Shown piece by piece: positions 1-64,000 of a stretch of 64,000 nucleotides of DNA (positions are counted from its first letter, which is position 1; the number at the start of each line of letters is the position of its first letter). This stretch comes from Spirochaeta thermophila DSM 6578 (GTDB lineage Bacteria > Spirochaetota > Spirochaetia > Winmispirales > Winmispiraceae). The stretch spans positions 744,001 through 808,000 of the forward strand of contig NC_017583.1 of NCBI RefSeq assembly GCF_000184345.1, in the 5' to 3' direction. Under the pieces are notes generated by a model that saw only the letters and a program-made list of their open reading frames with translations, searched no databases and was not told the DNA's origin. Both the position numbers and the translations under genes were made by a program.

Positions 1-1779
1 GCCCGTCTCCTGGTGGACTCCCTCGTCCAGTCCTGCCTCTCCCCTCCCTCGCCGCCCCGTCCCGTCACCTATGACGAGGCGGTGGAGGAGTGGCTCTCCC
101 GGTGGCAACACGAGCTCTCGTTCCTCGGGATCCCGTCCCCCCGTCTGCGCACCCTTCTGCTCCTCTTCCTGGAAGGCGAGGAGGCGCTCTTCTCCCTCCA
201 TCCCTCGCTTCGTGAGAGGAAGGCCGAACTCGCAGAGAGCAGGACCCGGCTTGAGGCGCGCGTGGGCGAGGACCTCGACATGTACCTCGCACGGCGACGC
301 TACGAGGAGATCGAATCGATCCTCAAGGAGGCGCACGAGGCCGCAGAAAAGCTCACCCTCACCGAGAGGATCGACCGGGTGGTCCTCCACAAGGTGTGGG
401 GGATCCCGATCTTCTGGGCCGTGCTCTTCCTGCTCTTCTGGGCCACCACCTCCTTCGGAGGGGTCTTCATCGACTTTTTCGACGGGATCTTCCAGATCCT
501 GGCCGTGGACCTCCCGCTCTACGGGCTCTCACGGATAGGCGCAGGCCCCTTCGTACAGACCCTCGTGGAGGGGGTTGGCACGGGTATCCAGACCGTGGCC
601 ACGTTCGTCCCCATCATCTACATCCTCTTCTTCCTCCTCACGATCCTCGAGGACTGCGGGTACATGGCGCGGGCCGCGTTCGTGGCCGATAGGGGCATGA
701 GAGGGTTGGGGCTTTCGGGAAAGGCCTTCGTCCCGCTCCTCCTTGGATTCGGGTGTACCGTGAGCTCGGTCCTCGCCACCCGGACCCTGGAGAGTCGCAA
801 GGAGCGGCTGCTCACCATCTTCATGGCGCCGCTCATGTCCTGCGGCGCCCGGCTCCCGGTCTACGTGATCTTCGCGGCGGCGCTCTTCCCCCGAACCGCC
901 GGGCTCGTGGTCTTCTCCCTCTACTTCGTGGGGATCGTCCTCGCGGTGGGCACCGGGCTCCTCTTCAAGCACACCCTTTTCAAGGCCGAGCGCACCCCTC
1001 TGGTGATGGAGCTTCCGCCCTATCACCTCCCGAACATGTCCCTGGTCCTCAAGATCACCTGGATCAGGTTCTCCGCCTACATCAAGCGGGCGGGCATCAC
1101 CATTACCACCGCGGTGTTCATCCTCTCGCTCCTCAATGCGGTGGTCATCGAGAATGGCAGGGTCTCGTTCGAGAGCGGATCGCCGGATTCGCTCCTCATC
1201 CGGACGGGCAAAGCCATCACAGCGGTCTTCGAGCCCATGGGCGTGGAAGAGGAGAACTGGCCGGCGGTGGCGGGACTGTTCACCGGCCTCTTCGCCAAGG
1301 AGACCATCATCGGTACCCTTCAGGCCATGTACGGTATCGAAGCGGAGGAGGAGGCGGAGGAGCCCTTCTCCCTCCAGGTGGCCCTCTCGGGCCTTGTCGA
1401 TGCGGGGAGGGCCCTCCTGAGAGGCTTGTATGAGCTGCTCGTGCCTTCTCCCGGAGGGGAGGAGGAAGCGGGAGGATTCTCGCTCGTGCGGGAACGCTTC
1501 ACCCCGGCGGCCGCCTATGCCTATCTCCTCTTCGTCCTCATCTACTCGCCGTGTGTGGCAGCCCTCTCGGCGATCCTCCAGCAGGCGGGAGTGGGGACCA
1601 TGCTCGCGAACGCGGGCTACCTCACCCTCCTCGCATGGATCATCGCAACCCTCTACTTCCAGGTGGTGGAGGGCGGGAGCCTCCTGTGGCTCGGGGTCGC
1701 GGGAGGACTCCTCCTCGGCCTGATGGTCGTCCTCTACCTTGTGGGAAGGAGCACACGATCGAAGGAGGCTGTCTCATGA
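1..1779 (+). CDS. feoB: Ferrous iron transport protein B, 3' part (5' end outside window)
   Basis: The reading frame is open from base 1, so the gene enters from the left and its N-terminal GTPase domain is not in the window. What remains is about 592 residues. It begins with the helical segment that links the G domain to the membrane part. Multi-pass membrane segments follow from about residue 125, including the first gate repeat (motif LESRKERLL followed by MSCGARLPVY, about residues 265-290) and the second gate around FAKETIIGTL (about residue 430). FeoB imports Fe2+ across the inner membrane. The stop overlaps the ATG of the downstream DtxR-type regulator (ATGA), so the two are co-translated, consistent with iron-responsive control of this operon. 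No FeoA or FeoC is visible. Confidence 0.95.
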   Translation, partial: ARLLVDSLVQSCLSPPSPPRPVTYDEAVEEWLSRWQHELSFLGIPSPRLRTLLLLFLEGEEALFSLHPSLRERKAELAESRTRLEARVGEDLDMYLARRRYEEIESILKEAHEAAEKLTLTERIDRVVLHKVWGIPIFWAVLFLLFWATTSFGGVFIDFFDGIFQILAVDLPLYGLSRIGAGPFVQTLVEGVGTGIQTVATFVPIIYILFFLLTILEDCGYMARAAFVADRGMRGLGLSGKAFVPLLLGFGCTVSSVLATRTLESRKERLLTIFMAPLMSCGARLPVYVIFAAALFPRTAGLVVFSLYFVGIVLAVGTGLLFKHTLFKAERTPLVMELPPYHLPNMSLVLKITWIRFSAYIKRAGITITTAVFILSLLNAVVIENGRVSFESGSPDSLLIRTGKAITAVFEPMGVEEENWPAVAGLFTGLFAKETIIGTLQAMYGIEAEEEAEEPFSLQVALSGLVDAGRALLRGLYELLVPSPGGEEEAGGFSLVRERFTPAAAYAYLLFVLIYSPCVAALSAILQQAGVGTMLANAGYLTLLAWIIATLYFQVVEGGSLLWLGVAGGLLLGLMVVLYLVGRSTRSKEAVS

Positions 1780-2246
1780 GACAAGAGGATCTCACCTCAC
1801 GGATGGAAGACTACCTGGAGGCCATCTACGTGCTCGCGAAGACCAAGCGGGTGGCCCGGGTGCGGGACATCGCCGAGGCCCTCGGCGTGTCCCGCTCCAC
1901 GGTCTCCAACACCCTCCATACCCTCTCGGATAAGGGGTTCATCGAGTATGCGCCGTACGACATCATCAGTCTCACCGAGGAAGGGGAAGAGGCCGCCAAG
2001 GACGTCTTCCGGAGACATACCATCCTCAAGCGGTTCTTCCGGCTGGTCCTCGGCGCGGAGGAGCAGATGGCCGAGGAGAACGCCTGCCGCATCGAGCACG
2101 CCATTTCGGAGGAGCTCCTGGAGCGACTCGTGCAGTACCTCGAGTTCATCCAGGAGTGTGTGCCTGCGCCCTTCCGTTACGATCCCGAGAAGGGTGCCTT
2201 CGTGTGCGAGGACAGGGAAGACGAGGATGTCTCACCCCCGGCGTGA
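1776..2246 (+). CDS. DtxR/MntR-family metal-dependent repressor
   Basis: A 156-aa protein with an N-terminal winged helix-turn-helix (residues about 12-62, IAEALGVSRSTVSNTL) and the all-helical metal-binding/dimerisation domain. No C-terminal SH3-like domain is present, so its length is that of MntR rather than DtxR. Of the expected metal ligands, Asp12 (MEDYLEAIY) matches MntR, while the downstream motif ACRIEH carries Cys where MntR has Glu, as in DtxR/IdeR. The metal (Fe2+ or Mn2+) therefore cannot be decided from sequence. Co-transcription with feoB favours iron. The start is the ATG overlapping the feoB stop. Its 3' end overlaps the convergent channel gene by 15 bp. Confidence 0.9.
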   Translation: MRQEDLTSRMEDYLEAIYVLAKTKRVARVRDIAEALGVSRSTVSNTLHTLSDKGFIEYAPYDIISLTEEGEEAAKDVFRRHTILKRFFRLVLGAEEQMAEENACRIEHAISEELLERLVQYLEFIQECVPAPFRYDPEKGAFVCEDREDEDVSPPA

Positions 2247-3527
2247 GGTCCCGCCCTCCAGTTCCTCTTTCCGCCTGACGGCGAGTTCCTGTATCTGGGC
2301 TGCGATCTCCGGATACCGTGAGAGTATCCTGTCGAAGGTCTCCTTGTCGAGGCGGTAGAGATCGCAGAACGCTCGGGCCCGCACGGTGGCGGTGCGGGGA
2401 GCCCTGAGGATGAGGGCCATCTCGCCGAAGAACTGTCCTTCCGAGAGGATGGCGTAGCGGGTCTTTTCGTCGGCGGAGAGGACCTCCACCGAACCGCGGT
2501 TGATGAAGTACACGTCGGAACCCATCTCTCCCGCCCGTATGATGTACTCCCCCGGTCCATAGATGACCGGTTCGAGGTGGAGGATGATGTCCCGGATGAA
2601 CTCCTCGCCCGCCCCCTTGAAGAGGGGCACCTTCTCGATCACGTCGCCGTGGATCTCCATGGCCACTGCGAGGCGGAGGGGATGCGGGAGCTCCTTGAGC
2701 ACCTCGCGTTCCTCGTAGCCCCGTCTCGTCTCCCACAGGTAGTCGAAGTACTCGATGATGCGTCGCTGGAGCTCGGGTGAGATCCTCTTATAGGAGAGGA
2801 AGGCCGTGACCCTCTCCACCCGCTCCCTGTGGAGGAGCTTTGCGGCGTCCAGTTTCGAGACGAGGCTCGCGATGTTACCGATGACCAGGCCGTACATGGC
2901 CGCACCGAGGAGCTCTATCACGATGGTGTAGACGGTCTGGGTGGGGGTCGAGGGGGTGATGTCGCCGTATCCGATGGTGGTGAGGGTGGTGATGGTCCAG
3001 TAGAAGGCGGAGAGGTACCTCGTTCCGGCCGGGTTCTCCGAAGGAGGCTGGAGGCTCATCCATCCGCAGGCGATGCCGTGTGCGGCGAGGAGGATGAACC
3101 CGACGAGGGAGAGAAGCCTGAGGAGGGCGGGGTTGATCCTGTAGGAGAGGATCCGGGTGGCGCTCCGCTGCACCGAGATGAGCTTGAGGAGCCTGACGAG
3201 CGAGAGGAGGGAGAGGGGAGAGGGGAGGTGGAGGGCGAACACCAAGAGATCGAGCGGGAGTGCCGCCAGGAGGTCGGGAAGGCGGGAGGGGGCGAGGAGC
3301 GTGGGCTTTCGGCCGGAGGTCCGCCGGGACTCGAAGGCAAGGTCGAGGGGGATGTCGGCGATGAGGGCGAGGCTCGCGAGGATGTCGAGGGGAAGAAGGG
3401 GGGAAAAGAGGGAGGGAAAGACCAGGGTGAGGGGGATGCGGATCGCGTAGTAGAGGGTGACCGCAAGGATCCACACCTTCCACACAAGGGTGTATGTGGG
3501 ATTTGAAACGCCCGAGGACTTCATCAC
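2232..3527 (-). CDS. Cyclic-nucleotide-gated potassium channel
   Basis: A 431-aa six-transmembrane channel. S1-S4 occupy roughly residues 14-150, with basic residues in the S4 region (LVRLLKLISVQRSATR). S5, the pore helix and the K+ selectivity filter TTIGYGD follow, then S6. The C-terminal cyclic-nucleotide-binding domain carries the phosphate-binding cassette FGEMALI with PRTATVRA. A C-linker lies between S6 and this domain. The family conducts K+ and is opened by cAMP or cGMP binding on the cytoplasmic side. The start has a ribosome-binding site AAGGAG 5 nt before the first of two consecutive ATGs. The gene is monocistronic, convergent with the DtxR gene and divergent from the next membrane protein. 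Confidence 0.92.
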   Translation of the reverse strand: MMKSSGVSNPTYTLVWKVWILAVTLYYAIRIPLTLVFPSLFSPLLPLDILASLALIADIPLDLAFESRRTSGRKPTLLAPSRLPDLLAALPLDLLVFALHLPSPLSLLSLVRLLKLISVQRSATRILSYRINPALLRLLSLVGFILLAAHGIACGWMSLQPPSENPAGTRYLSAFYWTITTLTTIGYGDITPSTPTQTVYTIVIELLGAAMYGLVIGNIASLVSKLDAAKLLHRERVERVTAFLSYKRISPELQRRIIEYFDYLWETRRGYEEREVLKELPHPLRLAVAMEIHGDVIEKVPLFKGAGEEFIRDIILHLEPVIYGPGEYIIRAGEMGSDVYFINRGSVEVLSADEKTRYAILSEGQFFGEMALILRAPRTATVRARAFCDLYRLDKETFDRILSRYPEIAAQIQELAVRRKEELEGGTSRRG

Positions 3528-3597
3528 CGCTCCTTTTTGTAGTATGTTATCGGCAGGGAACCTATGGAAAGTTGAGTCCCCTTCACGGAGGAGAGCG

Positions 3598-4308
3598 ATG
3601 GGGAAGGAGGGAGCGGTGCACCATTCCTCCTACGCCCTCTCCCAGAAGGTACGGGCGGAGATCTCCTTCCTGGTATGGTGGACCTTCCTCCTGGTGTCTC
3701 TCTCGGCGCTCCTCTACCCCGAGGGTTTCGATATCCGGAACGATCCCGTGAGCCTCCTCGGCGTGCCCTTCACCGAAGAGGAGGGACTCCCCAATCCCTG
3801 GGGCATGGGCCTCTTCGTGCTCGCCTTTCTCGTGGACGGCCTTTTCTCCTTCCGTATCGCCTCCCGGGTACAGGCGGAGGGAGGCGGCGGGCTTTCCTTC
3901 CTGTTCACGCTTGCAGGGATAGGATCGCTCCTCATGCTCGCACCGTGCACGCTCCTCAACCCCCTCCATCGCCTGGGAGCGACCCTTCTCGTGGGGTCGC
4001 TGTGGCTGTGCACGGTGGTGTTGAGCCGTGCGAACTGGGGGGCGTTCTCAGGTGCGAGAAAGGCCTTCCACCTGTGCGTGCACCTGGTGCTCGTGGTGTA
4101 CGCCATCCGCTTCTTCCTCGATGCGCCCTCTCACGAGTTCCTCCAGAAGCTCGCGCTCGCGGGCCTCCTCCTCGGTCTCCTCGACTGCGTACGCACCGAG
4201 GAAGGACGTCTCCCGGGGCCCAGGTGGGCCCTCATCCACCTCAAGCGATCCGCTCAGGGTGAGGTGACCCCGGCCGAGAGGGCCTCGACGAGGGCCCTTC
4301 CGAACTGA
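3598..4308 (+). CDS. Multi-pass membrane protein, DUF998-like, function unknown
   Basis: A 236-aa hydrophobic protein with about six predicted membrane segments. I chose the ATG at 3598 because GGAGG stands 7 nt before it; the frame is open further upstream but has no ribosome site there. The first loop, with NDPVSLLGVP and then NPWGMGLFVLAFLVDG, resembles the start of DUF998-type integral membrane proteins (motif around PVSxLG), but the match is by eye only. Nothing in the sequence points to a substrate or enzyme activity. It is divergent from the channel gene, and its 3' end overlaps the convergent DJ-1/PfpI gene by 55 bp, so the two 3' ends share coding DNA on opposite strands. Confidence 0.7.
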   Translation: MGKEGAVHHSSYALSQKVRAEISFLVWWTFLLVSLSALLYPEGFDIRNDPVSLLGVPFTEEEGLPNPWGMGLFVLAFLVDGLFSFRIASRVQAEGGGGLSFLFTLAGIGSLLMLAPCTLLNPLHRLGATLLVGSLWLCTVVLSRANWGAFSGARKAFHLCVHLVLVVYAIRFFLDAPSHEFLQKLALAGLLLGLLDCVRTEEGRLPGPRWALIHLKRSAQGEVTPAERASTRALPN

Positions 4309-4934
4309 CGGGCCGCCGAGGGACCGTTCGCCGTGATGATGCGGCCGTCGCGTTCCACCGGCCTTCCGGTGTAGGTGGCGCCGTTGGCCACCAGGGTGCC
4401 GCTCTCGCCTGACCAGCAGGTGGCCTTCTTGCCTCTGAGGATCCCGGCCCTGGCGAGGATCGAGGGGGCGATGCAGATGGCTCCTACTATCTTGCCCTTC
4501 TCATAGGCCTGCCTGGCGAGGTCGAGGGCCTGGCGGTTGGAGAAGTACTCGTGGGCCCCGGTTCCCCCCACGAAGATCACCGCATCGTAGTCGTCTACGC
4601 GGATCTCCTGCAGGGTCTTGTCGGGCGTCACCCGGGCGCCCAGCATCCCGGTGGCCGGGGTGCGGGAGGAGCTCGCCACGGTGACGGAGGCCCCTGCGTC
4701 GAGGAGTTCCTCACGCGTCTCGAGGAGCTCCTCGTCCCTGAAGTTCTCGTGGGCGATGATCATCACCACCTTTACCCCTGAAAGCGAGGCCATGGTATCC
4801 TCCTTCTCGGTAGAGGTCTCGGCCGAATTCCCCCCGTCTGCGAGGAGATAGACGCCGAGGAGGGCGAGGGAGAAGACGAGCGCCCTCACGAGCAGCCCCT
4901 TTCCCTGTGAAGGAAGTGAGGCTCGTTCGCTCAT
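4254..4934 (-). CDS. DJ-1/PfpI-family protein with N-terminal membrane anchor or signal
   Basis: A glutamine-amidotransferase-fold protein of the DJ-1/PfpI family. The core reads GVKVVMIIAHENFRDEELL, then DAVIFVGGTGAHEY, then the nucleophile region VGAICIAPSIL with the expected Cys. From the start chosen (MSERAS) there are 226 residues, and residues about 12-34 form a hydrophobic segment that would export or anchor the enzyme. A second in-frame ATG at 4793 has a near-perfect AAGGAGG 6 nt upstream and would give a 179-aa cytosolic form of normal family length. Family members act as proteases, glyoxalase/deglycase or chaperones; the activity here is not determined. A promoter lies immediately upstream of the long start. 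Confidence 0.85.
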   Translation of the reverse strand: MSERASLPSQGKGLLVRALVFSLALLGVYLLADGGNSAETSTEKEDTMASLSGVKVVMIIAHENFRDEELLETREELLDAGASVTVASSSRTPATGMLGARVTPDKTLQEIRVDDYDAVIFVGGTGAHEYFSNRQALDLARQAYEKGKIVGAICIAPSILARAGILRGKKATCWSGESGTLVANGATYTGRPVERDGRIITANGPSAARQFGRALVEALSAGVTSP

Positions 4935-4941
4935 GGTTTCC

Positions 4942-4970
4942 ATTATACCACCGGGAACCGGAGCGGGCAA
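4942..4970 (-). promoter_or_regulatory. Sigma70-like promoter of the DJ-1/PfpI gene
   Basis: On the minus strand, TTGCCC is followed after 17 nt by a perfect TATAAT. The -10 box ends 7 nt before the ATG at 4934, so transcription would begin at or next to the start codon (leaderless mRNA). Confidence 0.6.
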
Positions 4971-4974
4971 TTGT

Positions 4975-5787
4975 TCACACCCTCTCCCGTGCGTCTCCTG
5001 GGAGGAAGCCCTCGGCGGTGAGGGTATCGGCAAGGCTCCGGACAAAGTCCCGCACCGCATCCGTGACCTGATCCTCGTCGTCGAGCCTCGGGAGGACGAA
5101 GGGGTGAATGGTGATCTCGCGGGCTTCGAGGGGAAGGAGGGCGGTGGAGATGCGTTCGATGCGTCCCTGGAGACGCCGCTTGAGGGGGTACCGTCGGGCA
5201 GGCACCTCGTTGGCGCCGAAGTCGTCCACCAGGTGGATCACCCGCGGGTGGGTGCCGTATGCCCTGCGGATCTCCTCCCAGAAGGCCGTCTCCTCCTTCC
5301 GTGCGCCGATGCGGGCCGAGCAGGCCACCATACACCCCCGGGAGGCGTCGGGCCACGGCCTTGCCGCTATGCCCTCATCTTCGAGGTGAGTGAGGATCGC
5401 CTGTTCCGCCTCGAGGTAGTGATCGGTAGCGATGAGGATGGGAAGGTGCGGGCCTGCGATCCGGAGGAAGCGTGCCCATACCGGGTCCACCGTGGAGGCC
5501 CTGAGGTAGCTCCTCACGAAGGCGCGTGCCGCTTGTTCTCTCTGGGACTCGGGTGCCTCGGAGACCGTCCCGAGTGCCCGGACGATGCTCTCCACGTAGG
5601 TGATACCCCCCTTGCTCGCCCGATCCCAGTAGGCCTCGATCACCTGTTTCCAGAGAAAGGAGGGGGTGGCCCCCAAGGCGGCGAGACCGCTCTCCTCGAG
5701 GGCCTCCTTCAGCCGTTCCTCGGTGCCGAAGCGCACGCTCTCCAGGCTCAGGGTTCCGGAATAGTCGAGGATGAGGAGACACTCCAT
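4975..5787 (-). CDS. HAD-superfamily hydrolase-like protein with atypical motif I
   Basis: A 270-aa protein with a HAD-type Rossmann core. Motif I is LLILDYSGTLS, with the nucleophile Asp8 present but the usual second Asp two residues later replaced by Ser. This recalls the phosphonatase branch, where that position is Ala. A cap-like helical region follows. ILIATDHY is a plausible motif II, a Lys/Arg-rich stretch follows, and HLVDDFGANE looks like motif IV with paired acidic residues. Substrate unknown. The start has AAGGAG about 9 nt upstream. The gene is divergent from mgtE and is followed by the separately promoted PfpI gene. Confidence 0.7.
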   Translation of the reverse strand: MECLLILDYSGTLSLESVRFGTEERLKEALEESGLAALGATPSFLWKQVIEAYWDRASKGGITYVESIVRALGTVSEAPESQREQAARAFVRSYLRASTVDPVWARFLRIAGPHLPILIATDHYLEAEQAILTHLEDEGIAARPWPDASRGCMVACSARIGARKEETAFWEEIRRAYGTHPRVIHLVDDFGANEVPARRYPLKRRLQGRIERISTALLPLEAREITIHPFVLPRLDDEDQVTDAVRDFVRSLADTLTAEGFLPGDARERV

Positions 5788-5886
5788 CGGATTTCACTCC
5801 TTGCGTGGGACGCACCTGGGTGTATGTACAGGTGAGGCAAAGATAGAGAAAAATGAGCAGAGGGGCAAGCGGGCCTCGCGTTTCTA

Positions 5887-5915
5887 TTGTGAAATGGAGG
5901 GTTTCCGGCTATACT
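5887..5915 (+). promoter_or_regulatory. Sigma70-like promoter of mgtE
   Basis: TTGTGA, a 17-nt spacer and TATACT. The predicted start site is near 5922, leaving a leader of only about 23 nt before the ATG, with GAGGAGG as ribosome-binding site. Confidence 0.65.
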
Positions 5916-5944
5916 CACCCGATACCAGGAGCGAGGAGGTGACC

Positions 5945-7303
5945 ATGGAGAGGGAACACGTCTCCCGGGATGTCGTACTGGAGTGGGTACGTCAACGGTT
6001 GTGGCACAAGGTGAAGCAGGAACTCGTCTCCTGGCACCCCTCCGACATCGCCGAGTTCCTCGGTTCCCTCGAGGAGGAAGAGGCATCCACCGACGCGCTC
6101 ATCCTCTTTCTCATGTTGCCTCCCGAGCTCAAAGGCGATGTCTTCAGCGAGTTCGACACCGAGCTTCAGCGCCAGATCCTCGAGCGGATCACGAGCGATC
6201 AGGTGAAGGAGATCCTCTCCGAGCTTTCCCACGACGACCGTATCGAGCTCCTCGAGAACCTTCCGGGCAACCTCACCCGTCGGGTCCTCAACCTCCTCTC
6301 GCCCGACGACAGGTCCATCACCCTCGAGCTTCTGGGGTATCCTGAGGACAGTGTCGGCCGTCTCATGACACCCGACTATGTCTCGCTCAAGCCGCACTGG
6401 ACCATTGAGAAGGCACTCGACCACATCCGCAGGTACGGGAAGGACGCCGAGATCATCAACATGCTCTACGTGATCGACGAAGAGGGGCACCTCATGGACG
6501 ACATCCTCCTGCGCAAGGTCATCCTCGCCCCGCCAGATGCCACGGTGGAGTCCATCATGGACTGGCACTACGTGGCGATCAACGCCTATGCCGACCAGGA
6601 GGAGGCGGTTCGCCTCATCCGTAAGTACGACCTCAACGCCCTCCCCGTGGTGGATGACGACAACATCCTGCTGGGTATCGTCACGGTCGATGACATCATC
6701 GACGTACTCGACGAGGAGACCACCGAGGACGTACACAAGGAGAGCGCCGTGGTCCCGCTCGAGACGAGCTACAGCCAGGCCTCACCGTTCCTCCTCTACA
6801 CCAAGCGGGTGGTGTGGCTCTTCTTTCTCGGCATCTCCGGCTTTCTCTCCTCGGGCGTGATCTCCCGGTTCCAGGGCGTGCTCTCTTCGTTCATCAGCCT
6901 GAGTCTCTTCATCCCCATGCTCATGGGCACCGGGGGGAATACGAGCAGCCAGGCGGCCACCCTGGTGATCAGGGCCCTCGCGGTGGGGGAACTGACCCCG
7001 CGGAGGTGGTTCCTGGTGGTGAGGAAGGAGCTCCTCGTGGGGCTCCTGTTGGGAGGCTCGCTGGGGCTCGTGCTCGCCACGATAGGGTATCTCTGGACGG
7101 GAGACACCGGGATCGCCCTCACCGTGGGGCTCTCGATCGTGGGGATCGTGCTGTGGGCCAACCTCATCGGAAGCACCCTCCCCCTCCTCTGCACCTGGGT
7201 GGGGATAGATCCCGCCCTCATAAGCAGCCCGCTCCTCTCCACCATCCTCGACGTGACCGGGCTCCTCATCTACTTCACCGTCACCACCCTGGTGTTGCTC
7301 TAG
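5945..7303 (+). CDS. mgtE: Magnesium transporter MgtE
   Basis: A 452-aa Mg2+ channel/transporter of the inner membrane with the full MgtE layout. An N-terminal superhelical domain (about residues 20-130) is followed by two CBS domains (about 135-255), a linker helix and a C-terminal five-helix membrane domain. The membrane domain holds the family signature [13 protein letters not shown], whose residues line the ion path. The CBS/N domain normally closes the pore when cytosolic Mg2+ is high. I start at the ATG at 5945 because GAGGAGGTGACC precedes it and a good promoter lies just upstream. The frame is open further 5', but that part shows no domain. The stop shares the palindrome CTAG with the convergent hisI stop. 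Confidence 0.95.
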
Positions 7304-7716
7304 GGCCGGTCCTTCGGGGAGACCCCTCGCCATGGAAGGCGCGCCTCTTCCTCGGTGAGCCCTTGAGGGGTGAGGGTCCGGTAGAAGCAACTGCGGCGGC
7401 CGGTGTGGCAGGCCGTCCCCCCCTCCTGTTCCACCAGGAAGAGCACGGCGTCGTTGTCGCAGTCGATGCGAACCTCCACGATGCGCTGGACGTGTCCCGA
7501 GGTCTCCCCCTTCTTCCAGATGCGCCGCCGCGTCCGGGAGTAGTAGTGGGCGTAGCCGGTGGCGAGGGACAGCTCCCAGGCCTCGGGGTCGAGGAAGGCC
7601 ACCATGAGGACCTCGCCCGTGTGCACCTCCTGGGTCACCACCGGGACGAGGCCCCCCATCTTGCCGAAGTCGAGGAGATCCCGTGCCTCCTCTGGGAGCC
7701 TGCGCCACCGGCTCAT
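7300..7716 (-). CDS. hisI: Phosphoribosyl-AMP cyclohydrolase
   Basis: A 138-aa HisI. The enzyme opens the adenine ring of phosphoribosyl-AMP in the third step of histidine biosynthesis. It shows [16 protein letters not shown], then [11 protein letters not shown] (metal-binding Asp residues) and the zinc-ligand segment [14 protein letters not shown], as in stand-alone HisI proteins; no HisE domain is attached. The start ATG overlaps the stop of the upstream uridylyltransferase (ATGA), so it is the last gene of a glk-uridylyltransferase-hisI operon. It is isolated from any other his gene in this window. Its stop overlaps the mgtE stop. Confidence 0.93.
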
Positions 7717-9284
7717 GCGATGCCTCCCTGCGCCTGCATCCGCGCGAGGGCCTCGTCCATCCGGAGAGGCCGCCACATCCCCTCGGTGCGGACGTAGCCG
7801 TAGGCCTCCTCCATCACGCGCCTAAAGCCGGCGGAGAGGGCGCGCGCGGTCCGGGCCAGCTCTGGTCTGGAGGCGAAGAAGGCTTCGAGCTCGGACCTGC
7901 CGAAGTGGAGGCCGCCGGTGAGGAAGGTCTCGAGGAGGAGCTTTGCCGCGAGGAACCTGCGGAACTTGTCCACCCCGAAGACGAGCGGCCGCTCGATGAG
8001 GTCCATCACCTCCCAGGTGATCTGCTCGGCCTGGGCGTACCGCCCTGCGTCCTTCTCCTGCTCGGAGACCCTGAGGGGGAGCGTGCGGATGATGTGCTCG
8101 AGGTGCGCGGTGAGATGGGTGAGGTCGAAGAGCCCGATGGCGCAGTTGAAGAGGACCGGCCTGCCTTCCTTCTCGAAGGCGGCCACGGCTTCTTTGGGAA
8201 TGGCCGGGCCTATGTCCCTGCAGGAGAGCACCTCGCCTGCACGGACGAGGATGCCGCCCTTCACGTCCACCGGGGTCTTGTAGGAGAACTCGAACGAGGC
8301 CTGGGCCCGGGAGAAGGCCGTGTAGGCGAGGGTGCGTGGTTCCACGAAGGCGCCCAGGTTGTCCACGTTGGTGAGGTAGACGAAGCGGAACCCCTCCTCG
8401 TGGAGCCTCCGGTAGATGCCTTCGAGGACCATGAAGTTCTGGCCGTGGCCGCCCGGGAGGGGAAGGACCTCGCCGTCTTTCCCGTACGCCCGGGTGAAGA
8501 TCCGCCGCGGGAGTCCCTCCTCGCGGTGCGTGAGGGCCGCCACGAGGGGCTGCTGGGCGGAGAGGGTGGGGTCCACGCGATAGCCTGTATGCGCGAAGAG
8601 TTCTTCGAGGAGGGGATGGCCTCTGAGCTCCTCGAGGTGTGCCATCACCTGCTCGTGGGTCGCGGGACTGGTCATCTGGAAGAAAGGGAGCACCGTGCCC
8701 CTCAAGGGGGTGTGCCACTGCTCTGCCATGCGCCGGTAGAGGGCCACACAGAAGAGCAGGTTGCGCAGGGTGAGGGCCAGGAAGCTCGGCCCGCCCGAGG
8801 TGTCCTCCTGGTAGAAGGCGGGGCACGCCCCCTTGGCCGACCCCTTCACGCGGGGGGCGACCGCCTCGAAGGGGGTGCGGTAGACCTCGAACAGGTCGGG
8901 CTCGAAGGCCCGGTTCCGCGTGAGGTCCGCATAGCTCGTGGCTGCCCCTCCGTTGAGCACGCCGTAGGCGGTGCGGGGGTAGAGGGCTACGCCCAGGAGA
9001 AAGAGCGCCGCATCGTCGAGCACCACCGGAGCTTCCCTCCCGTACCGATCGATGAGGGATGAGGGGATGCTCAGTTCCTCTGCTCGGGAGAGGAATGCGG
9101 CGCGGGGGAGGGTGAGGGAGAGGGACTGGGTGGCGTCCACGATGCGTGGATCGCCGGCCGAGGGGAGCTCGAAGGCGGGGGCGGCCTCCGGTCCGGCGGC
9201 GTTCACCCGCTCCAGTATCGCGTAGGTGAGATCGGGGTCGATTCCGGCCGTGCGCATCTTCTGGATGAGGGCATCGTCCTGCAC
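7713..9284 (-). CDS. UTP-sugar-1-phosphate uridylyltransferase (UDPGP family)
   Basis: A 523-aa protein resembling the eukaryote-type UDP-sugar pyrophosphorylase family (UDPGP). The variant nucleotide-binding loop is [16 protein letters not shown], followed by the Lys-containing [26 protein letters not shown] and [16 protein letters not shown] follow, the last being the uridine/metal-binding Asp segment. It would make UDP-glucose or UDP-N-acetylhexosamine from a sugar 1-phosphate. I prefer the GTG at 9284, which has AAGGAGG 4 nt upstream. An ATG at 9302 overlapping the glk stop is the alternative. It sits between glk and hisI with tight spacing, so glucose phosphorylation and nucleotide-sugar formation appear co-expressed. 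Confidence 0.8.
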
Positions 9285-9294
9285 AGCTCCTCCT

Positions 9295-10368
9295 TCAGTC
9301 ATGGATGAGGATCCCTGCGGCGTAGGCTGCACCGTAGAGCGAGATGCTGTAGTCGGTGATGATGTACACCGGGATGCGGGAGAGCACCGCCCGGATGTTG
9401 GGTCTGCAGTTCGCCTCGAAGGCCTCCATGAAGGCAGAGCTCTCCAGGAAGAGGGGGATGTTCTTCGCCGCGATCCCGCCCGCGAGGTAGAGGCCGGCGG
9501 TGGGCAGGAAGGTGAGGGCGAAGGCCGCGGCGACGTGCCCGTAGAGGCGGGCGAAGAGTTCCATGGTGCGGCGGCACCCCTCGTGCGAGCCGCGGTGCCG
9601 GGCGATGAGGGGGGGGCGGTCTTCAGGGGGGTGGGAGAGGATGGTGCGGGTGGTCTCGTCTTGCTCGATCCGGCCTGTCTCCACCAGGAAGGCGAAGAGG
9701 TTGGCAATCCCCTGTCCCGAGACCACCGCCTCGGCGTCGGGCGTGGGGGCGTAGCGGGAGGCGAGGTAGCGCCGGAGCGCATCCCCGTCTTCATCATCGG
9801 CCGGAAAGTCGATGTGGCCCCCCTCGGAGGGATAGGCGTGGAACTCCCCCCTGTCCTCCACGAGGAACCCCACGCCGAGCCCGGTCCCGGCTCCGATCAC
9901 GGCCCGCACCACCCCCCTCCTCGGAGGGATGCGCCCGTCCGTGTGGGGTATGGGCACGAGCTTCTCCTCGGCCTGGCGCTCCAGGATGGGTACCCCGTAG
10001 CAGATGGCCGAGAAGTCGTTGATGACCACCGTCTTCACCCCAAGATCCCTGTGTATGGCCTCGCCGTCGATGATCCAGGGGAGGTTGGTGAGGTGACACA
10101 CGTTCTCCTCCACCGGTCCTGCGCCGGATGCGCACAACCCGTGGATGTGGATCCCTGTCCCGAGGGTCTCCTGGATGTCCTCTATCACCTGCGAGAGGGC
10201 TTCCTCCAGGTTCGCGAGTTCCCTGCTCGCGAACTCCCAGTGGGCGAGCATGGCGAGTCGCCCGCCCTGTCGCTCGAAGAGGGCGATGTTGGTGTTGGTT
10301 CCTCCGATGTCGGCCGCGAGAAGCACGGCCCCTGCAGGCGGGTGTTGCGAAAACCATTCTCTCTTCAT
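9295..10368 (-). CDS. glk: Glucokinase
   Basis: A 357-aa glucokinase of the bacterial Glk type (PF02685) rather than ROK. The phosphate-binding motif near the N terminus is LAADIGGTNTNIALF, the sugar-binding and catalytic segment is VVINDFSAICYGVP with the catalytic Asp, and the second nucleotide motif is VIGAGTGLGVGFL. It phosphorylates glucose with ATP in the cytosol. The chosen ATG has no ribosome-binding site, but a promoter sits directly upstream with its -10 box ending 7 nt before the codon, suggesting a leaderless transcript. It is first in the operon with the uridylyltransferase and hisI. Confidence 0.9.
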   Translation of the reverse strand: MKREWFSQHPPAGAVLLAADIGGTNTNIALFERQGGRLAMLAHWEFASRELANLEEALSQVIEDIQETLGTGIHIHGLCASGAGPVEENVCHLTNLPWIIDGEAIHRDLGVKTVVINDFSAICYGVPILERQAEEKLVPIPHTDGRIPPRRGVVRAVIGAGTGLGVGFLVEDRGEFHAYPSEGGHIDFPADDEDGDALRRYLASRYAPTPDAEAVVSGQGIANLFAFLVETGRIEQDETTRTILSHPPEDRPPLIARHRGSHEGCRRTMELFARLYGHVAAAFALTFLPTAGLYLAGGIAAKNIPLFLESSAFMEAFEANCRPNIRAVLSRIPVYIITDYSISLYGAAYAAGILIHD

Positions 10369-10375
10369 GGAAAAA

Positions 10376-10403
10376 ATTATGCACACAGGGGAAGAAATTG
10401 CAA
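10376..10403 (-). promoter_or_regulatory. Sigma70-like promoter of glk
   Basis: Minus strand TTGCAA, 16-nt spacer, CATAAT; the -10 ends 7 nt before the glk ATG, predicting transcription from the start codon. Confidence 0.5.
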
Positions 10404-10481
10404 GGAGGATGACGTACGCCCCTTCACCGTAGTATGGTGGTGCGTGCGTGTAGACCACGTGGAGAGAAAGGAGTGATGCGT

Positions 10482-11003
10482 ATGCTGCATGCGATAGGAG
10501 AAAGGGTCCCCCGGATGGACGAGACCGCCTTCGTGGCGTGGAACGCAGAGGTGTGCGGGAGCGTGGATCTCGGCCCCCATGCCTCCGTGTGGTTCGGCGC
10601 CTCGGTCCGGGCCGATATCGCCCCCATCACCATTGGGGCCCATACCAATGTCCAGGACAACGCGAGTGTGCATGTGGACGTGGACCTTCCGGTGGTCATC
10701 GGCTCCTATGTGACGATAGGGCACAACGCGGTGATCCACGGGTGCACCATAGGGGACGGATCCCTCATCGGGATGGGCGCCGTGGTCCTGTCGGGCGCGG
10801 TCATCGGGGAGGAGAGCCTCGTGGGGGCAGGCGCCCTTATCACCGAGGGCAAGGAGTTCCCCCCCCGCTCGCTCATCCTGGGGAGCCCGGCCCGCGTGAT
10901 GCGCTCCCTCACCGATGAGGAGGTGGCGCGCATCCGTCAAAACGCCCTCCTCTACGCCGATCTTGCCCGCTCTGCACGGGAGGAGTACCGCGAGGTGCGG
11001 TGA
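10482..11003 (+). CDS. Gamma-carbonic-anhydrase-like hexapeptide protein
   Basis: A 173-aa left-handed beta-helix protein built of hexapeptide repeats. It keeps the gamma-carbonic-anhydrase active-site pattern: RAD (Arg and Asp at the trimer interface), VQDN (Gln and Asn), and three zinc-ligand histidines in SVHVD and GHNAVIHGC. Proteins of this type form trimers, and members hydrate CO2 or are of unknown activity (YrdA/PaaY-like). ATG 10482 is preferred to the ATG at 10476 because GGAG then lies 8 nt rather than 2 nt away. It is divergent from glk and convergent with the ArsA-unit gene. Confidence 0.85.
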   Translation: MLHAIGERVPRMDETAFVAWNAEVCGSVDLGPHASVWFGASVRADIAPITIGAHTNVQDNASVHVDVDLPVVIGSYVTIGHNAVIHGCTIGDGSLIGMGAVVLSGAVIGEESLVGAGALITEGKEFPPRSLILGSPARVMRSLTDEEVARIRQNALLYADLARSAREEYREVR

Positions 11004-11067
11004 AGTGGCGTTGCGGTGAAACCTGCAGGGGCGAGCCCTTTGGAGCCGGTTCAAGAACACAGCCTCT

Positions 11068-11694
11068 TCATGCGAAGAACGAGGAGAGGTGCGGCAGGAG
11101 GGCGGAGAGGAGACGCTGTATCCTCCCCCTCACCGGCTCCATGAACAGGTAGAAGTTCCTGTTGTCCGCATACACGCAGAAGTGGTGGAGGCCTTCCACA
11201 TCGGGCAGCCGCGATGCGAGTTCCTTGAGCCGGTCGGCTATCTTCTTCCTGTCGTAGAGCAGGACGTAAGACTTTCCACCGCAGGTGATGCGCTCCTCGG
11301 TGAGGGCGGCTCTGTTGGGGATGGTGCGAAGGAGTTTCCGGTAGTAGGGTTCGTGCACCAGGTGGCCTTCGCCCAAGAGGGGCCTGTCCGTGAACAACGT
11401 GAGGAAGTACCTGTCCCTGTGGCCCAGAAGCAAGGAGAAGGGGAGATAGAGGATGGACTGTCTCGGCAGGAGGGTGAAGGTCCCCTTCGCCTCGGTAAAC
11501 GGTGCTTTGAGCCGGTAGGTGAAGTGGTACCCTATGGTACCGCCGATGTTCACATAGTGCGTGTCCTCAGGGGTGAGCACCTCTTCGGTCTCCTGAGCAA
11601 TGAACCCGCTCATCCACCGGTTCTTCCTCCTCCCCCAGAAGTAGGCCGCCGTGGCGGTGATTCCCAGTACGAGGATGGGTATGAGGTAGTTCAT
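11068..11694 (-). CDS. Membrane-anchored protein of unknown function, ArsA unit
   Basis: A 208-aa protein with one N-terminal hydrophobic segment (residues 3-20) followed by KRK-type positive charge, then a soluble domain of about 180 residues with alternating beta-strand-like segments. I recognise no family. Its ATG overlaps the stop of the upstream ArsA-type ATPase (ATGA), so it is the third gene of a unit with a small membrane protein and the ATPase. Inference: the three work together, with the ATPase acting on or at this membrane protein. The 64 bp after it to the convergent carbonic-anhydrase gene hold only a weak GC hairpin. Confidence 0.65.
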   Translation of the reverse strand: MNYLIPILVLGITATAAYFWGRRKNRWMSGFIAQETEEVLTPEDTHYVNIGGTIGYHFTYRLKAPFTEAKGTFTLLPRQSILYLPFSLLLGHRDRYFLTLFTDRPLLGEGHLVHEPYYRKLLRTIPNRAALTEERITCGGKSYVLLYDRKKIADRLKELASRLPDVEGLHHFCVYADNRNFYLFMEPVRGRIQRLLSALLPHLSSFFA

Positions 11695-12617
11695 GACTGC
11701 TCCTTGCGCACGTGGTCGATGATCCGATCCACCAGCTCCCTTACCGGGAGCCGATCCGGATGGAGGGTCTCGTCTTCAGTGAAGGGTATCCGCACTACAG
11801 GGATACTACGAAAGGTACTCTTGATTTTCCTCTCCCACACGCCGTCCGCTTCCCTCGCCTTGTTGTGGCACACCACGGCGATGGGGATCCTCAGCCCTGC
11901 GAGTTCTTCCCTGATGCGGATCGACTCCCTGAGGCTCAGCTCGTCAGGATTCACCACCAGGACCACGGTGCTGCGGGCGAGGAAGAGCTCCCGCAGCGAT
12001 GCGAGCCTCCGCTGGAGTCCGAGGAGCCTGTGGTAGAGCTGGTCTTCTTCTGGTCTACGGGCCCCCCGTACCGGAGCCTCCGGGTCGAGCCTCAGGACGG
12101 TCTGCCTCCTCTCGAGGATGGCCTTGCGCAGGCCTTTGAGACCCTCGAGCCACTTCTCGGAGAGGAAGGGGAGGGCGAGGAATCTGAGGGTGAGGGCCGT
12201 AGGCGGGGTATCGAAGACCACGAGGTCGTATGCCTGGTGTCGACTCACGATCTCCTCGATGGCCCAGAGCAGGGCATACTCCTCGGTACCCGGAGAGTAG
12301 CGGAGGAGAGAGAAGTAGGAATCGAGGGATGCGACACTCGTATAGGCGTAGGTGCTCGAGAGTTCCTTCCTGAGCGAGGCGAGGTAGCGGGCGATCCACT
12401 TCCCCACGTCTATCTCCATGGCCGAGAGGTGCTCTCCGACCTTCGAGGGGTTCTCGCGCAGCGATGTGCCGAGCACGTCGCCCAGGTTGTGGGCGGGGTC
12501 GAGGGAGACGGCGAGCACGTCCATGCCTCCCCATGTGGCGCATCCTGCAGCAAAGGCACTGGCGGTGGTGGTTTTTCCCACCCCGCCCTTCCCGAGGAAG
12601 AACACGGCCTGTTTCAT
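11691..12617 (-). CDS. ArsA/GET3-type P-loop ATPase
   Basis: A 308-aa ATPase of the ArsA/Get3 (SIMIBI) class. The deviant Walker A is FLGKGGVGKTTTA at residues 8-20, with the signature Lys. DPAHNLGDVLG matches the switch I/A-loop motif of ArsA proteins (usually DPAHSLSD), and VVFDTPPTALTLRFL is the switch II region (DTAPTGHTLRLL in the family). The Cys residues that bind arsenite in ArsA are not evident, and no arsB or arsR is nearby, so arsenite export is unlikely. The start has AAAGGAG 6 nt upstream. It lies 11 bp after a small membrane protein and overlaps the next gene. Confidence 0.85.
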   Translation of the reverse strand: MKQAVFFLGKGGVGKTTTASAFAAGCATWGGMDVLAVSLDPAHNLGDVLGTSLRENPSKVGEHLSAMEIDVGKWIARYLASLRKELSSTYAYTSVASLDSYFSLLRYSPGTEEYALLWAIEEIVSRHQAYDLVVFDTPPTALTLRFLALPFLSEKWLEGLKGLRKAILERRQTVLRLDPEAPVRGARRPEEDQLYHRLLGLQRRLASLRELFLARSTVVLVVNPDELSLRESIRIREELAGLRIPIAVVCHNKAREADGVWERKIKSTFRSIPVVRIPFTEDETLHPDRLPVRELVDRIIDHVRKEQS

Positions 12618-12628
12618 GCTGCTCCTTT

Positions 12629-12910
12629 CTAGTCCAGTTCGAGGAGGCTGATGAGGCCTCCCAGGGGATCCTGTGCAAAATCGGCGCGGGAGACCATGGT
12701 CCACAATTCCTCCTCCATGTGAGGGAGGAGTTCAAGGGTGAGGATGGGATTCGGCGAGGGGATGCCGATGAAACTCCCCAGTACGAGGAGCGCGAAGATG
12801 TTTTCCATTTCGGAGAGTTCGAAGAGGAGTATCTCCGTGGCCTTCCTCCTGTGGACCTGTGTGATCGTCTCCTTGAGGGTTGTGTATAGCCTTCTTAGCT
12901 TTCCTTTCAC
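12629..12910 (-). CDS. Small membrane protein upstream of the ArsA-type ATPase
   Basis: A 93-aa protein starting with GTG after GGGGGAGG. It has a basic amphipathic N-terminal half (KLRRLYTTLKETITQVHRRK) and one hydrophobic segment around residues 45-62 (ALLVLGSFIGIPSP), then an acidic tail ending in LISLLELD. I know no family. Only 11 bp separate it from the ATPase gene, so they form one operon. A tail-anchored or peripheral partner for the ATPase is an inference from position and topology. Confidence 0.6.
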   Translation of the reverse strand: MKGKLRRLYTTLKETITQVHRRKATEILLFELSEMENIFALLVLGSFIGIPSPNPILTLELLPHMEEELWTMVSRADFAQDPLGGLISLLELD

Positions 12911-12936
12911 GCCGCCTCCCCCGATCGAGCGAAGAA

Positions 12937-12958
12937 GGGGGGTCGTGCACGACCCCCC
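12937..12958 (-). terminator. Perfect 22-bp palindrome between cstA and the ArsA unit
   Basis: An 11-bp arm GGGGGGTCGTG is followed directly by its complement. On the minus strand it follows the cstA stop by about 30 bp and is trailed by TTCTTCGCTC, a weak U-tract, so it is probably the cstA terminator. A loop-free palindrome could also be a protein-binding operator for the ArsA unit 27 bp downstream. Confidence 0.55.
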
Positions 12959-12990
12959 GATGTATGTCTGCGTATGTCTGCACGTCCACC

Positions 12991-14680
12991 TTATACCGAG
13001 GCTCCCTGTTCCCGGAAGTGGCGGAAGAAGCCGACCATGATCACCACGTTGAGGATGAGCATCACGATGTTGATGGTCCCCACGATGATGCCCGTACTCA
13101 CCTTGAGGGCATTGGTGAAGTCGCCGAAGTACGTGGGTACGATGACGATTTCGTACCAGATGAGGCCGGCGGTGACCGTGATCCAAAGGAAGATGGCCGG
13201 GATGAAGACCAGGTTGGTATATTTGGGGTTGAGCTTCTTCTTCACCCAGATGGTGGCGGTAAGCATGGCGATGGAAGCGATGAGCTGGTTCGCACCCGAG
13301 AAGGCGGGCCAGAGCCTGGTGTAGCCGCCCGAGGAGGCGAGGAGCAGGCCGATGGCCGCCACCACGAAGGAGGCGATCCACTTGTTCTGGAAGATGCCGT
13401 AGAGCCCGGGCGAGCGATCCTTGAGCGGGAGGGCGAGCTCGTGGAGGATGTATCGTCCGAGCCTGTTGGTGGTGTCCAGCGTGGTGAGGGCGAAGGAGCT
13501 TACCCAGAGGGCCGCGAACAGCTGCATGAAACTGGCCGAGAGGAAGGGAATGGTGCCGCTCACCATGGCCCCGTAGGACTTCACGAACCTGTCGAGGGGC
13601 CCTGCCGCAAGCACCTTCGCAGGATCGCCGAACACCTCGTTCCCGAAGGTGGCAATGGAGACGATGACCAGTGTCGAGAGGAACCCCTCGGTGAGCATGC
13701 CGCCGTAACCCACGAAGAGGGCGTCCTTCTCTTCCCTGAGTTGTTTCGAACTGGTACCCGAGGCCACCAGGGAGTGGAATCCCGAGAGGGCGCCGCAGGC
13801 GATCACCAGGGGCACGGTGGGCCAGAAGGGCGACGGTTGTCCTCCTATCACCTTGGCGGAGAAGGAGGTGTAGACGGGAAGCGAGTCGAAGCCCGAGAAC
13901 CCGATGAGTGCGGCGATACCTCCTGCGAGGAGTCCGAAGTAGAGGAGGAAGCTGTTGAGGTAGTCCCTGGGCTGGAGGAGGATGTTCACCGGCAGTGAGG
14001 CGGCGATGATGATGTACACGAAGATCACGAGGAACCAGGTGGTCTTCGTGGCTGGAATGGAGACCATGGATCCGAGCCAGAAGGAGACCACGATGAGGGC
14101 CGCGCCGATGATGGATCCGTACCCTATGCCCACCTTGGTGCGGTACATGATGAGACCGGTGAAGATGGCGGAGATACAGAAGAAAAGGAAGGTGGGGAAG
14201 AGGTGGGGATTGCTCGCGAACTGTCCTGCGACGATGTCTCCGAAGGCCGCGACCAGGAGGATGCACAGGAACAGGATGAACCATCCGAAGGCCTTTCCCG
14301 CCGCCTTGCCGATGAGATCCTGAGCCACGTACTGAACCGATCTCCCGTCATACCGCACCGAGACGGTGAGCGAGAGGTAGTCGTGGACCGCACCGATGAA
14401 GACGTTTCCGATCCAGATCCACAGAAGGCCCGGGAGCCATCCCCAGGCCACTGCCATGGCCGGACCGGTGATGGGACCCGCCCCTGCGATGGAGGCGAAG
14501 TGGTGCCCGAAGAGCACGTACTTGCTGGTGGGCACGTAGTCCACCCCGTCGTAGAGCCTCTTCGCAGGCGCTTCGGGTGCCTCGTGCGATCTGAGCAGCC
14601 GTTTCTGGATGTTACGTCCGTACGAAAAAATAGAAGATGAAGTAGAAAACGAGCGCTCCCAGGACGATCCAGGTACTCAT
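12991..14680 (-). CDS. cstA: Carbon starvation protein A (peptide/pyruvate transporter), with apparent N-terminal frameshift
   Basis: A CstA-family transporter with about 14 membrane segments. The family signature reads DGVDYVPTSKYVLFGHHF, then AGAGPITGPA. The long frame alone starts at a GTG at 14544, inside the signature, and lacks the first membrane helix. A second frame supplies it: an ATG at 14680 with AAGGAGG 6 nt upstream encodes MSTWIVLGALVFYFIF and runs into a stop. Joining the frames at the A6 run (plus strand 14625-14630) by removing one base gives a normal CstA N terminus continuing to YGRNIQKRLL. Either a real frameshift, a sequencing error in the homopolymer, or a +1 recoding site explains this. 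CstA proteins take up peptides or pyruvate during carbon limitation. Confidence 0.85.
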
Positions 14681-14711
14681 GGATCCCTCCTTATCAACTG
14701 ATTTTCTCAGC

Positions 14712-14741
14712 ATTATAACCCAGGTTTCTCGGATTGGTCAA
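14712..14741 (-). promoter_or_regulatory. Sigma70-like promoter of cstA
   Basis: Minus strand TTGACC, 18-nt spacer, perfect TATAAT, about 32 bp before the ATG at 14680. Its position supports translation from 14680 rather than from the GTG at 14544. The IS element ends 50 bp upstream of the -35 box. Confidence 0.75.
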
Positions 14742-14791
14742 AAAAAATGTGTTTTTCTCTACTTTCAGGTATGATCCGATAGAAAAAATTG

Positions 14792-15714
14792 GTGATTATC
14801 CATTATTTGCCACCCGGGAGTACTCTCTAAGTACCTCCAGCAGAAGCTCGAATAGATCCTCCTCCCTATGATTATACCGCCACTCCAATTCTTTCAAGTA
14901 GAGCGGAAAACGTTCTACACTCACCCCGTGATGCTGGAGCAGCCGCCCTTTCGCATAACTCCAAAACCCCTCTATCCCATTGATGTACACTTTCCCATTC
15001 GCAAATCGCTTCCCGTGATCAATCCGCTTGTGCCTGAATCCATAGCTCACAAGCCCATCATAGCTCTTGAACCGGTCGGTATACACAAGCGACCCCCGCT
15101 TCACTTTGGCCACTGCCAGTCGTACAAGCTCCTCCGCACTTACCTGCTCCACCACTTCCACCTGCACTTTTCCCCCTCGCTCAAGAATCCCAAACACAGG
15201 AATCTTCCCTGCCGCCCCTCTCCCCCTCTTCCCCTTTCTCTTTCCTCCAAAATAACTTTCGTCCATCTCTACTTCACCTTCGAGCAGGCTCTTCCCCTCC
15301 TTCTGGGTGTGGACCCATATCGCCTTCCGAAACAATGTGTAGAGCCTCAGCGTCACCTCATAGGAGAGCCGTAACTGCAAAGCCGCCTTGTGGGCGGTAA
15401 CTTCCATCTCAAAGAGCTTCATTGCCCACAGGATCTTCTCCCAGGAGAGCTTCATCCCCTCGAAGATGCTCCCTCGTCGTATGCTCCACTCTTTCCTGCA
15501 CTGGTAGCACTTGTACTTCTCTCGTCTCACCTCGCCTATATGCTCACTTCCACAGAAGGGACACCGGGTGTACGTGACGAGGAGTCCTTTCTCTCTCAGA
15601 TAGGAGACCGTTTTCTCTCTATCGCTTGCAAGTGTTGAAAGACTTACGACGTCCATATCCGTGCCACCTCTCTCTTCGGTATTATACCACAGGTGGCTCA
15701 AAAATGGTAATCAC
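14792..15714 (-). mobile_element. Insertion sequence, IS1595 family (ISXO2-like)
   Basis: A 923-bp element bounded by imperfect 23-bp terminal inverted repeats, 14792-14814 and the complement of 15692-15714. They match at 17 of 23 positions, with GTGATTA at the outer ends and CCACC at the inner ends. One transposase gene fills it; its stop codon lies inside the left repeat. Both flanks are A-rich, so an 8-bp target duplication cannot be read with confidence. It sits 10 bp after the malG-like stop and 50 bp upstream of the cstA promoter, and disrupts no gene. Confidence 0.8.
14796..15656 (-). CDS. IS1595-family transposase (ISXO2-like DDE)
   Basis: A 286-aa transposase. The N terminus holds a zinc ribbon (CPFCGSEH, then YKCYQCRKEW, about residues 26-52) and a helical DNA-binding part. 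The catalytic domain follows with EVEMDESYFGGKRKG, VYTDRFKSYDG and the C-terminal GIEGFWSYAKGRL, the DDE/N pattern of ISXO2-like enzymes. The ATG at 15656 has AGAGAGGTGG 7-8 nt upstream. The frame is open to a TTG at 15701 inside the terminal repeat, but that has no ribosome site. It appears intact and could be active. Confidence 0.92.
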   Translation of the reverse strand: MDVVSLSTLASDREKTVSYLREKGLLVTYTRCPFCGSEHIGEVRREKYKCYQCRKEWSIRRGSIFEGMKLSWEKILWAMKLFEMEVTAHKAALQLRLSYEVTLRLYTLFRKAIWVHTQKEGKSLLEGEVEMDESYFGGKRKGKRGRGAAGKIPVFGILERGGKVQVEVVEQVSAEELVRLAVAKVKRGSLVYTDRFKSYDGLVSYGFRHKRIDHGKRFANGKVYINGIEGFWSYAKGRLLQHHGVSVERFPLYLKELEWRYNHREEDLFELLLEVLREYSRVANNG

Positions 15715-15724
15715 AAAAAAATCA

Positions 15725-16684
15725 CTACTCTTTCACTCCTCCGGCGGAGAGTCCGGCCACCAGGCGTTTCTGGATCGCCATGAATATGGGGATCACCGGA
15801 AGGGCCGTGAGTACCGAAGCCGCCATGATCCTGTCCCATATCGCGTTTTTCGAATGATACAGGGACCTGAGGCCGAAGGGGAGGGTATACAGTTCTTTGT
15901 AGGATTTGAGGAACACACTCGCGAAGAGGTATTCGTTCCAGGCGATCATGAAGGCATAGATGAACACGGTGAAGAGGGCGGGGATCGACATGGGGATGAT
16001 GATCCGCCATATGGTGCCGAACCGGGAACATCCGTCGATGAGGGCCGCTTCCTCGATGGAGAAGGGGATGGTTCGGAAGTAGTTTCCCAGCATGTAGAGG
16101 GACACCGGAAGAGTCTGTACGAGATAGATGATGAGGAGGGCGGCGAGGGTGCCTCCGCTCGTCTGCAACCAGCCCATGCGTACGAAGATCTGGTAGAGGG
16201 GGATGAGCAGGAGGATTCCTCCGAACATGTAGACGAAGAGAACCCCGCGCTGGATGAGCCCCCTTCCCTTGTACCTCGTACGCGAGAAGGAATAGGCGCC
16301 GAAGGTGGCGATCAGGAGCGAGAGGAGCGCGGCCGACGAAGAGAGGAAGAGGGAGTTGCGGAAGTACTGGAGGAAGGGGAAGACATCACTCGTATCGCGA
16401 TACCGGGCGAGGATGGCCCTCTTCTGCTCTTCGGTGAGCTCCTGCTCCTCGAGGAGCCGCTTCACCGACTCGGGGACGTTCTTCAGTTCCTGTCCGATGT
16501 TGAGGAGCTCGGCGTAGGCCTCGAGGTTGAGTTTCCGGGGGATGAGGGAGGGGTTCCCCCAGTCCCACTGGTATTTCAGGGAGGTGGAGATCATCTGGAG
16601 GAAGGGGAAGAACGCGAAGAGCACGATCCCCACGACCAGGAGGAAGAACCCCAGGCTCTTCAGGATGTTCCGTTTCCTCACCAT
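15725..16684 (-). CDS. Sugar ABC transporter permease (MalG type)
   Basis: A 319-aa inner-membrane permease of the binding-protein-dependent carbohydrate uptake family (CUT1). It has six membrane segments, and the EAA motif that contacts the ATPase reads EEAALIDGCSRFGTIWRIIIP. An unusual charged stretch of about 60 residues between the first two helices, including LLEEQELTEEQKRAILARYR, probably forms a periplasmic hairpin. The start overlaps the stop of the partner permease. It is the last gene of a binding protein-permease-permease operon; no ATPase is encoded here, so a shared MsmX/MalK-type ATPase elsewhere must serve it. The IS element lies just beyond its stop. Confidence 0.92.
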   Translation of the reverse strand: MVRKRNILKSLGFFLLVVGIVLFAFFPFLQMISTSLKYQWDWGNPSLIPRKLNLEAYAELLNIGQELKNVPESVKRLLEEQELTEEQKRAILARYRDTSDVFPFLQYFRNSLFLSSSAALLSLLIATFGAYSFSRTRYKGRGLIQRGVLFVYMFGGILLLIPLYQIFVRMGWLQTSGGTLAALLIIYLVQTLPVSLYMLGNYFRTIPFSIEEAALIDGCSRFGTIWRIIIPMSIPALFTVFIYAFMIAWNEYLFASVFLKSYKELYTLPFGLRSLYHSKNAIWDRIMAASVLTALPVIPIFMAIQKRLVAGLSAGGVKE

Positions 16685-17559
16685 TTGAGTACCTTCCTCA
16701 CATAGAACAGTATGAAGATGATGAGGATGGAGAACTGTACCACGGCCAGGGCCGCACCTTTTCCGAGGTCGAGGGTGCCGGTGAACGCGGTGTAGTAGGT
16801 GTACACCGAGAGGACCTTCACGTTGGGGGCGAGGAGGAATATCTCCTCGAACTTGTTGAAGTTCCAGATGAAACGCAGCAGGATCACGGCGCCCATGACG
16901 AAGTAGAGCTCGGGGAGGGTCAGGTACCAGAACTTCTGGAGGGCCGAGGCACCGTCTATCTCAGCCGCTTCGTAGAGGTTCTGATCGATGGCCTGGAGCC
17001 GTGAGAGGAGCATGAGATAGGTGAAGGGGAAGTTCTTCCAGATGCTGAAGAGTACGGCCACCCATATTCCATTCTTGGGAGAGCCTATGAGGTTGATCCG
17101 TTCGGGAAGCAGGCGGAGCTGCTCCACCAGGGTGTGCATCACGATGCCGTTGACGGGGTCGAAGAGGAATTGCCAGGAGAATACCACGGAGATGAGCGGG
17201 GCCACGTAGGGAAGGAGGATGAGGCTCCGCACGAGCCCCCGGAGGGGGAATTCCCGGTTCATCACCAGGGCGACCAGGAGGCCCATGAGGGTGGTGCCCA
17301 GGGTCGTCCCTATCACGTAGACGATGGTGGTGTAGAAGGCTCCCCAGAACTCCCTGTCGAGGACGATATCGAGGTAGTTCTTGAAGCCGATGAAACGGTT
17401 CGCTTCGTAGACATGGACGTCGAAGAAACTCAGATAGATATTGTAGAGGATGGGATAGACGATGAGTCCCGTGATCACGAGAAGCGCGGGGAGGATGAGC
17501 ATCCTCCCCAGGAGCGCTTCCCGTTCCTCTATGCGGAGTTCCCGTTTCATGGCGATCAT
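16678..17559 (-). CDS. Sugar ABC transporter permease (MalF type)
   Basis: A 293-aa inner-membrane permease, partner of the MalG-type protein. It has six membrane segments, with the EAA loop EAAEIDGASALQKFWYLTLP near the C terminus. It lacks the large periplasmic P2 domain of E. coli MalF and is of the shorter UgpA/MsmF size. GAGG stands 5 nt before the ATG at 17559. It begins 7 bp after the binding-protein stop and overlaps the next permease start by 7 bp, so the three genes are translationally coupled. The sugar cannot be named from sequence. Confidence 0.92.
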   Translation of the reverse strand: MIAMKRELRIEEREALLGRMLILPALLVITGLIVYPILYNIYLSFFDVHVYEANRFIGFKNYLDIVLDREFWGAFYTTIVYVIGTTLGTTLMGLLVALVMNREFPLRGLVRSLILLPYVAPLISVVFSWQFLFDPVNGIVMHTLVEQLRLLPERINLIGSPKNGIWVAVLFSIWKNFPFTYLMLLSRLQAIDQNLYEAAEIDGASALQKFWYLTLPELYFVMGAVILLRFIWNFNKFEEIFLLAPNVKVLSVYTYYTAFTGTLDLGKGAALAVVQFSILIIFILFYVRKVLKW

Positions 17560-17566
17560 GCCGTCC

Positions 17567-18943
17567 TCACCGGCCTTCCACTATCTCTCTCATCTTCTGT
17601 TCGGCTTCACGCATCGCCTGATCGATGGGGACTCCCTCCTGCGTGATGGCATAGATCATCTGTGGGATGATCTGTTTGCTGAAGATGGTGCTGGCCGCCT
17701 CTATCCGCCTGCCTTCCACGATGCTGAAGGTCTGGATACTGTTGAGTCCGGAGATGATTTGGGCGAGCTTCTCCTTCCCGAACCGTTTGTAGACACCCCG
17801 TGGATCCTCGAGGAAGCGGTCTGTCTCCGCGATCCCTTCTATGGTGGGGTTCATGCCGCCGGGAGCCATGTGGAGGTAGGAGACATAGGCGTTCTCGGAA
17901 AAGAGGTAGAGGAGGAATGTCTCAACCGCAGAGAGCTGTGCTTCGCTCAGGCCTTTCGTGATGCCCATGGTCACCACCACCCCGTAGCCTGCAGGCTGTG
18001 TGTGGGTGATGATGGGTACGAATCCGGTCTTGTTCACGAGCTCGGGATCGAACTCGGCCCCGGTGAGTTCGGGGAAGTTCTCGCCGGTGAGCGAGCCCTG
18101 CGCCACTTCGGCGAGGGCGAGGTCGTCCATGATATAGGTGGAGTAGAAGAACATGGCGAGCTTGTTCTGGAAGTAGTAGTCCCTCGCCCTCCATGTCTGG
18201 GGACCGGGCGGGGTGTACTTCGCGAGTTCGGCGTAGAACTCGATTGCCTCACGCATCTCGGGGGAATCGAAGATGAGGTTGCCGTCCCTGTCGAAAAGCC
18301 TCGCGTTGTTGGAGAGGGCGATGTGGGTGAAACACTGCTCTGCATAGACCTCGGGTTTCGTCCCCACCAGGATGCCGTATTGATTCTCTTCCGGTTTGTA
18401 GAAGTATCGGGCTGCCTCGAGCATGTCCTCCCAGGTGGAGGGCGGTTTCAGCCCCGCCTCCTCGAACCAGTCGATCCTGTACCAGAGCCCCTGGACCCAC
18501 CCGTGGAAGGGGACCGCGTAGTAGGTGCCGCTCCCGTCGTCCACCAGCTTGAGAGCCCCCTCGTAGAACCTGTCCTTGCCCACCTTCTCGATCACACGGG
18601 TGCCCGCCGCGGTGTCGAGGAGCCCTTCGGCCCCGAAGGCCACGGCGTTCTCTGCTCCCATCTCCACGAGGCCGGGGAGGGTACCCGCGGCCGAGGCTGC
18701 GTGGATCTGAGTGGGAAGATCGTTCTCCTCCACAGGGATCACGTTGATGGTGATCTCCGGATGGGTGGCCTGGAAGGTATCGACCAGGAGCTGGATCGTG
18801 GCCATCCTGTCCGATTGTGTCTGCGAGGTCCAGAACTCGAAGGCCACGGGCTCCTGTGGCTTCCGTGCCTCCTGCTTGCCGCATGCGGTCACGAGAAGGA
18901 TGAGGCCGATCATGACAAGAAGCGCGTATGGACGTGTTCTCAT
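17567..18943 (-). CDS. Sugar ABC transporter substrate-binding lipoprotein
   Basis: A 458-aa extracellular solute-binding protein of family 1. The N terminus is a lipoprotein signal, LILLVTAC with the acceptor Cys at residue 21 and GKQE after it, so the protein is tethered to the membrane. The mature part contains ITINVIPVEENDLPTQI and GVVVTMGITKGL-type segments characteristic of sugar-binding proteins. The start ATG is preceded by AAGGAGG with 6-nt spacing, and a consensus promoter lies 70 bp upstream. It captures an oligosaccharide and delivers it to the two permeases encoded next. Confidence 0.92.
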   Translation of the reverse strand: MRTRPYALLVMIGLILLVTACGKQEARKPQEPVAFEFWTSQTQSDRMATIQLLVDTFQATHPEITINVIPVEENDLPTQIHAASAAGTLPGLVEMGAENAVAFGAEGLLDTAAGTRVIEKVGKDRFYEGALKLVDDGSGTYYAVPFHGWVQGLWYRIDWFEEAGLKPPSTWEDMLEAARYFYKPEENQYGILVGTKPEVYAEQCFTHIALSNNARLFDRDGNLIFDSPEMREAIEFYAELAKYTPPGPQTWRARDYYFQNKLAMFFYSTYIMDDLALAEVAQGSLTGENFPELTGAEFDPELVNKTGFVPIITHTQPAGYGVVVTMGITKGLSEAQLSAVETFLLYLFSENAYVSYLHMAPGGMNPTIEGIAETDRFLEDPRGVYKRFGKEKLAQIISGLNSIQTFSIVEGRRIEAASTIFSKQIIPQMIYAITQEGVPIDQAMREAEQKMREIVEGR

Positions 18944-19009
18944 GCGTTCCTCCTTATCCGGATGGGTTCGAGGACTTTTGTACGATCGCTCGAAAAAGCC
19001 ATCTATTTC

Positions 19010-19037
19010 ATTATACAATAAACTGTTTTTTTGTCAA
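19010..19037 (-). promoter_or_regulatory. Consensus sigma70 promoter of the sugar ABC operon
   Basis: Minus strand TTGACA, 16-nt spacer, TATAAT; both hexamers are perfect. The transcript would start near 19003, about 60 nt before the binding-protein ATG. The -35 box lies at the very 3' end of the neighbouring EcfT-like gene. Confidence 0.85.
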
Positions 19038-19645
19038 ATTTCGGGGATGATCCATCCAAGTGAGGTGAGAGCGGTGTGGAAGAGGATGAGGATAGCGAGG
19101 AGCATGCGGCCTCGGAGTGTGCTCCGTGTGGGGGCGTCGGGGGAAGGGGGAAGCGAGGATGCGGTGTGGAGGAGGATTCTGTCGATGCTCTCCAGGGGGT
19201 GGCGGAGGGAGATGCGGTCCCGGGTGGACATGAGGGCCGCGTAGTAGCCGAAGACACGCGAGAAATAGGTCCCGAGACGGCCGGGAAGGGGGAGATCCTT
19301 CCGCACCGAGAACAGCGAGAGGAAGATCAGGCCGCAGAGGGTGAGGCCCTTTTCGAGACCCACCAGCAGGGCTTCCTCTGTAACGGGAAAGGGACCGAGC
19401 TCCAGAAGCACTTTCCCCCTGGGGATGAGGAGCTGGAAGAAGGTGATACCCCCCACGAAGAGGATGAAGTACCCGGTCTTGAGGCGCTTGCCGGAGAGCA
19501 CCGCCATGAAGGCGAGGATCCCGGTGTGCACGGCCCGGAGCGGAAGGGAGGGTTGGGCGAGGAAGAGCAGGAAGACGAGGATCCCGGTGAACAGGGCCTC
19601 GATGGGGTGGGTCTCATGCAGGAGGATGGTCTGCAGCTTGTTCAT
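19034..19645 (-). CDS. EcfT/CbiQ-like transmembrane protein
   Basis: A 203-aa membrane protein with about five hydrophobic segments and a C-terminal basic cytoplasmic stretch (PTRSTLRGRMLLA). Its start overlaps the 3' end of the Gx-family gene by 32 bp, so the pair is translated together. Size, topology and the pairing with an S-component-like protein suggest the transmembrane coupling subunit of an energy-coupling-factor transporter, but the two short Ala-Arg-Gly signatures of EcfT are not clearly visible. Treat the family assignment as tentative. No ATPase gene is adjacent. Confidence 0.5.
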   Translation of the reverse strand: MNKLQTILLHETHPIEALFTGILVFLLFLAQPSLPLRAVHTGILAFMAVLSGKRLKTGYFILFVGGITFFQLLIPRGKVLLELGPFPVTEEALLVGLEKGLTLCGLIFLSLFSVRKDLPLPGRLGTYFSRVFGYYAALMSTRDRISLRHPLESIDRILLHTASSLPPSPDAPTRSTLRGRMLLAILILFHTALTSLGWIIPEI

Positions 19646-20156
19646 GGAGGCTCCTGTACCAGGTCGAGGATCGTACGAAGGCCAGGGTGAGGAGGCCCAC
19701 CGCGAGGCCGCTCCCCGTGCCAACGGTGAGGAAGAGGGGGGCGATGACGATGGAAGAGGGGCCGAATATGAACCACACCGAAAGGGCGAGCTGCACGGCG
19801 TTGCTCACCAGGGCGCCTACCGTGCTGAGTCCCACGGGGCTCACCGAAGAGCGGAAGAGTCGGAAGATGGCGTACATGGCAAGGCCGCTCGCGGCGGACC
19901 CCCCGAGCGAGAAGAGGAAGACATAGGAGGCGAGGGTCCCGTTCACGAGGGCTTGGCCGGCGGCCTTGGTGAGGATGAGGAGGAGGTAGTAGCGGAAGGG
20001 GAGGAGGGGAAGGGCGAGGATGAGAGGGATGTTGGCCAGCCCGAGTCTGAGGTAGGGGAGGGGTTTGGGTACGAGGTACTCGAGGGTGGCGCAGAACATG
20101 GACAGGGCGCCCAGGAAGGCGGTGAGGTCCATGAGCCGAGCAGGGGACTCCCTCAT
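19614..20156 (-). CDS. Gx transporter family (Hpre_diP_synt_I-like) membrane protein
   Basis: A 180-aa, roughly six-helix membrane protein with the motif YLRLGLANIPLILAL typical of the family named heptaprenyl diphosphate synthase component I or Gx transporter. Its members resemble ECF S components. It is followed by an EcfT-like protein in an overlapping arrangement. Substrate unknown. No ribosome-binding site precedes the ATG; the promoter TTGACA-17-TACCCT ends 8 nt upstream, suggesting a leaderless message. An internal ATG at 20132 is an alternative start. Confidence 0.7.
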   Translation of the reverse strand: MRESPARLMDLTAFLGALSMFCATLEYLVPKPLPYLRLGLANIPLILALPLLPFRYYLLLILTKAAGQALVNGTLASYVFLFSLGGSAASGLAMYAIFRLFRSSVSPVGLSTVGALVSNAVQLALSVWFIFGPSSIVIAPLFLTVGTGSGLAVGLLTLAFVRSSTWYRSLHEQAADHPPA

Positions 20157-20164
20157 ATGATACG

Positions 20165-20193
20165 AGGGTAGGGGAGGAAGGCCTCAGTGTCAA
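20165..20193 (-). promoter_or_regulatory. Sigma70-like promoter of the Gx/EcfT-like pair
   Basis: Minus strand perfect TTGACA, 17-nt spacer, weak -10 TACCCT, 8 nt before the ATG. Confidence 0.4.
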
Positions 20194-20224
20194 TGGAAGG
20201 TGCCTGTAAATATACAGAAAATAC

Positions 20225-20252
20225 TTGCGCTTGCGATATTCCATGATACAAT
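20225..20252 (+). promoter_or_regulatory. Promoter of the glutamate-synthase-like gene
   Basis: TTGCGC, 16-nt spacer, TACAAT, about 34 bp before the ATG. Confidence 0.5.
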
Positions 20253-20286
20253 TAGGTACATATCTCATATTCCAAGGGGGGCTTTC

Positions 20287-21867
20287 ATGAATCTGCGCAG
20301 GCCGAACGCGAATGAAGCAACGGCAACATTCAACCGCTCACGAAATGTGGTGCCCATGTCCGGTCTCTGCAGTCGGTGTGTAGACGGGTGCCGCGGCGGG
20401 TGCGAGGTGTGGCTCGCCTCGTTCCGGGGAAGGGAGGTCCTCTATCCCGGCCCGTTCGGAGAGGTGACCGCCGGGGCGGACAAGGACTACCCGGTGGACT
20501 ACTCGCACCTCAACATACACGGGTATGCGAGCGGGGCGAAAGGGATCGAGAACCCGAGTCCCGATACCGCGATCTTCCCGAACGTGGAGACCGAGACCGA
20601 GTACGGGTGGTCGAAGAAGGTGAAGATGCGGGTACCCATTTTCACGGGGGCGCTCGGTTCCACCGACATCGCCCGGATCAACTGGGAACACTTCGCGGTG
20701 GGAGCGGCCATCTCAGGGATCACCATCGTGTGTGGGGAGAACGTGTGCGGTGTCGATCCGCAGCTCGAGTTGGACAAGAACGGGAAGGTGAAGAACTCGC
20801 CCGAGATGGATCGCCGCATCACCACCTACAGGCGCTACCATGAGGGGTATGGAGAGATCCTCGTCCAGATGAACGTGGAGGACACCCGTCTGGGTGTGGC
20901 CGAGTACATCATCGGGAAGCACGGGATCAAGACCATTGAGCTCAAGTGGGGTCAGGGAGCCAAGTGTATCGGCGGTGAGATCAGGGTGAAGTCCCTGGAG
21001 CGCGCCCTCGAACTCAAGAGGCGGGGCTACGTGGTCACCCCTGATCCGGAGAACCCTGCGATCCAGGCCGCGTACAAGGATGGAGCCATCCACGAGTTCG
21101 AGCGGCATTCGCGCCTCGGTTTCGTGGACAAGGAGAGCTTTTTCGCCGAGGTCGATCGGCTGCGGAAACTGGGATTCGAGCGGATCACCCTCAAGACCGG
21201 TGCCTATGCCATGACCGAGCTCGCGAAGGCCCTCAGGTGGGGTGCCGAGGCCCAGCTCGATCTCATCACCATAGACGGTGCGCCGGGCGGTACCGGCATG
21301 AGCCCGTGGCCCATGATGAACGAGTGGGGAATCCCCACCTTCTACCTCGAGGCCCTCGCCTATGAGTTTGCTCAGAAGCTCTCCGCCAAGGGGCTGCGGG
21401 TGCCCGATCTCGCGATCGCGGGCGGGTTCTCTTCTGAGGACGGGGTGTTCAAGGCCATCGCCATGGGTGCTCCCTATGTGAAGGCCGTGTGTATGGGCCG
21501 GGCACTCATGATCCCCGGCATGGTGGGCAAGAATCTCGAACACTGGGCGAAGAACAACGACCTGCCCAAGACCGTGGCGCAGTACGGTACCACCAAGGAG
21601 GAGATCTTCGTCACCTACGAGGAACTCAAGGCCAAGTATGGAGACGAAGTGGACAAGTTCCCCTGGGGTGCCATCGGGATCTACACCTATGCACAGAAGT
21701 TCAAGGTGGGACTCCAGCAGCTCATGGCGGGAAGTCGCAACTTCACCCTCTCCTCGATCTCCCGGAAGGATCTCATGGCCCTCACCGAGGAGGCGGCCCG
21801 GATTTCCGGAATCCCCTATGTCATGGATGCCTATCGCGAAGAGGCGGAGCGGATCCTGGAGGGGTGA
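20287..21867 (+). CDS. Glutamate-synthase-like FMN-binding protein
   Basis: A 526-aa protein of the FMN-binding glutamate synthase family, which is the FMN/synthase barrel of GltB without the amidotransferase domain. The barrel shows IELKWGQGAKCIGGEIRVKS, then TIDGAPGGTGMSPWP and LAIAGGFSSEDGVFKAIAMGAPYVKAVCMGRA. The N terminus has four cysteines at residues 28, 31, 35 and 39 (CSRCVDGCRGGC), a likely iron-sulfur or zinc site upstream of the barrel. GGGGGG lies 6 nt before the ATG. It is monocistronic, with its own promoter and a strong terminator. The physiological reaction of stand-alone members is uncertain. Confidence 0.85.
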   Translation: MNLRRPNANEATATFNRSRNVVPMSGLCSRCVDGCRGGCEVWLASFRGREVLYPGPFGEVTAGADKDYPVDYSHLNIHGYASGAKGIENPSPDTAIFPNVETETEYGWSKKVKMRVPIFTGALGSTDIARINWEHFAVGAAISGITIVCGENVCGVDPQLELDKNGKVKNSPEMDRRITTYRRYHEGYGEILVQMNVEDTRLGVAEYIIGKHGIKTIELKWGQGAKCIGGEIRVKSLERALELKRRGYVVTPDPENPAIQAAYKDGAIHEFERHSRLGFVDKESFFAEVDRLRKLGFERITLKTGAYAMTELAKALRWGAEAQLDLITIDGAPGGTGMSPWPMMNEWGIPTFYLEALAYEFAQKLSAKGLRVPDLAIAGGFSSEDGVFKAIAMGAPYVKAVCMGRALMIPGMVGKNLEHWAKNNDLPKTVAQYGTTKEEIFVTYEELKAKYGDEVDKFPWGAIGIYTYAQKFKVGLQQLMAGSRNFTLSSISRKDLMALTEEAARISGIPYVMDAYREEAERILEG

Positions 21868-21883
21868 GTGTTCAGACGAAAGA

Positions 21884-21915
21884 AAGGGCCTCCTTTTGCA
21901 GGAGGCCCTTTTTGT
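21884..21915 (+). terminator. Rho-independent terminator after the glutamate-synthase-like gene
   Basis: A 10-bp stem AAGGGCCTCC with loop TTTTGCA and its complement, followed by TTTT. The reverse strand also has a T-rich tail (TTTCTTTC), so it may serve the convergent deacetylase gene too. Confidence 0.9.
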
Positions 21916-21936
21916 GTTCCTTGTGGATGAGGGGGC

Positions 21937-22668
21937 TCATTCCACGAAGACCCACATGTCGTGAGTCTTCGAACGTGGGTCAACGGCTTTCCGCTCGAAG
22001 AGCTCGCTCAGGGTGACGAACTCGTACCCCTGCGAGAGGAGTTCGGGGATGATGATGTCGAGGGCCTCGGGTGTGGGATGGGGTTCGGGCTGGACGTCGT
22101 GCATGAGGATGATGGCGCCGTCGCGGACTGCGTCGAGGACGTTCTTCGCCCGCTGTTCGGCGGTGGTGTTCTGGCCCGCCCAGTCGAAGGCGAGGATGCC
22201 GCTCGCAAAGGGCAGGTCGATCACCTCGTACATGGTGTCGCTCACCGCGAGGTTGGGGGGTCTGAAGAATCGAGGCCGCTGACCTGTGTACTGTTCTATC
22301 ACCTTGCTCGTCTTCTCCACCGACTCCCTGATCTCTTCAGCCGTTTTGTTGTTCAGGCTTTCCCACTCCCACGAGTGGTTCCCGAACTCACATCCCATGG
22401 CAACCATGCGATCGAGCACCGGTTTCGTTCGATCGTTCACCAGTTGACCGATGAGGAAGAACGTGGCTTTCACCCCGTACTTCTCGAGTTTGTCCAGGAC
22501 GCGAGGGGTCATCACCGGATCGGGTCCGTCGTCGAAGGTGAGGGCGACGAGTTTCACCTGTGTACCTCCGGAAGCGGGTGTGGCCTCCCTCGAGGCGGGT
22601 TGGGTCCCGCATGCCCCGACGAGGAGGACGGCGGCGGCGATACAGAGGCCCAAGGTTTTCGTGTTCAT
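21937..22668 (-). CDS. Polysaccharide deacetylase (NodB-type) lipoprotein
   Basis: A 243-aa secreted lipoprotein (LLVGAC, Cys20) with a carbohydrate esterase family 4 NodB fold. Motif 1, TFDDGPDP, gives the catalytic base and a metal Asp. Motif 2 reads GNHSWEWES, where the first metal His is present but the second, normally four residues later, is Trp. Motif 3, RFFRPPN, and the C-terminal LMHDVQ follow. Such enzymes remove N- or O-acetyl groups from peptidoglycan or chitin-like polymers, and the altered motif 2 may change metal use. GGAGGTACCG precedes the ATG at 22668. Confidence 0.85.
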   Translation of the reverse strand: MNTKTLGLCIAAAVLLVGACGTQPASREATPASGGTQVKLVALTFDDGPDPVMTPRVLDKLEKYGVKATFFLIGQLVNDRTKPVLDRMVAMGCEFGNHSWEWESLNNKTAEEIRESVEKTSKVIEQYTGQRPRFFRPPNLAVSDTMYEVIDLPFASGILAFDWAGQNTTAEQRAKNVLDAVRDGAIILMHDVQPEPHPTPEALDIIIPELLSQGYEFVTLSELFERKAVDPRSKTHDMWVFVE

Positions 22669-22749
22669 CGGTACCTCCTGCATGTAAGATAATTTATAAT
22701 CTCCTTATGAAAGCTTATCATCGAAAGTCGGTGTGGTCAAGGAAAACTG

Positions 22750-22778
22750 TTGCCTCGTGGTTTCTCTGCTGATAGAGT
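22750..22778 (+). promoter_or_regulatory. Sigma70-like promoter of azlCD
   Basis: TTGCCT, 17-nt spacer, TAGAGT; the -10 ends 6 nt before the azlC ATG. Confidence 0.45.
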
Positions 22779-22784
22779 ACGGTC

Positions 22785-23462
22785 ATGCGTGTTCGTAAAG
22801 CTCAGGTGCGGAGGGGGAAACCCCGATCCCTCTTCGTCCGGGGGCTCTTCGCGAGCCTCCCCGTGGTGGTCGGCTATCTGCCGGTGGGGATGACCTTCGG
22901 ACTTGCGGCCGTGGGCACGGGGTTCCCGGCCTGGACGGCAGCGCTCACCTCCGCCCTCGTTTTCGCCGGGGCGAGCCAGTTCGTGTTGGTCTCCCTGCTC
23001 CCCCAGGGGCTCCTACCGGCGGTGGTGCTCCCTCTCTTTCTCAACCTTCGGCACGTGGTCTACACGGGGATCGTCGCGAGGCGCATCCCCCTCTCGCGCC
23101 CTGCACTCACGCTGGCCGGACTCACCGACGAGGTCTTTGCGGTGGCCCTCCAAGGGCCTGCCGAGGAGCGCTTCCTCCAGGGTGTGGCGTTGGGGGCCTA
23201 CCTCGCATGGGTGGGGGGGACGGCCCTCGGTGCCTTCGGTGGAGCCGCCCTCCTCGTGGGGTCCCCGATCGAGGGCTCGCTCGTGTTCTCTCTCACCGCG
23301 CTCTTCTTCGTGCTCGTCATCCCCTCGGTGCAGGAGGGACGGCTCCGGGCGGTGTTCTGGGGGGCCGGGATAGGGTTGGTCTTCCACGTGCTGGGACTCT
23401 CGTCGCTGGGGGTGCTCGCGGCCGGGCTTGCCACTCCGCTCGTGCTGAGGGGGAGGCGCTGA
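22785..23462 (+). CDS. azlC: AzlC-family branched-chain amino acid exporter, large subunit
   Basis: A 225-aa membrane protein of the LIV-E (AzlC/YgaZ) family. GYLPVGMTFGLAA and the motif FAGASQFVLVSLL near the N terminus, then NLRHVVYTGIVARR, are characteristic. The pair AzlC-AzlD exports branched-chain amino acids or analogues across the inner membrane. The stop overlaps the azlD start by one base (TGATG). No clear ribosome-binding site precedes the ATG. Confidence 0.88.
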   Translation: MRVRKAQVRRGKPRSLFVRGLFASLPVVVGYLPVGMTFGLAAVGTGFPAWTAALTSALVFAGASQFVLVSLLPQGLLPAVVLPLFLNLRHVVYTGIVARRIPLSRPALTLAGLTDEVFAVALQGPAEERFLQGVALGAYLAWVGGTALGAFGGAALLVGSPIEGSLVFSLTALFFVLVIPSVQEGRLRAVFWGAGIGLVFHVLGLSSLGVLAAGLATPLVLRGRR

Positions 23463-23767
23463 TGGACCGGTACGCAGCGATTCTCCTGGTGGCGGTGGGC
23501 ACCTACCTCATCCGCCTGCTCCCGTTCTTCCGGAAGGAGGGCACGGGTGAGGGGATGGAGCGGGTGTTGAAGGACTCGGCTGCGGCGGTGATGGCCGCGC
23601 TCTGGATCTCCTCGTTCGTCTCGCTTCCACTCGAGGGGTGGCCCCTCGTGCGTGACGGACTGGCCCTCCTGGGGGTATTGGGCTCCTATCTCCTCTGGCG
23701 GAGGATGGGGGTTTCGGTCCTCGTGGGGGTGGGACTCCACGCCCTCCTTTCCCTGTGGGGGGGATGA
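23462..23767 (+). CDS. azlD: AzlD-family small subunit
   Basis: A 101-aa membrane protein with about three to four hydrophobic helices. The segment TYLIRLLPFF near the start and ALWISSFVSLP match AzlD/YgaH small subunits. It is translationally coupled to azlC. It ends 170 bp before the nucleoside phosphorylase gene, which has its own promoter; that gap holds no other gene I can support. Confidence 0.85.
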   Translation: MDRYAAILLVAVGTYLIRLLPFFRKEGTGEGMERVLKDSAAAVMAALWISSFVSLPLEGWPLVRDGLALLGVLGSYLLWRRMGVSVLVGVGLHALLSLWGG

Positions 23768-23921
23768 GGCGGTGGGGGCGGGCGCGGGTGTCCCCACGCG
23801 TGCGACGTGTAAGAACGCGTCCCGGATGGTGTGGCGCTTCCTCGGGGAGCCGTGTCGTCGTGGGTCCTGAAGGCTCTTCCTCTGAAACAGGGGGGCTTCC
23901 CTTCCAGGAAGGGGGTGATCG

Positions 23922-23930
23922 TGCTATACT
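23922..23930 (+). promoter_or_regulatory. Extended -10 promoter of the nucleoside phosphorylase gene
   Basis: TGC followed by TATACT, an extended -10 element, ending 7 nt before the ATG. No good -35 is visible at the normal distance. Confidence 0.5.
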
Positions 23931-23937
23931 TGAGTGC

Positions 23938-25236
23938 ATGCGGATCGTCGATATCATCGTGAAGAAGCGCGACGGGGGGGAACTCTCGGCGGGGGAGATC
24001 GCCTCGCTCGTGCGGGGTTATGTGGCGGGCGAGGTGCCAGATTATCAGGTGGCGGCCTGGCTCATGGCGGTGTTCTTCCGCGGGATGGGGCCGCAGGAGG
24101 TCTCGGCCCTCACCCGGGAGATGATGAGGTCGGGCAGGGTGCTCTCCTTTCCCGGCCTGAGGTGTGTGGACAAACACTCCACGGGCGGGGTGGGTGACAA
24201 GATCTCCCTTCCGCTCGCCCCTGCGGTGGCTGCCTGCGGGGTGCCGGTGCCCATGATGAGTGGGAGGGCCCTGGGTCACACGGGAGGTACGTTGGACAAG
24301 ATGGAGTCCATCCCGGGCTACAGGACGGTCCTCTCTCCGGAGGAGGTGGAACGTCTCCTCGGCGAGTGCGGGTATGCGATGTTCGGGCAGACCGAACAGA
24401 TGGTGCCCGCAGACCGCAAACTCTACGCCCTCAGGGATGTGACGGGCACGGTGGAGTCGATCCCCCTCATCACGGCGAGTATCCTCTCCAAGAAGTGCGC
24501 CGAGGGTGCGCAGGGCTTGGTCTTCGACGTGAAGACCGGGAGCGGGGCTTTCATGAAGAGGGAGGAGGACGCCCGATCGCTCGCCCGGTCGCTGGTGGAG
24601 GGGGCGCGGGAGCTGGGGAGGGAGGCGGTGGCCCTTGTGACCGATATGAGTCAACCGCTCGGTCGGATGGTGGGGAACTTCCTGGAGGTGGAGGAGGCCG
24701 TGGAGGTGCTGCGTGGGGGTGGGCCTGCGGATGTGCGGGAGCTGGTGTGCGTGTTGGGGGGCGAGATGCTGGTGTTGGGGGGAAAGGCTGCCTCGCTGGA
24801 AGAGGGGCGTCGGATGATAGGCGAGGTCCTGGACGACGGACGGGCCTACGAGCGCTGGGTGAAGAATGTGGGGGCGCAGGGCGGGGATGTGGAGGAGCTC
24901 GAGCGGCGGCTGGGGAAGTGGCGGGCGCCGGTGGTGCGGGAGGTGCGGGCGGTCGAGGAGGGGGTGGTGGGTGCGGTGGATGCGTACCGGGTGGGGCTGG
25001 CGGGGGTGGTGCTGGGGGTGGGGAGGAGCAGGGTGGAGGATGCGGTGTTGCCGGATGTGGGGGTGGAGTGTGTGCGGAAACGGGGGGAGCGTGTGGCGCG
25101 GGGAGAGGTGCTCGCGCGGGTGTATGCGCGGGACGAGACGAGGGCGGAGGAGGCGGCGAGGATGGTGGGGGAGGCGTACCGGGTAGGGGAGGAGACCCCG
25201 TCCGGCTCGCTCGTACTGGAACGGATTTCGCCATGA
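23938..25236 (+). CDS. deoA: Pyrimidine-nucleoside (thymidine) phosphorylase
   Basis: A 432-aa enzyme that splits thymidine or uridine with phosphate to the free base and (deoxy)ribose 1-phosphate. The N-terminal helical domain is followed by the phosphate loop DKHSTGGVGDK and the family signature SGRALGHTGGTLDKMES (about residues 110-127). FDVKTGSGAFMK and a C-terminal alpha/beta domain complete it. From about 24600 on, the coding strand becomes extremely G-rich with NNG codons, unlike the first half. There is no ribosome-binding site before the ATG, but an extended -10 lies 7 nt upstream. recJ follows after 27 bp. Confidence 0.92.
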   Translation: MRIVDIIVKKRDGGELSAGEIASLVRGYVAGEVPDYQVAAWLMAVFFRGMGPQEVSALTREMMRSGRVLSFPGLRCVDKHSTGGVGDKISLPLAPAVAACGVPVPMMSGRALGHTGGTLDKMESIPGYRTVLSPEEVERLLGECGYAMFGQTEQMVPADRKLYALRDVTGTVESIPLITASILSKKCAEGAQGLVFDVKTGSGAFMKREEDARSLARSLVEGARELGREAVALVTDMSQPLGRMVGNFLEVEEAVEVLRGGGPADVRELVCVLGGEMLVLGGKAASLEEGRRMIGEVLDDGRAYERWVKNVGAQGGDVEELERRLGKWRAPVVREVRAVEEGVVGAVDAYRVGLAGVVLGVGRSRVEDAVLPDVGVECVRKRGERVARGEVLARVYARDETRAEEAARMVGEAYRVGEETPSGSLVLERISP

Positions 25237-25263
25237 CATCATACAGCACGAGGAGGACAGGGC

Positions 25264-27393
25264 GTGGCACGCTGGCAGAAACCGCCTATCGATAAGAACA
25301 GGGTGCTCGGAATCTCCGAACGGTTCGGACTCGACCTTCTCACCTCCACCATCCTGGTGAGGAGGGGGCTCGACTCTCCCGAGGAACTTTCCTTCTTCAT
25401 GGAACGACACCTCCGATACCTGCACAACCCTTTCCTGTTCGAAGATATGCCCCTTGCCGTGGAACGCGTGATCCAGGCGAAGGAGGAGAGGGAACGTATA
25501 CTCGTCTTCGGGGACAGGGATGCGGACGGGATCAGCTCCACCGTGCTCCTCACGGAGTTCCTCGAGGAGATGGGTATGGAGGTGGACTGGCGGGTCCCCA
25601 TGGGGGACGAACAGTACGGGCTTTCCCTCGATGCAGTGGAGGAACATGCCCGGAACGGGGGATCGCTCATCATCACCGTGGACTGCGGCATCTCCAGTGT
25701 GCGGGAGATCACGAGAGCTGCCGAGCTCGGTCTCGACGTCATCGTTCTCGACCACCACGAACCCAAGGAGGAACTCCCTCCCGCCTACGCCATCATCGAT
25801 CCCAAGGTGGAGGGGGCCGGTTACCCGTTCCGCGATCTGGCCGGATGCGGTGTGGTGGCGAAGTTCCTCTGGGCTCTCACCTTCGGCCTCACCGACCACT
25901 TCAACCAGGAGGTGAGCCTCCTCAATATACGGCCGGGTAACGAGGCCTACATAGTGGAAGTGATACGCACCGAGAACCTCATAGAGCTCGACAGGGTGCA
26001 GGAATCGATCGTACCGGGCATGGTCCCGGTGGACCGCACCAGAATCTACGATCTCATCGCCCAGTCCCCCATCTACGTGTACGATCTGCCGCTCCAGCAG
26101 CGGCTTTTCCAGGCTACGTTCGGCAGGGGCGTGGAACTCCAGGCCTTCGACCTCAAGCCGCTGGTGGAACGCCTCTACCCCTCGCTGAAGGGCAGGAGCC
26201 TCCTCAGATTGAAGGACAGGTCCCGGGGCGCCCTCTACAGGGAGAAGCCTCCCGAGGAGATCGACGTCCTCTTCTCCCTCTTTCAGGCCGTACTCATGGA
26301 GGAGACCGGGGTGCTCCGCTCCATGGAGCGGGTGATGGACCTGGTGGGGCTGGGAACGCTCGCCGATCTCATGCCCCTCAGGAACGAGAACCGGATCCTG
26401 GTGAGAGAGGGGCTCGTCCGTCTCTCCGATCCGGAACGGCCGGGGCTCAGGGCCCTCATGGCACGTCAGAAACTCCTGGGCAAGAAGCTCGCTCCCCGGG
26501 ACGTGCTCTGGCAGGTGGGGCCGGTCATCAATGCCTCGGGACGGATGGGATCTCCGGACGTGGCGGTGCGTCTCCTCCTCTGTCGGGACTCTGCCGAAGC
26601 GGAGGCCCTGGGTGATGAGCTCCTCAAGCTCAACGACGAACGGAAGCGACTCGGGGAGGACCTGTGGCAGAGGATACAGCCCCAGGCCTACGAGAGTTTC
26701 ACCCGGTTCAAAGAGAAGTTCGTGCTCGTGTATCACGATGCGGTCCAGCGGGGCGTCACCGGGATCCTCGCGGCCCGGCTCGCCCAGAAATTCAAGGTAC
26801 CCGCCGCCATTCTGGCCCCCCTCGAAGAAGAGGGGAGGCTCGTGGGTTCCTTGAGAAGCTTCCAGGGCGTAGGGGTGCTCAATCTTCTCACGGCATGCGA
26901 GGACCTCCTCATGGAGTATGGCGGTCACGACTTCGCCGCAGGATTTTCCCTGCACCCCGAGCGCCTGGAGGAGTTCATCGAGCGACTCGTCGAGGTGGTG
27001 GAGGACCTGGGGCTTCCGCTTCGCGATGAGGAACCGCTCATCATCGACGCCGAGATACCTCCCTCATGGATGACGCCCGATATCATGAAGGTGGTGGAGT
27101 TCTTCGCCCCGTACGGGGAGCAGAACCCCCCCCTCAGGTTGCTCTACCGGGAGGCCGTGGTCCGTGACATCCAGTTCATCGGCCGCAACGGACAGCCGCA
27201 CGTCAAGTTCCACCTCGCCATGGGAGGCTCTCTCTGGCCTGCCGTGTATTGGGGGGCGTCGGACAAGGTGAACGTGGAGTTTTCCGAGAACGACGAAGTG
27301 GACGTGGTGTTCACCCCCACATGGAACACCTTTCAGAACCAGGAGACCATCCAGCTCACGGTCGTGGACATGAAGCGATGCGAAGGATCCTGA
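25264..27393 (+). CDS. recJ: Single-stranded-DNA-specific exonuclease RecJ
   Basis: A 709-aa 5'-3' single-strand exonuclease for recombination and mismatch repair. The DHH catalytic motifs are present: GDRDADGISS (motif I), VDCGISS (II-like), DHHEP (III). The DHHA1 part contains YHDAVQRGVTGILAARL and GGHDFAAGFSL. It is longer than typical RecJ because about 150 residues are inserted between the DHH and DHHA1 parts (about residues 205-350). GTG start with GAGGAGG about 9 nt upstream. Its last 16 bp overlap the next gene. Confidence 0.92.
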   Translation: MARWQKPPIDKNRVLGISERFGLDLLTSTILVRRGLDSPEELSFFMERHLRYLHNPFLFEDMPLAVERVIQAKEERERILVFGDRDADGISSTVLLTEFLEEMGMEVDWRVPMGDEQYGLSLDAVEEHARNGGSLIITVDCGISSVREITRAAELGLDVIVLDHHEPKEELPPAYAIIDPKVEGAGYPFRDLAGCGVVAKFLWALTFGLTDHFNQEVSLLNIRPGNEAYIVEVIRTENLIELDRVQESIVPGMVPVDRTRIYDLIAQSPIYVYDLPLQQRLFQATFGRGVELQAFDLKPLVERLYPSLKGRSLLRLKDRSRGALYREKPPEEIDVLFSLFQAVLMEETGVLRSMERVMDLVGLGTLADLMPLRNENRILVREGLVRLSDPERPGLRALMARQKLLGKKLAPRDVLWQVGPVINASGRMGSPDVAVRLLLCRDSAEAEALGDELLKLNDERKRLGEDLWQRIQPQAYESFTRFKEKFVLVYHDAVQRGVTGILAARLAQKFKVPAAILAPLEEEGRLVGSLRSFQGVGVLNLLTACEDLLMEYGGHDFAAGFSLHPERLEEFIERLVEVVEDLGLPLRDEEPLIIDAEIPPSWMTPDIMKVVEFFAPYGEQNPPLRLLYREAVVRDIQFIGRNGQPHVKFHLAMGGSLWPAVYWGASDKVNVEFSENDEVDVVFTPTWNTFQNQETIQLTVVDMKRCEGS

Positions 27394-28292
27394 TCGTTCT
27401 CTTCGTTGCGGCGATACCTCTCCTGGCCGATCCCCCCACCCTCCTCGCCCCCTCGTTCGCACGGGAGGGGGAGGTCTACCCGGTCCTGATCACACGGGTA
27501 TCCGGACCCCTCACGGCCGTGCTCGTGTCGGAAGCGGGGAGCGCGCTCGCCGCCTCGCCTCTCTTCCCCCTTGAAGGGACCCGAAGGACCCTCTACGGAT
27601 TCCTCGCCGTCCCTCCGGGGTACGGCTCCTCGACCGTCTCCCTCGTGGTGCGCGACGGGAAAGGGGTGATCCTCCTCTCCAGGAGGGTCACACTGCTTCC
27701 CCGCGCCTACCGCAAGGAGGAGATCCCCCTCACCCCGGGGCTCACGCAGATCCGTACCGATCAATCGGAACGAAGGATCCGCGAGGCACGTGAGCTCTCC
27801 GAGCTCCTCTTCACGGTTTCTCCCGACGCCCTGGGACTTTCCAGTCTTTGGTTCCTCCCGGTTTCCGAGGGACGCTTCTCCTCCTGGTTCGGTGACGAGC
27901 GCCTCTACCGGTATGCGAACGGAGGAACGGACAGTTCGCGCCACACCGGGGTGGACATCGCGGCACCCGAAGGGACACCGGTGCGTGTCCCTTCGCGGGC
28001 GATGGTGGTCCTGGTACGCGACAGGATCGTCACGGGCCGTACGGTGGTGCTGCGACACGGGCCCGGTATCTACTCCCTCTACTATCACCTTTCCTCCATC
28101 TCGGTGGAGGAGGGAGACGAGGTCGAGCCCGGCGATCTCCTGGGCACGGTGGGGTCCACCGGACTTGCCACCGGAGCGCACCTCCACTGGGAGGTGCGGG
28201 TGCAGGGCGTGCCTGTGGATCCCCTCGCGCTCGTGGGAGGGAGCCTCCTTGACAAATTGAGGGAACTCCTTATAATGGAGGAACGATCCTAG
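27378..28292 (+). CDS. Secreted M23 (LytM-type) peptidase
   Basis: A 304-aa exported protein with signal peptide [17 protein letters not shown]. The first half is a beta-rich region without recognised motifs. The C-terminal M23 zinc endopeptidase domain carries [14 protein letters not shown] (HxxxD ligands) and GAHLHWEV (HxH, catalytic and ligand His). All expected catalytic residues are present, so it probably cleaves peptidoglycan cross-links or activates amidases. The ATG lies inside the recJ 3' end, so translation is likely coupled. The rpsU promoter lies within its last codons. Confidence 0.9.
28249..28276 (+). promoter_or_regulatory. Consensus promoter of rpsU
   Basis: Perfect TTGACA, 16-nt spacer, perfect TATAAT, inside the 3' end of the peptidase gene. 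The predicted start near 28283 leaves a leader of about 20 nt with GAGAGGGG as ribosome site. Confidence 0.85.
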
Positions 28293-28303
28293 AGAGAGAG
28301 GGG

Positions 28304-28528
28304 GTGATTGTCATCATACACATACCCGTGGACAACGGAGAGCCTCTCGAGAAGGCCCTCAAACGATTCAAGAGGGTGGTGGAGAAGGAAGGCGTCATCA
28401 GGGAATGGAAGAAGCGGGAGTTCTACATAAAGCCTTCGGAACTCAAGAACCAGAAGAAAAAGGCTCTCCAGAGAAAGCTTCTCAAGAAGCTCCGCAAGAT
28501 GCAGGAAAAAGAATCCAGCAGACGATAA
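28304..28528 (+). CDS. rpsU: 30S ribosomal protein S21
   Basis: A 74-aa basic protein that starts with GTG. The S21 core is [19 protein letters not shown] followed by a Lys/Arg-rich C-terminal helix ([16 protein letters not shown]). S21 helps the 30S subunit base-pair with mRNA leaders. Own consensus promoter, AGAGAGGGG before the start, and a terminator directly after the stop make it a compact single-gene unit. Confidence 0.95.
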
Positions 28529-28557
28529 GGGCGCAGGAAGGCGCCCTTCTTTTTTTG
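28528..28557 (+). terminator. Rho-independent terminator of rpsU
   Basis: An 8-bp stem AAGGGCGC with 6-nt loop AGGAAG and its complement, followed after one C by seven T. It begins at the last base of the rpsU stop codon. Confidence 0.92.
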
Positions 28558-28584
28558 TGCGTTCGTGCACGGTCGGTGCCACAC

Positions 28585-29367
28585 CTATGAGAGGGCCTCC
28601 CTGATGACCTCGGAGAGGACGGGGTGGAGCCTCCCGTTCGTGGCGAGAATGGGTGATGTTTCGAAAGGGAGCGGCTCGGCTTCATAGGTGGTGCACATCC
28701 CGCCCGCCTCCTGCACGATGAGGGCCCCTGCAGCGAAATCCCAGGGGTTGAGGATGGGTTCCCAGAATCCGTCGACCCTTCCGCAGGCCACATAGCACAG
28801 ATCGAGGGCGGCCGCGCCGGTGCGCCGTATGCCCAGAATACCCCGCCGGAAGAGACGCCTGAGCACCTCGAGGTTCCGAACCACCTCCTCGGTCTGGGTC
28901 TGGTAGAACCCGGTGACGAGGAGCGAGGTGGCCAGGTCGCTCACCTCGGAGACGTGGATGGGCTCCTCGTTGAGGAAGGCCCCCTCGCCTCTCTCTGCGG
29001 TGAAGATCTCCCCTCTCACGGAATCGCACACGGCCCCCACGATCACCTCGTCTCCCTCCTTGAGGGCCACCGAACAGGCGAAGAAGGGGAATCCCCGTGA
29101 GAAGTTGTTGGTCCCGTCGAGTGGATCGATGATCCAGGTGTAGGGAGAGGAGGTGGGTTCGTACGAGTGTTCCTCGGCCAGGATGTTGTGGGTGGGAAAG
29201 GCCTCTCGTATGAAGGTTACGATGGCCTTCTCCGCCTCTATGTCGGCAGTGGTCACTCTGTCACGGATCCCGGATTTCGTGGAGATGTGGAAGCCTCCCG
29301 TGAGGTAACGGAGGTGCACCTCTCTTCCTATGAGTGCGGCTTCTCGTGCGACGGACAGGAAAGACAT
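28585..29367 (-). CDS. Inositol monophosphatase family protein
   Basis: A 260-aa Mg2+/Li+-sensitive phosphatase family member (SuhB/CysQ group). The metal-binding motifs are ILAEEHS, WIIDPLDGTNNF (residues about 77-88) and the C-terminal NPWDFAAGALIVQEAGG. It would hydrolyse inositol phosphates or related sugar or nucleotide phosphates; the substrate is not decided by sequence. GAGGAGG lies 5 nt before the ATG. It stands alone, convergent with rpsU and divergent from a lipoprotein gene. Confidence 0.92.
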   Translation of the reverse strand: MSFLSVAREAALIGREVHLRYLTGGFHISTKSGIRDRVTTADIEAEKAIVTFIREAFPTHNILAEEHSYEPTSSPYTWIIDPLDGTNNFSRGFPFFACSVALKEGDEVIVGAVCDSVRGEIFTAERGEGAFLNEEPIHVSEVSDLATSLLVTGFYQTQTEEVVRNLEVLRRLFRRGILGIRRTGAAALDLCYVACGRVDGFWEPILNPWDFAAGALIVQEAGGMCTTYEAEPLPFETSPILATNGRLHPVLSEVIREALS

Positions 29368-29440
29368 CGTTCCTCCTCGTGATGCTAGGTGGCCTTACTA
29401 TAACAGAAAGGGCGAGGGGAGGAAAGCGAGGCCCTTCGGC

Positions 29441-29469
29441 TTGCAGCGGAGGGCGTTTTCTGAGAAAAT
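29441..29469 (+). promoter_or_regulatory. Possible promoter of the 29476 lipoprotein gene
   Basis: TTGCAG, 17-nt spacer, GAAAAT (weak -10), ending 6 nt before the ATG. Confidence 0.35.
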
Positions 29470-29475
29470 GCGGTG

Positions 29476-30108
29476 ATGAGACGGTTCTTGTTCCTCTTAC
29501 CCTTTCTCCTGCTCGCGTGTACGGGGGCCCCGCCTTCGGTGCTCGAAGTATCCCACAGCCTCGTCTATTCCAGGAATCCCGCATCCGGCGAACAGGAACT
29601 CCTTCTGCTCTGCAGCGCCGCCGTCCTGGACGACGACGGGATCGACGACATCGAGGTGGTGTACGTGATCAGAGACGAGGCGGGTCTCTACTGGGAGGTC
29701 AACGAAGAGGCGTGGGACATCTTTTCTCAGGAGGGCCAGCACTGGCTCTCCTTCACCCTCGCCTCGCCGGGAGCCGATCCGTTTCCGAGCGGCACCTACC
29801 GTCTCCTCGTCCGCGACTACGGGGGGAGGGAGGCGGAGCGCACCTTTCTCGTGAAGGAACACCCGGCCTCATACCCCGCCGAGAGGTTCCCCTCCCTCTT
29901 CGTACAACAGGGGAGCGTACAGTCGAAGAGTTCCGAGCCCCTCAAGGTGATAGGATACGATGGAGAGGGAAGACTTCTCTTCTCCCGCGAGCTCAAGCCC
30001 GGCGCCTTCCTCTCTCGGGAGCAGATCCCCGAACAGGTGGCGGTGCTCTACGCCCTCATCGAGCGGGAGGACTATCTCCTCCGCTCGGGGCCCTACGCCG
30101 TCTACTGA
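29476..30108 (+). CDS. Predicted lipoprotein of unknown function
   Basis: A 210-aa protein with a lipoprotein signal: hydrophobic MRRFLFLLPFLLLAC and the acceptor Cys at residue 15, followed by TGAPP. The mature part looks beta-rich, with an immunoglobulin-like flavour (DDDGIDDIEVVYVIRDEAG, then GTYRLLVRDYGGREAERTF), but I recognise no family. A GTG at 29473 is an equally possible start. No ribosome-binding site is visible. The 3' end overlaps the convergent ParB-like gene by 7 bp. Confidence 0.7.
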   Translation: MRRFLFLLPFLLLACTGAPPSVLEVSHSLVYSRNPASGEQELLLLCSAAVLDDDGIDDIEVVYVIRDEAGLYWEVNEEAWDIFSQEGQHWLSFTLASPGADPFPSGTYRLLVRDYGGREAERTFLVKEHPASYPAERFPSLFVQQGSVQSKSSEPLKVIGYDGEGRLLFSRELKPGAFLSREQIPEQVAVLYALIEREDYLLRSGPYAVY

Positions 30109-31034
30109 GGATCGGCCGGAGGTCTCCTCAGCCACGAGGTGAGCCTCTTCCACCAGCGGGAGAGACGCCTCTTCCACGTGGTCCCGTGCCGCTGGGCGAA
30201 CTGGATCACCGCGGTGCGCAAATCGTAGTCCTGTCCGTACTGTCGCTTGAGATCATCCCAGTGCTTCACGCACCACAGGTAGAGATCGCCCTCCGTGCGT
30301 CCCGGAAACATGCTGAGGATGTTCTCCTTGCGGATGACCTCCACGATGGGACGGTACACGTTCTCGTACCACGACCGGAAGGCCTCTTCGAAGGGGATCT
30401 CGTAGTCCTTGTCCATGTTGATGTAGTACTTGTGGACCAGGATGTGCTCGTAGAGTTCGTCGTATCGTCCCGGGGTGCTGAACCTGATCTCGACCCCCGG
30501 AAGCACCCTCTCCATATCGGTCTTCTCCCGGAATTCGGCGTACTCGTAATCGATCACCCTTTTCCGGAGTTCGTCGAGCGTCATGTCGGGGTGGAGCGGG
30601 ATTTCGGCGTTGAGACTCGTCACCTCGGCGTCGATGAACTTCGACCCCTTGCTCTTTGCCACCGAGACCCGATGGTTGCCGTCTCTGACGAAGTACACGC
30701 CCCCCACCTCGTAGAGCTTCACGGGCGGGAGCTCCTTGTAGGCGAGGTGCGCCTGATCGATGCTCTCCCATCTCCCTCGGGTGTGCCCATGCCGGGGGAG
30801 GAATTTCTTGTTGAAGTCGAGGTACCTCCCCTCGCTCCCCACGATCTTGTCGATGGGCACGGTCTTGAGCCCCAGATAGCGTTCTCCCTTCGGTCTCAAG
30901 AGTTTCTTCACCTCATCGAGAGGGAGGAGCTCCTGTCGTTGCGGTGAGGTGAAGGAGAGGATGCGTTCGAAGAACTCCCGCATACGGGCTCGTTCGAAGT
31001 CTTTTTTCGCCTGCTCTCGAAGGAAGTCGGACAT
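30102..31034 (-). CDS. ParB/sulfiredoxin-fold protein of unknown function
   Basis: A 310-aa protein. Residues about 55-135 resemble the ParB N-terminal/sulfiredoxin fold: VPIDKIVGSEGRYLDF at the start and VYFVRDGNHRVSVAKSKG, the nucleotide-binding G-x-H-R motif of that fold. There is no helix-turn-helix of chromosomal ParB, so a role in segregation is unlikely. The C-terminal half is helical and basic, ending RRLSRWWKRLTSWLRRP. AAGGGGG precedes the ATG. It is the last of three minus-strand genes (TPR protein, phosphoesterase, this one). Confidence 0.7.
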   Translation of the reverse strand: MSDFLREQAKKDFERARMREFFERILSFTSPQRQELLPLDEVKKLLRPKGERYLGLKTVPIDKIVGSEGRYLDFNKKFLPRHGHTRGRWESIDQAHLAYKELPPVKLYEVGGVYFVRDGNHRVSVAKSKGSKFIDAEVTSLNAEIPLHPDMTLDELRKRVIDYEYAEFREKTDMERVLPGVEIRFSTPGRYDELYEHILVHKYYINMDKDYEIPFEEAFRSWYENVYRPIVEVIRKENILSMFPGRTEGDLYLWCVKHWDDLKRQYGQDYDLRTAVIQFAQRHGTTWKRRLSRWWKRLTSWLRRPPADPQ

Positions 31035-31056
31035 GGATCCCCCTTATATACCTCGA

Positions 31057-31713
31057 TCAAAGAGACGGTTCGAGGAGGTAATATTTGAAGACATTGATCA
31101 CCGTGGTCTGCTGGTACCGGGACTCCCTCTTCTCGAGGCCGTTGTAGAGATGGATGTGCCCATGGAGGTGGTAGCGGGGCTTGAAGGTCTTGAGGAGCCA
31201 GAGGAAGCTCTTGAATCCGCGGTGACAGGGATCGGGCCTGTCGTTGATCCCGTAGGGCGGCGCATGGGTCACCAGGATGTCGAGGAATCTGCCGTAGCGG
31301 ATCCTGTTGTAGAGGAGTCGGGGGACGAGGCGGAGGACCTTCAACCACATCTGGAAGTCGCTGTACTGGTTGAGTCCGTTGTTGTACCGGTAGGAGCCCC
31401 CGAGACCGGCGATGAGGAGTCCCTTTACCTTCAGCACCCTGTCGCTTATGTAGGTGGCGCCGAACTTGTGGGGAGGGACGGGCTGGGCGGAGAAGGGGAT
31501 GGGGATACTGGGCCTGAAGAGCCCGAGGTACTTGAGGTTGTGGTTGCCGAACACGAAGAGCACGGGTTTGTTGAACATGCTCGCGAGGAAGCCGAGGTAC
31601 TCCATGGGAAGGTCGCCCGCGCTTATGACGAGGTCGATATCGGGGAAGTGTTCCTTGACCCTGGGGCTGTAGATGATCGGATCCACCTCGTCGGAGACGC
31701 AGAGTATCCTCAT
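31057..31713 (-). CDS. Metallophosphoesterase-like protein with altered motif I
   Basis: A 218-aa calcineurin-like phosphoesterase. Motifs SAGDLP (GD), FGNHN (GNH), VTHAPPYG (H) and HGHIH (GHxH) are intact. The first motif, normally DxH, reads CVSDEVDP, so its His metal ligand is missing. The ATG overlaps the stop of the upstream TPR gene (ATGA), so the two are translated together. Substrate unknown. The ParB-like gene follows after 22 bp. Confidence 0.85.
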   Translation of the reverse strand: MRILCVSDEVDPIIYSPRVKEHFPDIDLVISAGDLPMEYLGFLASMFNKPVLFVFGNHNLKYLGLFRPSIPIPFSAQPVPPHKFGATYISDRVLKVKGLLIAGLGGSYRYNNGLNQYSDFQMWLKVLRLVPRLLYNRIRYGRFLDILVTHAPPYGINDRPDPCHRGFKSFLWLLKTFKPRYHLHGHIHLYNGLEKRESRYQQTTVINVFKYYLLEPSL

Positions 31714-33086
31714 ACCTTGAGGACCCCGGAATCCATGTCTATGCGCTGGAGGAGCTTCTGGAGTACGTTCTTGTCGTGGAGGTCGATGGGGCGCGTTTCC
31801 GCATACTCGCGGGCGAGCTTCGAGAACGGGGCGCTCGCCACGATGACCCCGCGTACGAGGTTCTGTTCCCTCATGGCCTCGTGCGTGGCCCGGACCGTGG
31901 CCTCGTCTATCATCTCGGTGGTACGGTAGATCCTCACGAGGCGGGGGAGCTTCCTGGTGTTCCTCCATTTCGTCTCCACGTCGACGGCGATGATCTCCGC
32001 CCCGTTGGGGATGGGCTTGATGGTGGTGACCGCGAGGTTCATCGCCTGGATGATGCTCTTGCAGATCTCGAGAAAGAGGTTCTCATTGCAGGTGAGGAAG
32101 TCCTTGATCCTGTCGTCGTGGTGCACATCCTGGTACTGGGCCAGTTTCTCCCCCACGTCCTGGAACGAGGGATTGATGCGATAGATGAACTCCCACTGCT
32201 CGAGCGCATCTTCGATCCGCCTCCGTTTCTCGTAGGCGATGGAGAGGAAGTAGCGGGCATAGAGCATCTCGGGGTTGGTGGCCTCGGGACTGAGTTTGAC
32301 GGCCCGCTCGAGCTCCATGATCGCGCTCTCGTAATCGCCCATGTTGAGGTAACAGGTCCCCCGCTCGATGAGGGATCTGAGCTTGTAGTCGGGATGCCGG
32401 ACGGACTTCTCGAAGGAGAGGAGTGCCGCGTGATACTCCTTCGCCTCCCGGTAGATCTTGCCCAGATAGTAGTAGGCCGGGAGGATGTCGGGATCGTAGC
32501 GGAGTGCGGTCTCGAGCTCGGACCGGGCTTCCGGGTACTTGTGCATGCGGTAGAGGAGGGCTCCCAGCCTGAAGTGGGCGTCGGCGTACCGTGGGTTGAG
32601 CTCGATGGCCTTCCGGTAGTAGATGAAGGCCCTGTCGCTCTGATTCCTCATCTCGAAGAGCTGTCCGCACTTGTAGTAGTAGTCGGGCATCTCGGGATAC
32701 CGCTTGAGGAGGAGCAGGTACTCCTTGAGCGCCTCTTCCGGCTGGTTGAAGCTTTTGTAGAGTTCGGCTATGGTTTCCCTGTACTGGATTTCGGGGCAGT
32801 ATTCGGTGAACACGCCTATCCTGCCTACCATCTTGAGCTCCATGAGGGCGAGTTCGGGACGTCCTGTCTTGAGGTAGGCGAGGCCGAGCAGGTAGTGGGC
32901 TTCGCTGTTGCGGGGGTCCCGCTCGGCGATGGCCTTCGCCATCTTGATGGCCTGGTTGTAGCGTTCCTGTGAGATGAGATGGGCGATGGAGGAGATCCGA
33001 CGGGGGAGGAGGATGGCCTTCAAGAGGAAAAAGATAAACACTCCCAGTCCGATACCGACGATAATAACGGGTATGATAATGAACAT
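31710..33086 (-). CDS. Membrane-anchored TPR protein
   Basis: A 458-aa protein with an N-terminal membrane segment (MFIIIPVIIVGIGLGVFIFF). About eight tetratricopeptide repeats span roughly residues 40-300, with periodic Ala/Gly/Tyr as in NSEAHYLLGLAYLKTGRPE and YADAHFRLGALLYRMHKYPE. The C-terminal domain of about 130 residues (from NLFLEICKSIIQAMNL) looks like a restriction-endonuclease-type fold, with IIAVDVETKWR as a possible metal/catalytic strand; this is by eye only. TPRs bind partner proteins. First gene of the unit with the phosphoesterase and ParB-like genes, divergent from two other TPR genes. Confidence 0.75.
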   Translation of the reverse strand: MFIIIPVIIVGIGLGVFIFFLLKAILLPRRISSIAHLISQERYNQAIKMAKAIAERDPRNSEAHYLLGLAYLKTGRPELALMELKMVGRIGVFTEYCPEIQYRETIAELYKSFNQPEEALKEYLLLLKRYPEMPDYYYKCGQLFEMRNQSDRAFIYYRKAIELNPRYADAHFRLGALLYRMHKYPEARSELETALRYDPDILPAYYYLGKIYREAKEYHAALLSFEKSVRHPDYKLRSLIERGTCYLNMGDYESAIMELERAVKLSPEATNPEMLYARYFLSIAYEKRRRIEDALEQWEFIYRINPSFQDVGEKLAQYQDVHHDDRIKDFLTCNENLFLEICKSIIQAMNLAVTTIKPIPNGAEIIAVDVETKWRNTRKLPRLVRIYRTTEMIDEATVRATHEAMREQNLVRGVIVASAPFSKLAREYAETRPIDLHDKNVLQKLLQRIDMDSGVLKV

Positions 33087-33108
33087 GCAGGTGCACCTTC
33101 CCTCGCGG

Positions 33109-33852
33109 GTGAGTCTTATAAAAACACTACAGCGTTTTCTCGTGTGTGTCAAATGCGGCGCCTTTCTGGTCTTCTCCCTCGTGGGGGAATGGCCCGCCGG
33201 GGCCGAGGAGCTCTCGCTCTTCGCCCGCGGGGAAGAACTCTTCATGCAGAACAAACTCCAGGAGGCGGTCCCTCTCCTGGAGGGGGCGATCGGGGAGAAT
33301 CCCTCTACTCCCCAGGTCTACCTCTACCTCGGGGCCGCCTATCAGGCCCTCGGGCTCCACGAGAAGGCGATAGATGTCTTCAAGCAGGGGATCGACCGCA
33401 CCGATGGGTACGATGCAATCTTCTTCTTCAACATGGGTAACAGCTATCTGGCACTGGGGCATCAGGATACCGCGGAGCTCATGTACACCGAGGCCATCTC
33501 CCTCAAGTCCACATTCCCCAAGCCCTACCTCAACAGGGCCAACACCCGGGTACGGCTGGGCAAGTACCAGGACGCGATCGACGACTATACGATCTACCTC
33601 AGGCTGGATCCCACCACGCCCCAGAGGACGAACATAGAGAAGATGATCGCCCTCCTCGGAGAGAAGCTCCTCGAAGCCCAGCGCCGGCAGGAAGAAGAGG
33701 AGCAGAGGCGGAAGGAAGAGGAGGCGAGGAGGAAACAGCTTCTGGACTCCGTGCTCAAGTCCCTGGAGGAGGCCGCCGAAGAGACACAGGACGTCGAGGC
33801 CGGGACCGAAGGGGCTCAGGAGTTCTCGGAAGAGCTCGAACTCGCCGACTAG
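33109..33852 (+). CDS. Exported TPR protein
   Basis: A 247-aa protein. From the GTG at 33109, residues about 5-34 form a signal-like hydrophobic segment ending PAGAEE. Three to four TPR units follow (VYLYLGAAYQALGLHEKAI and AIFFFNMGNSYLALGHQDTA), then a Glu/Arg-rich coiled coil from about residue 185. The start is uncertain because no good ribosome-binding site is visible and several upstream ATGs are in frame. An 8-bp gap separates it from a larger TPR gene, so they form an operon. Confidence 0.65.
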   Translation: MSLIKTLQRFLVCVKCGAFLVFSLVGEWPAGAEELSLFARGEELFMQNKLQEAVPLLEGAIGENPSTPQVYLYLGAAYQALGLHEKAIDVFKQGIDRTDGYDAIFFFNMGNSYLALGHQDTAELMYTEAISLKSTFPKPYLNRANTRVRLGKYQDAIDDYTIYLRLDPTTPQRTNIEKMIALLGEKLLEAQRRQEEEEQRRKEEEARRKQLLDSVLKSLEEAAEETQDVEAGTEGAQEFSEELELAD

Positions 33853-33860
33853 GAGGGACC

Positions 33861-35810
33861 ATGTCGAGGCAAGACCATCCAAAGGAAGATCGATCGAGGA
33901 GACGACTCCTCATCGCAGGCATCGTGGCCGCCCTGCTCCTCGCCGGCGGGGGGGGGACCGCCTACCTCGTGGTGCAGTCGGCAAGGGCCGAGTACCGGAA
34001 CGCCCTCCTCCTCGCCCAGGAGTACGCCGCGGCCCACGAGTACCAGCGGGCCCTCGACATACTCGACACCCTCCTCCTCAAGAACCCGGGAGACGAGGAG
34101 GTGAGGGCCCTCAAACAGCGGATTCTCGAGGAGAAGCGGGCCTACGAGGAGGATCAGCGACGGAAGGAGCTCGAGGAGCTCGCCCGTCAGCAGGAGCAGC
34201 TCTCGCGGTCGCTCTCCGAGCTGAGCGAAGCCCTCGAGGGGCAGAGCGCCCGGGCCCTGGAGGAGCAGGCCCGGAAGGCGGAGGAGGAGCGCAGGCGGCA
34301 GGAAGAAGAGGTGAAGCGACAGGAAGAAGAGCGCCTCGCACGGCTCGGTGAGGAGGAGCGGAAGAAGGAAGAGCAGATCAAGGCCCTCCTCGAGGCGGGA
34401 ACCAAGGCCCTGGAGAAGCGGGAGTTCATGACCGCCAGGGACAACTTCAACAAGGTGCTCGATATCTCCCTCAAAGACACGACCCGACAGAGGCAGCATC
34501 ATGCGACAGCCCTCGCCTATAGCGCGGAGAGCTACTACGAGGAGGGCGACGTGAGGGAGGCCGTCAGTACGGCGCAGGAGGCCATCGAAACCGATCCGAA
34601 CGTCTGGCAGTCCTACTATGTACTGGGCAAGATCTACGCCGACAACAAGAACTATCCCGCGGCCGAAGAGCAGTTCCAGAAGGCCCTCAAGCTCAATCCC
34701 CGGAGTGCAGAGACCCTCTACGAGCTGGGGAAAGTACAGTACATGATGGGGCTCTCGCTCGCCTCCAGCGACAGGGAGCGGAGCAGGCAGAAATTCAACG
34801 ACGCACGGCTCTCGTTCACCAGGTGCCTCGACCTCAAACCCTCGTGGGTGAACGCCCACTATAATCTCGCCCTCACGCACGAACGACTCGGTCGACGTGA
34901 CGACGCCCAGAAGGAGTTTCTGAATGTGATCGCCCTCGACCCCAAGAACACCGGTGCCTATCTCAAGCTGGGGGAGTACGCACGGGAGAAGGGTGACTAC
35001 CAGGAGGCCGAGAAGCACTACAAGAAGATCTTCGAGTACGACGGCGACTACCGTGCCTGGCGGGGGCTGGGCCTCACCTACTACCTCGCCGGCAGGCTCC
35101 AGGACGCCGAGAAGGCCTTCAAGGAGGCCCTCTCAACGGAGAAGGGGAGCGATGATCCCGTCTCGGCCTACAACCTCGCCTTGGTGCTCATAGAAGAGGA
35201 CAAGGCCCAGGAAGCCCTCTCGTACGCCCAGAAGGCCGTGGATCTGGCGCCCCGCGTACCGGAGTACCAGTATACCTTGGGGCTGGCCGCCTACAAGCTC
35301 GGGGCCTATACCGTGGCGGAGACGGCTTTCGGGAAGGCCATAGAGCTCAAGCCCGACTACGTGAAGCCGAGGGTCCAGCTGGGACTCCTCCATCAGGACA
35401 AGGGCGAAGACGACAAGGCCCTCAGTCTCCTCCTCGAGGCCTACAAATTGGAGCCCACCTCCTTCGAGGTGAACAACAATCTGGGGAATCTCTACGCCCG
35501 GAAGAAGCTCTACTCCGAGAGCATCAAGCACTACCGCGCGGCCATCGAGGCGGACCCCAAGGACACCCTGGTACGCTACAACCTGGCCCTCTCGTACCTC
35601 GATGCGAAGGAGTACGACGAGGCGGTGAGGGTCTTCCAGGAGCTCCTCAAGATAGATCCGTCCTACTGGGACGCCTACTACCAGCTCGGCAAGCTCCTCA
35701 TCACCCTGGAGGACTCGGAGGGGGCGAAGAAGGTCCTCTCCACCCTCCTCGAGAAGAAACCCGACTATTCCCGCAGAGCAGAGGTGGAGAAGCTCCTCTC
35801 GGGCCTGTGA
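33861..35810 (+). CDS. Large membrane-anchored TPR protein with coiled coil
   Basis: A 649-aa protein. An N-terminal membrane anchor (residues about 15-38, RRLLIAGIVAALLLAGGGG) is followed by a TPR-like pair, then a long charged coiled coil (about residues 88-175, many Glu/Arg/Gln). About twelve TPR repeats run to the C terminus, for example WQSYYVLGKIYADNKNYPAA and VRYNLALSYLDAKEYDEAV. GGAGGG lies 5 nt before the ATG. Likely a periplasmic or surface scaffold, working with the smaller TPR protein just upstream; no enzyme motif is visible. Confidence 0.8.
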   Translation: MSRQDHPKEDRSRRRLLIAGIVAALLLAGGGGTAYLVVQSARAEYRNALLLAQEYAAAHEYQRALDILDTLLLKNPGDEEVRALKQRILEEKRAYEEDQRRKELEELARQQEQLSRSLSELSEALEGQSARALEEQARKAEEERRRQEEEVKRQEEERLARLGEEERKKEEQIKALLEAGTKALEKREFMTARDNFNKVLDISLKDTTRQRQHHATALAYSAESYYEEGDVREAVSTAQEAIETDPNVWQSYYVLGKIYADNKNYPAAEEQFQKALKLNPRSAETLYELGKVQYMMGLSLASSDRERSRQKFNDARLSFTRCLDLKPSWVNAHYNLALTHERLGRRDDAQKEFLNVIALDPKNTGAYLKLGEYAREKGDYQEAEKHYKKIFEYDGDYRAWRGLGLTYYLAGRLQDAEKAFKEALSTEKGSDDPVSAYNLALVLIEEDKAQEALSYAQKAVDLAPRVPEYQYTLGLAAYKLGAYTVAETAFGKAIELKPDYVKPRVQLGLLHQDKGEDDKALSLLLEAYKLEPTSFEVNNNLGNLYARKKLYSESIKHYRAAIEADPKDTLVRYNLALSYLDAKEYDEAVRVFQELLKIDPSYWDAYYQLGKLLITLEDSEGAKKVLSTLLEKKPDYSRRAEVEKLLSGL

Positions 35811-35825
35811 GGCCTGGAACCGACT

Positions 35826-37547
35826 TCAGACGATCCGCCGTATCCTCCGGAAGAGTTCCTCGCGGGTGATCTCCACCCAGAGGGGTCTGCCGTGGGGGCA
35901 GAACGGTTCCTCCAGGGAGAAGGTCTGTGAGAGCAGGTCGAGGGCGGTGAGTCTGTCGACCACCTCACCCTCCTTGATCGCCCCCCTGCAGGCGAGGGTG
36001 GCGTAGGCGTCTCTCTCGGGATCCGCCAGCCGTTCCCCCTTGAGCCACTGGGCCACCACGTGCGGGGCGTCGCTCAAGGGTGCGGGGAGATGAGTGAGCG
36101 TGCATCTCCCCTCTTCCAGCACGAACCGTATCCCCAGGGCCTCGATCTCCTCCCTCGCGTCTTCGAGCCGGGCTGCTTCGTCTGCGTCCACCGGAAAGGC
36201 GTAGGGGAAGAGGAGTTCCTGAGAAGAGGGGTGTGATGTGAGCCGGTTGTAGAGGATCCGCTCATGGGCCGCGTGCTGGTCCACGAGGAGGAGTGTTCCC
36301 TCCCGTTCCACCACGAGGAACACGCCGAAGGCCTGTCCCAGGTAGGTGAAGCCCTCACCGGTGCGGGGGGAGGGTGGATGCCCCGAGTCGGAGGGAAGGG
36401 TGAAGGTGTGCGAAGGTCCGGTGAAGAGCTCGCCCGTTCCCGACCGGGAGGGCTCGGGGTGCGGGCGATAGACCCGTTCGGTCTCCCCCACCGTCTCCGG
36501 CCTCCCCGTAGTGGGGGCGATCCTCCGGACACCGATCCAGTCCTTGAGGGCCTGTTCCACGGCCCGGGCGAGCAGGGCGTGGAGGGAGGAGAGGCCTCTT
36601 ATCTTCGCCTCCCGCTTGGCGGGGTGCACGTTGAAGTCCACCCGTTCCGGAGGAAGGGTGAGGAAGACCACCGCGGCGGGGTATTGGCCTCCCGGAAGCA
36701 CCCCCCGGTAGCCGTACGCCACGGCCTGGGCCAGGCTGAACTCCTGGACGAGCCGCCTGTTGAGGTAGATGCGGATGTGTCTCCTGTCGCGTTGAGGAAA
36801 TGCCGGGGAAAGGAGGACTCCCTCTATCCGTACCTCATCCTGTTCGACCTCGAAGCGTTCCGACGCCGAAGGCTTGAACAGCTCGGGGAGGGCGGCGCAC
36901 ACCCTGGCGAGGAGGTCCTGAGGCGGAAGATAGAACTCCATCTGTCCGTCCCTCACGAACCGGAAGGCCACGTGGGGGAAGGGGAGGGCCTTCTCCACCA
37001 CCATCCGCCTGCAGAGGAGTCCCTCGGTCGACGGGTTCTTGAGGAACCGCTTCCGGGCCGGAAAGGAGGAGAAGAGTCTCTCCACCTCCACCCGCGTGCC
37101 CTCCGGGAGATGGGTTTCGCCCTCCTCCACGAGCCTTCCGCGGTCAACGAGCACGAAGTACCCGCTCGGAGTGCCGCGTGCGCGGCTGGCGATCCGGGTC
37201 GTGGCCACGGCCGCGATGCTTCCCAGGGCCTCGCCCCTGAAGCCCAGGGTGGTGACTGCGAGGAGATCCTGCTCCGAGCGTATCTTGGAGGTGGCATGGG
37301 GGAGGTAGCAGCGTCGCACGTCCTCGGGGACCATGCCTTCCCCGTCGTCGAGTACCAGTATCCGCTCGATCCCGCCCTGTGAGATCTCCACCGTAATCTC
37401 CGTGGATGCGGCGTCGAGGGCGTTGTCGAGGAGTTCCCGCACCACGGCCGCAGGTCTGTCTATCACCTCACCCGCGGCGATCTTGCGAAAAACCGCCTCC
37501 TCCAGGAGCTTGATCCTGGGGGAGGCGGCGGATGTGCGGTCGTTCAT
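35826..37547 (-). CDS. mutL: DNA mismatch repair protein MutL
   Basis: A 573-aa MutL. The GHKL ATPase motifs are present: IAAGEVIDRPAAVVRELLDNALDA, DDGEGM, and TSKI then TLGFRGEAL. RVDFNVHPAKREAKI follows. The C-terminal domain has DQHAAHERILYN, where the endonuclease motif DQHA(x)2E(x)4E lacks the last Glu (Asn here), together with ACRGAIKEG and FCPHGRP. Whether it nicks DNA is therefore uncertain. The ATG has no ribosome-binding site; TTGAAA-17-TACACT ends 7 nt before it, inside the gap to the upstream surface-protein gene. Confidence 0.95.
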   Translation of the reverse strand: MNDRTSAASPRIKLLEEAVFRKIAAGEVIDRPAAVVRELLDNALDAASTEITVEISQGGIERILVLDDGEGMVPEDVRRCYLPHATSKIRSEQDLLAVTTLGFRGEALGSIAAVATTRIASRARGTPSGYFVLVDRGRLVEEGETHLPEGTRVEVERLFSSFPARKRFLKNPSTEGLLCRRMVVEKALPFPHVAFRFVRDGQMEFYLPPQDLLARVCAALPELFKPSASERFEVEQDEVRIEGVLLSPAFPQRDRRHIRIYLNRRLVQEFSLAQAVAYGYRGVLPGGQYPAAVVFLTLPPERVDFNVHPAKREAKIRGLSSLHALLARAVEQALKDWIGVRRIAPTTGRPETVGETERVYRPHPEPSRSGTGELFTGPSHTFTLPSDSGHPPSPRTGEGFTYLGQAFGVFLVVEREGTLLLVDQHAAHERILYNRLTSHPSSQELLFPYAFPVDADEAARLEDAREEIEALGIRFVLEEGRCTLTHLPAPLSDAPHVVAQWLKGERLADPERDAYATLACRGAIKEGEVVDRLTALDLLSQTFSLEEPFCPHGRPLWVEITREELFRRIRRIV

Positions 37548-37554
37548 GGAGACG

Positions 37555-37583
37555 AGTGTACTAGAAGTGCACCCTGCTTTCAA
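37555..37583 (-). promoter_or_regulatory. Sigma70-like promoter of mutL
   Basis: Minus strand TTGAAA, 17-nt spacer, TACACT; the -10 ends 7 nt before the mutL ATG. It overlaps the last codons of the upstream FecR-barrel gene. Confidence 0.5.
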
Positions 37584-39753
37584 TGGTGACGGAGGGCGCC
37601 CACTTCGGGCTCCCGTCTTCGTCGTAGGCAATGGTGCCGTCGTCGTTGTAGATCACGTTCGTGGTCACCAGCATGACGATGTCGAGAGTGGGTGCGACAC
37701 CCCAGACGATCTCGCCCTGGAACACGGTGTTGGCATCGAAGAGGGAGGCATTCTCGAAGCCGTCACGTCCGAGGATGGTGGGGATGAAGAAGGAGCGCTG
37801 GTAGAGGAACGAGGCCGAGACGTCCTTGAGTCTTCCCGCCGGGATGAAGCCCTTCTCGGCCGTGAGTCTCATGGTGAGGTAGTCGTTGTCCGAGAAGGTG
37901 ATCTCGCCAGAGGAGGTGAGGTCCCAGGGCCAGAAGTACCCCGCCTGGAACGAGAGTCTGTCGAGGATATCAAAGCCAGCCTCTCCGTAGATCCCCATGG
38001 TGGTGGTGTGGAACACAGGGTCGTCCTTGTCCGTGAGATAGGCCATGAGGGCGCTCGCGTACTGACCCCGCATCCTGTCGTAGTCCGGGCCGTAGAAGCC
38101 CGGTCTGAATGTCCCCTGGAAGAAGCGGTACTCGAGTCTGTAGTCCACCACCACGATGGTGCCGAAGAGTCCCGTGCTCACCCCGTAGTTCCGCAACTCG
38201 GCCTTTCTCTCCGACTCGTCCACGTACAGGAGGGCGTCCCACTGGAAGCCCGAATCGACCGAGCCCACCCAGGGGTCTTCCGCCGCGTGTCGCAGGTAGG
38301 GGAGCATGCCGGCGAGGTCGGCGAAGAGGATGAAGCTGAGCTGCTCGCCCTCGTAGAGGGGGATGTCGAGGTCGAGTCCCAGGTTGAGGAAGACGGGGTC
38401 GGCCTGGCGCGCGAGGGCGTCGAAGGGGTTGGGGCTGTCCTCAGGGATGTCGCCTGCAGGATCGATGTCGGCGAGGGCGGTGAGGCCGAAGGCCAGCCTG
38501 CTCGAGGGGGCGAGGGGACGTGTGTAGAGGCGTGTCCCCATGATCTCGGGTTCGGCCAGGTCGTTGACCACGAGCTCCATGCCTCCCTTCTCGCCGTCGA
38601 TGCCCATGTTGAGCCCGACTCTCCTCACGGAGGGGAAGTCGGTGTCGTTCGCGTAGTTCCGCATGATGGTCCCGTGGCCGGTGGTGACTCCTCGGATGTT
38701 GCCGACCTTGAAGAAGAACGGGTCGCGCAGTTCGCCGTACTCGATGTAGCGGATCTTCAATGCGAGGTCGCGGAAGAAGTCGCTCACGCCTCCCACCGGG
38801 TCGTCACCCCAGTCGTAGTCGGTGCCGAAGGACCACTCGTCGTTCCCCTTCGGCCTGTACCAGTCGGAGGGGTCGAAGAGGTCCCTGGTGTAGATGATGG
38901 GAAGATAGAGGCTCGCCCTGAACTTGCCCACCGCGAATGTGGGCTGGAGTACGGCCTTGGAGTAGGTCTGTCCGTTGATGGTCACCGACCCGAGCTCGAG
39001 GCCCAGTGCCTCCCGCAGCCATGCCATGAAGGCGCTCTCCTCCTGGGAAGGGGCCGGTTCCGGCTGGGGCGTCGGCGTCTCGGCGGCAGGGGCCTCGGTC
39101 GTCCCGAGGGGCTCTTCCACCTGTCCCGGCACCTCCTGTGGGTCGAGGACCTGGAACTCGAGGTCTTCATAGAGCTCCTGGAGGGTTTCGGGAGGGATGG
39201 CGACCGGCTGGAAGACATCGGCGAGGGCGTCGATCATCTGCCCCGCTCCCACCATCACCTCCTCGGTACCCCTGCTGAAGGCCACGAGCCCTTCCCTCAC
39301 GAAGAGCGTTTCCTCCTGTCCGGGCACCACGAGAATGCCGAAGTCGGTTCCGCGCACGCCGCAGACCGCGGTGGGGGTGGTGATGGTGTATCTGGTCCTG
39401 GGGATCTTGGCGGCCACCGCCCTGAGCTTCCCGGCCACGAGGGCGAAGCGGTTCTCCTGGTCCTCGGACTTCTGGATCTGCTCCACGGTGAAGGTGGTGT
39501 CGGGAGCCAGCTTGATGATCGTGCCGTTGGGGGAGAGTCTGAGTTCCGCCGAGCTGTTGTAGGTGGTGATGGTCTCACCTTCCGCGATCTCCATGCCGAA
39601 GTACACGCCCTCCACCTGGAAACCCTGACTGTCGATCACCTCGATCTCCGAGGGGTCGTCGAAGTACTCGAGCACCGCCATGGGCTGCTCCTGGGCCGCG
39701 AGAGCCCCCACGAAGAGGAGAAGGGCGCTCACCATGATGATGGTACGTCTCAT
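37561..39753 (-). CDS. FecR-domain protein fused to an outer-membrane beta-barrel
   Basis: A 730-aa exported protein with signal peptide MRRTIIMVSALLLFVGALAAQ. Residues about 45-150 form a FecR-like domain (TITTYNSSAELRLSPNGTII, then YTITTPTAVCGVRGTDFGI and FVREGLVAF). A Pro/Glu/Thr-rich linker (about 205-240) leads to a region of about 480 residues with alternating aromatic beta-strands and a C-terminal Phe, as in outer-membrane barrels. FecR domains sense signals in the periplasm. A fusion to a barrel would put sensor and pore in one chain. AAGGAGG precedes the ATG. It follows a related barrel gene after 10 bp. Confidence 0.75.
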   Translation of the reverse strand: MRRTIIMVSALLLFVGALAAQEQPMAVLEYFDDPSEIEVIDSQGFQVEGVYFGMEIAEGETITTYNSSAELRLSPNGTIIKLAPDTTFTVEQIQKSEDQENRFALVAGKLRAVAAKIPRTRYTITTPTAVCGVRGTDFGILVVPGQEETLFVREGLVAFSRGTEEVMVGAGQMIDALADVFQPVAIPPETLQELYEDLEFQVLDPQEVPGQVEEPLGTTEAPAAETPTPQPEPAPSQEESAFMAWLREALGLELGSVTINGQTYSKAVLQPTFAVGKFRASLYLPIIYTRDLFDPSDWYRPKGNDEWSFGTDYDWGDDPVGGVSDFFRDLALKIRYIEYGELRDPFFFKVGNIRGVTTGHGTIMRNYANDTDFPSVRRVGLNMGIDGEKGGMELVVNDLAEPEIMGTRLYTRPLAPSSRLAFGLTALADIDPAGDIPEDSPNPFDALARQADPVFLNLGLDLDIPLYEGEQLSFILFADLAGMLPYLRHAAEDPWVGSVDSGFQWDALLYVDESERKAELRNYGVSTGLFGTIVVVDYRLEYRFFQGTFRPGFYGPDYDRMRGQYASALMAYLTDKDDPVFHTTTMGIYGEAGFDILDRLSFQAGYFWPWDLTSSGEITFSDNDYLTMRLTAEKGFIPAGRLKDVSASFLYQRSFFIPTILGRDGFENASLFDANTVFQGEIVWGVAPTLDIVMLVTTNVIYNDDGTIAYDEDGSPKWAPSVTIESRVHF

Positions 39754-39763
39754 ACCTGCCTCC

Positions 39764-41107
39764 TTAGAACTGGATGGACACTTCCGTGCCGCTGGTGGTC
39801 ACCGGCTCGTAACCCTCGTCGGTGAGTTCGTACCGCAGGGTGTAGAACAGGGTGAGGACCGCGGGGCCGCTGCGGTAGTGGATGTTGAAGACCATGTAGG
39901 AGTCCTCCTGCCATCTTCCCAGATCGGAGAAGCTTCCTATGTCCTTCTTGTCGTAGACGATGTCGAAGAAGAATCCGGGCACCACCCCTTCGGCCATCAC
40001 AAAGGAGGCGAGGAGATGGGGCCTCGCAAGGGCCTCCTCGGAGGAGCCGAAGGGCCCGTCCATCGTGGCCTTGAGCACGATCTTGTCCTCGAGCACCGAG
40101 AAACCCAGGGTGGCGAGCCACCCTATGGAGCCCGGAACGTGCGCCTCTCCGGCGTAGACCGCGTACTTCTGGGGCCGGTAGAGGTCGTACGACACGTCGA
40201 AGTACGAGGGGATGAAGTCGTCGCCCAGGAAACGGAGCTGTGCGCCGTAGAGGAGGAAGGCGAAGGCGCGGCCCCCTGCACCGATCATGGCCCCTGCCGC
40301 CTCGTCCTCCATGGCCACGGCCCCGAAGGCCGAGAGGGAGATGAGGGGTGAGGCGAGGATCGGCTGGATGGCATCGAGCGACCACGCGACCACCGGGTCG
40401 TCGGCTTCCTCCGGGCCCGTATAGTTCTCGTTCTTGCGCGCATAGTAGTAGGGGTCGCGGTCCACCGCCACCGTGGCCCCCACCTGGAGGTCCTTGATCA
40501 TCGGTATACCGCTCCCTGCGAGGGGACGGACATAGCCGCGTACGCCGAAGAGCTCGAAGGCCGCCAGGTTGGCCACGAAACTCTCGAACCCGATGAAGGG
40601 GAAGTTCACCAGGGTGCCGTCCATGTCCCACTCCAGCCCCCACACCGGGAAGTCGGGGAGATAGTTGGCGTTGGAGTAGCCTCCCACCACGAACCCGGTC
40701 CCGAGGTTCACTGCGTCGAGGGTGCCTGCCTTCACGTAGAGGGGGTCGCCCTTGAATCCGTACCGCACGTAGCGGATCTTCGGGAGGTAGAGCTCGAGGA
40801 ACGAGGTGTCGCTGTCGGGCACCCAGTCTTCCTCCCGCACCTCGAATCCCGACTCGCCCTCGCTGTCGGCGAAGCGGTAGTGGAGGGTGAGGTTGAGTCC
40901 TATGCCGAACTTCCCGATGCTGATGTCGGGTCTGAGCGAGAGTGCGTTGTAGGTCTCCACCGTACCGTCCGGGTTGGGGAAGGCCGCCACGCCGAAGGCC
41001 ACCCCCATGCCGAAGCTCGTCTGTGATGGGCTATCCCCTGCTTCCTGCGCCGTGATCGTGAAGGCGAGTAGCAGGAGGAGTATCGCGCCTGTGCGTATGG
41101 TTCTCAT
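39764..41107 (-). CDS. Predicted outer-membrane beta-barrel protein
   Basis: A 447-aa protein with signal peptide MRTIRTGAILLLLLAFTITAQ, then repeated amphipathic strands and a terminal Phe (EVSIQF). The segment IRYVRYGFKGDPLYVKAGTL resembles the barrel part of the next gene (IRYIEYGELRDPFFFKVGNI), so the two barrels are paralogous. GAGGAGG lies 6 nt before the in-frame ATG; another ATG 4 nt earlier is out of frame. The substrate or role is unknown. First gene of an operon with the FecR-barrel gene. Confidence 0.75.
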   Translation of the reverse strand: MRTIRTGAILLLLLAFTITAQEAGDSPSQTSFGMGVAFGVAAFPNPDGTVETYNALSLRPDISIGKFGIGLNLTLHYRFADSEGESGFEVREEDWVPDSDTSFLELYLPKIRYVRYGFKGDPLYVKAGTLDAVNLGTGFVVGGYSNANYLPDFPVWGLEWDMDGTLVNFPFIGFESFVANLAAFELFGVRGYVRPLAGSGIPMIKDLQVGATVAVDRDPYYYARKNENYTGPEEADDPVVAWSLDAIQPILASPLISLSAFGAVAMEDEAAGAMIGAGGRAFAFLLYGAQLRFLGDDFIPSYFDVSYDLYRPQKYAVYAGEAHVPGSIGWLATLGFSVLEDKIVLKATMDGPFGSSEEALARPHLLASFVMAEGVVPGFFFDIVYDKKDIGSFSDLGRWQEDSYMVFNIHYRSGPAVLTLFYTLRYELTDEGYEPVTTSGTEVSIQF

Positions 41108-41185
41108 CCATGCCTCCTCAAGATATGGTAAGGATGGGCCTCTCCGTCCACTCTACGTAAGGTCCGTGATCCTGTCCAGTACTAA

Positions 41186-41214
41186 AGTATAGCTCATACA
41201 CGAGTCTTTTTCAC
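41186..41214 (-). promoter_or_regulatory. Probable promoter of the two barrel genes
   Basis: Minus strand GTGAAA, 17-nt spacer, TATACT, about 80 bp before the ATG at 41107, with GAGGAGG in the leader. Confidence 0.5.
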
Positions 41215-41242
41215 AGGTGTGAGTCCGTGGAGTCGTGGTCGA

Positions 41243-44200
41243 CTAGAACTGCAGGGTCATGGCTAGGCCTGCCATCCATCCGAGGACCGTCACCTGGTTC
41301 TCTTCTTCCACAGCGGCCGAGAGGAAGGCCCTGAAGTTGCCGGAGGTGCCGTAGAGGAGGGTCGAGGTGTGGGTGAGGGAGACGGCGTAGTCCGTGTCTC
41401 CGTCTTCCCCGCCGGTGAGGGTGAGGTCTGCCTGTTCGGTGTGGCGGAGGACGGGTGGGTGCGCTTTCCACGGTTCGAGGGGTGGGGCGTAGGTCCAGGA
41501 GGGGGCGGGGGTGTCCCATACGTAGGAGAGGGAGGCCTCTTCCTTCCAGGGGGAGGGGCTCCCAGGTGAGAGGGTGAGGGTGTGTGAGAGGAGGAGCCCC
41601 TGCGGGGCTTCGATGTAGAATCCTGCGGTCTCGTTCCAGGTGAGGGTCCAGGTGGTGTGGGCGCTCTCGAGTACGTGGGAGAAGGTGAGGGTGAGGATCC
41701 GGGTGAACTCGTCGAGGAGGTAGAGGGTGGTGAGGGGGTGGGCTGCCTGGGCGCCGAAGAGGTTGATGGCCTGGAAGGCGAGGGAGGATGTGAGGGTGCG
41801 GGTGGTGAGGGGTCTGCCTTCGGTGAGTGTGTACGTCACGCCGAAGGAGGAGGAGAGGGTCCGCGGGATCAGGAGGTCGAGGGGGGTGAGGGAGGGGGGC
41901 AGGGTGAGCGAGAGGCCGGTTCGGGGGGTGTAGGTGAGGGTGTCGGTGGCGGGGACGTGGAGGTCGTTCGAGGTGAGGAAGAGCTCGTAGAAGGGGATGG
42001 AGGTGTAGGGGAGTGGGATCCGGGCGAGGGCTCTGGTGTGGGAGGTCCAGTCCTCGGGGAAGTGGTCGGATGGTGAGGGTTCTTCTTCGAGGGTGAGGGT
42101 GCGGGTGTAGAAGGGACTGAGGGTGAGTTGCGGGGTGAGGGTGTGGGAGGTGGTGAGGGAGACTGTGTGGGTGTGGGTGCGGGTGGCGAGTGGTGGGGAG
42201 GTGGTGGTCTGTGCGGTGAGGGTGAGGGTCGTGGATTGGTGCGGGGTCTGGTAGGTGGGGGAGAGGGTGAGGGAGGAGGTGCGGGTGGTGGTCCCGTCGG
42301 AGGGGAGGGGGACGGCTTCCTCCCAGGATGCGAGATAGGAGTCGGGGTAGGTGTCTGGGGGGGCGGGGGTGTCCTGGATGGTCTGGGAGAGGGTGCTGCG
42401 GCCGGAGAGGCCGAAGGGAGAGGGGGTGAGGTCGGCGGTGAGGGTCCAGGTGCGGTTGAGGATGGTGGGGGTGTGTGAGAGGGAGTGGGAGAGGGAGGCG
42501 TTGACGGGGGTGAGGGAGAGGCCGAGGGAGGAGGAGTGGGTGAGGGAGGAGGTGGGGAGGATGGTGTGGCCGAAGGTGTCGGTGAGGGTGAGGGGACCTG
42601 CGGGGAGGGTGAGGGAGTGATCCAGGTGGAAGGCTTCCGGCTCGGATCCGTGGAAGGTGCCGGAGAGGCCGAGGCCGAGGATCGCGGTGAGGAGGGAGAG
42701 GGAGCCGTGGGTGGAGAAGGCGGTGGTGGTGGGGGTTTCGTCGAGAGGGGTGACGGCGGCGACCTGCTGGGTGAGGGTGAGCCGGTGGAGGAGCGGGGTG
42801 GAACCGAGTGAGACGAGGGGGGAGGGATGGGAGAGGGTGAGGGTGAGGGAGGAGAGGAGGGCGGTGGGGTTCTCCGGGTCGTGGGCGAAGACCTCGTCGG
42901 CGTGGAGTCTGCCTGTGGCGGGGGGATCGATGCAGGTGAGGGCGAGGCGGGTGAGGGAGCCCGTCGCGGCGTCGTCCTCGAGGGATGCGCCGGAGAGGGG
43001 CGTCTCGTCCAGGAGTACGCCGCCTCCGGTGGTGTCGAGGGTGAGGAGGTGCCAGGTGTCGTCGGCGGGGAGGGTGATGCCGGAGGCGTGGAGGCCGCGG
43101 CCGTCGGGTGTGGTGAGGGAGAGGAGGAGGGAGAGGGATGAGGCTGCGCCGTTCTTGAGGAAGATCGAGATGCGTCGATAGGAACCCGCGGGAAGGGAGG
43201 GGATGGAGGTGCGGGCGGCCCACGACCAGGAGGGGTCGGGGGCTGCGTTGTCCCAGGTGACGGTGAGTGACTTCTGGTCGGCCTCCTCCTCGAACCGGGA
43301 GGAGACCAGGGTGCTGGAGGCGGGGAGGGTGGGGTCGGGGCCGGTGGAGGCGGTGATGGTGGCGTCGGGGTCGGTGGAGGAGGTGTGGAAGGGACTGCCG
43401 AGGAGGGTGGGGGCCGAGAAGAGGATGCGGCCCGAGGAGGCGCCGGTGGTGGCGGTGCGGACGGCGAGGAGGCGGAGGGTGCGGGCCTGGGAGGCGAGGG
43501 CTCGGAGCTGGGGGGGCAGGTGGATGGTGAGGGTGTTCCACCCGGTGGTCGAGGAGATCCCCTGGGCGATCCTGAAGGTGAGGGTGCGGGAGGTGTCTTC
43601 GGGATCGAGGAGGCCGTTTCCGTTCGCATCCTCGCTGCTCATGCGGTTGTCGGGGAGGTTCGAGGGGTCGGTGCCCAGGCGGAGCACCGCCTGGTGGGCG
43701 GTGTCATGGAAGGGGAAGCCGGGGTCGTAAGGGCTTCCCTCCTCTTCCAGGACTCCGTCGGCGTCGATATCCTCGGCGAGGGGACCGATCTGGAGGTAGA
43801 GATCGAAGGTGCTGCCGGAAAGGCGGTCGGCTTTCCATGACAGGGAGAGCCCGGCGACTTCGTCGGGCGGATCACCGATCGGTATCTGCCCTCCCGTCCA
43901 GGATTCCCCGTCTGCGAGTTCGAAGTCGAGGGCCATGCACGCCTCGTCGAATCCTGCTCCTTCCGCCGCCACCAGGTAGGGACCGGTCTTCTCGCCTGTG
44001 GTGTAGGGATGGATCTGCTCCTCAGGCGGGGTCCAGGTGTAGTCCTGCAGCGAGCCCCGTCCGTAGACGGTGTAGTGGTAGTAGTCCTTGTAGATGAGTT
44101 TCCCCCGGTTCGCGGGGGAGAGTCCGGTGAGATCTCCGACGTCGGAGAGCGGGGAGGCCGGATCCCTCACGAGGGTGGTGTCGGCGGGGGGAGCGGCGGG

Positions 44201-45946
44201 AAAGAGCGATGCCTCGTCGTAGCGCAGGGTGAGCGAGCCCTTCTCCATGGTGAGGAGCCTGAGGTAACCGGTGGTGTCGGTGAGGGTGTGGCGGATGCCC
44301 ACGTCGGCCCGGAGGTCGAGGCCCTCCCCCCTGTGGTCAAGTTCGACCGATCCCCGGATATCGCCCGAAGCCTCCCCGGGGGAGGACGTGAAGCGCTCCT
44401 CTGTGAGCGGATACCGGACCGAGGCTGCGAGGTTGAGCGTGGTATGGGGCGAGAGGGAGAAGGTGTTGCCGCTGGCTGCGACCAGGTCTGTTCCGGCTTC
44501 ACCTTCCCGGGTACGGTAGTAGATGTCGATGGTGTGGGCGGTCGAGACCTGGTACGGAAGGGTGATGACGCCTGTCTCGTAGTCCACCTGCGCCGCGGTT
44601 TCCTCCTGCCCGTTGACCAGCACGCGGACAGTGCCGGGCTGGGCGTCCGCGGGTATGGTGAGGGCCTCCACCGGTGAGAGGGTGCGGAGCAGGATCTCGT
44701 GCCCGGGATACTCCGGGTGCGTGGTGCGCCGGGGGCCGTAGAGGAGGGGATACTCCCGGGCGAAGGGGTAACGCGCCGCAGGGGTGCGCGCATCTTCACC
44801 TTCCCTCCGGACTGTCACCAGACTCCCTTCCTTCACCAGGCGGGCCGAAGGGGTGAGGACGGCCTCCTCTTCGGAATCCCGCTCGACCAGGAGTATCTCT
44901 TCCGTGTCCTCGGGGACCTCGTAGGCCCAGAGAGCCTCGAAGGGGGTGAAACCGGCAGGGACGTAGACGAGGAGGGCCGTCCTCGACTCCAGGTCGATCC
45001 TGAGTCGGCTCATGTCCATCCCCAGGTAGTTCGTGCCCCAGTCGAAGTCCTCGGCCGGGGCCTCCGGATCGAGGAGTCCGCCTGTGGTGCCGCACAAGGC
45101 CTCGCGGCCCAGCGAGGCGTCCCCCACCGGAACACCCCCCACCGTGTAGTAGACGGCCACCCGGCCGGGTGGCGGCTCGTTCAGGGCGAGGGTACCCTCC
45201 TTCAGGGAGTAGCTCAGTTCGTCCTCCCGCGCCCGCCTCCACCTCGTGCCGTCGTCTGCGGTGAGGGTACCCTCCCCGTCTTCCAGGTACACGGTGAGAC
45301 TGTCGAGGTCGGTGTCGGGGAGCACGAAGAACCGTCCCCTCGTGTACGAGCCGAGGCCCTTCCGGATCTCGTCCACCGTGGCCAGACCGCGGTAGCGGAT
45401 GTGTCCCGTGGTGGAGGGGTCGAGCCGCACCATGAACTCGTGGAAGCTCCATGGTCCCACGAAGGAGGCGGACACCCCGAGCGATCCCCTCGAAGGACCT
45501 GGAAGGTCGAGGTACCGGTAGTTCCCGATACCCACCCCGGTGTTCCCCGCCCTCACCGACTGCACCACCTCTCCTTCCTTTCCCCGGTAACCGAAGAGAT
45601 ACGTGCTGTCGTCCAGGTCGTCCTGCACCGTGATCTCCACGAAGTATCGCTCCATGTACCAGAGCGAGAGGAGGAAGTCCGCCTGCTGGGTGTAGGCGAA
45701 TCCCGGGGTGAGATCCTCAGGCACGTAGCCGGATATCCACGTCCCGTCGGGCATGCGGGCCCAGCCCGCAGCAAAGGTGGCGCTGCTCTCCCACGTGCCG
45801 GCCGCGTAGAGCACGAGGTCCTCGTCGTCCACTGTGGTGGCGAAAAGTTCCTGAGGCGCCTCCTCCGGAAGGGGGGGAGGGGCTTCCTGGGCCCCCACGC
45901 CCCAGAGGAGGCCGAGGACGATGGGGATGATCGTGCGAGGTCTCAC
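41243..45946 (-). CDS. Very large surface/outer-membrane protein, Thr/Leu/Ser-rich
   Basis: A 1567-aa exported protein from the GTG at 45946 (signal-like PRTIIPIVLGLLWGVGAQE); the frame is open further upstream without a signal. The first ~700 residues look beta-rich. Calcium-binding-type loops occur in the middle (DIDADGVLEEE and DANGNGLLDPED). The last ~600 residues are dominated by alternating Thr/Ser and Leu, often written by CTCACC-like codons, ending in AMTLQF. A C-terminal Phe and alternating strands suggest an outer-membrane barrel. I recognise no named family. The opposite strand is strongly G-rich over 41.4-43.6 kb. Confidence 0.65.
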   Translation of the reverse strand: MRPRTIIPIVLGLLWGVGAQEAPPPLPEEAPQELFATTVDDEDLVLYAAGTWESSATFAAGWARMPDGTWISGYVPEDLTPGFAYTQQADFLLSLWYMERYFVEITVQDDLDDSTYLFGYRGKEGEVVQSVRAGNTGVGIGNYRYLDLPGPSRGSLGVSASFVGPWSFHEFMVRLDPSTTGHIRYRGLATVDEIRKGLGSYTRGRFFVLPDTDLDSLTVYLEDGEGTLTADDGTRWRRAREDELSYSLKEGTLALNEPPPGRVAVYYTVGGVPVGDASLGREALCGTTGGLLDPEAPAEDFDWGTNYLGMDMSRLRIDLESRTALLVYVPAGFTPFEALWAYEVPEDTEEILLVERDSEEEAVLTPSARLVKEGSLVTVRREGEDARTPAARYPFAREYPLLYGPRRTTHPEYPGHEILLRTLSPVEALTIPADAQPGTVRVLVNGQEETAAQVDYETGVITLPYQVSTAHTIDIYYRTREGEAGTDLVAASGNTFSLSPHTTLNLAASVRYPLTEERFTSSPGEASGDIRGSVELDHRGEGLDLRADVGIRHTLTDTTGYLRLLTMEKGSLTLRYDEASLFPAAPPADTTLVRDPASPLSDVGDLTGLSPANRGKLIYKDYYHYTVYGRGSLQDYTWTPPEEQIHPYTTGEKTGPYLVAAEGAGFDEACMALDFELADGESWTGGQIPIGDPPDEVAGLSLSWKADRLSGSTFDLYLQIGPLAEDIDADGVLEEEGSPYDPGFPFHDTAHQAVLRLGTDPSNLPDNRMSSEDANGNGLLDPEDTSRTLTFRIAQGISSTTGWNTLTIHLPPQLRALASQARTLRLLAVRTATTGASSGRILFSAPTLLGSPFHTSSTDPDATITASTGPDPTLPASSTLVSSRFEEEADQKSLTVTWDNAAPDPSWSWAARTSIPSLPAGSYRRISIFLKNGAASSLSLLLSLTTPDGRGLHASGITLPADDTWHLLTLDTTGGGVLLDETPLSGASLEDDAATGSLTRLALTCIDPPATGRLHADEVFAHDPENPTALLSSLTLTLSHPSPLVSLGSTPLLHRLTLTQQVAAVTPLDETPTTTAFSTHGSLSLLTAILGLGLSGTFHGSEPEAFHLDHSLTLPAGPLTLTDTFGHTILPTSSLTHSSSLGLSLTPVNASLSHSLSHTPTILNRTWTLTADLTPSPFGLSGRSTLSQTIQDTPAPPDTYPDSYLASWEEAVPLPSDGTTTRTSSLTLSPTYQTPHQSTTLTLTAQTTTSPPLATRTHTHTVSLTTSHTLTPQLTLSPFYTRTLTLEEEPSPSDHFPEDWTSHTRALARIPLPYTSIPFYELFLTSNDLHVPATDTLTYTPRTGLSLTLPPSLTPLDLLIPRTLSSSFGVTYTLTEGRPLTTRTLTSSLAFQAINLFGAQAAHPLTTLYLLDEFTRILTLTFSHVLESAHTTWTLTWNETAGFYIEAPQGLLLSHTLTLSPGSPSPWKEEASLSYVWDTPAPSWTYAPPLEPWKAHPPVLRHTEQADLTLTGGEDGDTDYAVSLTHTSTLLYGTSGNFRAFLSAAVEEENQVTVLGWMAGLAMTLQF

Positions 45947-46004
45947 CTCTTGTATTATTCGTCGAAACACCTCAATATGTAAACGAAAAAGGAGAGGAAT
46001 TCCC

Positions 46005-46937
46005 ATGGAGCGCTCCGCAACGATCCCGGATGCGGCCCTGGATCTTATGCGACGTTTCTTCGAGAACCCCATGCTCTCCTCCTTCACCCCCCTCCAGCGG
46101 GAGGAGCGCATCATCCAGCTCCTCGGTCAGCAGGGCGACGTCCTCGCTCCCCGGCTCATCCGTGACTACTTCCCCCGCTCCACATGGAACCAGGTGCTCG
46201 CCCTCCTGGTGCCCGCCCTGAGGGAGGTGACCGACGAGGCCCTCTTCCCCCGGCTCGAGGAGATCGTTCGTGGTCTCTCCTGGAAGTTCCTCGCCCTCCT
46301 CGATGAAAAGCCCATCCCCCACGCCCAGGTGGCCGACCAGGTGCTCGCGTTCCTCCGGAAGGTGCTCGCCCGGCAGGACGCGAGGCTCGCCTTCACCGGT
46401 CCCTCCACGGCCCTGTTCCACCGGGTCTTCGATCGCTACCTCCAGGCCATCTGCGCGGAGCGGGGATATGTGTACTTCGAGCTCTCCAAGGTGGAACGCC
46501 TCTCCATGGGCAAGGAGGAGCTGGGCGGGTTCCTGTCGACCCTCCTCCTCCTGCGGCCCGCCCTCTACCTGCTCACTCCCGACTCGGGTACCGACTTCCG
46601 TGAGCGCGTCTCGGGCGTGGTGCGTGCCTCCTTTGCCGAACGCCTCTCACGTGCCCTCGCCCGCGAGATCCCCCTCCTCCCGACGAAGGTGGTGGAAGCG
46701 GCGGTCCTCTCGCACGTCTCCTTCGAGGAGAATCCCGGCCTTCCCGCCTCCTCCCGTCTCGTGGCCGTGTTTTCCCACCGCTGCAGGACCTTCCGCCCCG
46801 ACATCACCGTGGACCGGGGGGCCGAGTCGCCCGACAAGAGTTGGTTCGCCGCGGCGAGGAGGACGTGGCGGCTCTATGGATTCGATCACAAGATGCTCGA
46901 CGAGCTCTACCGAATCTCTGCGGAATACGGGTGGTGA
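46005..46937 (+). CDS. Helical protein of unknown function
   Basis: A 310-aa soluble, largely helical protein with no signal peptide or membrane segment and no motif I recognise. AAAGGAGAGG lies about 8 nt before the ATG. It is the first gene of a three-gene plus-strand unit: 3 bp to the voltage-sensor-like membrane protein, then 5 bp to the DUF503 gene. It is divergent from the giant surface-protein gene with only 58 bp between starts, so their promoters must overlap. Confidence 0.65.
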   Translation: MERSATIPDAALDLMRRFFENPMLSSFTPLQREERIIQLLGQQGDVLAPRLIRDYFPRSTWNQVLALLVPALREVTDEALFPRLEEIVRGLSWKFLALLDEKPIPHAQVADQVLAFLRKVLARQDARLAFTGPSTALFHRVFDRYLQAICAERGYVYFELSKVERLSMGKEELGGFLSTLLLLRPALYLLTPDSGTDFRERVSGVVRASFAERLSRALAREIPLLPTKVVEAAVLSHVSFEENPGLPASSRLVAVFSHRCRTFRPDITVDRGAESPDKSWFAAARRTWRLYGFDHKMLDELYRISAEYGW

Positions 46938-46940
46938 CCT

Positions 46941-48047
46941 ATGGACGGCAAGACGACGCGAAGAGGATTTCTGGAAGGTCTCGTGACGGCGGCCATACTC
47001 CTCGTCCTCGTGCAGACCGTGCTCGAGGACTTGGCCGTGCTCCTCATGTGGGAGTGGAGGTGGAGGAAGGCTCTCCTCCTCGCAGGTTTCGGGTTCGATG
47101 TGTTCTTCACCCTCGAATTCCTGGTGAGGAGCATCGCGGCTGCATCGGAAGGGCGGTTCGCCCGCTATTTCTCGAAAGAACGCGGGTGGATCGACTTCTT
47201 CGCCTCGGTGCCTCTTCTCGTCTTCAACTCGGGGCCCGAGGTGTTCTCGCTCCTCTACGGCGGGGCCGCGTTCGTGGGGGTGGCGGGCAAACTCAAGCTC
47301 CTCAAGGTGGTGAAGATCATCCGCATGGCCCGTATCCTCAGGCTCCTGAGGGGGCTCAAACTGGTGAAGCAGATCGCCTACATCGACTCTCCCATGACCC
47401 AGCACCACATCTCCCGCATCGCCTCCCTGGTGGTGACCGCCGAGCTGGTGGTGCTCTTCGTTTACAGCATCCTCCCGGTCTTCCTTCCCCTCAAGGGCGT
47501 GGAGGAGCGGTACGTGGCCAGGGTGGTGCGCACCGGCCATGTCTTCACCGAGATGGAGGACACCCTCACCCGCGACCAGGTCCTCACCCTCGCGGCTGCG
47601 CACGAGGAAGTACTCGTGGTGCGCACCGGGGGGCAGCAGCTCTATTCCCGCTACGACGACTCGTTCTACGATCGGATGTTCGGTCCGCAGGACTACGCCT
47701 ACTACAGGGAAGGTCCGCTGGAGGTCTTCTTCGACATGCGGCCCGTACATGTCGAGTCGGCACGGCTCTCGCTCCTTGCGCTCTCCACGGTGCTGGTGTG
47801 TCTCTTCCTCCTCCTCTTCGTCTATGCCCCGCACTTCGCCCTCACGGTGACCGATCCCCTGCGGGTGGTAGAACGGGGTCTCTCCGAGCCGGACTACGAG
47901 CTCGCCGCACGGGTATACCCAGAGTATGGAGACCACGAGGTCTTCCGGGTGGCCCGCCTCTACAACGAGGAGCTCCTCCCCCGCAAGCTCTCGGAAGGCG
48001 GGTGGACCCCCGTGGGGGGGATAGAGGATCTGTTGGGGGAGGAGTAG
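46941..48047 (+). CDS. Voltage-sensor-like membrane protein without a pore, with HAMP-like tail
   Basis: A 368-aa protein. Residues 15-144 look like the four helices of an ion-channel voltage sensor: S1 about 15-37, S2 44-66 with an acidic residue (FFTLEFLVRS), S3 82-97 (GWIDFFASVPLLV) and a strongly basic S4 at 117-144 (Lys/Arg about every third residue, for example VKIIRMARILRLLRG). No selectivity filter follows. Instead there is a membrane helix (157-182), an extracytoplasmic domain of about 90 residues, another helix (about 271-300) and a region like a HAMP linker (VTDPLRVVERGL, then HEVFRVARLYNEELL). Function unknown; it could be a voltage- or stress-sensing signalling protein. Confidence 0.65.
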   Translation: MDGKTTRRGFLEGLVTAAILLVLVQTVLEDLAVLLMWEWRWRKALLLAGFGFDVFFTLEFLVRSIAAASEGRFARYFSKERGWIDFFASVPLLVFNSGPEVFSLLYGGAAFVGVAGKLKLLKVVKIIRMARILRLLRGLKLVKQIAYIDSPMTQHHISRIASLVVTAELVVLFVYSILPVFLPLKGVEERYVARVVRTGHVFTEMEDTLTRDQVLTLAAAHEEVLVVRTGGQQLYSRYDDSFYDRMFGPQDYAYYREGPLEVFFDMRPVHVESARLSLLALSTVLVCLFLLLFVYAPHFALTVTDPLRVVERGLSEPDYELAARVYPEYGDHEVFRVARLYNEELLPRKLSEGGWTPVGGIEDLLGEE

Positions 48048-48052
48048 TGCCT

Positions 48053-48340
48053 ATGGTGGTCTCGGTGCTGCGTATCCTCATAGAGCTCCCTGGGGTGCAC
48101 TCCCTCAAGGAGAAACGGAGCATCGTCTCGTCGCTCAAGGACAAGCTCATCCGTCGGTTCAAGATCTCGTTCGCCGAGGTGGACCTGCACGACAGCTTGG
48201 GGTTCGCCGAGATGGGGGGTGCGGTGGTCTCCAATTCGTCGGCCTTCGGGGAGGGTGTGCTCCAGAAGGTCCTCGCCTTCGTGGAGGCCGAGGTGCCGGG
48301 CCGGGTCTACGACGTGTGGATCCACTCCGAGCAGTACTAG
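48053..48340 (+). CDS. DUF503 (YlxP-like) protein
   Basis: A 95-aa protein of the DUF503 family. The motif HSLKEKRSIVSSLKDKLIRRFKISFAEVD is the family core, followed by GFAEMGGAVVSNS and a C-terminal VEAEVPGRV. Members often lie in nusA-infB-rbfA operons and are of uncertain role, perhaps RNA-linked. Here it is the third gene after the voltage-sensor-like protein. GGGGGAGGAG precedes the ATG. Its stop overlaps the convergent ComFB-like gene at CTAG. Confidence 0.85.
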   Translation: MVVSVLRILIELPGVHSLKEKRSIVSSLKDKLIRRFKISFAEVDLHDSLGFAEMGGAVVSNSSAFGEGVLQKVLAFVEAEVPGRVYDVWIHSEQY

Positions 48341-49047
48341 GAGAGGGCCTCTTCGGACTCCTCGTCGGGGGGGGCGAGGTAGAGGTCGGGGAGTACGAGG
48401 GTCTCTTCGGGGGGGCCTTCGGCCTCGGCGGGGCGGGAGGAGAGCTCGATGGTGAAGTAGTGCCGGAGCGGGAGGTATCCCTCCTTGTCGACATGGATGC
48501 ACAGCTCGAAGGAGGCCTTCTCGTCCTTCCGCGGGGCGGGAAAGGGGGCGGGGAGGAAGACGAAGGTGCCGGGAAGGGCCTTGGTGATGTAGTAGGGGTT
48601 CTGCCAGCGCGCGTCGATCATGGGCACGGCCTTCCCCTCGTGGACGAGGAGCACGGTGATGTCGGCTGCGGGCTCGAAGGTGGGGGCGAGGAGGAGTCTG
48701 CCCCTGATGACCGGGAAGTGGAAGAGGTAGTCGGCGGCCGGTGGCGAGGGGGAGGATGCCTGGTAGTAGGGGCGCCTGATGCTCGTGATGCGTTTGAGGC
48801 CCTCGGTGGCGAGGGTGAGGATGTCGATGAGGAGTTGGGGGTCTTCCTCGTAGTGGACGCTCGTGTAGGCCACGCCGCGGGCCGAGCTCACGTACCGTGG
48901 CGGCACCCTGTTGAGCACGTAACAGACGATGTCCTGTCTGCACTCTTCGGTGAGGCAGTACTTGTCTGGTTCGGTGTGCGCCTTCTCCTTGCAGAGATCG
49001 TCCACCACACGGGTGACGATGTCCTCCATGAGGTTATGGACCTTCAT
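48337..49047 (-). CDS. ComFB-domain protein with C-terminal extension
   Basis: A 236-aa protein. Residues 1-75 match the late-competence ComFB family: VHNLMEDIVTRVVDDL, two cysteines in YCLTEECRQDIVCYVLNRVPPRYV, and SSARG. ComFB-type domains in other bacteria bind zinc and, in some lineages, cyclic dinucleotides. The remaining ~150 residues are a beta-rich extension I do not recognise, ending in an acidic tail. Its start overlaps the ttcA 3' end by 14 bp, so it is the third gene of an HD hydrolase-ttcA-comFB operon. Confidence 0.75.
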   Translation of the reverse strand: MKVHNLMEDIVTRVVDDLCKEKAHTEPDKYCLTEECRQDIVCYVLNRVPPRYVSSARGVAYTSVHYEEDPQLLIDILTLATEGLKRITSIRRPYYQASSPSPPAADYLFHFPVIRGRLLLAPTFEPAADITVLLVHEGKAVPMIDARWQNPYYITKALPGTFVFLPAPFPAPRKDEKASFELCIHVDKEGYLPLRHYFTIELSSRPAEAEGPPEETLVLPDLYLAPPDEESEEALS

Positions 49048-49864
49048 CTGTTCCCTCTGGTTCTACTGTAGTGTACTCGTGCCCGGTTTTCAAGGAGATG
49101 GGGAGGTAGTCGGGCTGGATGTTGAGGAGGGAACGGTAGATCTTCTCCCGCGCGAGGGGATCGAGGGTCGCGAGCTGCTCCACCAGGGGTTTCACTCTGA
49201 GCCTGAGGTTGGTGTCCTTGTAGGGGCAGTCGGGTTTCACCACCGGAAGGCCGAGTTTTTCGACGGCGGTGCGTACCTGCGATTCGGGGACTTCGCAGAG
49301 GGGACGGATGAGGGTGAACAGGCCTCCGAAGAAGGGCTGGACCGGCATCATGGTGAAGAGGCGTCCCCGCATGGCCATGTTGATGAGGGTGGTCTCCACG
49401 ATGTCGTCGAGGTGGTGTCCGAGGGCGAGGATGGGGATGTCGTGTTCCTTCATGTAGGTGAACAGGAGGCGCTTGCGGTTGCGGGCGCAGAGGTAGCAGT
49501 TGAACTGGCCGTCGTAGTGCCCGGGGAACATGGTGGTGGTGATCTGGGTGAAGGGCACGTCGATGGCGTCGAAGTAGGCGGCGAGGCGGTCGGTCTCTTC
49601 GTCGGAGATGGGGTATTCCTGCCAGTTGAGGTGCACGGCCTCGAGGTGATAGTGGATGGGGAGCCACCTGCGCCTGAGAGAGAGGATGAGGGCCATGACG
49701 AGGGAGTCCTTGCCGCCGGAAATGCCGAGGAGTACGCGGTCGCCTTCGCCCAGCATCCCGTACCGGTTGATGCCCCTCCCTGCCTTGCGGGCGAGGCGCG
49801 TGAGCCAGGGGGGAAGGGGGCCTTCGAAGAGCCGGCGGATGTGGTCGAACCCGGTGGTGTTCAT
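49034..49864 (-). CDS. ttcA: TtcA-type tRNA thiolation enzyme
   Basis: A 276-aa PP-loop ATPase. The PP-loop is GISGGKDSLVMALIL (SGGKDS). FNCYLCARNRKRLLF carries the CxxC that binds the iron-sulfur cluster, with a further Cys in KPDCPYKD. LGHHLDDIVETTLINM is also typical. The family thiolates cytidine 32 of tRNAs. GGAGG precedes the ATG, which overlaps the stop of the upstream HD gene (ATGA). Confidence 0.92.
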   Translation of the reverse strand: MNTTGFDHIRRLFEGPLPPWLTRLARKAGRGINRYGMLGEGDRVLLGISGGKDSLVMALILSLRRRWLPIHYHLEAVHLNWQEYPISDEETDRLAAYFDAIDVPFTQITTTMFPGHYDGQFNCYLCARNRKRLLFTYMKEHDIPILALGHHLDDIVETTLINMAMRGRLFTMMPVQPFFGGLFTLIRPLCEVPESQVRTAVEKLGLPVVKPDCPYKDTNLRLRVKPLVEQLATLDPLAREKIYRSLLNIQPDYLPISLKTGHEYTTVEPEGTDEGP

Positions 49865-51141
49865 AGTGCCTCCATGAGTGTGTCTTCTATGGCCCGAGGT
49901 GAGGGGCGGGTGTCGGCGAGTGAGGGGGGCACGAAGAGTCTGATGGTGCGGATGGTGGTGGTGAAGGCGTGGACGGTTTCGGGGGTGAAGACGCTGCGGG
50001 CCTCTGTGTAGGGTATCGTGTGTTCGTCCTCGGTGATGATGTGGATGTCGGTCTCGAAGATGAGGGGTTCGGGGAGGTCCAGGATGATGGAGTGGTCAGG
50101 GGCGTTGGGGAAGAGGGTGCGGGCGAGGTGGGTGTCGAGACGGATTCGGGTGGGAAGGTGTTCGATCGCACGGTGGAGGGGGGATGAGGGGTCGTAGGGG
50201 ACTTCCCAGATGCAGGTGTGGAGCGTTCCTCTGTGGACGTCTTCTATGAGTGTTCGGGCGGGTCCTGCGGAGCGTGGGATGAGCTGGAGGAGACCGGCGT
50301 CGTCGAGGAGGTAGAACCGGTCGGGGATGATCACCCCTTCGGTGAGCGCGTGGTAGATGGTCTTTTTCACCATGGCGGTGGCGGCACGCACGGTGCGGTG
50401 CCAGTACACGGTGCGGTACATGAGGTACTTGCTGAAGAGGATGTGTTCGATGGAGGGAATGCCTGAGGGGGTGATGGCGAGGCCGCAGGCGGTGGGGCGG
50501 ATGGTGGTGAGGATGTGGTCGATGTCCTGCACGCCGTAGGGGACGCCGCAGAAAAAGGCGTCGCGGGTGAGGTAGTCGAGCTTGTCGGGGTCGAGGACGC
50601 CGGAGAGGAGGGCGCGGAGGAAGGGGGTGTGAGGGGTGGGGGTGGGGAGGGTGGAGTCGATGACGGCGGCGGGGATGAGGGGGTCGCATCCTGCGGCGCG
50701 TATGAGTGATGCGAGGGGTTCCTCCTGGATGAGGCGGGCGCTCAGGTGTTCGTGTGGCGTGAGGGTGGTACCGTCGGGAAGGACGAGGTCCTTGAGGGAG
50801 TGGGTGTAGGGATAGTGGCCGAGGTCGTGAAGCAGGGATGCGATGAGAAAGCCGAGGGTTTCTTCCTTGGTGAGGTGCGGGAAGGTGGGGTGCTCTGCGA
50901 GCGAGAGGAGCATGCGCCAGGCGAGGGCGAAGACGCCCAGGCTGTGGGAGGCGCGGGTGTGGGTGGCGCCGGGGTAGAGGAGGTGGGTGGGGCCGAGCTG
51001 GCGGATGCGGGTGAGGCGTTGGAAGGGGGGGGTGCGGAGGAGGGGGAGGAGTGGCTCGGGGAGGTGGATGTGGCGCCAGATGGGGTCGCGGAGAGGACGG
51101 GAGGGGAGGGCGAGGAGCCAGGAGAGGGGATGGGTGCTCAT
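49861..51141 (-). CDS. HD-domain phosphohydrolase (dNTPase-like)
   Basis: A 426-aa HD hydrolase of the SAMHD1/dGTPase-like group. The first His is in THTRASHSLGVFALA, the HD pair in LLHDLGHYPYTHSL and the later Asp in GVLDPDKLDYLTRDAF. Such enzymes cleave dNTPs or other nucleotides. Its coding strand is extremely C-rich. No ribosome-binding site precedes the ATG; TGGACA-17-TACCAT ends 7 nt upstream. First gene of an operon with ttcA and the ComFB gene, and it borders the CRISPR leader region. Confidence 0.88.
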   Translation of the reverse strand: MSTHPLSWLLALPSRPLRDPIWRHIHLPEPLLPLLRTPPFQRLTRIRQLGPTHLLYPGATHTRASHSLGVFALAWRMLLSLAEHPTFPHLTKEETLGFLIASLLHDLGHYPYTHSLKDLVLPDGTTLTPHEHLSARLIQEEPLASLIRAAGCDPLIPAAVIDSTLPTPTPHTPFLRALLSGVLDPDKLDYLTRDAFFCGVPYGVQDIDHILTTIRPTACGLAITPSGIPSIEHILFSKYLMYRTVYWHRTVRAATAMVKKTIYHALTEGVIIPDRFYLLDDAGLLQLIPRSAGPARTLIEDVHRGTLHTCIWEVPYDPSSPLHRAIEHLPTRIRLDTHLARTLFPNAPDHSIILDLPEPLIFETDIHIITEDEHTIPYTEARSVFTPETVHAFTTTIRTIRLFVPPSLADTRPSPRAIEDTLMEAL

Positions 51142-51148
51142 GGGGTGT

Positions 51149-51177
51149 ATGGTAGCGGGAGGGTCCGGGCGTGTCCA
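51149..51177 (-). promoter_or_regulatory. Sigma70-like promoter of the HD-ttcA-comFB operon
   Basis: Minus strand TGGACA, 17-nt spacer, TACCAT; the -10 ends 7 nt before the ATG at 51141. Confidence 0.5.
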
Positions 51178-51199
51178 GGGCGGGGATGAGAAGGCTCTG

Positions 51200-51290
51200 T
51201 CTAAGGGGGAGTGTTGACATCGATCTGGAGCTCGTAGGGGCGTCTCCCCGCCTGTGCTTTTATATGCATTCTCATACGCATGGGCGTCTC
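51200..51290 (+). repeat. Upstream copy of a duplicated leader-region segment
   Basis: This stretch resembles 51652-51740, with blocks GGAGTGTTGA, CTGGAG, GCGTCTCCC and GCTTTTAT in the same order and one 3-bp length difference. Read in the frame open here it gives VDIDLELVGASPRLCFYM, matching VEIELELIKRASPTVSFYV in the second copy. The region 51142-51560 holds no gene I can support beyond this. Confidence 0.6.
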
Positions 51291-51560
51291 TCGTATGCCC
51301 GGCATACCGGCGAAGAGGCGTCCCCATGGGCCGGGGAAGATGTTCTGGGAGACTCCTCGGTCTTTCCGTCTTCAAACAAAGGGTTTGATGAGGGTGCTCG
51401 AAATGGCACGTCCTCTCTCATGGGGCTTCCCCTTATTTTTTCGGTCTACACTTCATCCCCTCTCCTGGTGGGCGCAGGAGAGGAACGCTGCGAGGAAATC
51501 TCTCGGCTTCTGAGGTGAGAGGTGATCCCCAACAACAGGGGGAACTGGGGAAAATTTTCC

Positions 51561-51763
51561 TTGACGTGGGGGAAAGTGATGGTAAAATAGAGGAGTTGCT
51601 ACGTGTAGAATCAAGGAGGTGGTCTCATGAAAACGAGAAGTGTTGCAGGACACTGTCAAGGTGGAGTGTTGAAATTGAGCTGGAGTTGATAAAGCGTGCG
51701 TCTCCCACAGTGAGCTTTTATGTGGATGGCCATCACGAGAAGAGTCGATCCTTCCACTAGAAA
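51561..51763 (+). promoter_or_regulatory. CRISPR leader of array 1 with promoter
   Basis: TTGACG at 51561-51566, a 16-nt spacer and TAAAAT at 51583-51588 form a good promoter about 175 bp before the first repeat and in the same direction as the array. The leader contains a strong ribosome-binding site AAGGAGG before an ATG at 51627, which opens a 20-codon frame. The second copy of the duplicated segment (51652-51740) also lies here. The sequence next to the first repeat is CACTAGAAA. Confidence 0.7.
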
Positions 51764-53434
51764 CTTTCAGTATCCTCTAGCGGATCGTGGGGACTGCAAC
51801 ATATAACCCCCCAAAGGGGTTCTTGGCGCTCATAGCTTTCAGTATCCTCTAGCGGATCGTGGGGACTGCAACCGATGAAGTGGTGGATAGGCTGTTGGAA
51901 TTGTATGATCTTTCAGTATCCTCTAGCGGATCGTGGGGACTGCAACATGCTTCCTCTGCATGAGATACCGCATCTTTTTTCCAGCTTTCAGTATCCTCTA
52001 GCGGATCGTGGGGACTGCAACTCTGTATAATCATATCAATACAACCCTCGAGAAATACTTTCAGTATCCTCTAGCGGATCGTGGGGACTGCAACTCTAAT
52101 AGCGATTACGACTCGCGCGGGGTCTTAATAAGCTTTCAGTATCCTCTAGCGGATCGTGGGGACTGCAACTCACATTGTGTTTCCTCGGAGATGACAGTCT
52201 GCTCATCCTTTCAGTATCCTCTAGCGGATCGTGGGGACTGCAACAGTGCACGTACAAGGTGAGGATTTTGGCGATTTAAACTTTCAGTATCCTCTAGCGG
52301 ATCGTGGGGACTGCAACCACAGTACGCGTTGATAATGCAGATCTTATATTTGTCTTTCAGTATCCTCTAGCGGATCGTGGGGACTGCAACTCCCCCTGGC
52401 CCTGGCGGTTTGTCTTGCCGACATGCCCACTTTCAGTATCCTCTAGCGGATCGTGGGGACTGCAACCATGCCTTGGTGATGTGGTGCGTGTGTCGCGGAT
52501 GGTCCTTTCAGTATCCTCTAGCGGATCGTGGGGACTGCAACCCCAACGAGTCCCACCCAGGTGGCATGCTACCCATGTCCTTTCAGTATCCTCTAGCGGA
52601 TCGTGGGGACTGCAACGCAATATACCGAGCGCTCGAACACAAACCAACTCCAGCTTTCAGTATCCTCTAGCGGATCGTGGGGACTGCAACTAAAAGCTGT
52701 GATGCCAACAGATACATCATTCGTACTTTCAGTATCCTCTAGCGGATCGTGGGGACTGCAACCTGGCTGATAAGCAGCTCGATAAATGCAATAGTAACGC
52801 TTTCAGTATCCTCTAGCGGATCGTGGGGACTGCAACCTCTACGACGATAGCTGATGTCAGCGCTGCCATCGCCCTTTCAGTATCCTCTAGCGGATCGTGG
52901 GGACTGCAACTTGGAGGATTAATTACAGGTGCAGCCGGCACTATTGCCTTTCAGTATCCTCTAGCGGATCGTGGGGACTGCAACTCAGATCCCACAGAAA
53001 CATAATACTCTCCTCCTGTACCTTTCAGTATCCTCTAGCGGATCGTGGGGACTGCAACGGCCACGCCCCCGTGAGACGTAGCCCTCTGAGTGATGTACTT
53101 TCAGTATCCTCTAGCGGATCGTGGGGACTGCAACTTATAGTAAGGTTGTATATGGTATGGTGCCTCATCGGCTTTCAGTATCCTCTAGCGGATCGTGGGG
53201 ACTGCAACATATCGCATTGTGCCTTTTCAGACACCACCATCTGCTCTTTCAGTATCCTCTAGCGGATCGTGGGGACTGCAACACCCCCAGTCGTCTGCGG
53301 CTGCGCCAAACGCTCCAGGCTTTCAGTATCCTCTAGCGGATCGTGGGGACTGCAACTCCGATATGATCCGCCGCGTATCGATGCGCCTATCAAGAATCTT
53401 TCAGTATCCTCTAGCGGATCGTGGGGACTGCAAC
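51764..53434 (+). CRISPR. CRISPR array 1: 23 repeats of 37 bp, 22 spacers
   Basis: By my count there are 23 repeats of 37 bp that look identical. The repeat begins CTTTCAGTATCCTCTAGCGG and ends ATCGTGGGGACTGCAAC. Spacers are 35-41 bp, mostly 37-38. The repeat end ACTGCAAC suits an 8-nt crRNA 5' handle, and the promoter-bearing leader on the left sets the transcription direction to plus. The last repeat is intact, with no degenerate end. The repeat can fold with CAGT (positions 5-8) pairing to ACTG (30-33). Translated frames across the array are artefacts of the repeat. Confidence 0.98.
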
Positions 53435-53561
53435 AGCCCCCTCTCCAGTCCCCTGAGCTGAGGTTCTTCCCCAGACACATGTGTATTGTACCATATCTTC
53501 GCGAGTTAGCAAAGGGGTTTTTTCATCGTGGTTTTGTCCCCTCAGGTGAGATGCCGCGTGG

Positions 53562-53607
53562 GTTCGCAAATCGAAATTTGCAAGAAAAACCGGGGGGATT
53601 TGCGAAC
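53562..53607. promoter_or_regulatory. Inverted repeats upstream of the phosphotriesterase-family gene
   Basis: A perfect 11-bp inverted repeat, GTTCGCAAATC at 53562-53572 and its complement at 53597-53607, with a third core ATTTGC at 53576-53581 facing the first. It lies 24 bp upstream of the probable -35 box and looks like an operator for a transcription factor. Confidence 0.5.
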
Positions 53608-53630
53608 AAGCAGGTTCCCTCTTGCATATC

Positions 53631-53659
53631 TGGACACCCCCTTTCACTTCCTACACAAT
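53631..53659 (+). promoter_or_regulatory. Probable promoter of the phosphotriesterase-family gene
   Basis: TGGACA, 17-nt spacer, CACAAT; the predicted start is about 12 nt before the ribosome-binding region GAGGAGG and the ATG at 53678. Confidence 0.4.
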
Positions 53660-53677
53660 GGGAGAGGAGGTTCTCTC

Positions 53678-54619
53678 ATGCTATACACTGTCCTTGGTGC
53701 TATCGATGAAAGCGAGATGGGCAAGGCCCTTGTGCACGAGCACATCATGGTGGATTTCTCTCCTGCCGACGAGCAGCACGTCCTCGATGATTCGATGAGA
53801 GAAGAGGTGGTGCGGATCATGAGCCCCTACCTTCAAGAGATGAAAGACTTCGGCTTCCGCACCCTCTTCGAGTGCACGCCCCGATTCCTTGGAAGGGATA
53901 TAGAAACTCTGATCAGCATCTCCCGCGCTACAGGCGTCCACATTGTCTCCAACACCGGGTTCTACGCCTTCGGCGGTTACAAACACATTCCACTCTCACT
54001 GCGAGATGCCTCGCCGGAGACGTTTGCTTCTCTGTGGATAGACGAGTTCAGCCACGGCATAGAAGGCACAGGGGTGAAGCCCGGATTCATCAAGACCTCG
54101 GTGAACCACGGTCCGCTTGGAGATCTCGATAGGCGACTCATCATCGCGGCGGCTCTCACGCACCTTGAGACGGGACTCACCATTGCCTGCCACACCGGAG
54201 AGAAGGAGTGCGCCCTTGGTGTAGCCGGGGTGATTGAAGAGCAGGGAGTGGATCCCTCGGCCCTCATCATTGTGCATGCCGATCAGGTCGAAGATATGTC
54301 CTTTCACCTTTCGCTCCTCGAGCGGGGGTTTTGGCTGGAGTACGACAACGTGGGCCTCAAACCACTCGAGTATCACGTTGAGCTCATCAGCACGGTGATG
54401 AAGCACGGGGTCGGCAGCAGAGTCCTCCTCTCACACGATGCCGGATGGTACACCGTGGGAGAACCGGAAGGCGGGAAGGACTCGAACCGCCCCTACACCG
54501 CCGTGGCTCGTAGCCTCATACCCGCCCTGAAAGCCCGCGGCTATGGGGATGAAGTGGAGGAGCAGCTCCTTGTCACCAACCCCCGCGAGGCCTTCCGTAT
54601 CAGGGTGAGGAGAGGGTAG
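53678..54619 (+). CDS. Phosphotriesterase-family metal-dependent hydrolase
   Basis: A 313-aa amidohydrolase-superfamily enzyme of the phosphotriesterase/lactonase-like branch. The binuclear metal site is visible: LVHEHIMVD (HxH), the bridging Lys in PGFIKTSVN, CHTGEKE and VHADQ histidines, and SHDAGWY with the last Asp. Substrate unknown; relatives act on lactones, sugar lactones or phosphotriesters. GAGGAGG precedes the ATG. It has its own promoter and an operator-like inverted repeat. Its GC-rich codon use matches the chromosome rather than the cas operon that follows, so it is probably a host gene between two acquired blocks. Confidence 0.88.
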   Translation: MLYTVLGAIDESEMGKALVHEHIMVDFSPADEQHVLDDSMREEVVRIMSPYLQEMKDFGFRTLFECTPRFLGRDIETLISISRATGVHIVSNTGFYAFGGYKHIPLSLRDASPETFASLWIDEFSHGIEGTGVKPGFIKTSVNHGPLGDLDRRLIIAAALTHLETGLTIACHTGEKECALGVAGVIEEQGVDPSALIIVHADQVEDMSFHLSLLERGFWLEYDNVGLKPLEYHVELISTVMKHGVGSRVLLSHDAGWYTVGEPEGGKDSNRPYTAVARSLIPALKARGYGDEVEEQLLVTNPREAFRIRVRRG

Positions 54620-54634
54620 GGGGGAAAGGGACAG

Positions 54635-54663
54635 TTGCGCTGATCACAAAACCGTAGTATACT
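54635..54663 (+). promoter_or_regulatory. Promoter of the cas operon
   Basis: TTGCGC, 17-nt spacer, TATACT, 16 bp after the phosphotriesterase-family stop. GGAGGG follows 16 bp later, ahead of a small frame starting at 54694, and cas3' begins at 54828. Confidence 0.65.
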
Positions 54664-54693
54664 GGCATCGATAAAAAAGGAGGGACTCTTGTT

Positions 54694-54858
54694 GTGCAAC
54701 GTGAAGGAAAAACATATAGTTGTTGTGAGATCTCTTATATGCTTTGTCTCTTGTTTAAAGAAGGAAAAATAGAATTTGCCTTCAATATTTGCATAAATTG
54801 CAACTCAGATGATGTAATATTGAGAATATGGGACCGAAGTATTGTGAAATACTTGTAG
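54694..54858 (+). CDS. Possible 54-aa cysteine-containing leader protein of the cas operon
   Basis: A GTG at 54694 lies 10 nt after GGAGG and directly downstream of the cas promoter. It opens a 54-codon frame reading MQREGKTYSCCEISYMLCLL and on to a pair of Cys (NICINC), ending 30 bp inside cas3'. The cas3' ATG itself has no ribosome-binding site, so translation of this frame could couple to it. I recognise no family and cannot exclude chance or a longer, frameshifted cas3' N terminus. Confidence 0.35.
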   Translation: MQREGKTYSCCEISYMLCLLFKEGKIEFAFNICINCNSDDVILRIWDRSIVKYL

Positions 54859-57587
54859 TGAATACACCTCCCTCGCTTTCCAAAGGTAAAGAAATACCAA
54901 GTTCGTATAAAGAACTGTTTTGTAGGTATTTTAATAGAAAGGATATCCTTCCCTTTGAGCATCAGGCTAGAGTTTTTTCTGAAATTCAAAACGATCGAGA
55001 GGTATTTCTGGTGGCTGGTACTGCGGCTGGCAAAACCCTCGCAGTTGCAATACCTCTATTCCAGAAAGTGATTTCTAAGCAAATACAAAAAGTACTGCTT
55101 CTCTATCCCACCGTTGCATTACTTGAGGATCAGCGGAAGGTTCTGATGCGACTCTCCGAGATTATTAAAGAAAACCAAAAAGAAACCACAATTGAGATTG
55201 GAGAATTGAAAGGAGGACTTACTCAAAAGGAATTACTTGAAGCACTTACTAAAGATATTATTCTTGCTACACCAGATGAAATCTACTGGTTCTTTCGAAA
55301 GAATGTGAAGTATAATTCCTTATTGATTTATGGTCTCTCTTTAGTAGATGAGTTTGTACTGGATGAAGCACACCTTTTTAATGGTTTGATGCTGGAAAAC
55401 TTTAAACATTTGTGGAGACGTATCAAAAGCCTAGCGGGAATATTGGGTAAGACACCACGTCTGCACATCCTTACGGCTACTCCTACAGCAGCATTGCAGG
55501 GATTGAATAATGGTATCCGCGTCGTTGGTCGTTCCAAATGCCAGGATGTAACTGTGGAAATCCGCCCCAGCGGACCTTTTGGCCGCGCCGTTGCAATGGT
55601 AGATGCTCTTAACGAGAGTTTGGAACAGGGGCGAAAGAAGATTTTAGTTGTATGCAACTCGGCCCGAAGAGCCCACCAGCTCTTTGAAAAGTACAAACGA
55701 AAGGCTAGTGGTCTGCCCGTCAAATACCAACTTCGATTTGGTAAGGTCCAGTTGGGAAATCTGTTGAAATGGTTAGAAAATTCCGGCGTTGAGCAGACTC
55801 TCTTGGATAATCTGCGGGCTGGATTCTACCAGGAGGAGGAAATAACTCTCAGCGAAGTGGCACCAGACACCTCCGTTAAACTACCGGTCGAAAAAATTAT
55901 TGAGAGTGTGACGGATATTCTGGAGCGTCAATGCTGGTACATCAAGCGGATCTTGTGGGAACAGAAACAGAAACCTGGCGAAACCTGGGAATCTTTGCTT
56001 CACAATCGGCGTCTTCCCTGTACCATTATCGGGTTTATTCGTAACCGTCTAATGGAGGCTAATCTGGACCAACAGCAGGTGTTGATTGATGAGTGGTTGG
56101 CAGACACCTTACGAAACTTGGAAGATATTTCCGAGGATGAGGTAATCACAACCTCTCCGAATTTTCGAGAATTAGCAAAGGTGCTAGAAAACGCCGGATT
56201 GGACAGCACCCTGGCTGATTTGCTGGTAAACCGTCTCGTACACCAACTTAAAGTTGACCCAGGCGAGACAGACTTGGAAAGCATAGATATAAACGACCGC
56301 CCGATTTATTTGCGCTGGTTGGATTGGATGGTTGAGAAATCCCAAGTGGATCACATTCGTACGCTGGTACAAACAGGGCTGGAATCAGGCGCACTGAAAG
56401 CCGACTGCCGCCACATTGGAGTGTGGAAGGAAACAGATGTGCCGGTTATCGTTTATTCCGGCAGTATGGCAAAAAGGGCTCGTGAGGGGTTGATTGAAGC
56501 GTTTGCCGATCTGGAGCGTGCTGTGTTGATTTCTACCTCGGCAGTGGAGGTAGGGGTAGATTTTGCTGCTGACACACTGATTACCGAAGAGTGTGAAGGC
56601 AACAGTTTCCTTCAACGCTTTGGACGAGTGGGACGACACGGCAATGATAGCCGGGTGATTGTACTGGTGAGTGGTGATGTGGCTGCGGAGTGGCAAGACT
56701 TGAACGGTCAAAAGATGAGTCGGGAAGAGTTTTCTCAGAAAATACTGGCTACATTCCCTACCCGTTCCTATGCCGAGGCTTCACCCCTGGTGGATGCTGC
56801 TCATTACCTGGTCAACGAACAACTCGGACGCATTGGCATGCGTCTCAATCAAGACCCGGCCCTTGTGGCTGCGCAATCACTGGCCGATAAACTGCGAGCA
56901 GCCGAGATTCCGATTGGCTTTGGACTCCGCAGTACAATGCCCCAAATCACTCTTCGGGATGGGGTAGGCAAGGACCCCTTTTATGTGCTTCGCTATGTGG
57001 ATGACGATGACCTACGTCCAGCGAATTCTCCCTTTGAAGTAGCTCAGGCCAACAAGTGGTTCACCGAATTGCTCTTCCAGTCTGCTCGCTTTAGGGTGAT
57101 GGTAGATCTGAAAGCCACCCTTCGGACCAGCCGGGTATGGTTCTGGTTGGCGAATGGGGAATGGCAATTGCGGGTGCAGACGGGTGTTGGTTCTCACTAT
57201 ATTGCGAGGATGAAAAAGTATTTCCCTCAACAGAGAACGTGGGATCCCTTCCAGCCAGGCAATTTCCTGCTCCTGCACGGCGACGTATATCTGCAGAGGG
57301 CCGAAAAGGATATAACCTACCCTAAGCCTGACCCGGTATGCGACGACCAGCAAGACCCGTTGTGCATCCCGGCCCAGAACTACCTTGTATTCATTGGATG
57401 GGATGACGTAGAAAAGGCGCAAGAGTTGCTCACTGGCTCGCCCATCTCCCGGTGGGAAGAACTGTATTACGATTGGGATGGGGTCGAATTCAATAACTCA
57501 TTAGTAGTGCTGGAGCAAACGGCGGGCGCTTGTTTTGCCGCTTACGAGGAGTGGTTGAAGTATGTTAATCAGAGAGTTCAAAAGTAA
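54828..57587 (+). CDS. cas3: Cas3' helicase, type I-D-like
   Basis: A 919-aa superfamily 2 helicase. Walker A GTAAGKT near residue 65, DEAH near 177, TATPT near 215 and the motif VI segment RFGRVGRHG near 597 are visible. No HD nuclease is fused at either end, as expected for the type I-D Cas3', which unwinds target DNA recruited by the Cas10d complex. The first ~200 codons are AT-richer than the middle. No Shine-Dalgarno precedes the ATG. The last 26 bp overlap the HD gene, so translation is coupled. Confidence 0.85.
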   Translation: MGPKYCEILVVNTPPSLSKGKEIPSSYKELFCRYFNRKDILPFEHQARVFSEIQNDREVFLVAGTAAGKTLAVAIPLFQKVISKQIQKVLLLYPTVALLEDQRKVLMRLSEIIKENQKETTIEIGELKGGLTQKELLEALTKDIILATPDEIYWFFRKNVKYNSLLIYGLSLVDEFVLDEAHLFNGLMLENFKHLWRRIKSLAGILGKTPRLHILTATPTAALQGLNNGIRVVGRSKCQDVTVEIRPSGPFGRAVAMVDALNESLEQGRKKILVVCNSARRAHQLFEKYKRKASGLPVKYQLRFGKVQLGNLLKWLENSGVEQTLLDNLRAGFYQEEEITLSEVAPDTSVKLPVEKIIESVTDILERQCWYIKRILWEQKQKPGETWESLLHNRRLPCTIIGFIRNRLMEANLDQQQVLIDEWLADTLRNLEDISEDEVITTSPNFRELAKVLENAGLDSTLADLLVNRLVHQLKVDPGETDLESIDINDRPIYLRWLDWMVEKSQVDHIRTLVQTGLESGALKADCRHIGVWKETDVPVIVYSGSMAKRAREGLIEAFADLERAVLISTSAVEVGVDFAADTLITEECEGNSFLQRFGRVGRHGNDSRVIVLVSGDVAAEWQDLNGQKMSREEFSQKILATFPTRSYAEASPLVDAAHYLVNEQLGRIGMRLNQDPALVAAQSLADKLRAAEIPIGFGLRSTMPQITLRDGVGKDPFYVLRYVDDDDLRPANSPFEVAQANKWFTELLFQSARFRVMVDLKATLRTSRVWFWLANGEWQLRVQTGVGSHYIARMKKYFPQQRTWDPFQPGNFLLLHGDVYLQRAEKDITYPKPDPVCDDQQDPLCIPAQNYLVFIGWDDVEKAQELLTGSPISRWEELYYDWDGVEFNNSLVVLEQTAGACFAAYEEWLKYVNQRVQK

Positions 57588-58332
57588 GCTAGGGAAATCT
57601 TCAAAAGGTGGACAAACGCTATACGAGCACGTAATGGATTGCACCAAGATTGCCTATACAATTCTTACAGACGGCCGTTTTATGCCGACTGATTATCCCA
57701 AACAGAAACGGGACCAGCTTTTCTTCAGCGTCTTTATGCATGATCTGGGCAAACTCAATCCGGACTTTCAAAAAATGTTGGAGGCTGCCCGCAGTGGGAA
57801 GCCCTTACCTACCAAACGGGTCAAGCACGAAGCCAGCACATTGGAATTGGAAGTCCTGCTGCGTGAGAATGTGGATGATGTTTGTCAACACCTCGAGAAT
57901 GAGTTTGGTTATCAGTTTTCCGGCTCAATAGATAACCTTGATGACACTCTGGCTTTTGCCGTGACACATCACGGGCTGTTTTATCTGTCTTTTGAACAAC
58001 GAGGAAATAACGTGGTACCGCGTGTCCGGCGGGAATGGACAGTTTTTAACTATGGTGAACAGCGACGAATCACCCTGACTGACCTGCTATTTGACTATCA
58101 TCCGCTGGGCGGCCTGGTCATTATCAGTGACTTGTTGGGTTCTTTTAGCTATGAGCAGGGCATTGCGGATGTTGATAGTTTACTGAACCAGGCAGGTTCT
58201 CTACGGGAGTTGATAGATGGGATTTTAGAGGGTGGTGTGGTAGAAGCAGTAGAAAAAAGCATTCGAGCATACGATCCGCGTACGTACGGTTTACGAAATC
58301 TATTAGCTCTGTTAGGAGGAGGTTTGAACTGA
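57562..58332 (+). CDS. Separate HD nuclease (Cas3''-like)
   Basis: A 256-aa HD-domain protein with the full metal-ligand series of Cas3'' nucleases: His in LYEHVMD (about residue 23), HD in FMHDLGKLNPDF (about 59-60), His in VKHEAS (about 93), tandem His in VTHHGLFY (about 136-137) and Asp in IISDLLGS (about 190). In classical type I-D this domain is the N terminus of Cas10d; here it is its own gene between cas3' and the Cas10d-like gene, overlapping both (26 bp and 1 bp). It would cut target DNA. Confidence 0.85.
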   Translation: MLIREFKSKLGKSSKGGQTLYEHVMDCTKIAYTILTDGRFMPTDYPKQKRDQLFFSVFMHDLGKLNPDFQKMLEAARSGKPLPTKRVKHEASTLELEVLLRENVDDVCQHLENEFGYQFSGSIDNLDDTLAFAVTHHGLFYLSFEQRGNNVVPRVRREWTVFNYGEQRRITLTDLLFDYHPLGGLVIISDLLGSFSYEQGIADVDSLLNQAGSLRELIDGILEGGVVEAVEKSIRAYDPRTYGLRNLLALLGGGLN

Positions 58333-60692
58333 TGGAAAGTGCTGAAGAAATCATTCAACAGCAAGCAGAAGAGGCCTTGCAGCAACTAAATGCTCAAGGG
58401 GCTGTTCTCCCTGCGGAGATTGCCGATAGCATTCTCCACCAGGTTGTCTACTGGGAAAAACCTTTGGCTGGTGGTGACAAACTGCTGTTTGTCCGTCTGC
58501 TTTCACCGGTAGTAATGCGTGAGGAGGTCTTCCTGGGCAACATTTTGTTCAACGATTTTTTAAGTAAGGCTTTTGTCCGAGCTGTAAAACAAGTTGGTGG
58601 TCAGGCTGCACTTGTGGCCAATGATCTGGAAAACTATTACTTTCTTGTACGCACCAGCACCGACTTACGCAAGTTAGTAGATGGATTCCGCTCTGAGGTG
58701 GAGAACAGCCTGCCGGAGTTGTTTTTTGGTGAGCCTGATCCCTCGAGAGGAATCTACGGCTCGGTCGAGACGATGCTCGACTTCAACAAAGCGAACGTGG
58801 AACCATTTCCGGTATTTATAATGCCGGAAGAGTACAAAGCACGTCTGGAGAAAGCGGTGAGGGAGTCCCTCTTGCGTAAGATTGAGAACAGTTCTATGGA
58901 GCGGAATCCAACCTCGATTATGGCTAATCTGGCCTTCTTCTACTGCCATGATGGTACGGAAATGCAAAGCCCTCCGAGATTCTTGGCGCTCCTTGCTTAT
59001 AAGTATTTCCCTAAATATGCCACAAAGTTGGAAGAAGCACTCAACATTGTCCCTTTGGCAAAGGATGAGGCAGCTAATGTTTTGCCAGATGAGTTGGTGG
59101 AAGAACCATCTAGACACAAGAAAATTCTGGAAATGTTGGATTACATAGACTCAACCTTCTCGAGTCCTGGACAGTTTGGGTGGCTGAAAATATTTTTTGC
59201 CAAAACTGACAAAGGCAAGTGGGCATTGGACGTAGGTAAATCTTCGGATCAAAAGCCAGTGGCTCGCTTGCTAAGAAAAATGTCGCAAATGAGTAGCAAG
59301 GAAATTTGGGAAGAGGTGCTAAAAAACTCAACCGCATACTGTTTGTCAAATATCGGTATGTGTTCTCCCACTGCTCTTAAGGATTTATTGAATGCTTTGG
59401 TAAAGAAACTGGGGGAGCGTGTGGATTCTGATCCGAATAATTGGTTGATGCCCTATATCTCGGATAAATTCCTTTCTACAGATACACGCACCTTATCAGA
59501 AAAGTTGTTAATTCCCGTCCAGGCTGGCTATTTCACATTCGCATCTTCCTCTCGCCAACTCGCATCGATAAGTTGTCGAATATGTGGGATGCAAATTCCA
59601 GAAGCTGAAGACAAAAGCATTTTGATGGGGCAACACACGCACAAATTTCACAATCAATCAAGTAAGCAGAAAGGGGTGGAAGGTCCCAAGGCTTGCCTGC
59701 GTTGTGCTATCTTTACCTACCTGATGGTAAAGCTGCTGGGGTCAGAAGCGGTTGGTCAACCCCAAGTTCCTAAAACATATAACCTCATTTTCCACTACGG
59801 CAAACACACCGACGATAAAATATCGGCATTGGCTGACCAGATAGACAAGGTATGGGACCTGGTAAGCAAGCACCGTCAGGGATCCTTTAAGATAAGCGAA
59901 ATTAGAGAAGAAATCACCAAACTGAATGCCAAGATTGAGAAAGCGCGGAGCAAGAAAGAGCGAACGGAACTGGAAACAGAAGTGGCTCAAAAACAGGCTG
60001 CCTTAGAGCAAGCACAAACTGTTGTGGCCCAGGTAGAAGATGACATCTTTGCTACCTGTCCCTGGATGCGCGATGGAGGCGAATCCCCTGCACCCCCGGA
60101 GAATCCGGCTTTAGATGTGCTCAGCAATCTTTCGCTTTCCAAAAGCAAAGTGGAACGCCACGTCTTGGGTCTGGGAATGGGTGGCTACCGGATGATACTC
60201 TTTGTCTTGCCTCAAATCCGCAAACCAAAAGATGCCAAGGAGCACGACTATTCCCAAAGTCGCTTTTCTAACAGTTGGCTCACGATCAGTGCTTTCCTAT
60301 CGTTTCTGAATCACCTGTGCGGTTGTAATGGACCGTTCTATTACCAGTCTTTACCCACCTTGACTCCCGAAGCGTTCCAGCCGGGTACTTTCTACATTCG
60401 CAACCGAGCCATCCGGGCTGAGGAAGTACAGCGCAGGTACGCCGCTGTCTACAATCTGGCCTGGCAGTTGGTTCCACAACGTGGCTCCAAGGGATTTGTC
60501 AAGAAAGTAATACTGGCCGAGAAACTGTTGGCCGACCCGTTAGGCACCTTCTCCGCTGTGATGCGAGACAGTACCATCTTTGGACAAAAGAAAGGAGGTT
60601 ACAAATGGTTAAAGACTGAATACCGTCAAGACTGGGCTTCGTGGGATTTCACCGAGTATGTCCGATTCATACAACAGCTTGCTGAACTGTAG
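58332..60692 (+). CDS. Cas10d (Csc3)-like large subunit lacking the HD domain
   Basis: A 786-aa protein. A zinc-finger-like CRICGM (about residue 414) and CLRC (about 455) sit in the middle, a predicted coiled coil follows (about 515-575, EIREEITKLNAKIEKA), and the C-terminal part contains VERHVLGLGMGGYRMILFVL and YNLAWQLVPQRGSKGF. No GGDD cyclase motif is present, consistent with the inactive palm of Cas10d. With the separate 256-aa HD protein the sum of about 1040 aa matches a fused Cas10d. The start overlaps the HD stop by one base. Assignment rests on context with csc2 and csc1 and general features. Confidence 0.75.
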   Translation: MESAEEIIQQQAEEALQQLNAQGAVLPAEIADSILHQVVYWEKPLAGGDKLLFVRLLSPVVMREEVFLGNILFNDFLSKAFVRAVKQVGGQAALVANDLENYYFLVRTSTDLRKLVDGFRSEVENSLPELFFGEPDPSRGIYGSVETMLDFNKANVEPFPVFIMPEEYKARLEKAVRESLLRKIENSSMERNPTSIMANLAFFYCHDGTEMQSPPRFLALLAYKYFPKYATKLEEALNIVPLAKDEAANVLPDELVEEPSRHKKILEMLDYIDSTFSSPGQFGWLKIFFAKTDKGKWALDVGKSSDQKPVARLLRKMSQMSSKEIWEEVLKNSTAYCLSNIGMCSPTALKDLLNALVKKLGERVDSDPNNWLMPYISDKFLSTDTRTLSEKLLIPVQAGYFTFASSSRQLASISCRICGMQIPEAEDKSILMGQHTHKFHNQSSKQKGVEGPKACLRCAIFTYLMVKLLGSEAVGQPQVPKTYNLIFHYGKHTDDKISALADQIDKVWDLVSKHRQGSFKISEIREEITKLNAKIEKARSKKERTELETEVAQKQAALEQAQTVVAQVEDDIFATCPWMRDGGESPAPPENPALDVLSNLSLSKSKVERHVLGLGMGGYRMILFVLPQIRKPKDAKEHDYSQSRFSNSWLTISAFLSFLNHLCGCNGPFYYQSLPTLTPEAFQPGTFYIRNRAIRAEEVQRRYAAVYNLAWQLVPQRGSKGFVKKVILAEKLLADPLGTFSAVMRDSTIFGQKKGGYKWLKTEYRQDWASWDFTEYVRFIQQLAEL

Positions 60693-60704
60693 GAGGAAAG
60701 TCGT

Positions 60705-61412
60705 ATGGCTGTACAAATAGAGCGTGGATTGGCAGATGAATTTTGTCCTCGCCTGTTTCGGGTGCTGGACGAACTGGGCTTGCTCCCACGGCAGTTGAGG
60801 GCAAAGCCCACGGAGTTTGAAAAGTACCCCCGGCTACTCTTCGGCAGTATCCAGCGTTATAACGACGTAGACGCAGGCTTCCGCGAATGGGAAAGCCGGA
60901 TCTTGCGTGTCGCCGAATTTCGCAGAGAAGAGCGCTACCCAGACCTGGAAGAACTGCGTCGCTGGATGAACGATCAGGCGGACTTTTTCACCAATAAAGC
61001 GAATATGCAACATCTCAGAACAAGTCTCTTGTCTCGTGTCTTCCAGTATCTCTACCCGCGGCGGGTTCTGGCAAACGCCTTTTGCCAGCAATACAAGGGT
61101 AATAAGGAGGCGATTGCAAAATTCCAAGCTGTCACCAGCGCCAAAGATGCCTCAGAACGGGAGGCGAGACGACAGGACTTGGAAGAATGGTTTCGTGAAA
61201 ACCTGCCGTCCAGCATTGAGGCAAGCGTTCAAAAATTGAAAGAACTGTACAACGATGATGAATGGCAAGTCATTGCTGACGATGCCTGCAAATCGTTGTC
61301 AACCAATGTTCATTACTACTTGAAAGTGTTGACCGGCAAAGAGCCTCTCGAGGCCGAGCCGGAGCCAGAAGAACTCGAAGAAGAATTTATGGAGGAGGAT
61401 ACCAATGACTGA
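60705..61412 (+). CDS. Unrecognised helical Cas-operon protein, possible stand-alone small subunit
   Basis: A 235-aa protein, predicted almost entirely alpha-helical by its pattern, rich in Arg, Glu, Leu, with an acidic tail (EPEPEELEEEFMEED). No motif I recognise. AGGAGGAAAG lies 5-8 nt before the ATG, so it is well translated; it begins 12 bp after the Cas10d-like stop and overlaps csc2 by 8 bp. Canonical type I-D operons have no gene here, and their small subunit Cas11d is made from an internal start in cas10d. A separately encoded Cas11-like subunit is the simplest hypothesis; an accessory or C-terminal Cas10d fragment is the alternative. Confidence 0.8.
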   Translation: MAVQIERGLADEFCPRLFRVLDELGLLPRQLRAKPTEFEKYPRLLFGSIQRYNDVDAGFREWESRILRVAEFRREERYPDLEELRRWMNDQADFFTNKANMQHLRTSLLSRVFQYLYPRRVLANAFCQQYKGNKEAIAKFQAVTSAKDASEREARRQDLEEWFRENLPSSIEASVQKLKELYNDDEWQVIADDACKSLSTNVHYYLKVLTGKEPLEAEPEPEELEEEFMEEDTND

Positions 61413-62379
61413 GCAAACCAAACTTGACCAATTCACCAACCAACTTGCCGCTGTTGCTACACTGGTTCCCCGCGACCACAAAAAAGTAGGCAAAATCGCC
61501 CAGGCCATTTACACCCGTCAAGTTGTGACTATTGTGGGTGTGAAAACGACCACATCTCGCTTCCTACCCGTGTCCCACGAGGGCTATTCCAACGAGACCT
61601 ATGTGGACAAGGTGGAGCTTTGGGGCAAAACCCGCGCCGAATTTATTGCCCGCAAACTGAAGGGCGTCGAGCGTAGGGCGCATATGGCCTTGTTCCGCGA
61701 AAAGGTAGAAACTTACCTGAGAAACAACGGCGGAGGACAGCAGGGTTGGCAAACGTTTTTCGAGGAAAAGTTTGGCAAAGCCTGCACCATTCCTGACAGC
61801 CTCTGTGTGGCCTGTTGGAACTGTTCCCTCTTTGGTGGGATGGAAGCAGGCAAAGGAGCCACGTTCTCGCGTATCCGCTACTTTGACACTTTCTCGGTCG
61901 AGGATGCTGCTGAGTGCATCCAGAGCGACGACTCTCCAGAAGGGATGGCTATCGGCAACACGGTGGGCGAAGACCTGAGCGTCGAGCGCAGCGAGGCCTC
62001 ATTTCATCGCTATGAGTACGTGAAGGCCGAGACACGCTTCCCCTTCATCACCATTATCGAAAGTCCCACTCTGTTGGATGTGGCCGGCTATCTGGCTGCG
62101 GTCAAACTGGCCGATCAGCACGGCTATGGCAAGTACTCGGCCAACCACGGCAAGTTTAAAACAGAGTTTCTGGCCGTCTCTACCGGCTACCCGCTCTTCT
62201 CGGTTCTGGATTTGCTCACCTGGCTGGAAAATGGAGAACTAACCAACCCAAAGGAGAAATTACACTTTGAGACAGCCGTGAACAATCCGGTGACTCTCTT
62301 CGGCGAAGAGATTGATGAGATTCGGAGCAAATTGGATGGTCAATTCCGGGCGTATATGGAAGCCTTGACCAAACAATAA
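61405..62379 (+). CDS. csc2: Csc2 (Cas7d) crRNA-binding backbone protein
   Basis: A 324-aa protein with the look of type I-D Cas7/Csc2. It has an N-terminal VVTIVGVKTTTSRFLPVSHEG, a short Cys cluster SLCVACWNCSLFGGM likely to bind zinc, and a Gly-rich GKYSANHGKFKTEF near the C terminus. Cas7 subunits polymerise along the spacer part of the crRNA to form the backbone of the effector complex. It overlaps the preceding gene by 8 bp. Confidence 0.85.
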   Translation: MTEQTKLDQFTNQLAAVATLVPRDHKKVGKIAQAIYTRQVVTIVGVKTTTSRFLPVSHEGYSNETYVDKVELWGKTRAEFIARKLKGVERRAHMALFREKVETYLRNNGGGQQGWQTFFEEKFGKACTIPDSLCVACWNCSLFGGMEAGKGATFSRIRYFDTFSVEDAAECIQSDDSPEGMAIGNTVGEDLSVERSEASFHRYEYVKAETRFPFITIIESPTLLDVAGYLAAVKLADQHGYGKYSANHGKFKTEFLAVSTGYPLFSVLDLLTWLENGELTNPKEKLHFETAVNNPVTLFGEEIDEIRSKLDGQFRAYMEALTKQ

Positions 62380-62435
62380 TCTCAAGCACGGGGAGAGAAG
62401 CCAAACCGTGGGCGCAGAGCAAAAAGAGGTGGGCT

Positions 62436-63227
62436 ATGAAAACTCTGTATGCACGAGCCATCTGGTTGCGTAACTGCGGTCGCTTTACCCACATCAGTTC
62501 AGACTTTGGCTCGCAGTACCACACGCATACTTTTGTCACATCCGAGGCACTCTACGCCAGTCTGACCCGTGGAGTAACCTGGCGTCACCAGGGGCGATTT
62601 GTAGACCTGGAAACCGATGCAAAAAAGTCTACCAGCCCGGATTACTTTCTCTGGGACTATGATATCACCCAGAAGCCTATATGGTTTACACCCGGAGTAT
62701 TTGTAGACGAGTGCATGAGACAACTTGCAAAACAAGATAAAATTGCTGATACTCATGATTTTAACGTGATTTCAGAAGGTTATCCCAGTACAAGTAGTAC
62801 TCCTTTAGGAAGCCCTCGGGATTTTTGGGTGCCCACATTTGGAAAAATAGAGACAATATTACCTGGATATACTCTAGTAGCATATGGCTTCTCTTATTCG
62901 TTAGGGGAACTGAACATGTTTAGTAGAAATCAGATTTTCCTTTTAGGGAAAAAAAGAACGATGTTTCAGATCACAGAACTATCTGATGTAATAGAGGGAA
63001 GTCACAAGAAAGGCTACTGTGATACAGAGTGGTGGATAGAAGTTCCCCCGGTTTTTGGTGATAAGTTTCAACGTTTTGAAGTATTAGGAGCAACTATGCG
63101 ATATCTTATTTTGCGGGGCATGACAAAAGATAGTTTAGACTATGTGGAGTTCAACTTCTCTGACGGGAGAACAATTCGTTTGCCTTACTTTTATCTCAAA
63201 ACAGTTCCTTTGAATGACAGAGCGTAG
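62436..63227 (+). CDS. csc1: Csc1 (Cas5d)-like protein
   Basis: A 263-aa protein in the position and size of type I-D Cas5/Csc1, starting with the short strand KTLYARAIWLRNCGRF typical of RAMP folds. Cas5 binds the crRNA 5' handle and caps the complex. GAGGTGG precedes the ATG; a 56-bp gap separates it from csc2. From about 62700 to its end the DNA is clearly AT-richer than its first third, suggesting a recombination breakpoint inside the gene. It ends 44 bp before array 2. Confidence 0.75.
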   Translation: MKTLYARAIWLRNCGRFTHISSDFGSQYHTHTFVTSEALYASLTRGVTWRHQGRFVDLETDAKKSTSPDYFLWDYDITQKPIWFTPGVFVDECMRQLAKQDKIADTHDFNVISEGYPSTSSTPLGSPRDFWVPTFGKIETILPGYTLVAYGFSYSLGELNMFSRNQIFLLGKKRTMFQITELSDVIEGSHKKGYCDTEWWIEVPPVFGDKFQRFEVLGATMRYLILRGMTKDSLDYVEFNFSDGRTIRLPYFYLKTVPLNDRA

Positions 63228-63271
63228 GGGCTGCCGTGGGGCACCGAGCGGACTCCCCCGCTTCCTCACCA

Positions 63272-64000
63272 CTTTCAGTATCCTCTAGCGGATCGTGGGG
63301 GCTGCAACGATACCAGACGTGCAGGGTGTATGCGTATAACCATCTACCTTTCAGTATCCTCTAGCGGATCGTGGGGGCTGCAACTAATGCGGCGTTAAAG
63401 TCGGTATTGATGCCGTTCTATCTCTTTCAGTATCCTCTAGCGGATCGTGGGGGCTGCAACGTCGTGTCGATGGGGCGGTTATCGTGCCCACGGGAACTTT
63501 CAGTATCCTCTAGCGGATCGTGGGGGCTGCAACTATTCTCATATATCAAACAGTCAATAAAGAAATTCTTCTTTCAGTATCCTCTAGCGGATCGTGGGGG
63601 CTGCAACGACATACCGCGACGATATCAGACTGTACAGGCCGTATCTTTCAGTATCCTCTAGCGGATCGTGGGGGCTGCAACTATTCATCACTTCGACCCA
63701 TCCTTCGCCCGGATGTGTCTTTCAGTATCCTCTAGCGGATCGTGGGGGCTGCAACCTGACGATGACATCGCAGTGGTCTATTACGACGACGACTTTCAGT
63801 ATCCTCTAGCGGATCGTGGGGGCTGCAACAGCTCGATATAAGCCTCGCTATTGCTCAGGCCGCAAAGGCCTTTCAGTATCCTCTAGCGGATCGTGGGGGC
63901 TGCAACAGGCGCTTGGCGTGTACAGCTGCACAGTGTCCATGTCACTTTCAGTATCCTCTAGCGGATCGTGGGGGCTGCAACCAAAAGCAGGCAAAAGCAG
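63272..64000 (+). CRISPR. CRISPR array 2: at least 10 repeats, runs off the window
   Basis: Ten repeats of the same 37-bp sequence in the same orientation as array 1, each with G instead of A at position 30 (GGGGGCTGCAAC). Nine complete spacers of 36-40 bp and the start of a tenth are visible. Only 44 bp separate the csc1 stop from the first repeat and no promoter-like leader is seen there. No degenerate repeat is visible. Confidence 0.97.

Follow-up and report, generated by a model that had tools for sequence, protein, structure and literature searches.

The computations described here show that a single gene of Spirochaeta thermophila DSM 6578 encodes a complete voltage-sensor domain fused, via an S4–TM5 linker, to a two-helix bacterial receptor, that this receptor has neither a recognisable pore nor a fused output domain, and that it comes with a recurrent partner gene, here called F03. 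As far as our searches show, the joining of a voltage sensor to a HAMP receptor is a new architecture assembled from two known modules, and it is conserved across many lineages of one phylum, the Spirochaetota. We suggest that the protein is voltage-tuned and signals through its HAMP segment to F03, a reading whose probability we put at roughly 0.55; the chief evidence against it is that lineages with a degraded sensor keep the gene pair and that part of the family is without F03.

The gene lies in a stretch of 64,000 nucleotides (the whole of the DNA analysed, hereafter the window) that corresponds to positions 744001–808000 of a genome of 2.56 Mb in a single contig. Among the matches listed in openly licensed literature there was no description of the architecture or of its Borrelia genes, the receptor/F03 pair there being presumably BB0674 and BB0675. 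The features on which the argument depends are given below in the numbering of the window, with their basis in brackets.

46005..46937, + strand: F03, candidate output partner, 310 aa, predicted to be all-helical and soluble (open reading frame with its start set at the ATG at 46005; AlphaFold2)
46941..48047, + strand: whole gene of the receptor without a recognisable pore, 368 aa, ATG start
46944..47372, + strand: voltage-sensor domain S1–S4, residues 2–144, with F56, E59 and R63 in S2 and D85 in S3 (Pfam Ion_trans, AlphaFold2, VIA, conserved residues)
47295..47369, + strand: S4 basic ladder, residues 119–143, nine K/R, one at every third residue (sequence, chance control)
47391..47483, + strand: TM5, residues 151–181, in the place of a channel S5 (AlphaFold2; the Pfam match ends at residue 180)
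47499..47735, + strand: extracytoplasmic domain, residues 187–265, helices and four strands, variable (AlphaFold2; Foldseek top row WalK, E 0.07)
47739..47975, + strand: TM6 and HAMP segment, residues 267–345 (AlphaFold2; hhalign)
47976..48044, + strand: C-terminal tail, residues 346–368, a short acidic-hydrophobic end and possible docking motif (tail comparison)
48053..48340, + strand: DUF503 (PF04456) gene, 95 aa, third gene of a probable operon (family profile; Pfam on the L039 orthologue)

The voltage-sensor domain

An earlier note, made from the letters of this DNA, had read an S1–S4 layout into residues 15–144, with a basic residue at about every third position of S4, and both claims are borne out by the sequence family, the predicted structure and the homologues. 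In the window protein, PF00520 (Ion_trans) is matched over residues 19–180 with E 1.7e-9 and 37.7 bits (cut-off 25), and the same family is matched by all 23 aligned homologues at E <= 0.1 (best E 8.8e-16). With the single sequence, phmmer matches Kv1.3 only weakly (E 0.18), in an alignment that pairs the 'F..E...R' of S2 (F56, E59), the 'ID' of S3 (D85) and the S4 run. The AlphaFold2 model of the receptor (mean pLDDT 77, pTM 0.72) places the sensor helices at residues 2–34 (S1), 39–69 (S2), 82–106 (S3) and 118–134/137–144 (S4), S4 being its less certain part (ten-residue pLDDT means of 42, 60, 70 and 61 over residues 111–150); compared with known voltage-sensor domains, this predicted model contains the S1–S4 bundle, and its S4 is not cytosolic.

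All 50 rows listed by VIA for the receptor are voltage-gated-like channel chains (Nav, Cav, Kv, TPC, CNG, TRP and their kin) or SLC9C1, most of them aligned over S1–S4 and with Z of 8.8–12.1, among them Cav2.3 (Z 12.1, rmsd 3.5 over 125 aa), Nav1.7 (8i5g; Z 11.7, rmsd 1.9 over 103 aa) and SLC9C1 (8pd5; Z 10.7, rmsd 2.5 over 111 aa), scores that have to be read with the proviso that helical bundles can reach a Z of up to about 13 without much significance and that folds not listed in the VIA tables are not thereby excluded. We consider the sensor match credible because the rows belong uniformly to one superfamily and the sequence family agrees.

The ladder of S4 consists of nine K/R at exact i+3 spacing. 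Of the 267 stop-to-stop frames of the window that reach 100 aa, none but this one has a run of more than five, and in the 311 genes neighbouring the receptor at 26 loci the longest run is four. F56, E59, R63, D85, K122, K125, R128, R131, R134, R137 and K140 are invariant in the alignment of the 23 homologues. Counting a sensor as intact when it has at least six of the nine S4 charges together with F56, E59 and D85 of the charge-transfer centre, we find it intact at 54 of 66 homologous loci, every one of which has K125, R131, R134 and R137, and 53 of which have R128. Between the sister species, the 368 receptor codons show 34 silent and 31 amino-acid-changing differences; residues 115–161 and 272–356 are free of amino-acid differences, and 13 of the 31 fall within residues 182–270, a quarter of the protein.

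The 12 loci without an intact sensor are L051, L052, L053, L089–L093, L095, L096, L105 and L108, of which L096 is probably a channel. In the Borrelia-like loci L051, L052 and L105, S4 has only four charges and the S2 glutamate is lost, with the receptor–F03 pair kept; the sensor charges are likewise reduced or gone in L089–L091 and L093, where both genes are retained. Since the charges are reduced or lost there while both genes are kept, the pair can evidently work without voltage sensing in such lineages.

Among known proteins, Kv, Nav and SthK channels share with the receptor an S1–S4 domain with a basic S4 ladder and a charge-transfer centre, but the receptor is without their recognisable pore loop and selectivity filter. 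The gene of SthK itself, a cyclic-nucleotide-gated channel, is present in the window (2232–3527, − strand; PDB match E 5.5e-275) and is the only other Ion_trans match in the genome at E <= 0.01. Like SLC9C1, the receptor has its sensor on a non-channel protein; that of SLC9C1 sits in a transporter, whereas that of the spirochaetes sits in a receptor.

Hv1 and TMEM266 also have a voltage-sensor domain without a separate pore, and we know of no external domain or HAMP in either. The example of Hv1, which conducts through its sensor, raises the alternative that the sensor domain of the receptor is itself a proton or cation pathway to which the rest of the protein is regulatory, and isolated sensor domains can conduct, as reportedly seen with that of Shaker (PMC5092046). 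Hv1, however, uses an aspartate in the middle of S1, for which the receptor offers no obvious equivalent: all 54 intact loci have Ile at position 19 and either Val, Ala or Ser at position 22, in an alignment that contains no Hv1 sequence. We regard an Hv1-like pathway as highly improbable.

In Ci-VSP and TPTE, too, a pore-less voltage-sensor domain is coupled to a cytoplasmic function. Ci-VSP carries a fused PTEN-like enzyme, as stated in a passage of a review (PMC13095418), whereas the spirochaete protein continues after S4 with two more membrane helices, an external domain and HAMP, its output probably being left to a protein of its own gene, F03.

The receptor half and the absence of a recognisable pore

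Beyond S4 the protein follows a receptor plan: the two-helix sensor with an external domain proposed in the earlier note is seen in the AlphaFold2 model and in the homologues, and, as the note had said, no selectivity filter can be recognised. In particular, the PF00520 match covers profile positions 9–148 of 241, that is S1–S4 and TM5, and leaves the second half of the profile unmatched. No filter-like motif is conserved across the 66 loci; our own short filter-like patterns, applied to residues of about 151–280, occur at only five of them, in scattered places, and nowhere in the window protein.

These results bear on the reading that the protein is a channel of six helices in disguise, with TM5 and TM6 as S5 and S6 and the external domain as an unusual pore. 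TM5 does lie inside the Ion_trans match, and the order of S1–S4, helix, insert and helix is that of a channel; set against this are the end of the match at profile position 148, the want of a conserved filter motif, the loss of the insert in two loci of one genus (L087 and L088) and the continuation of TM6 into the HAMP segment. We give a hidden channel very little weight.

The external domain, with its helices and four strands, may have a Cache or PAS fold; the top Foldseek row is WalK (9a5d_A), a weak match at E 0.07 obtained with the full-length model; no row reaches E <= 0.001, and the whole-receptor profile finds no PDB chain at E <= 0.01. The WalK row fits the receptor half, WalK-type Cache/HAMP receptors being likewise two-helix sensors with an external domain and HAMP. 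In contrast to WalK, which has a kinase, the spirochaete receptor is without an output domain and has a voltage-sensor domain before its first receptor helix. The external domain is present at 63 of the 66 loci and almost absent from L087, L088 and the divergent L093; L087 and L088 keep an intact sensor, HAMP and F03, and L093 keeps HAMP.

The HAMP-like cytoplasmic segment of the earlier note gains backing from a comparison of profiles, Pfam having missed it (PF00672 in none of 23 members at E <= 0.1). AlphaFold2 predicts a long helix at 267–315 followed by one at 333–352. hhalign aligns residues 268–356 with 25 spirochaete HAMP domains at a probability of 89.8 (E 1.8e-6) and in the register expected after a TM helix, a figure that comes from one pair of profiles, with five control comparisons below 1%. 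The comparison profile was built from 25 of 30 fetched loci (four were omitted because their length pointed to a cut flank, and one was not included). A pattern 'YN..LP.K' is conserved at the end of the segment after TM6; the HAMP end is missing in L053, L092 and L117 and partly missing in L095.

The receptor ends about 20 residues beyond HAMP. Its lack of a kinase or cyclase, also claimed in the note, holds for the window protein, which has no further Pfam domain, and for the homologues, a survey of which found fused output domains in none of 23 members. A motif of the C-terminal tail occurs at 27 of 46 F03-linked loci, where shuffled tails average 2.4, and by the strict pattern is absent from the window protein. 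We rejected the tail as an F03-docking motif: its link with F03 is not significant (Fisher p 0.24, in a set that includes some spurious long 'tails').

The sensor and the external domain together frame another alternative, namely that the voltage-sensor fold is a structural or oligomerisation module, that the external domain senses an envelope signal and that the S4 charges do not report voltage. The members that have lost S4 charges and keep receptor and F03 (the Borrelia-like ones and L089–L091) speak for it, as does the near-universal external domain, but such a module would have no obvious need for a near-invariant ladder and a charge-transfer centre at 54 of 66 loci, and L087 and L088 have dispensed with the external domain with their sensor intact. 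A purely structural role is in our judgement unlikely, though to be taken seriously.

The candidate partner F03, gene neighbourhood and spread

The earlier note had also supposed that the protein passes its signal to a partner, and this guess gains a concrete candidate in the upstream gene F03. The neighbours named there, a helical protein without a known family and DUF503, are confirmed by AlphaFold2 and by the family profile, respectively. F03 lies directly upstream of the receptor gene with a gap of 3 bp. It is found at 46 of the 66 loci (and at 25 of the first 26), always immediately upstream of the receptor and on the same strand, with gaps of −176 to +46 bp, the large overlaps among which we take to reflect start codons chosen too far upstream. 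The pair occurs also at loci without any other profiled neighbour family.

The loss of HAMP goes together with the loss of F03: F03 is missing from each of the four loci whose HAMP end is incomplete and from 15 of the 61 that have this end (Fisher p 0.0057), a test that ignores relatedness, uses hand-picked loci and counts the partial case L095, without which p is about 0.02 by hand calculation. In these counts L096 was dropped as a probable channel. L089 and L090, which score below the profile threshold, were added to the loci by hand for their place beside F03. One of the loci without HAMP, L117, is a second receptor copy, and the first copy of that genome is accompanied by F03.

The F03 model (pLDDT 91.8) resembles, as a prediction, HD-superfamily folds: the best VIA rows are the HD-GYP protein DvhD (Z 9.2, rmsd 5.0 over 167 aa), Bd1817 (Z 8.4, rmsd 4.2 over 146 aa) and PgpH (Z 7.5, rmsd 4.7 over 163 aa), although for a helical protein such as F03 a Z of 9.2 can reflect a common arrangement. 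The likeness to HD-GYP and HDOD proteins is thus one of predicted fold, whereas hhalign against 17 HD-GYP and 27 HDOD sequences from relatives was negative and no His, taken as a test for metal ligands, is invariant or nearly so in 23 members; we therefore rejected membership of these families. STAS was rejected likewise, having appeared at E of about 0.1 in one of 23 members. Foldseek gave a best E of 0.29, Pfam no convincing family in the 23 members, NCBIfam none for the two members scanned, and the F03 profile no PDB match at E <= 10.

The arrangement most often seen at the first 26 loci runs from a divergent gene for a protein of 1600 aa through F03 and the receptor to DUF503, the last identified by its family profile in 20 of them, the window included. 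In the window the large gene (41243–46114, − strand) encodes 1623 aa and is divergent from the receptor operon; its family is present at 24 of 26 loci, the product looks like an outer-membrane protein, and neither Pfam (in the L039 orthologue) nor NCBIfam (in the window protein) gave a match. Convergent with DUF503 is a ComFB-like gene (48337–49047, − strand, 236 aa; family at 21 of 26 loci), assigned through PF10719 in the L039 orthologue. In distant spirochaetes and Borrelia-like genomes the F03–receptor pair is often all that is left of the profiled families. Elsewhere in the window two CRISPR-like arrays, at about 51764–53435 and 63272–64000, are built from almost identical repeats of 37 nt (the first array has 23 copies) and sit where G+C falls to about 0.5.

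A single-protein scan of genome contigs, able to pick up no more than close relatives, gave one match; plasmids gave none at E <= 1e-3 and viral contigs none. The receptor is matched at E <= 1 in 33 of 60 relatives. Across 296 genomes of the phylum, at E <= 1e-5, it is matched in 101 and F03 in 83 (both in 79, receptor only in 22, F03 only in 4, neither in 191), the 101 being an upper count that includes, for example, matches to the sensor part only, which may be channels (G069, G196, G212, G287), and a fragment (G142). In three of the 22 genomes that lack F03 by threshold (G067, G080, G194) a divergent F03 stands beside the receptor.

Some members have other neighbours. A second subfamily (L102, L107, L109, L110, L115, L118) has an intact sensor and neither F03 nor the tail; there the voltage-sensor protein lies in the middle, between an upstream caspase-like gene and a downstream gene for a polysaccharide deacetylase. 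Pfam identifies the two genes in L109 and the deacetylase in L118; the other assignments were made by eye, in L102 from part of the upstream gene. L116 and L120 belong to this subfamily by sequence, with a different upstream neighbour and contigs that end just downstream. At all four loci of one genus (L111–L114) the receptor is followed by a channel-like gene, with Ion_trans and cNMP-binding domains by Pfam in L111 and recognised by eye in the other three. Such swaps of neighbours would fit an input module wired to different outputs. At L099 an F03-linked receptor gene is adjoined by a sodium/calcium exchanger gene (8664–9632 of that locus; PF01699, E 2.7e-71).

The channel-like genes of L111–L114, and the SthK gene 43 kb away in the genome of the window, bring up the further alternative of an accessory channel subunit, whose sensor module would regulate a cyclic-nucleotide-gated channel. 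At the F03-linked loci, however, the next genes, as far as they were identified, are DUF503 and others and no channel, and to our knowledge HAMP has no role in channel gating. An accessory subunit appears to us very unlikely.

Proposed voltage signalling, motility and significance

If the protein is a voltage-tuned receptor, as we prefer, a change in membrane potential would move S4 across the charge-transfer centre, and the S4–TM5 linker would then move TM5 and TM6. The HAMP segment, presumably in a dimer, would change state, and its end or the tail would bind or release soluble F03. F03 may relay the signal as a protein-interaction or ligand-binding module, and not as an HD hydrolase, and the extracytoplasmic domain could serve as a second input.

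A wider proposal is that channel-type sensors drive HAMP signalling across the spirochaetes and read electrical signals along the long cell, with F03 as cytoplasmic effector, and that this could be the missing sensor of voltage-dependent chemotaxis or of the coordination of the flagellar motors at the two cell ends. We consider this proposal quite unlikely as a whole, and a link with voltage-dependent spirochaete chemotaxis or motility a possible but weakly supported hypothesis. In Spirochaeta aurantia, voltage clamp reportedly inhibited chemotaxis (a study cited in PMC4841586). At the Borrelia-like locus L051, where the sensor charges are reduced, the pair stands beside CheX and response-regulator genes on the opposite strand; no chemotaxis genes were found among those neighbours that were scanned at other loci.

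FliG_C is present in 278 of the 296 genomes. All 12 genomes of one family (f8) are without FliG and also without the receptor, a joint absence that could go back to a single event. The receptor is matched and FliG is not in two incomplete genomes (G103, G176), and in another family (f24, which we take to be Treponema) FliG is present and neither receptor nor F03 was found. From this distribution it follows that motility in spirochaetes does not depend on the receptor.

The problem to which the proposal speaks is described in a review of spirochaete motility, in a passage of which the diffusion of CheY is held too slow to coordinate rapidly motors more than 10 µm apart and the signal transduction that coordinates distant motors is listed among the open issues (PMC7225975).

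Finally, in a few eukaryotic proteins a voltage sensor is known to govern some function besides a pore, and the non-channel examples named in a passage of the review on voltage-sensor proteins are phosphatases, the sperm exchanger and proton channels (PMC13095418). If the voltage-receptor reading is true, a conserved bacterial family that joins such a sensor to HAMP would make voltage a direct input to bacterial signal transduction, and it would offer a genetic handle on the old puzzle of motor coordination in spirochaetes.

What the first reader, a model, noticed from the sequence alone, without database searches (positions are those of the whole stretch)
57562..60692. HD nuclease split from Cas10d
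In classical type I-D the HD nuclease is the N-terminal domain of Cas10d. Here a complete HD protein with all expected metal ligands is a separate gene, overlapping cas3' by 26 bp and the Cas10d-like gene by 1 bp. This puts helicase, nuclease and large subunit on three chains, so recruitment of the nuclease must be by protein contact.
Basis: partly seen in the sequence, partly recalled or inferred. Interest (0 to 1): 0.6.

Follow-up and report, generated by a model that had tools for sequence, protein, structure and literature searches.

The report
I-D-like CRISPR with stand-alone HD nuclease
This bacterium carries a rare CRISPR immune system in which the DNA-cutting nuclease is a separate protein, not fused to the large targeting subunit as in its textbook relatives; the same arrangement recurs in bacteria and archaea, so it is a stable design and not a broken gene.

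Summary
A 256-aa HD protein (57562-58332) overlaps cas3' by 26 bp and the next gene by 1 bp, has its own ribosome-binding site, and keeps every Cas3-type metal ligand. It is not a recent frameshift. Seven further full operons (Bacillota, Methanotrichales-type archaea) keep cas3', HD, large subunit (LS), small subunit (SS), csc2 and csc1 as separate genes, and their trees agree. No fused relative was found.

"Split from Cas10d" is not supported. The HD profile is closer to Cas3 HD domains than to Cas10d HD domains in every comparison, though the HD tree cannot decide. The LS is called Cas10d only by a PADLOC model trained on this family; I found no independent similarity to classical Cas10d. 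Cas7 is truly Csc2. The small subunit is also a separate gene, so HD, LS and SS lie as three genes in the order that classical Cas10d has as domains.

In two Methanothrix/Methanosaeta MAGs a type III-C module directly follows HD; in one it is seen to end at the LS gene. Cas3'-HD is therefore held more tightly than HD-LS.

Best reading: an I-D-related Cascade using an I-A-like, three-chain Cas3'/Cas3''/LS nuclease module. PADLOC has models of it; I found no paper describing it.

The parts
51764..53434 (-). CRISPR array 1: 23 repeats, all CTTTCAGTATCCTCTAGCGGATCGTGGGGACTGCAAC, 22 unique spacers of 35-41 nt; leader-like flank on its right side, so transcription presumably leftward (inferred)
54828..57587 (+). 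cas3' helicase, 919 aa, no HD domain
   Evidence: ORF; DEAD 6e-22 and Cas3-like_C 1e-12; type I-D Cas3' TIGR03158 1e-18, just under its cut-off; PDLC01533 1608 bits
57546..57551 (+). GAGGAG, likely ribosome-binding site of the HD gene, inside cas3'
57562..58332 (+). stand-alone HD nuclease (Cas3''-type), 256 aa
   Evidence: ORF; PF18019 4e-9; PDLC01254 2.5e-13; orthologues in nine other genomes, eight of them full length
57628..58131 (+). span of the metal-ligand codons: H23 (57628-57630), H60-D61 (57739-57744), H89 (57826-57828), H136-H137 (57967-57972), D190 (58129-58131)
   Evidence: invariant columns in nine HD proteins
58314..58322 (+). AGGAGGAGG, likely ribosome-binding site of the large-subunit gene, inside the HD gene; stop/start overlap TGATG at 58330-58334
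58332..60692 (+). large subunit (LS, 'Cas10_Id' in PADLOC), 786 aa, without HD domain; conserved zinc-finger cysteines C415, C418, C455, C458
   Evidence: PDLC01506 2.5e-147; alignment
60705..61412 (+). separate small subunit (Cas11d model), 235 aa
   Evidence: PDLC01499 1e-103; orthologues in all full operons
61405..62379 (+). cas7 (Csc2 family)
   Evidence: TIGR03157 7e-11, over cut-off; all eight members match
62436..63227 (+). cas5 (Csc1/Cas5d)
   Evidence: PDLC01497 3e-138 and independent Cas5d model PDLC02040 1.6e-5
63272..64000 (-). CRISPR array 2, start only; it runs on past the window to position 65617 in window numbering: 32 repeats, 31 unique spacers; cas4, cas2, cas1 and cas6 lie beyond it on the minus strand

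Best explanation
This is a complete CRISPR-Cas effector operon related to subtype I-D in which the HD nuclease is, throughout its lineage, a stand-alone Cas3''-type subunit. Expected mechanism: a Cascade of Csc2-type Cas7, Cas5, the large subunit and separate Cas11 copies finds target DNA; Cas3' and the HD protein dock on it as a pair, as in type I-A; HD nicks the displaced strand and Cas3' feeds DNA to it. Shown here: gene order, separate open frames, intact ligands, conservation and joint inheritance. Inferred: the complex, the docking contacts and the cleavage. The name 'split from Cas10d' is not warranted; the HD looks like a Cas3'' that goes with Cas3'.
For: Six-gene order kept in the window and in seven further full operons (L024, L028, L043-L046, and L026 joined to L041). 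Congruent trees for Cas3', HD, LS and Cas5. Invariant ligands. Own ribosome-binding sites, with overlaps that recur in relatives. HD closer to Cas3 HDs than to Cas10d HDs by HMM, profile-profile comparison and PADLOC. III-C module directly after HD in two archaeal MAGs, with Cas3'-HD still joined. Arrays, cas1, cas2, cas4 and cas6 present. I-A precedent: Cas3' and Cas3'' are separate proteins, and I-A, I-D and I-G carry Cas3 within the surveillance complex (PMC11127173).
Against: No biochemistry. The HD tree cannot reject a clade of split HD plus Cas10d HD (AU p 0.505). The structure models do not help: HD pLDDT 72, best PDB match T. fusca Cas3 and related Cascade entries but at E 0.4; LS pLDDT 48. 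Gene order matches the domain order of fused Cas10d, which also suits an old fission.
Confidence: 0.72

Rival explanations
1. The HD gene arose by an ancient fission of a classical fused Cas10d. HD, LS and Cas11 became three genes in place, keeping the order.
For: The order cas3'-HD-LS-SS-csc2-csc1 equals the order cas3'-[HD-core-Cas11d]-csc2-csc1 of Synechocystis (Cas11d inside cas10d per PMC10212523). The tree does not reject a common HD clade. Weak HD match to Cas10d model PDLC01192, 4e-6.
Against: HD nearer to Cas3 HDs in all equal-size profile comparisons. LS and SS have no detectable similarity to classical Cas10d. No fused relative found.
Confidence: 0.2
2. The unfused state is ancestral: classical Cas10d arose by fusion of a neighbouring cas3'', a large-subunit gene and cas11, and this lineage keeps the pre-fusion arrangement.
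For: Three adjacent genes co-linear with the domains of Cas10d. Makarova 2011 left open that I-D's HD was fused from a stand-alone HD (PMC3150331). Spread over three phyla.
Against: No rooted tree; LS is not shown to be homologous to Cas10d. The order alone does not tell fusion from fission.
Confidence: 0.3
3. Recent frameshift, pseudogene or sequencing error in a fused Cas10d gene.
For: Only the 1-bp overlap of HD and LS frames.
Against: Same boundaries, aligned C-termini of HD and N-termini of LS in the full operons at HD identities down to 30%; own ribosome-binding sites.
Confidence: 0.01
4. The HD protein has an accessory role and the nuclease of interference lies elsewhere.
For: No activity data; III-C modules of the same operon family carry their own Cas10c with an HD.
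Against: No other nuclease in the window's operon; complete ligand set; always next to cas3'.
Confidence: 0.07

Closest known systems
CRISPR-Cas subtype I-D (Synechocystis pSYSA, L023)
   Same: Separate Cas3' helicase; Csc2-family Cas7; Cas5d/Csc1; non-permuted HD; gene order after splitting Cas10d into its domains
   Different: HD and Cas11 are separate genes; the large subunit is not detectably similar in sequence
CRISPR-Cas subtype I-A
   Same: Cas3' and Cas3'' on two chains and a separate small subunit; a Csa1-type Cas4 in L024, L028, L043-L045
   Different: Cas7 is Csc2 and not Csa2; no Cas8a match; HD matches the I-A Cas3'' model only at 0.0066-0.012
PADLOC-DB models PDLC01533, PDLC01506, PDLC01499, PDLC01497
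   Same: Cas3, Cas10_Id, Cas11d and Cas5d models that match this family at full length; these loci are already catalogued, the last three under I-D
   Different: No family-specific model for the stand-alone HD matched; no description of the three-chain layout found in the open papers searched
Type III-C (Csx11/Cas10c, Cmr) module
   Same: Sits in the same operon in Methanothrix/Methanosaeta MAGs L025 and L041
   Different: A distinct effector; absent from the window's operon

Membership tests
Subtype I-D (canonical) | HD nuclease fused to the N-terminus of Cas10d | tested here: not met
   HD is a separate ORF in all loci of the family that reach its ends
Subtype I-D (canonical) | Cas7 of the Csc2 family | tested here: met
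   TIGR03157 7e-11 over cut-off; 8 of 8 members match
Subtype I-D (canonical) | Cas5 of the Csc1/Cas5d family | tested here: inconclusive
   Family-specific model 8/8; independent Cas5d model only 1/8, 1.6e-5; hhalign with classical Csc1 1%
Subtype I-D (canonical) | Cas10-like large subunit | tested here: inconclusive
   Only PDLC01506; hhalign with classical Cas10d 7%, Zn-finger region
Subtype I-D (canonical) | Small subunit Cas11d translated from inside cas10d | tested here: not met
   Separate gene 60705-61412, conserved
Subtype I-D (canonical) | Separate Cas3' helicase without HD | tested here: met
Subtype I-A | Cas3' and Cas3'' encoded separately | tested here: met
Subtype I-A | Cas8a large subunit and Csa2-type Cas7 | tested here: not met
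   No Cas8a match to LS; Cas7 is Csc2
Cas3'' HD nuclease | Non-permuted ligand order H...HD...H...HH...D | tested here: met
   H23, H60-D61, H89, H136-H137, D190 invariant
Cas3'' HD nuclease | Metal-dependent DNA cleavage | not testable with these tools
   needs protein
Type III Cas10 HD | Circularly permuted HD fused to a cyclase palm | tested here: not met
   Non-permuted and unfused

The most novel reading that the evidence does not exclude
The lineage preserves the state before Cas10d was fused: HD, core and Cas11 as three adjacent genes in domain order. In Methanothrix-type archaea one Cas3'-HD pair would further serve both an I-D-like and a type III-C effector inserted between HD and the large subunit.
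Probability: 0.2. Interest if true: 0.72.

Novelty: new variant of a known kind. Interest (0 to 1): 0.5.

Why it matters
[quoted passage not shown] A conserved lineage with Csc2 but with HD, large subunit and Cas11 as separate genes makes the fusion-or-fission question directly testable. It also gives a three-chain effector in which nuclease, helicase and recognition can be removed one at a time, and it warns that 'I-D' in current annotation libraries covers two different architectures.

Tried and rejected
Single-protein scans of genome contigs and viral contigs for LS and Cas3' found no relatives, nor did plasmid searches with LS, HD or Csc2. Plasmid hits of Cas3' that I inspected were unrelated DEAD helicases. 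A Cas3' alignment whose second row was artificial, with only the helicase motifs kept so as to steer pattern choice, found the first five relatives; every relative was then confirmed by blastp of its neighbouring genes against the window's operon. Structure of LS: pLDDT 48, PDB matches meaningless. Structure of HD: pLDDT 72, best matches T. fusca Cas3/Cascade entries but not significant. The HD tree was expected to settle the origin and did not. I thought the two arrays shared a spacer; they do not. Pseudogene and frameshift readings rejected.

Full report
WHAT IS THERE. The window is positions 744001-808000 of a single-contig genome of 2,560,222 bases. Size and content suggest Spirochaeta (Winmispira) thermophila; that name is from memory and was not tested. 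Between two CRISPR arrays with almost the same repeat lies an operon on the plus strand: cas3' (54828-57587), HD (57562-58332), large subunit LS (58332-60692), small subunit SS (60705-61412), cas7 (61405-62379) and cas5 (62436-63227). HD and LS each have a strong ribosome-binding site upstream, so the natural reading is coupled translation of separate proteins. The arrays have 23 and 32 repeats and 53 unique spacers of 35-42 nt. Beyond the second array, on the minus strand, lie cas4, cas2, cas1 and cas6. The system has all the genes expected of a working one.

THE HD PROTEIN. It matches Cas3 HD families (PF18019 4e-9; TIGR01596 8e-9, below that model's cut-off). Its ligand order is the non-permuted Cas3 type: H23, H60-D61, H89, H136-H137, D190, all invariant in nine homologues.

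RELATIVES. Scans with whole single proteins found nothing. An alignment that forced the search on to helicase motifs found five relatives: a Bacillota MAG (L024), Methanothrix and Methanosaeta MAGs (L025, L026, L027) and an uncultured archaeon (L028). A profile of their HD proteins then found four more in the phylum of L024 (L043-L046). The family is rare: 5 of 348 sampled genomes of that phylum, 4 of 238 in the class of L025 plus one weak match in a 789-aa protein that I take for an ordinary Cas3, 1 of 296 sampled in the window's own phylum, with no significant match by the LS model in the one other genome of its genus (the second match there, 2.6e-4, was not pursued). Every locus that reaches that far shows the same order: cas3', HD, LS, SS, cas7, cas5, usually with cas6 upstream and cas1-cas2-cas4 downstream or divergent. 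HD is always its own frame. C-termini of HD and N-termini of LS align across loci. Trees of Cas3', HD, LS and Cas5 share the same groupings. The split is therefore old and stable.

IS IT SPLIT FROM CAS10D? The name implies that HD was once part of Cas10d. I tested this four ways. First, a profile of the nine split HDs scores most Cas3 HD domains above all eight classical Cas10d HD domains. Second, profile against profile, the Cas10d HD set scores 41.6 while twelve random equal-sized sets of Cas3 HDs score 44 to 85. Third, all nine members match Cas3 models of PADLOC, with better best E-values than any Cas10d model. Fourth, an HD tree puts the split HDs in one clade (100/100), away from the Cas10d clade, but the AU test does not reject putting the two together (p 0.505). 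Similarity thus favours a Cas3''-type HD, and the tree is undecided. Cas10d HDs are long-branched, so lower similarity alone is not proof.

IS THE LARGE SUBUNIT A CAS10D? Only one line says so: PADLOC model PDLC01506, which is filed under I-D and evidently built on this family. Pfam, NCBIfam and PDB sequence searches with eight members find nothing meaningful. Against eight classical Cas10d proteins hhalign gives 7% probability, over a zinc-finger stretch. The AlphaFold model is too poor to use (pLDDT 48). What ties the operon to I-D is Cas7: Csc2, over the curated cut-off in the window protein and matched by all eight members.

A CO-LINEAR DECONSTRUCTION. Synechocystis has cas3', cas10d, csc2, csc1, and its Cas10d is HD, then core, then Cas11d translated from an internal start (PMC10212523). 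The window has cas3', HD, LS, SS, csc2, csc1. Gene order here equals domain order there. That suits fusion of neighbours or fission of one gene equally well. Makarova and colleagues in 2011 left open that the I-D HD was fused from a stand-alone form (PMC3150331).

THE III-C MODULE AT THE JUNCTION. In Methanosaeta PtaB.Bin018 (L026 joined to L041; the contig break lies inside HD) a type III-C module (Cmr1, Cmr6, Cas10c/Csx11, Cmr4, a Cmr5-sized protein, Cmr3) and two small genes sit exactly between HD and LS. A second, independent MAG (L025) has the same HD-to-Cmr1 junction; its contig ends before an LS could be seen. The archaeon L028 has no insert. So the pair Cas3'-HD stays together while the HD-LS link can be opened by about 8 kb. 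This is the clearest sign that HD belongs with Cas3'.

MECHANISM. By analogy with type I-A, where helicase and HD are separate proteins, and with the statement that I-A, I-D and I-G carry Cas3 inside the surveillance complex (PMC11127173), I expect Cas3' and HD to dock as a pair on the LS end of the Cascade and to cut after R-loop formation. Genes, order, ligands and conservation are shown; complex and cutting are inferred.

NOVELTY. The locus type is in PADLOC-DB, so it is not unseen. The papers I could search describe I-D as HD fused to Cas10d (PMC10212523, PMC7694759, PMC5965380); the last also says in passing that I-D encodes HD as a separate gene. The 2025 classification (PMC12669027, main text only) does not mention this layout in the passages that name I-D or Cas10d. 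Subscription papers, supplements and preprints could not be searched. I rate it a new variant of a known kind.

Noticed in passing
L041:375-8676 and L025:5852-13145: Type III-C module (Cmr1, Cmr6, Cas10c, Cmr4, Cmr5-like, Cmr3) directly follows HD in two independent Methanothrix/Methanosaeta MAGs; in L041 it is seen to lie between HD and LS.
   Followed up: partly
L027:7399-7740: After the HD gene, at the same junction, a second and different HD-containing protein begins; the contig ends there.
   Followed up: no
window:54828-63227: The operon has 48% G+C against 63% for positions 1-50000, while cas1, cas2, cas4 and cas6 beyond the window have 60-68%: the effector operon looks acquired next to a resident adaptation module.
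   Followed up: partly
window:51764-53434 and 63272-65617 (beyond the window end): The two arrays differ by one fixed base in every repeat (GGGGA against GGGGG) and share a 60-bp, 97% identical element at the same distance from the last repeat; no spacer is shared.
   Followed up: yes
L012:8076-9517 (genome 416075-417516): A second cas1 next to a short frame that resembles the start of a Cas3: perhaps the remains of another CRISPR system in the same genome.
   Followed up: no
window:53528-54619: A phosphotriesterase-family gene (PF02126, 2e-51) sits between array 1 and cas3'; not searched for in the relatives.
   Followed up: no
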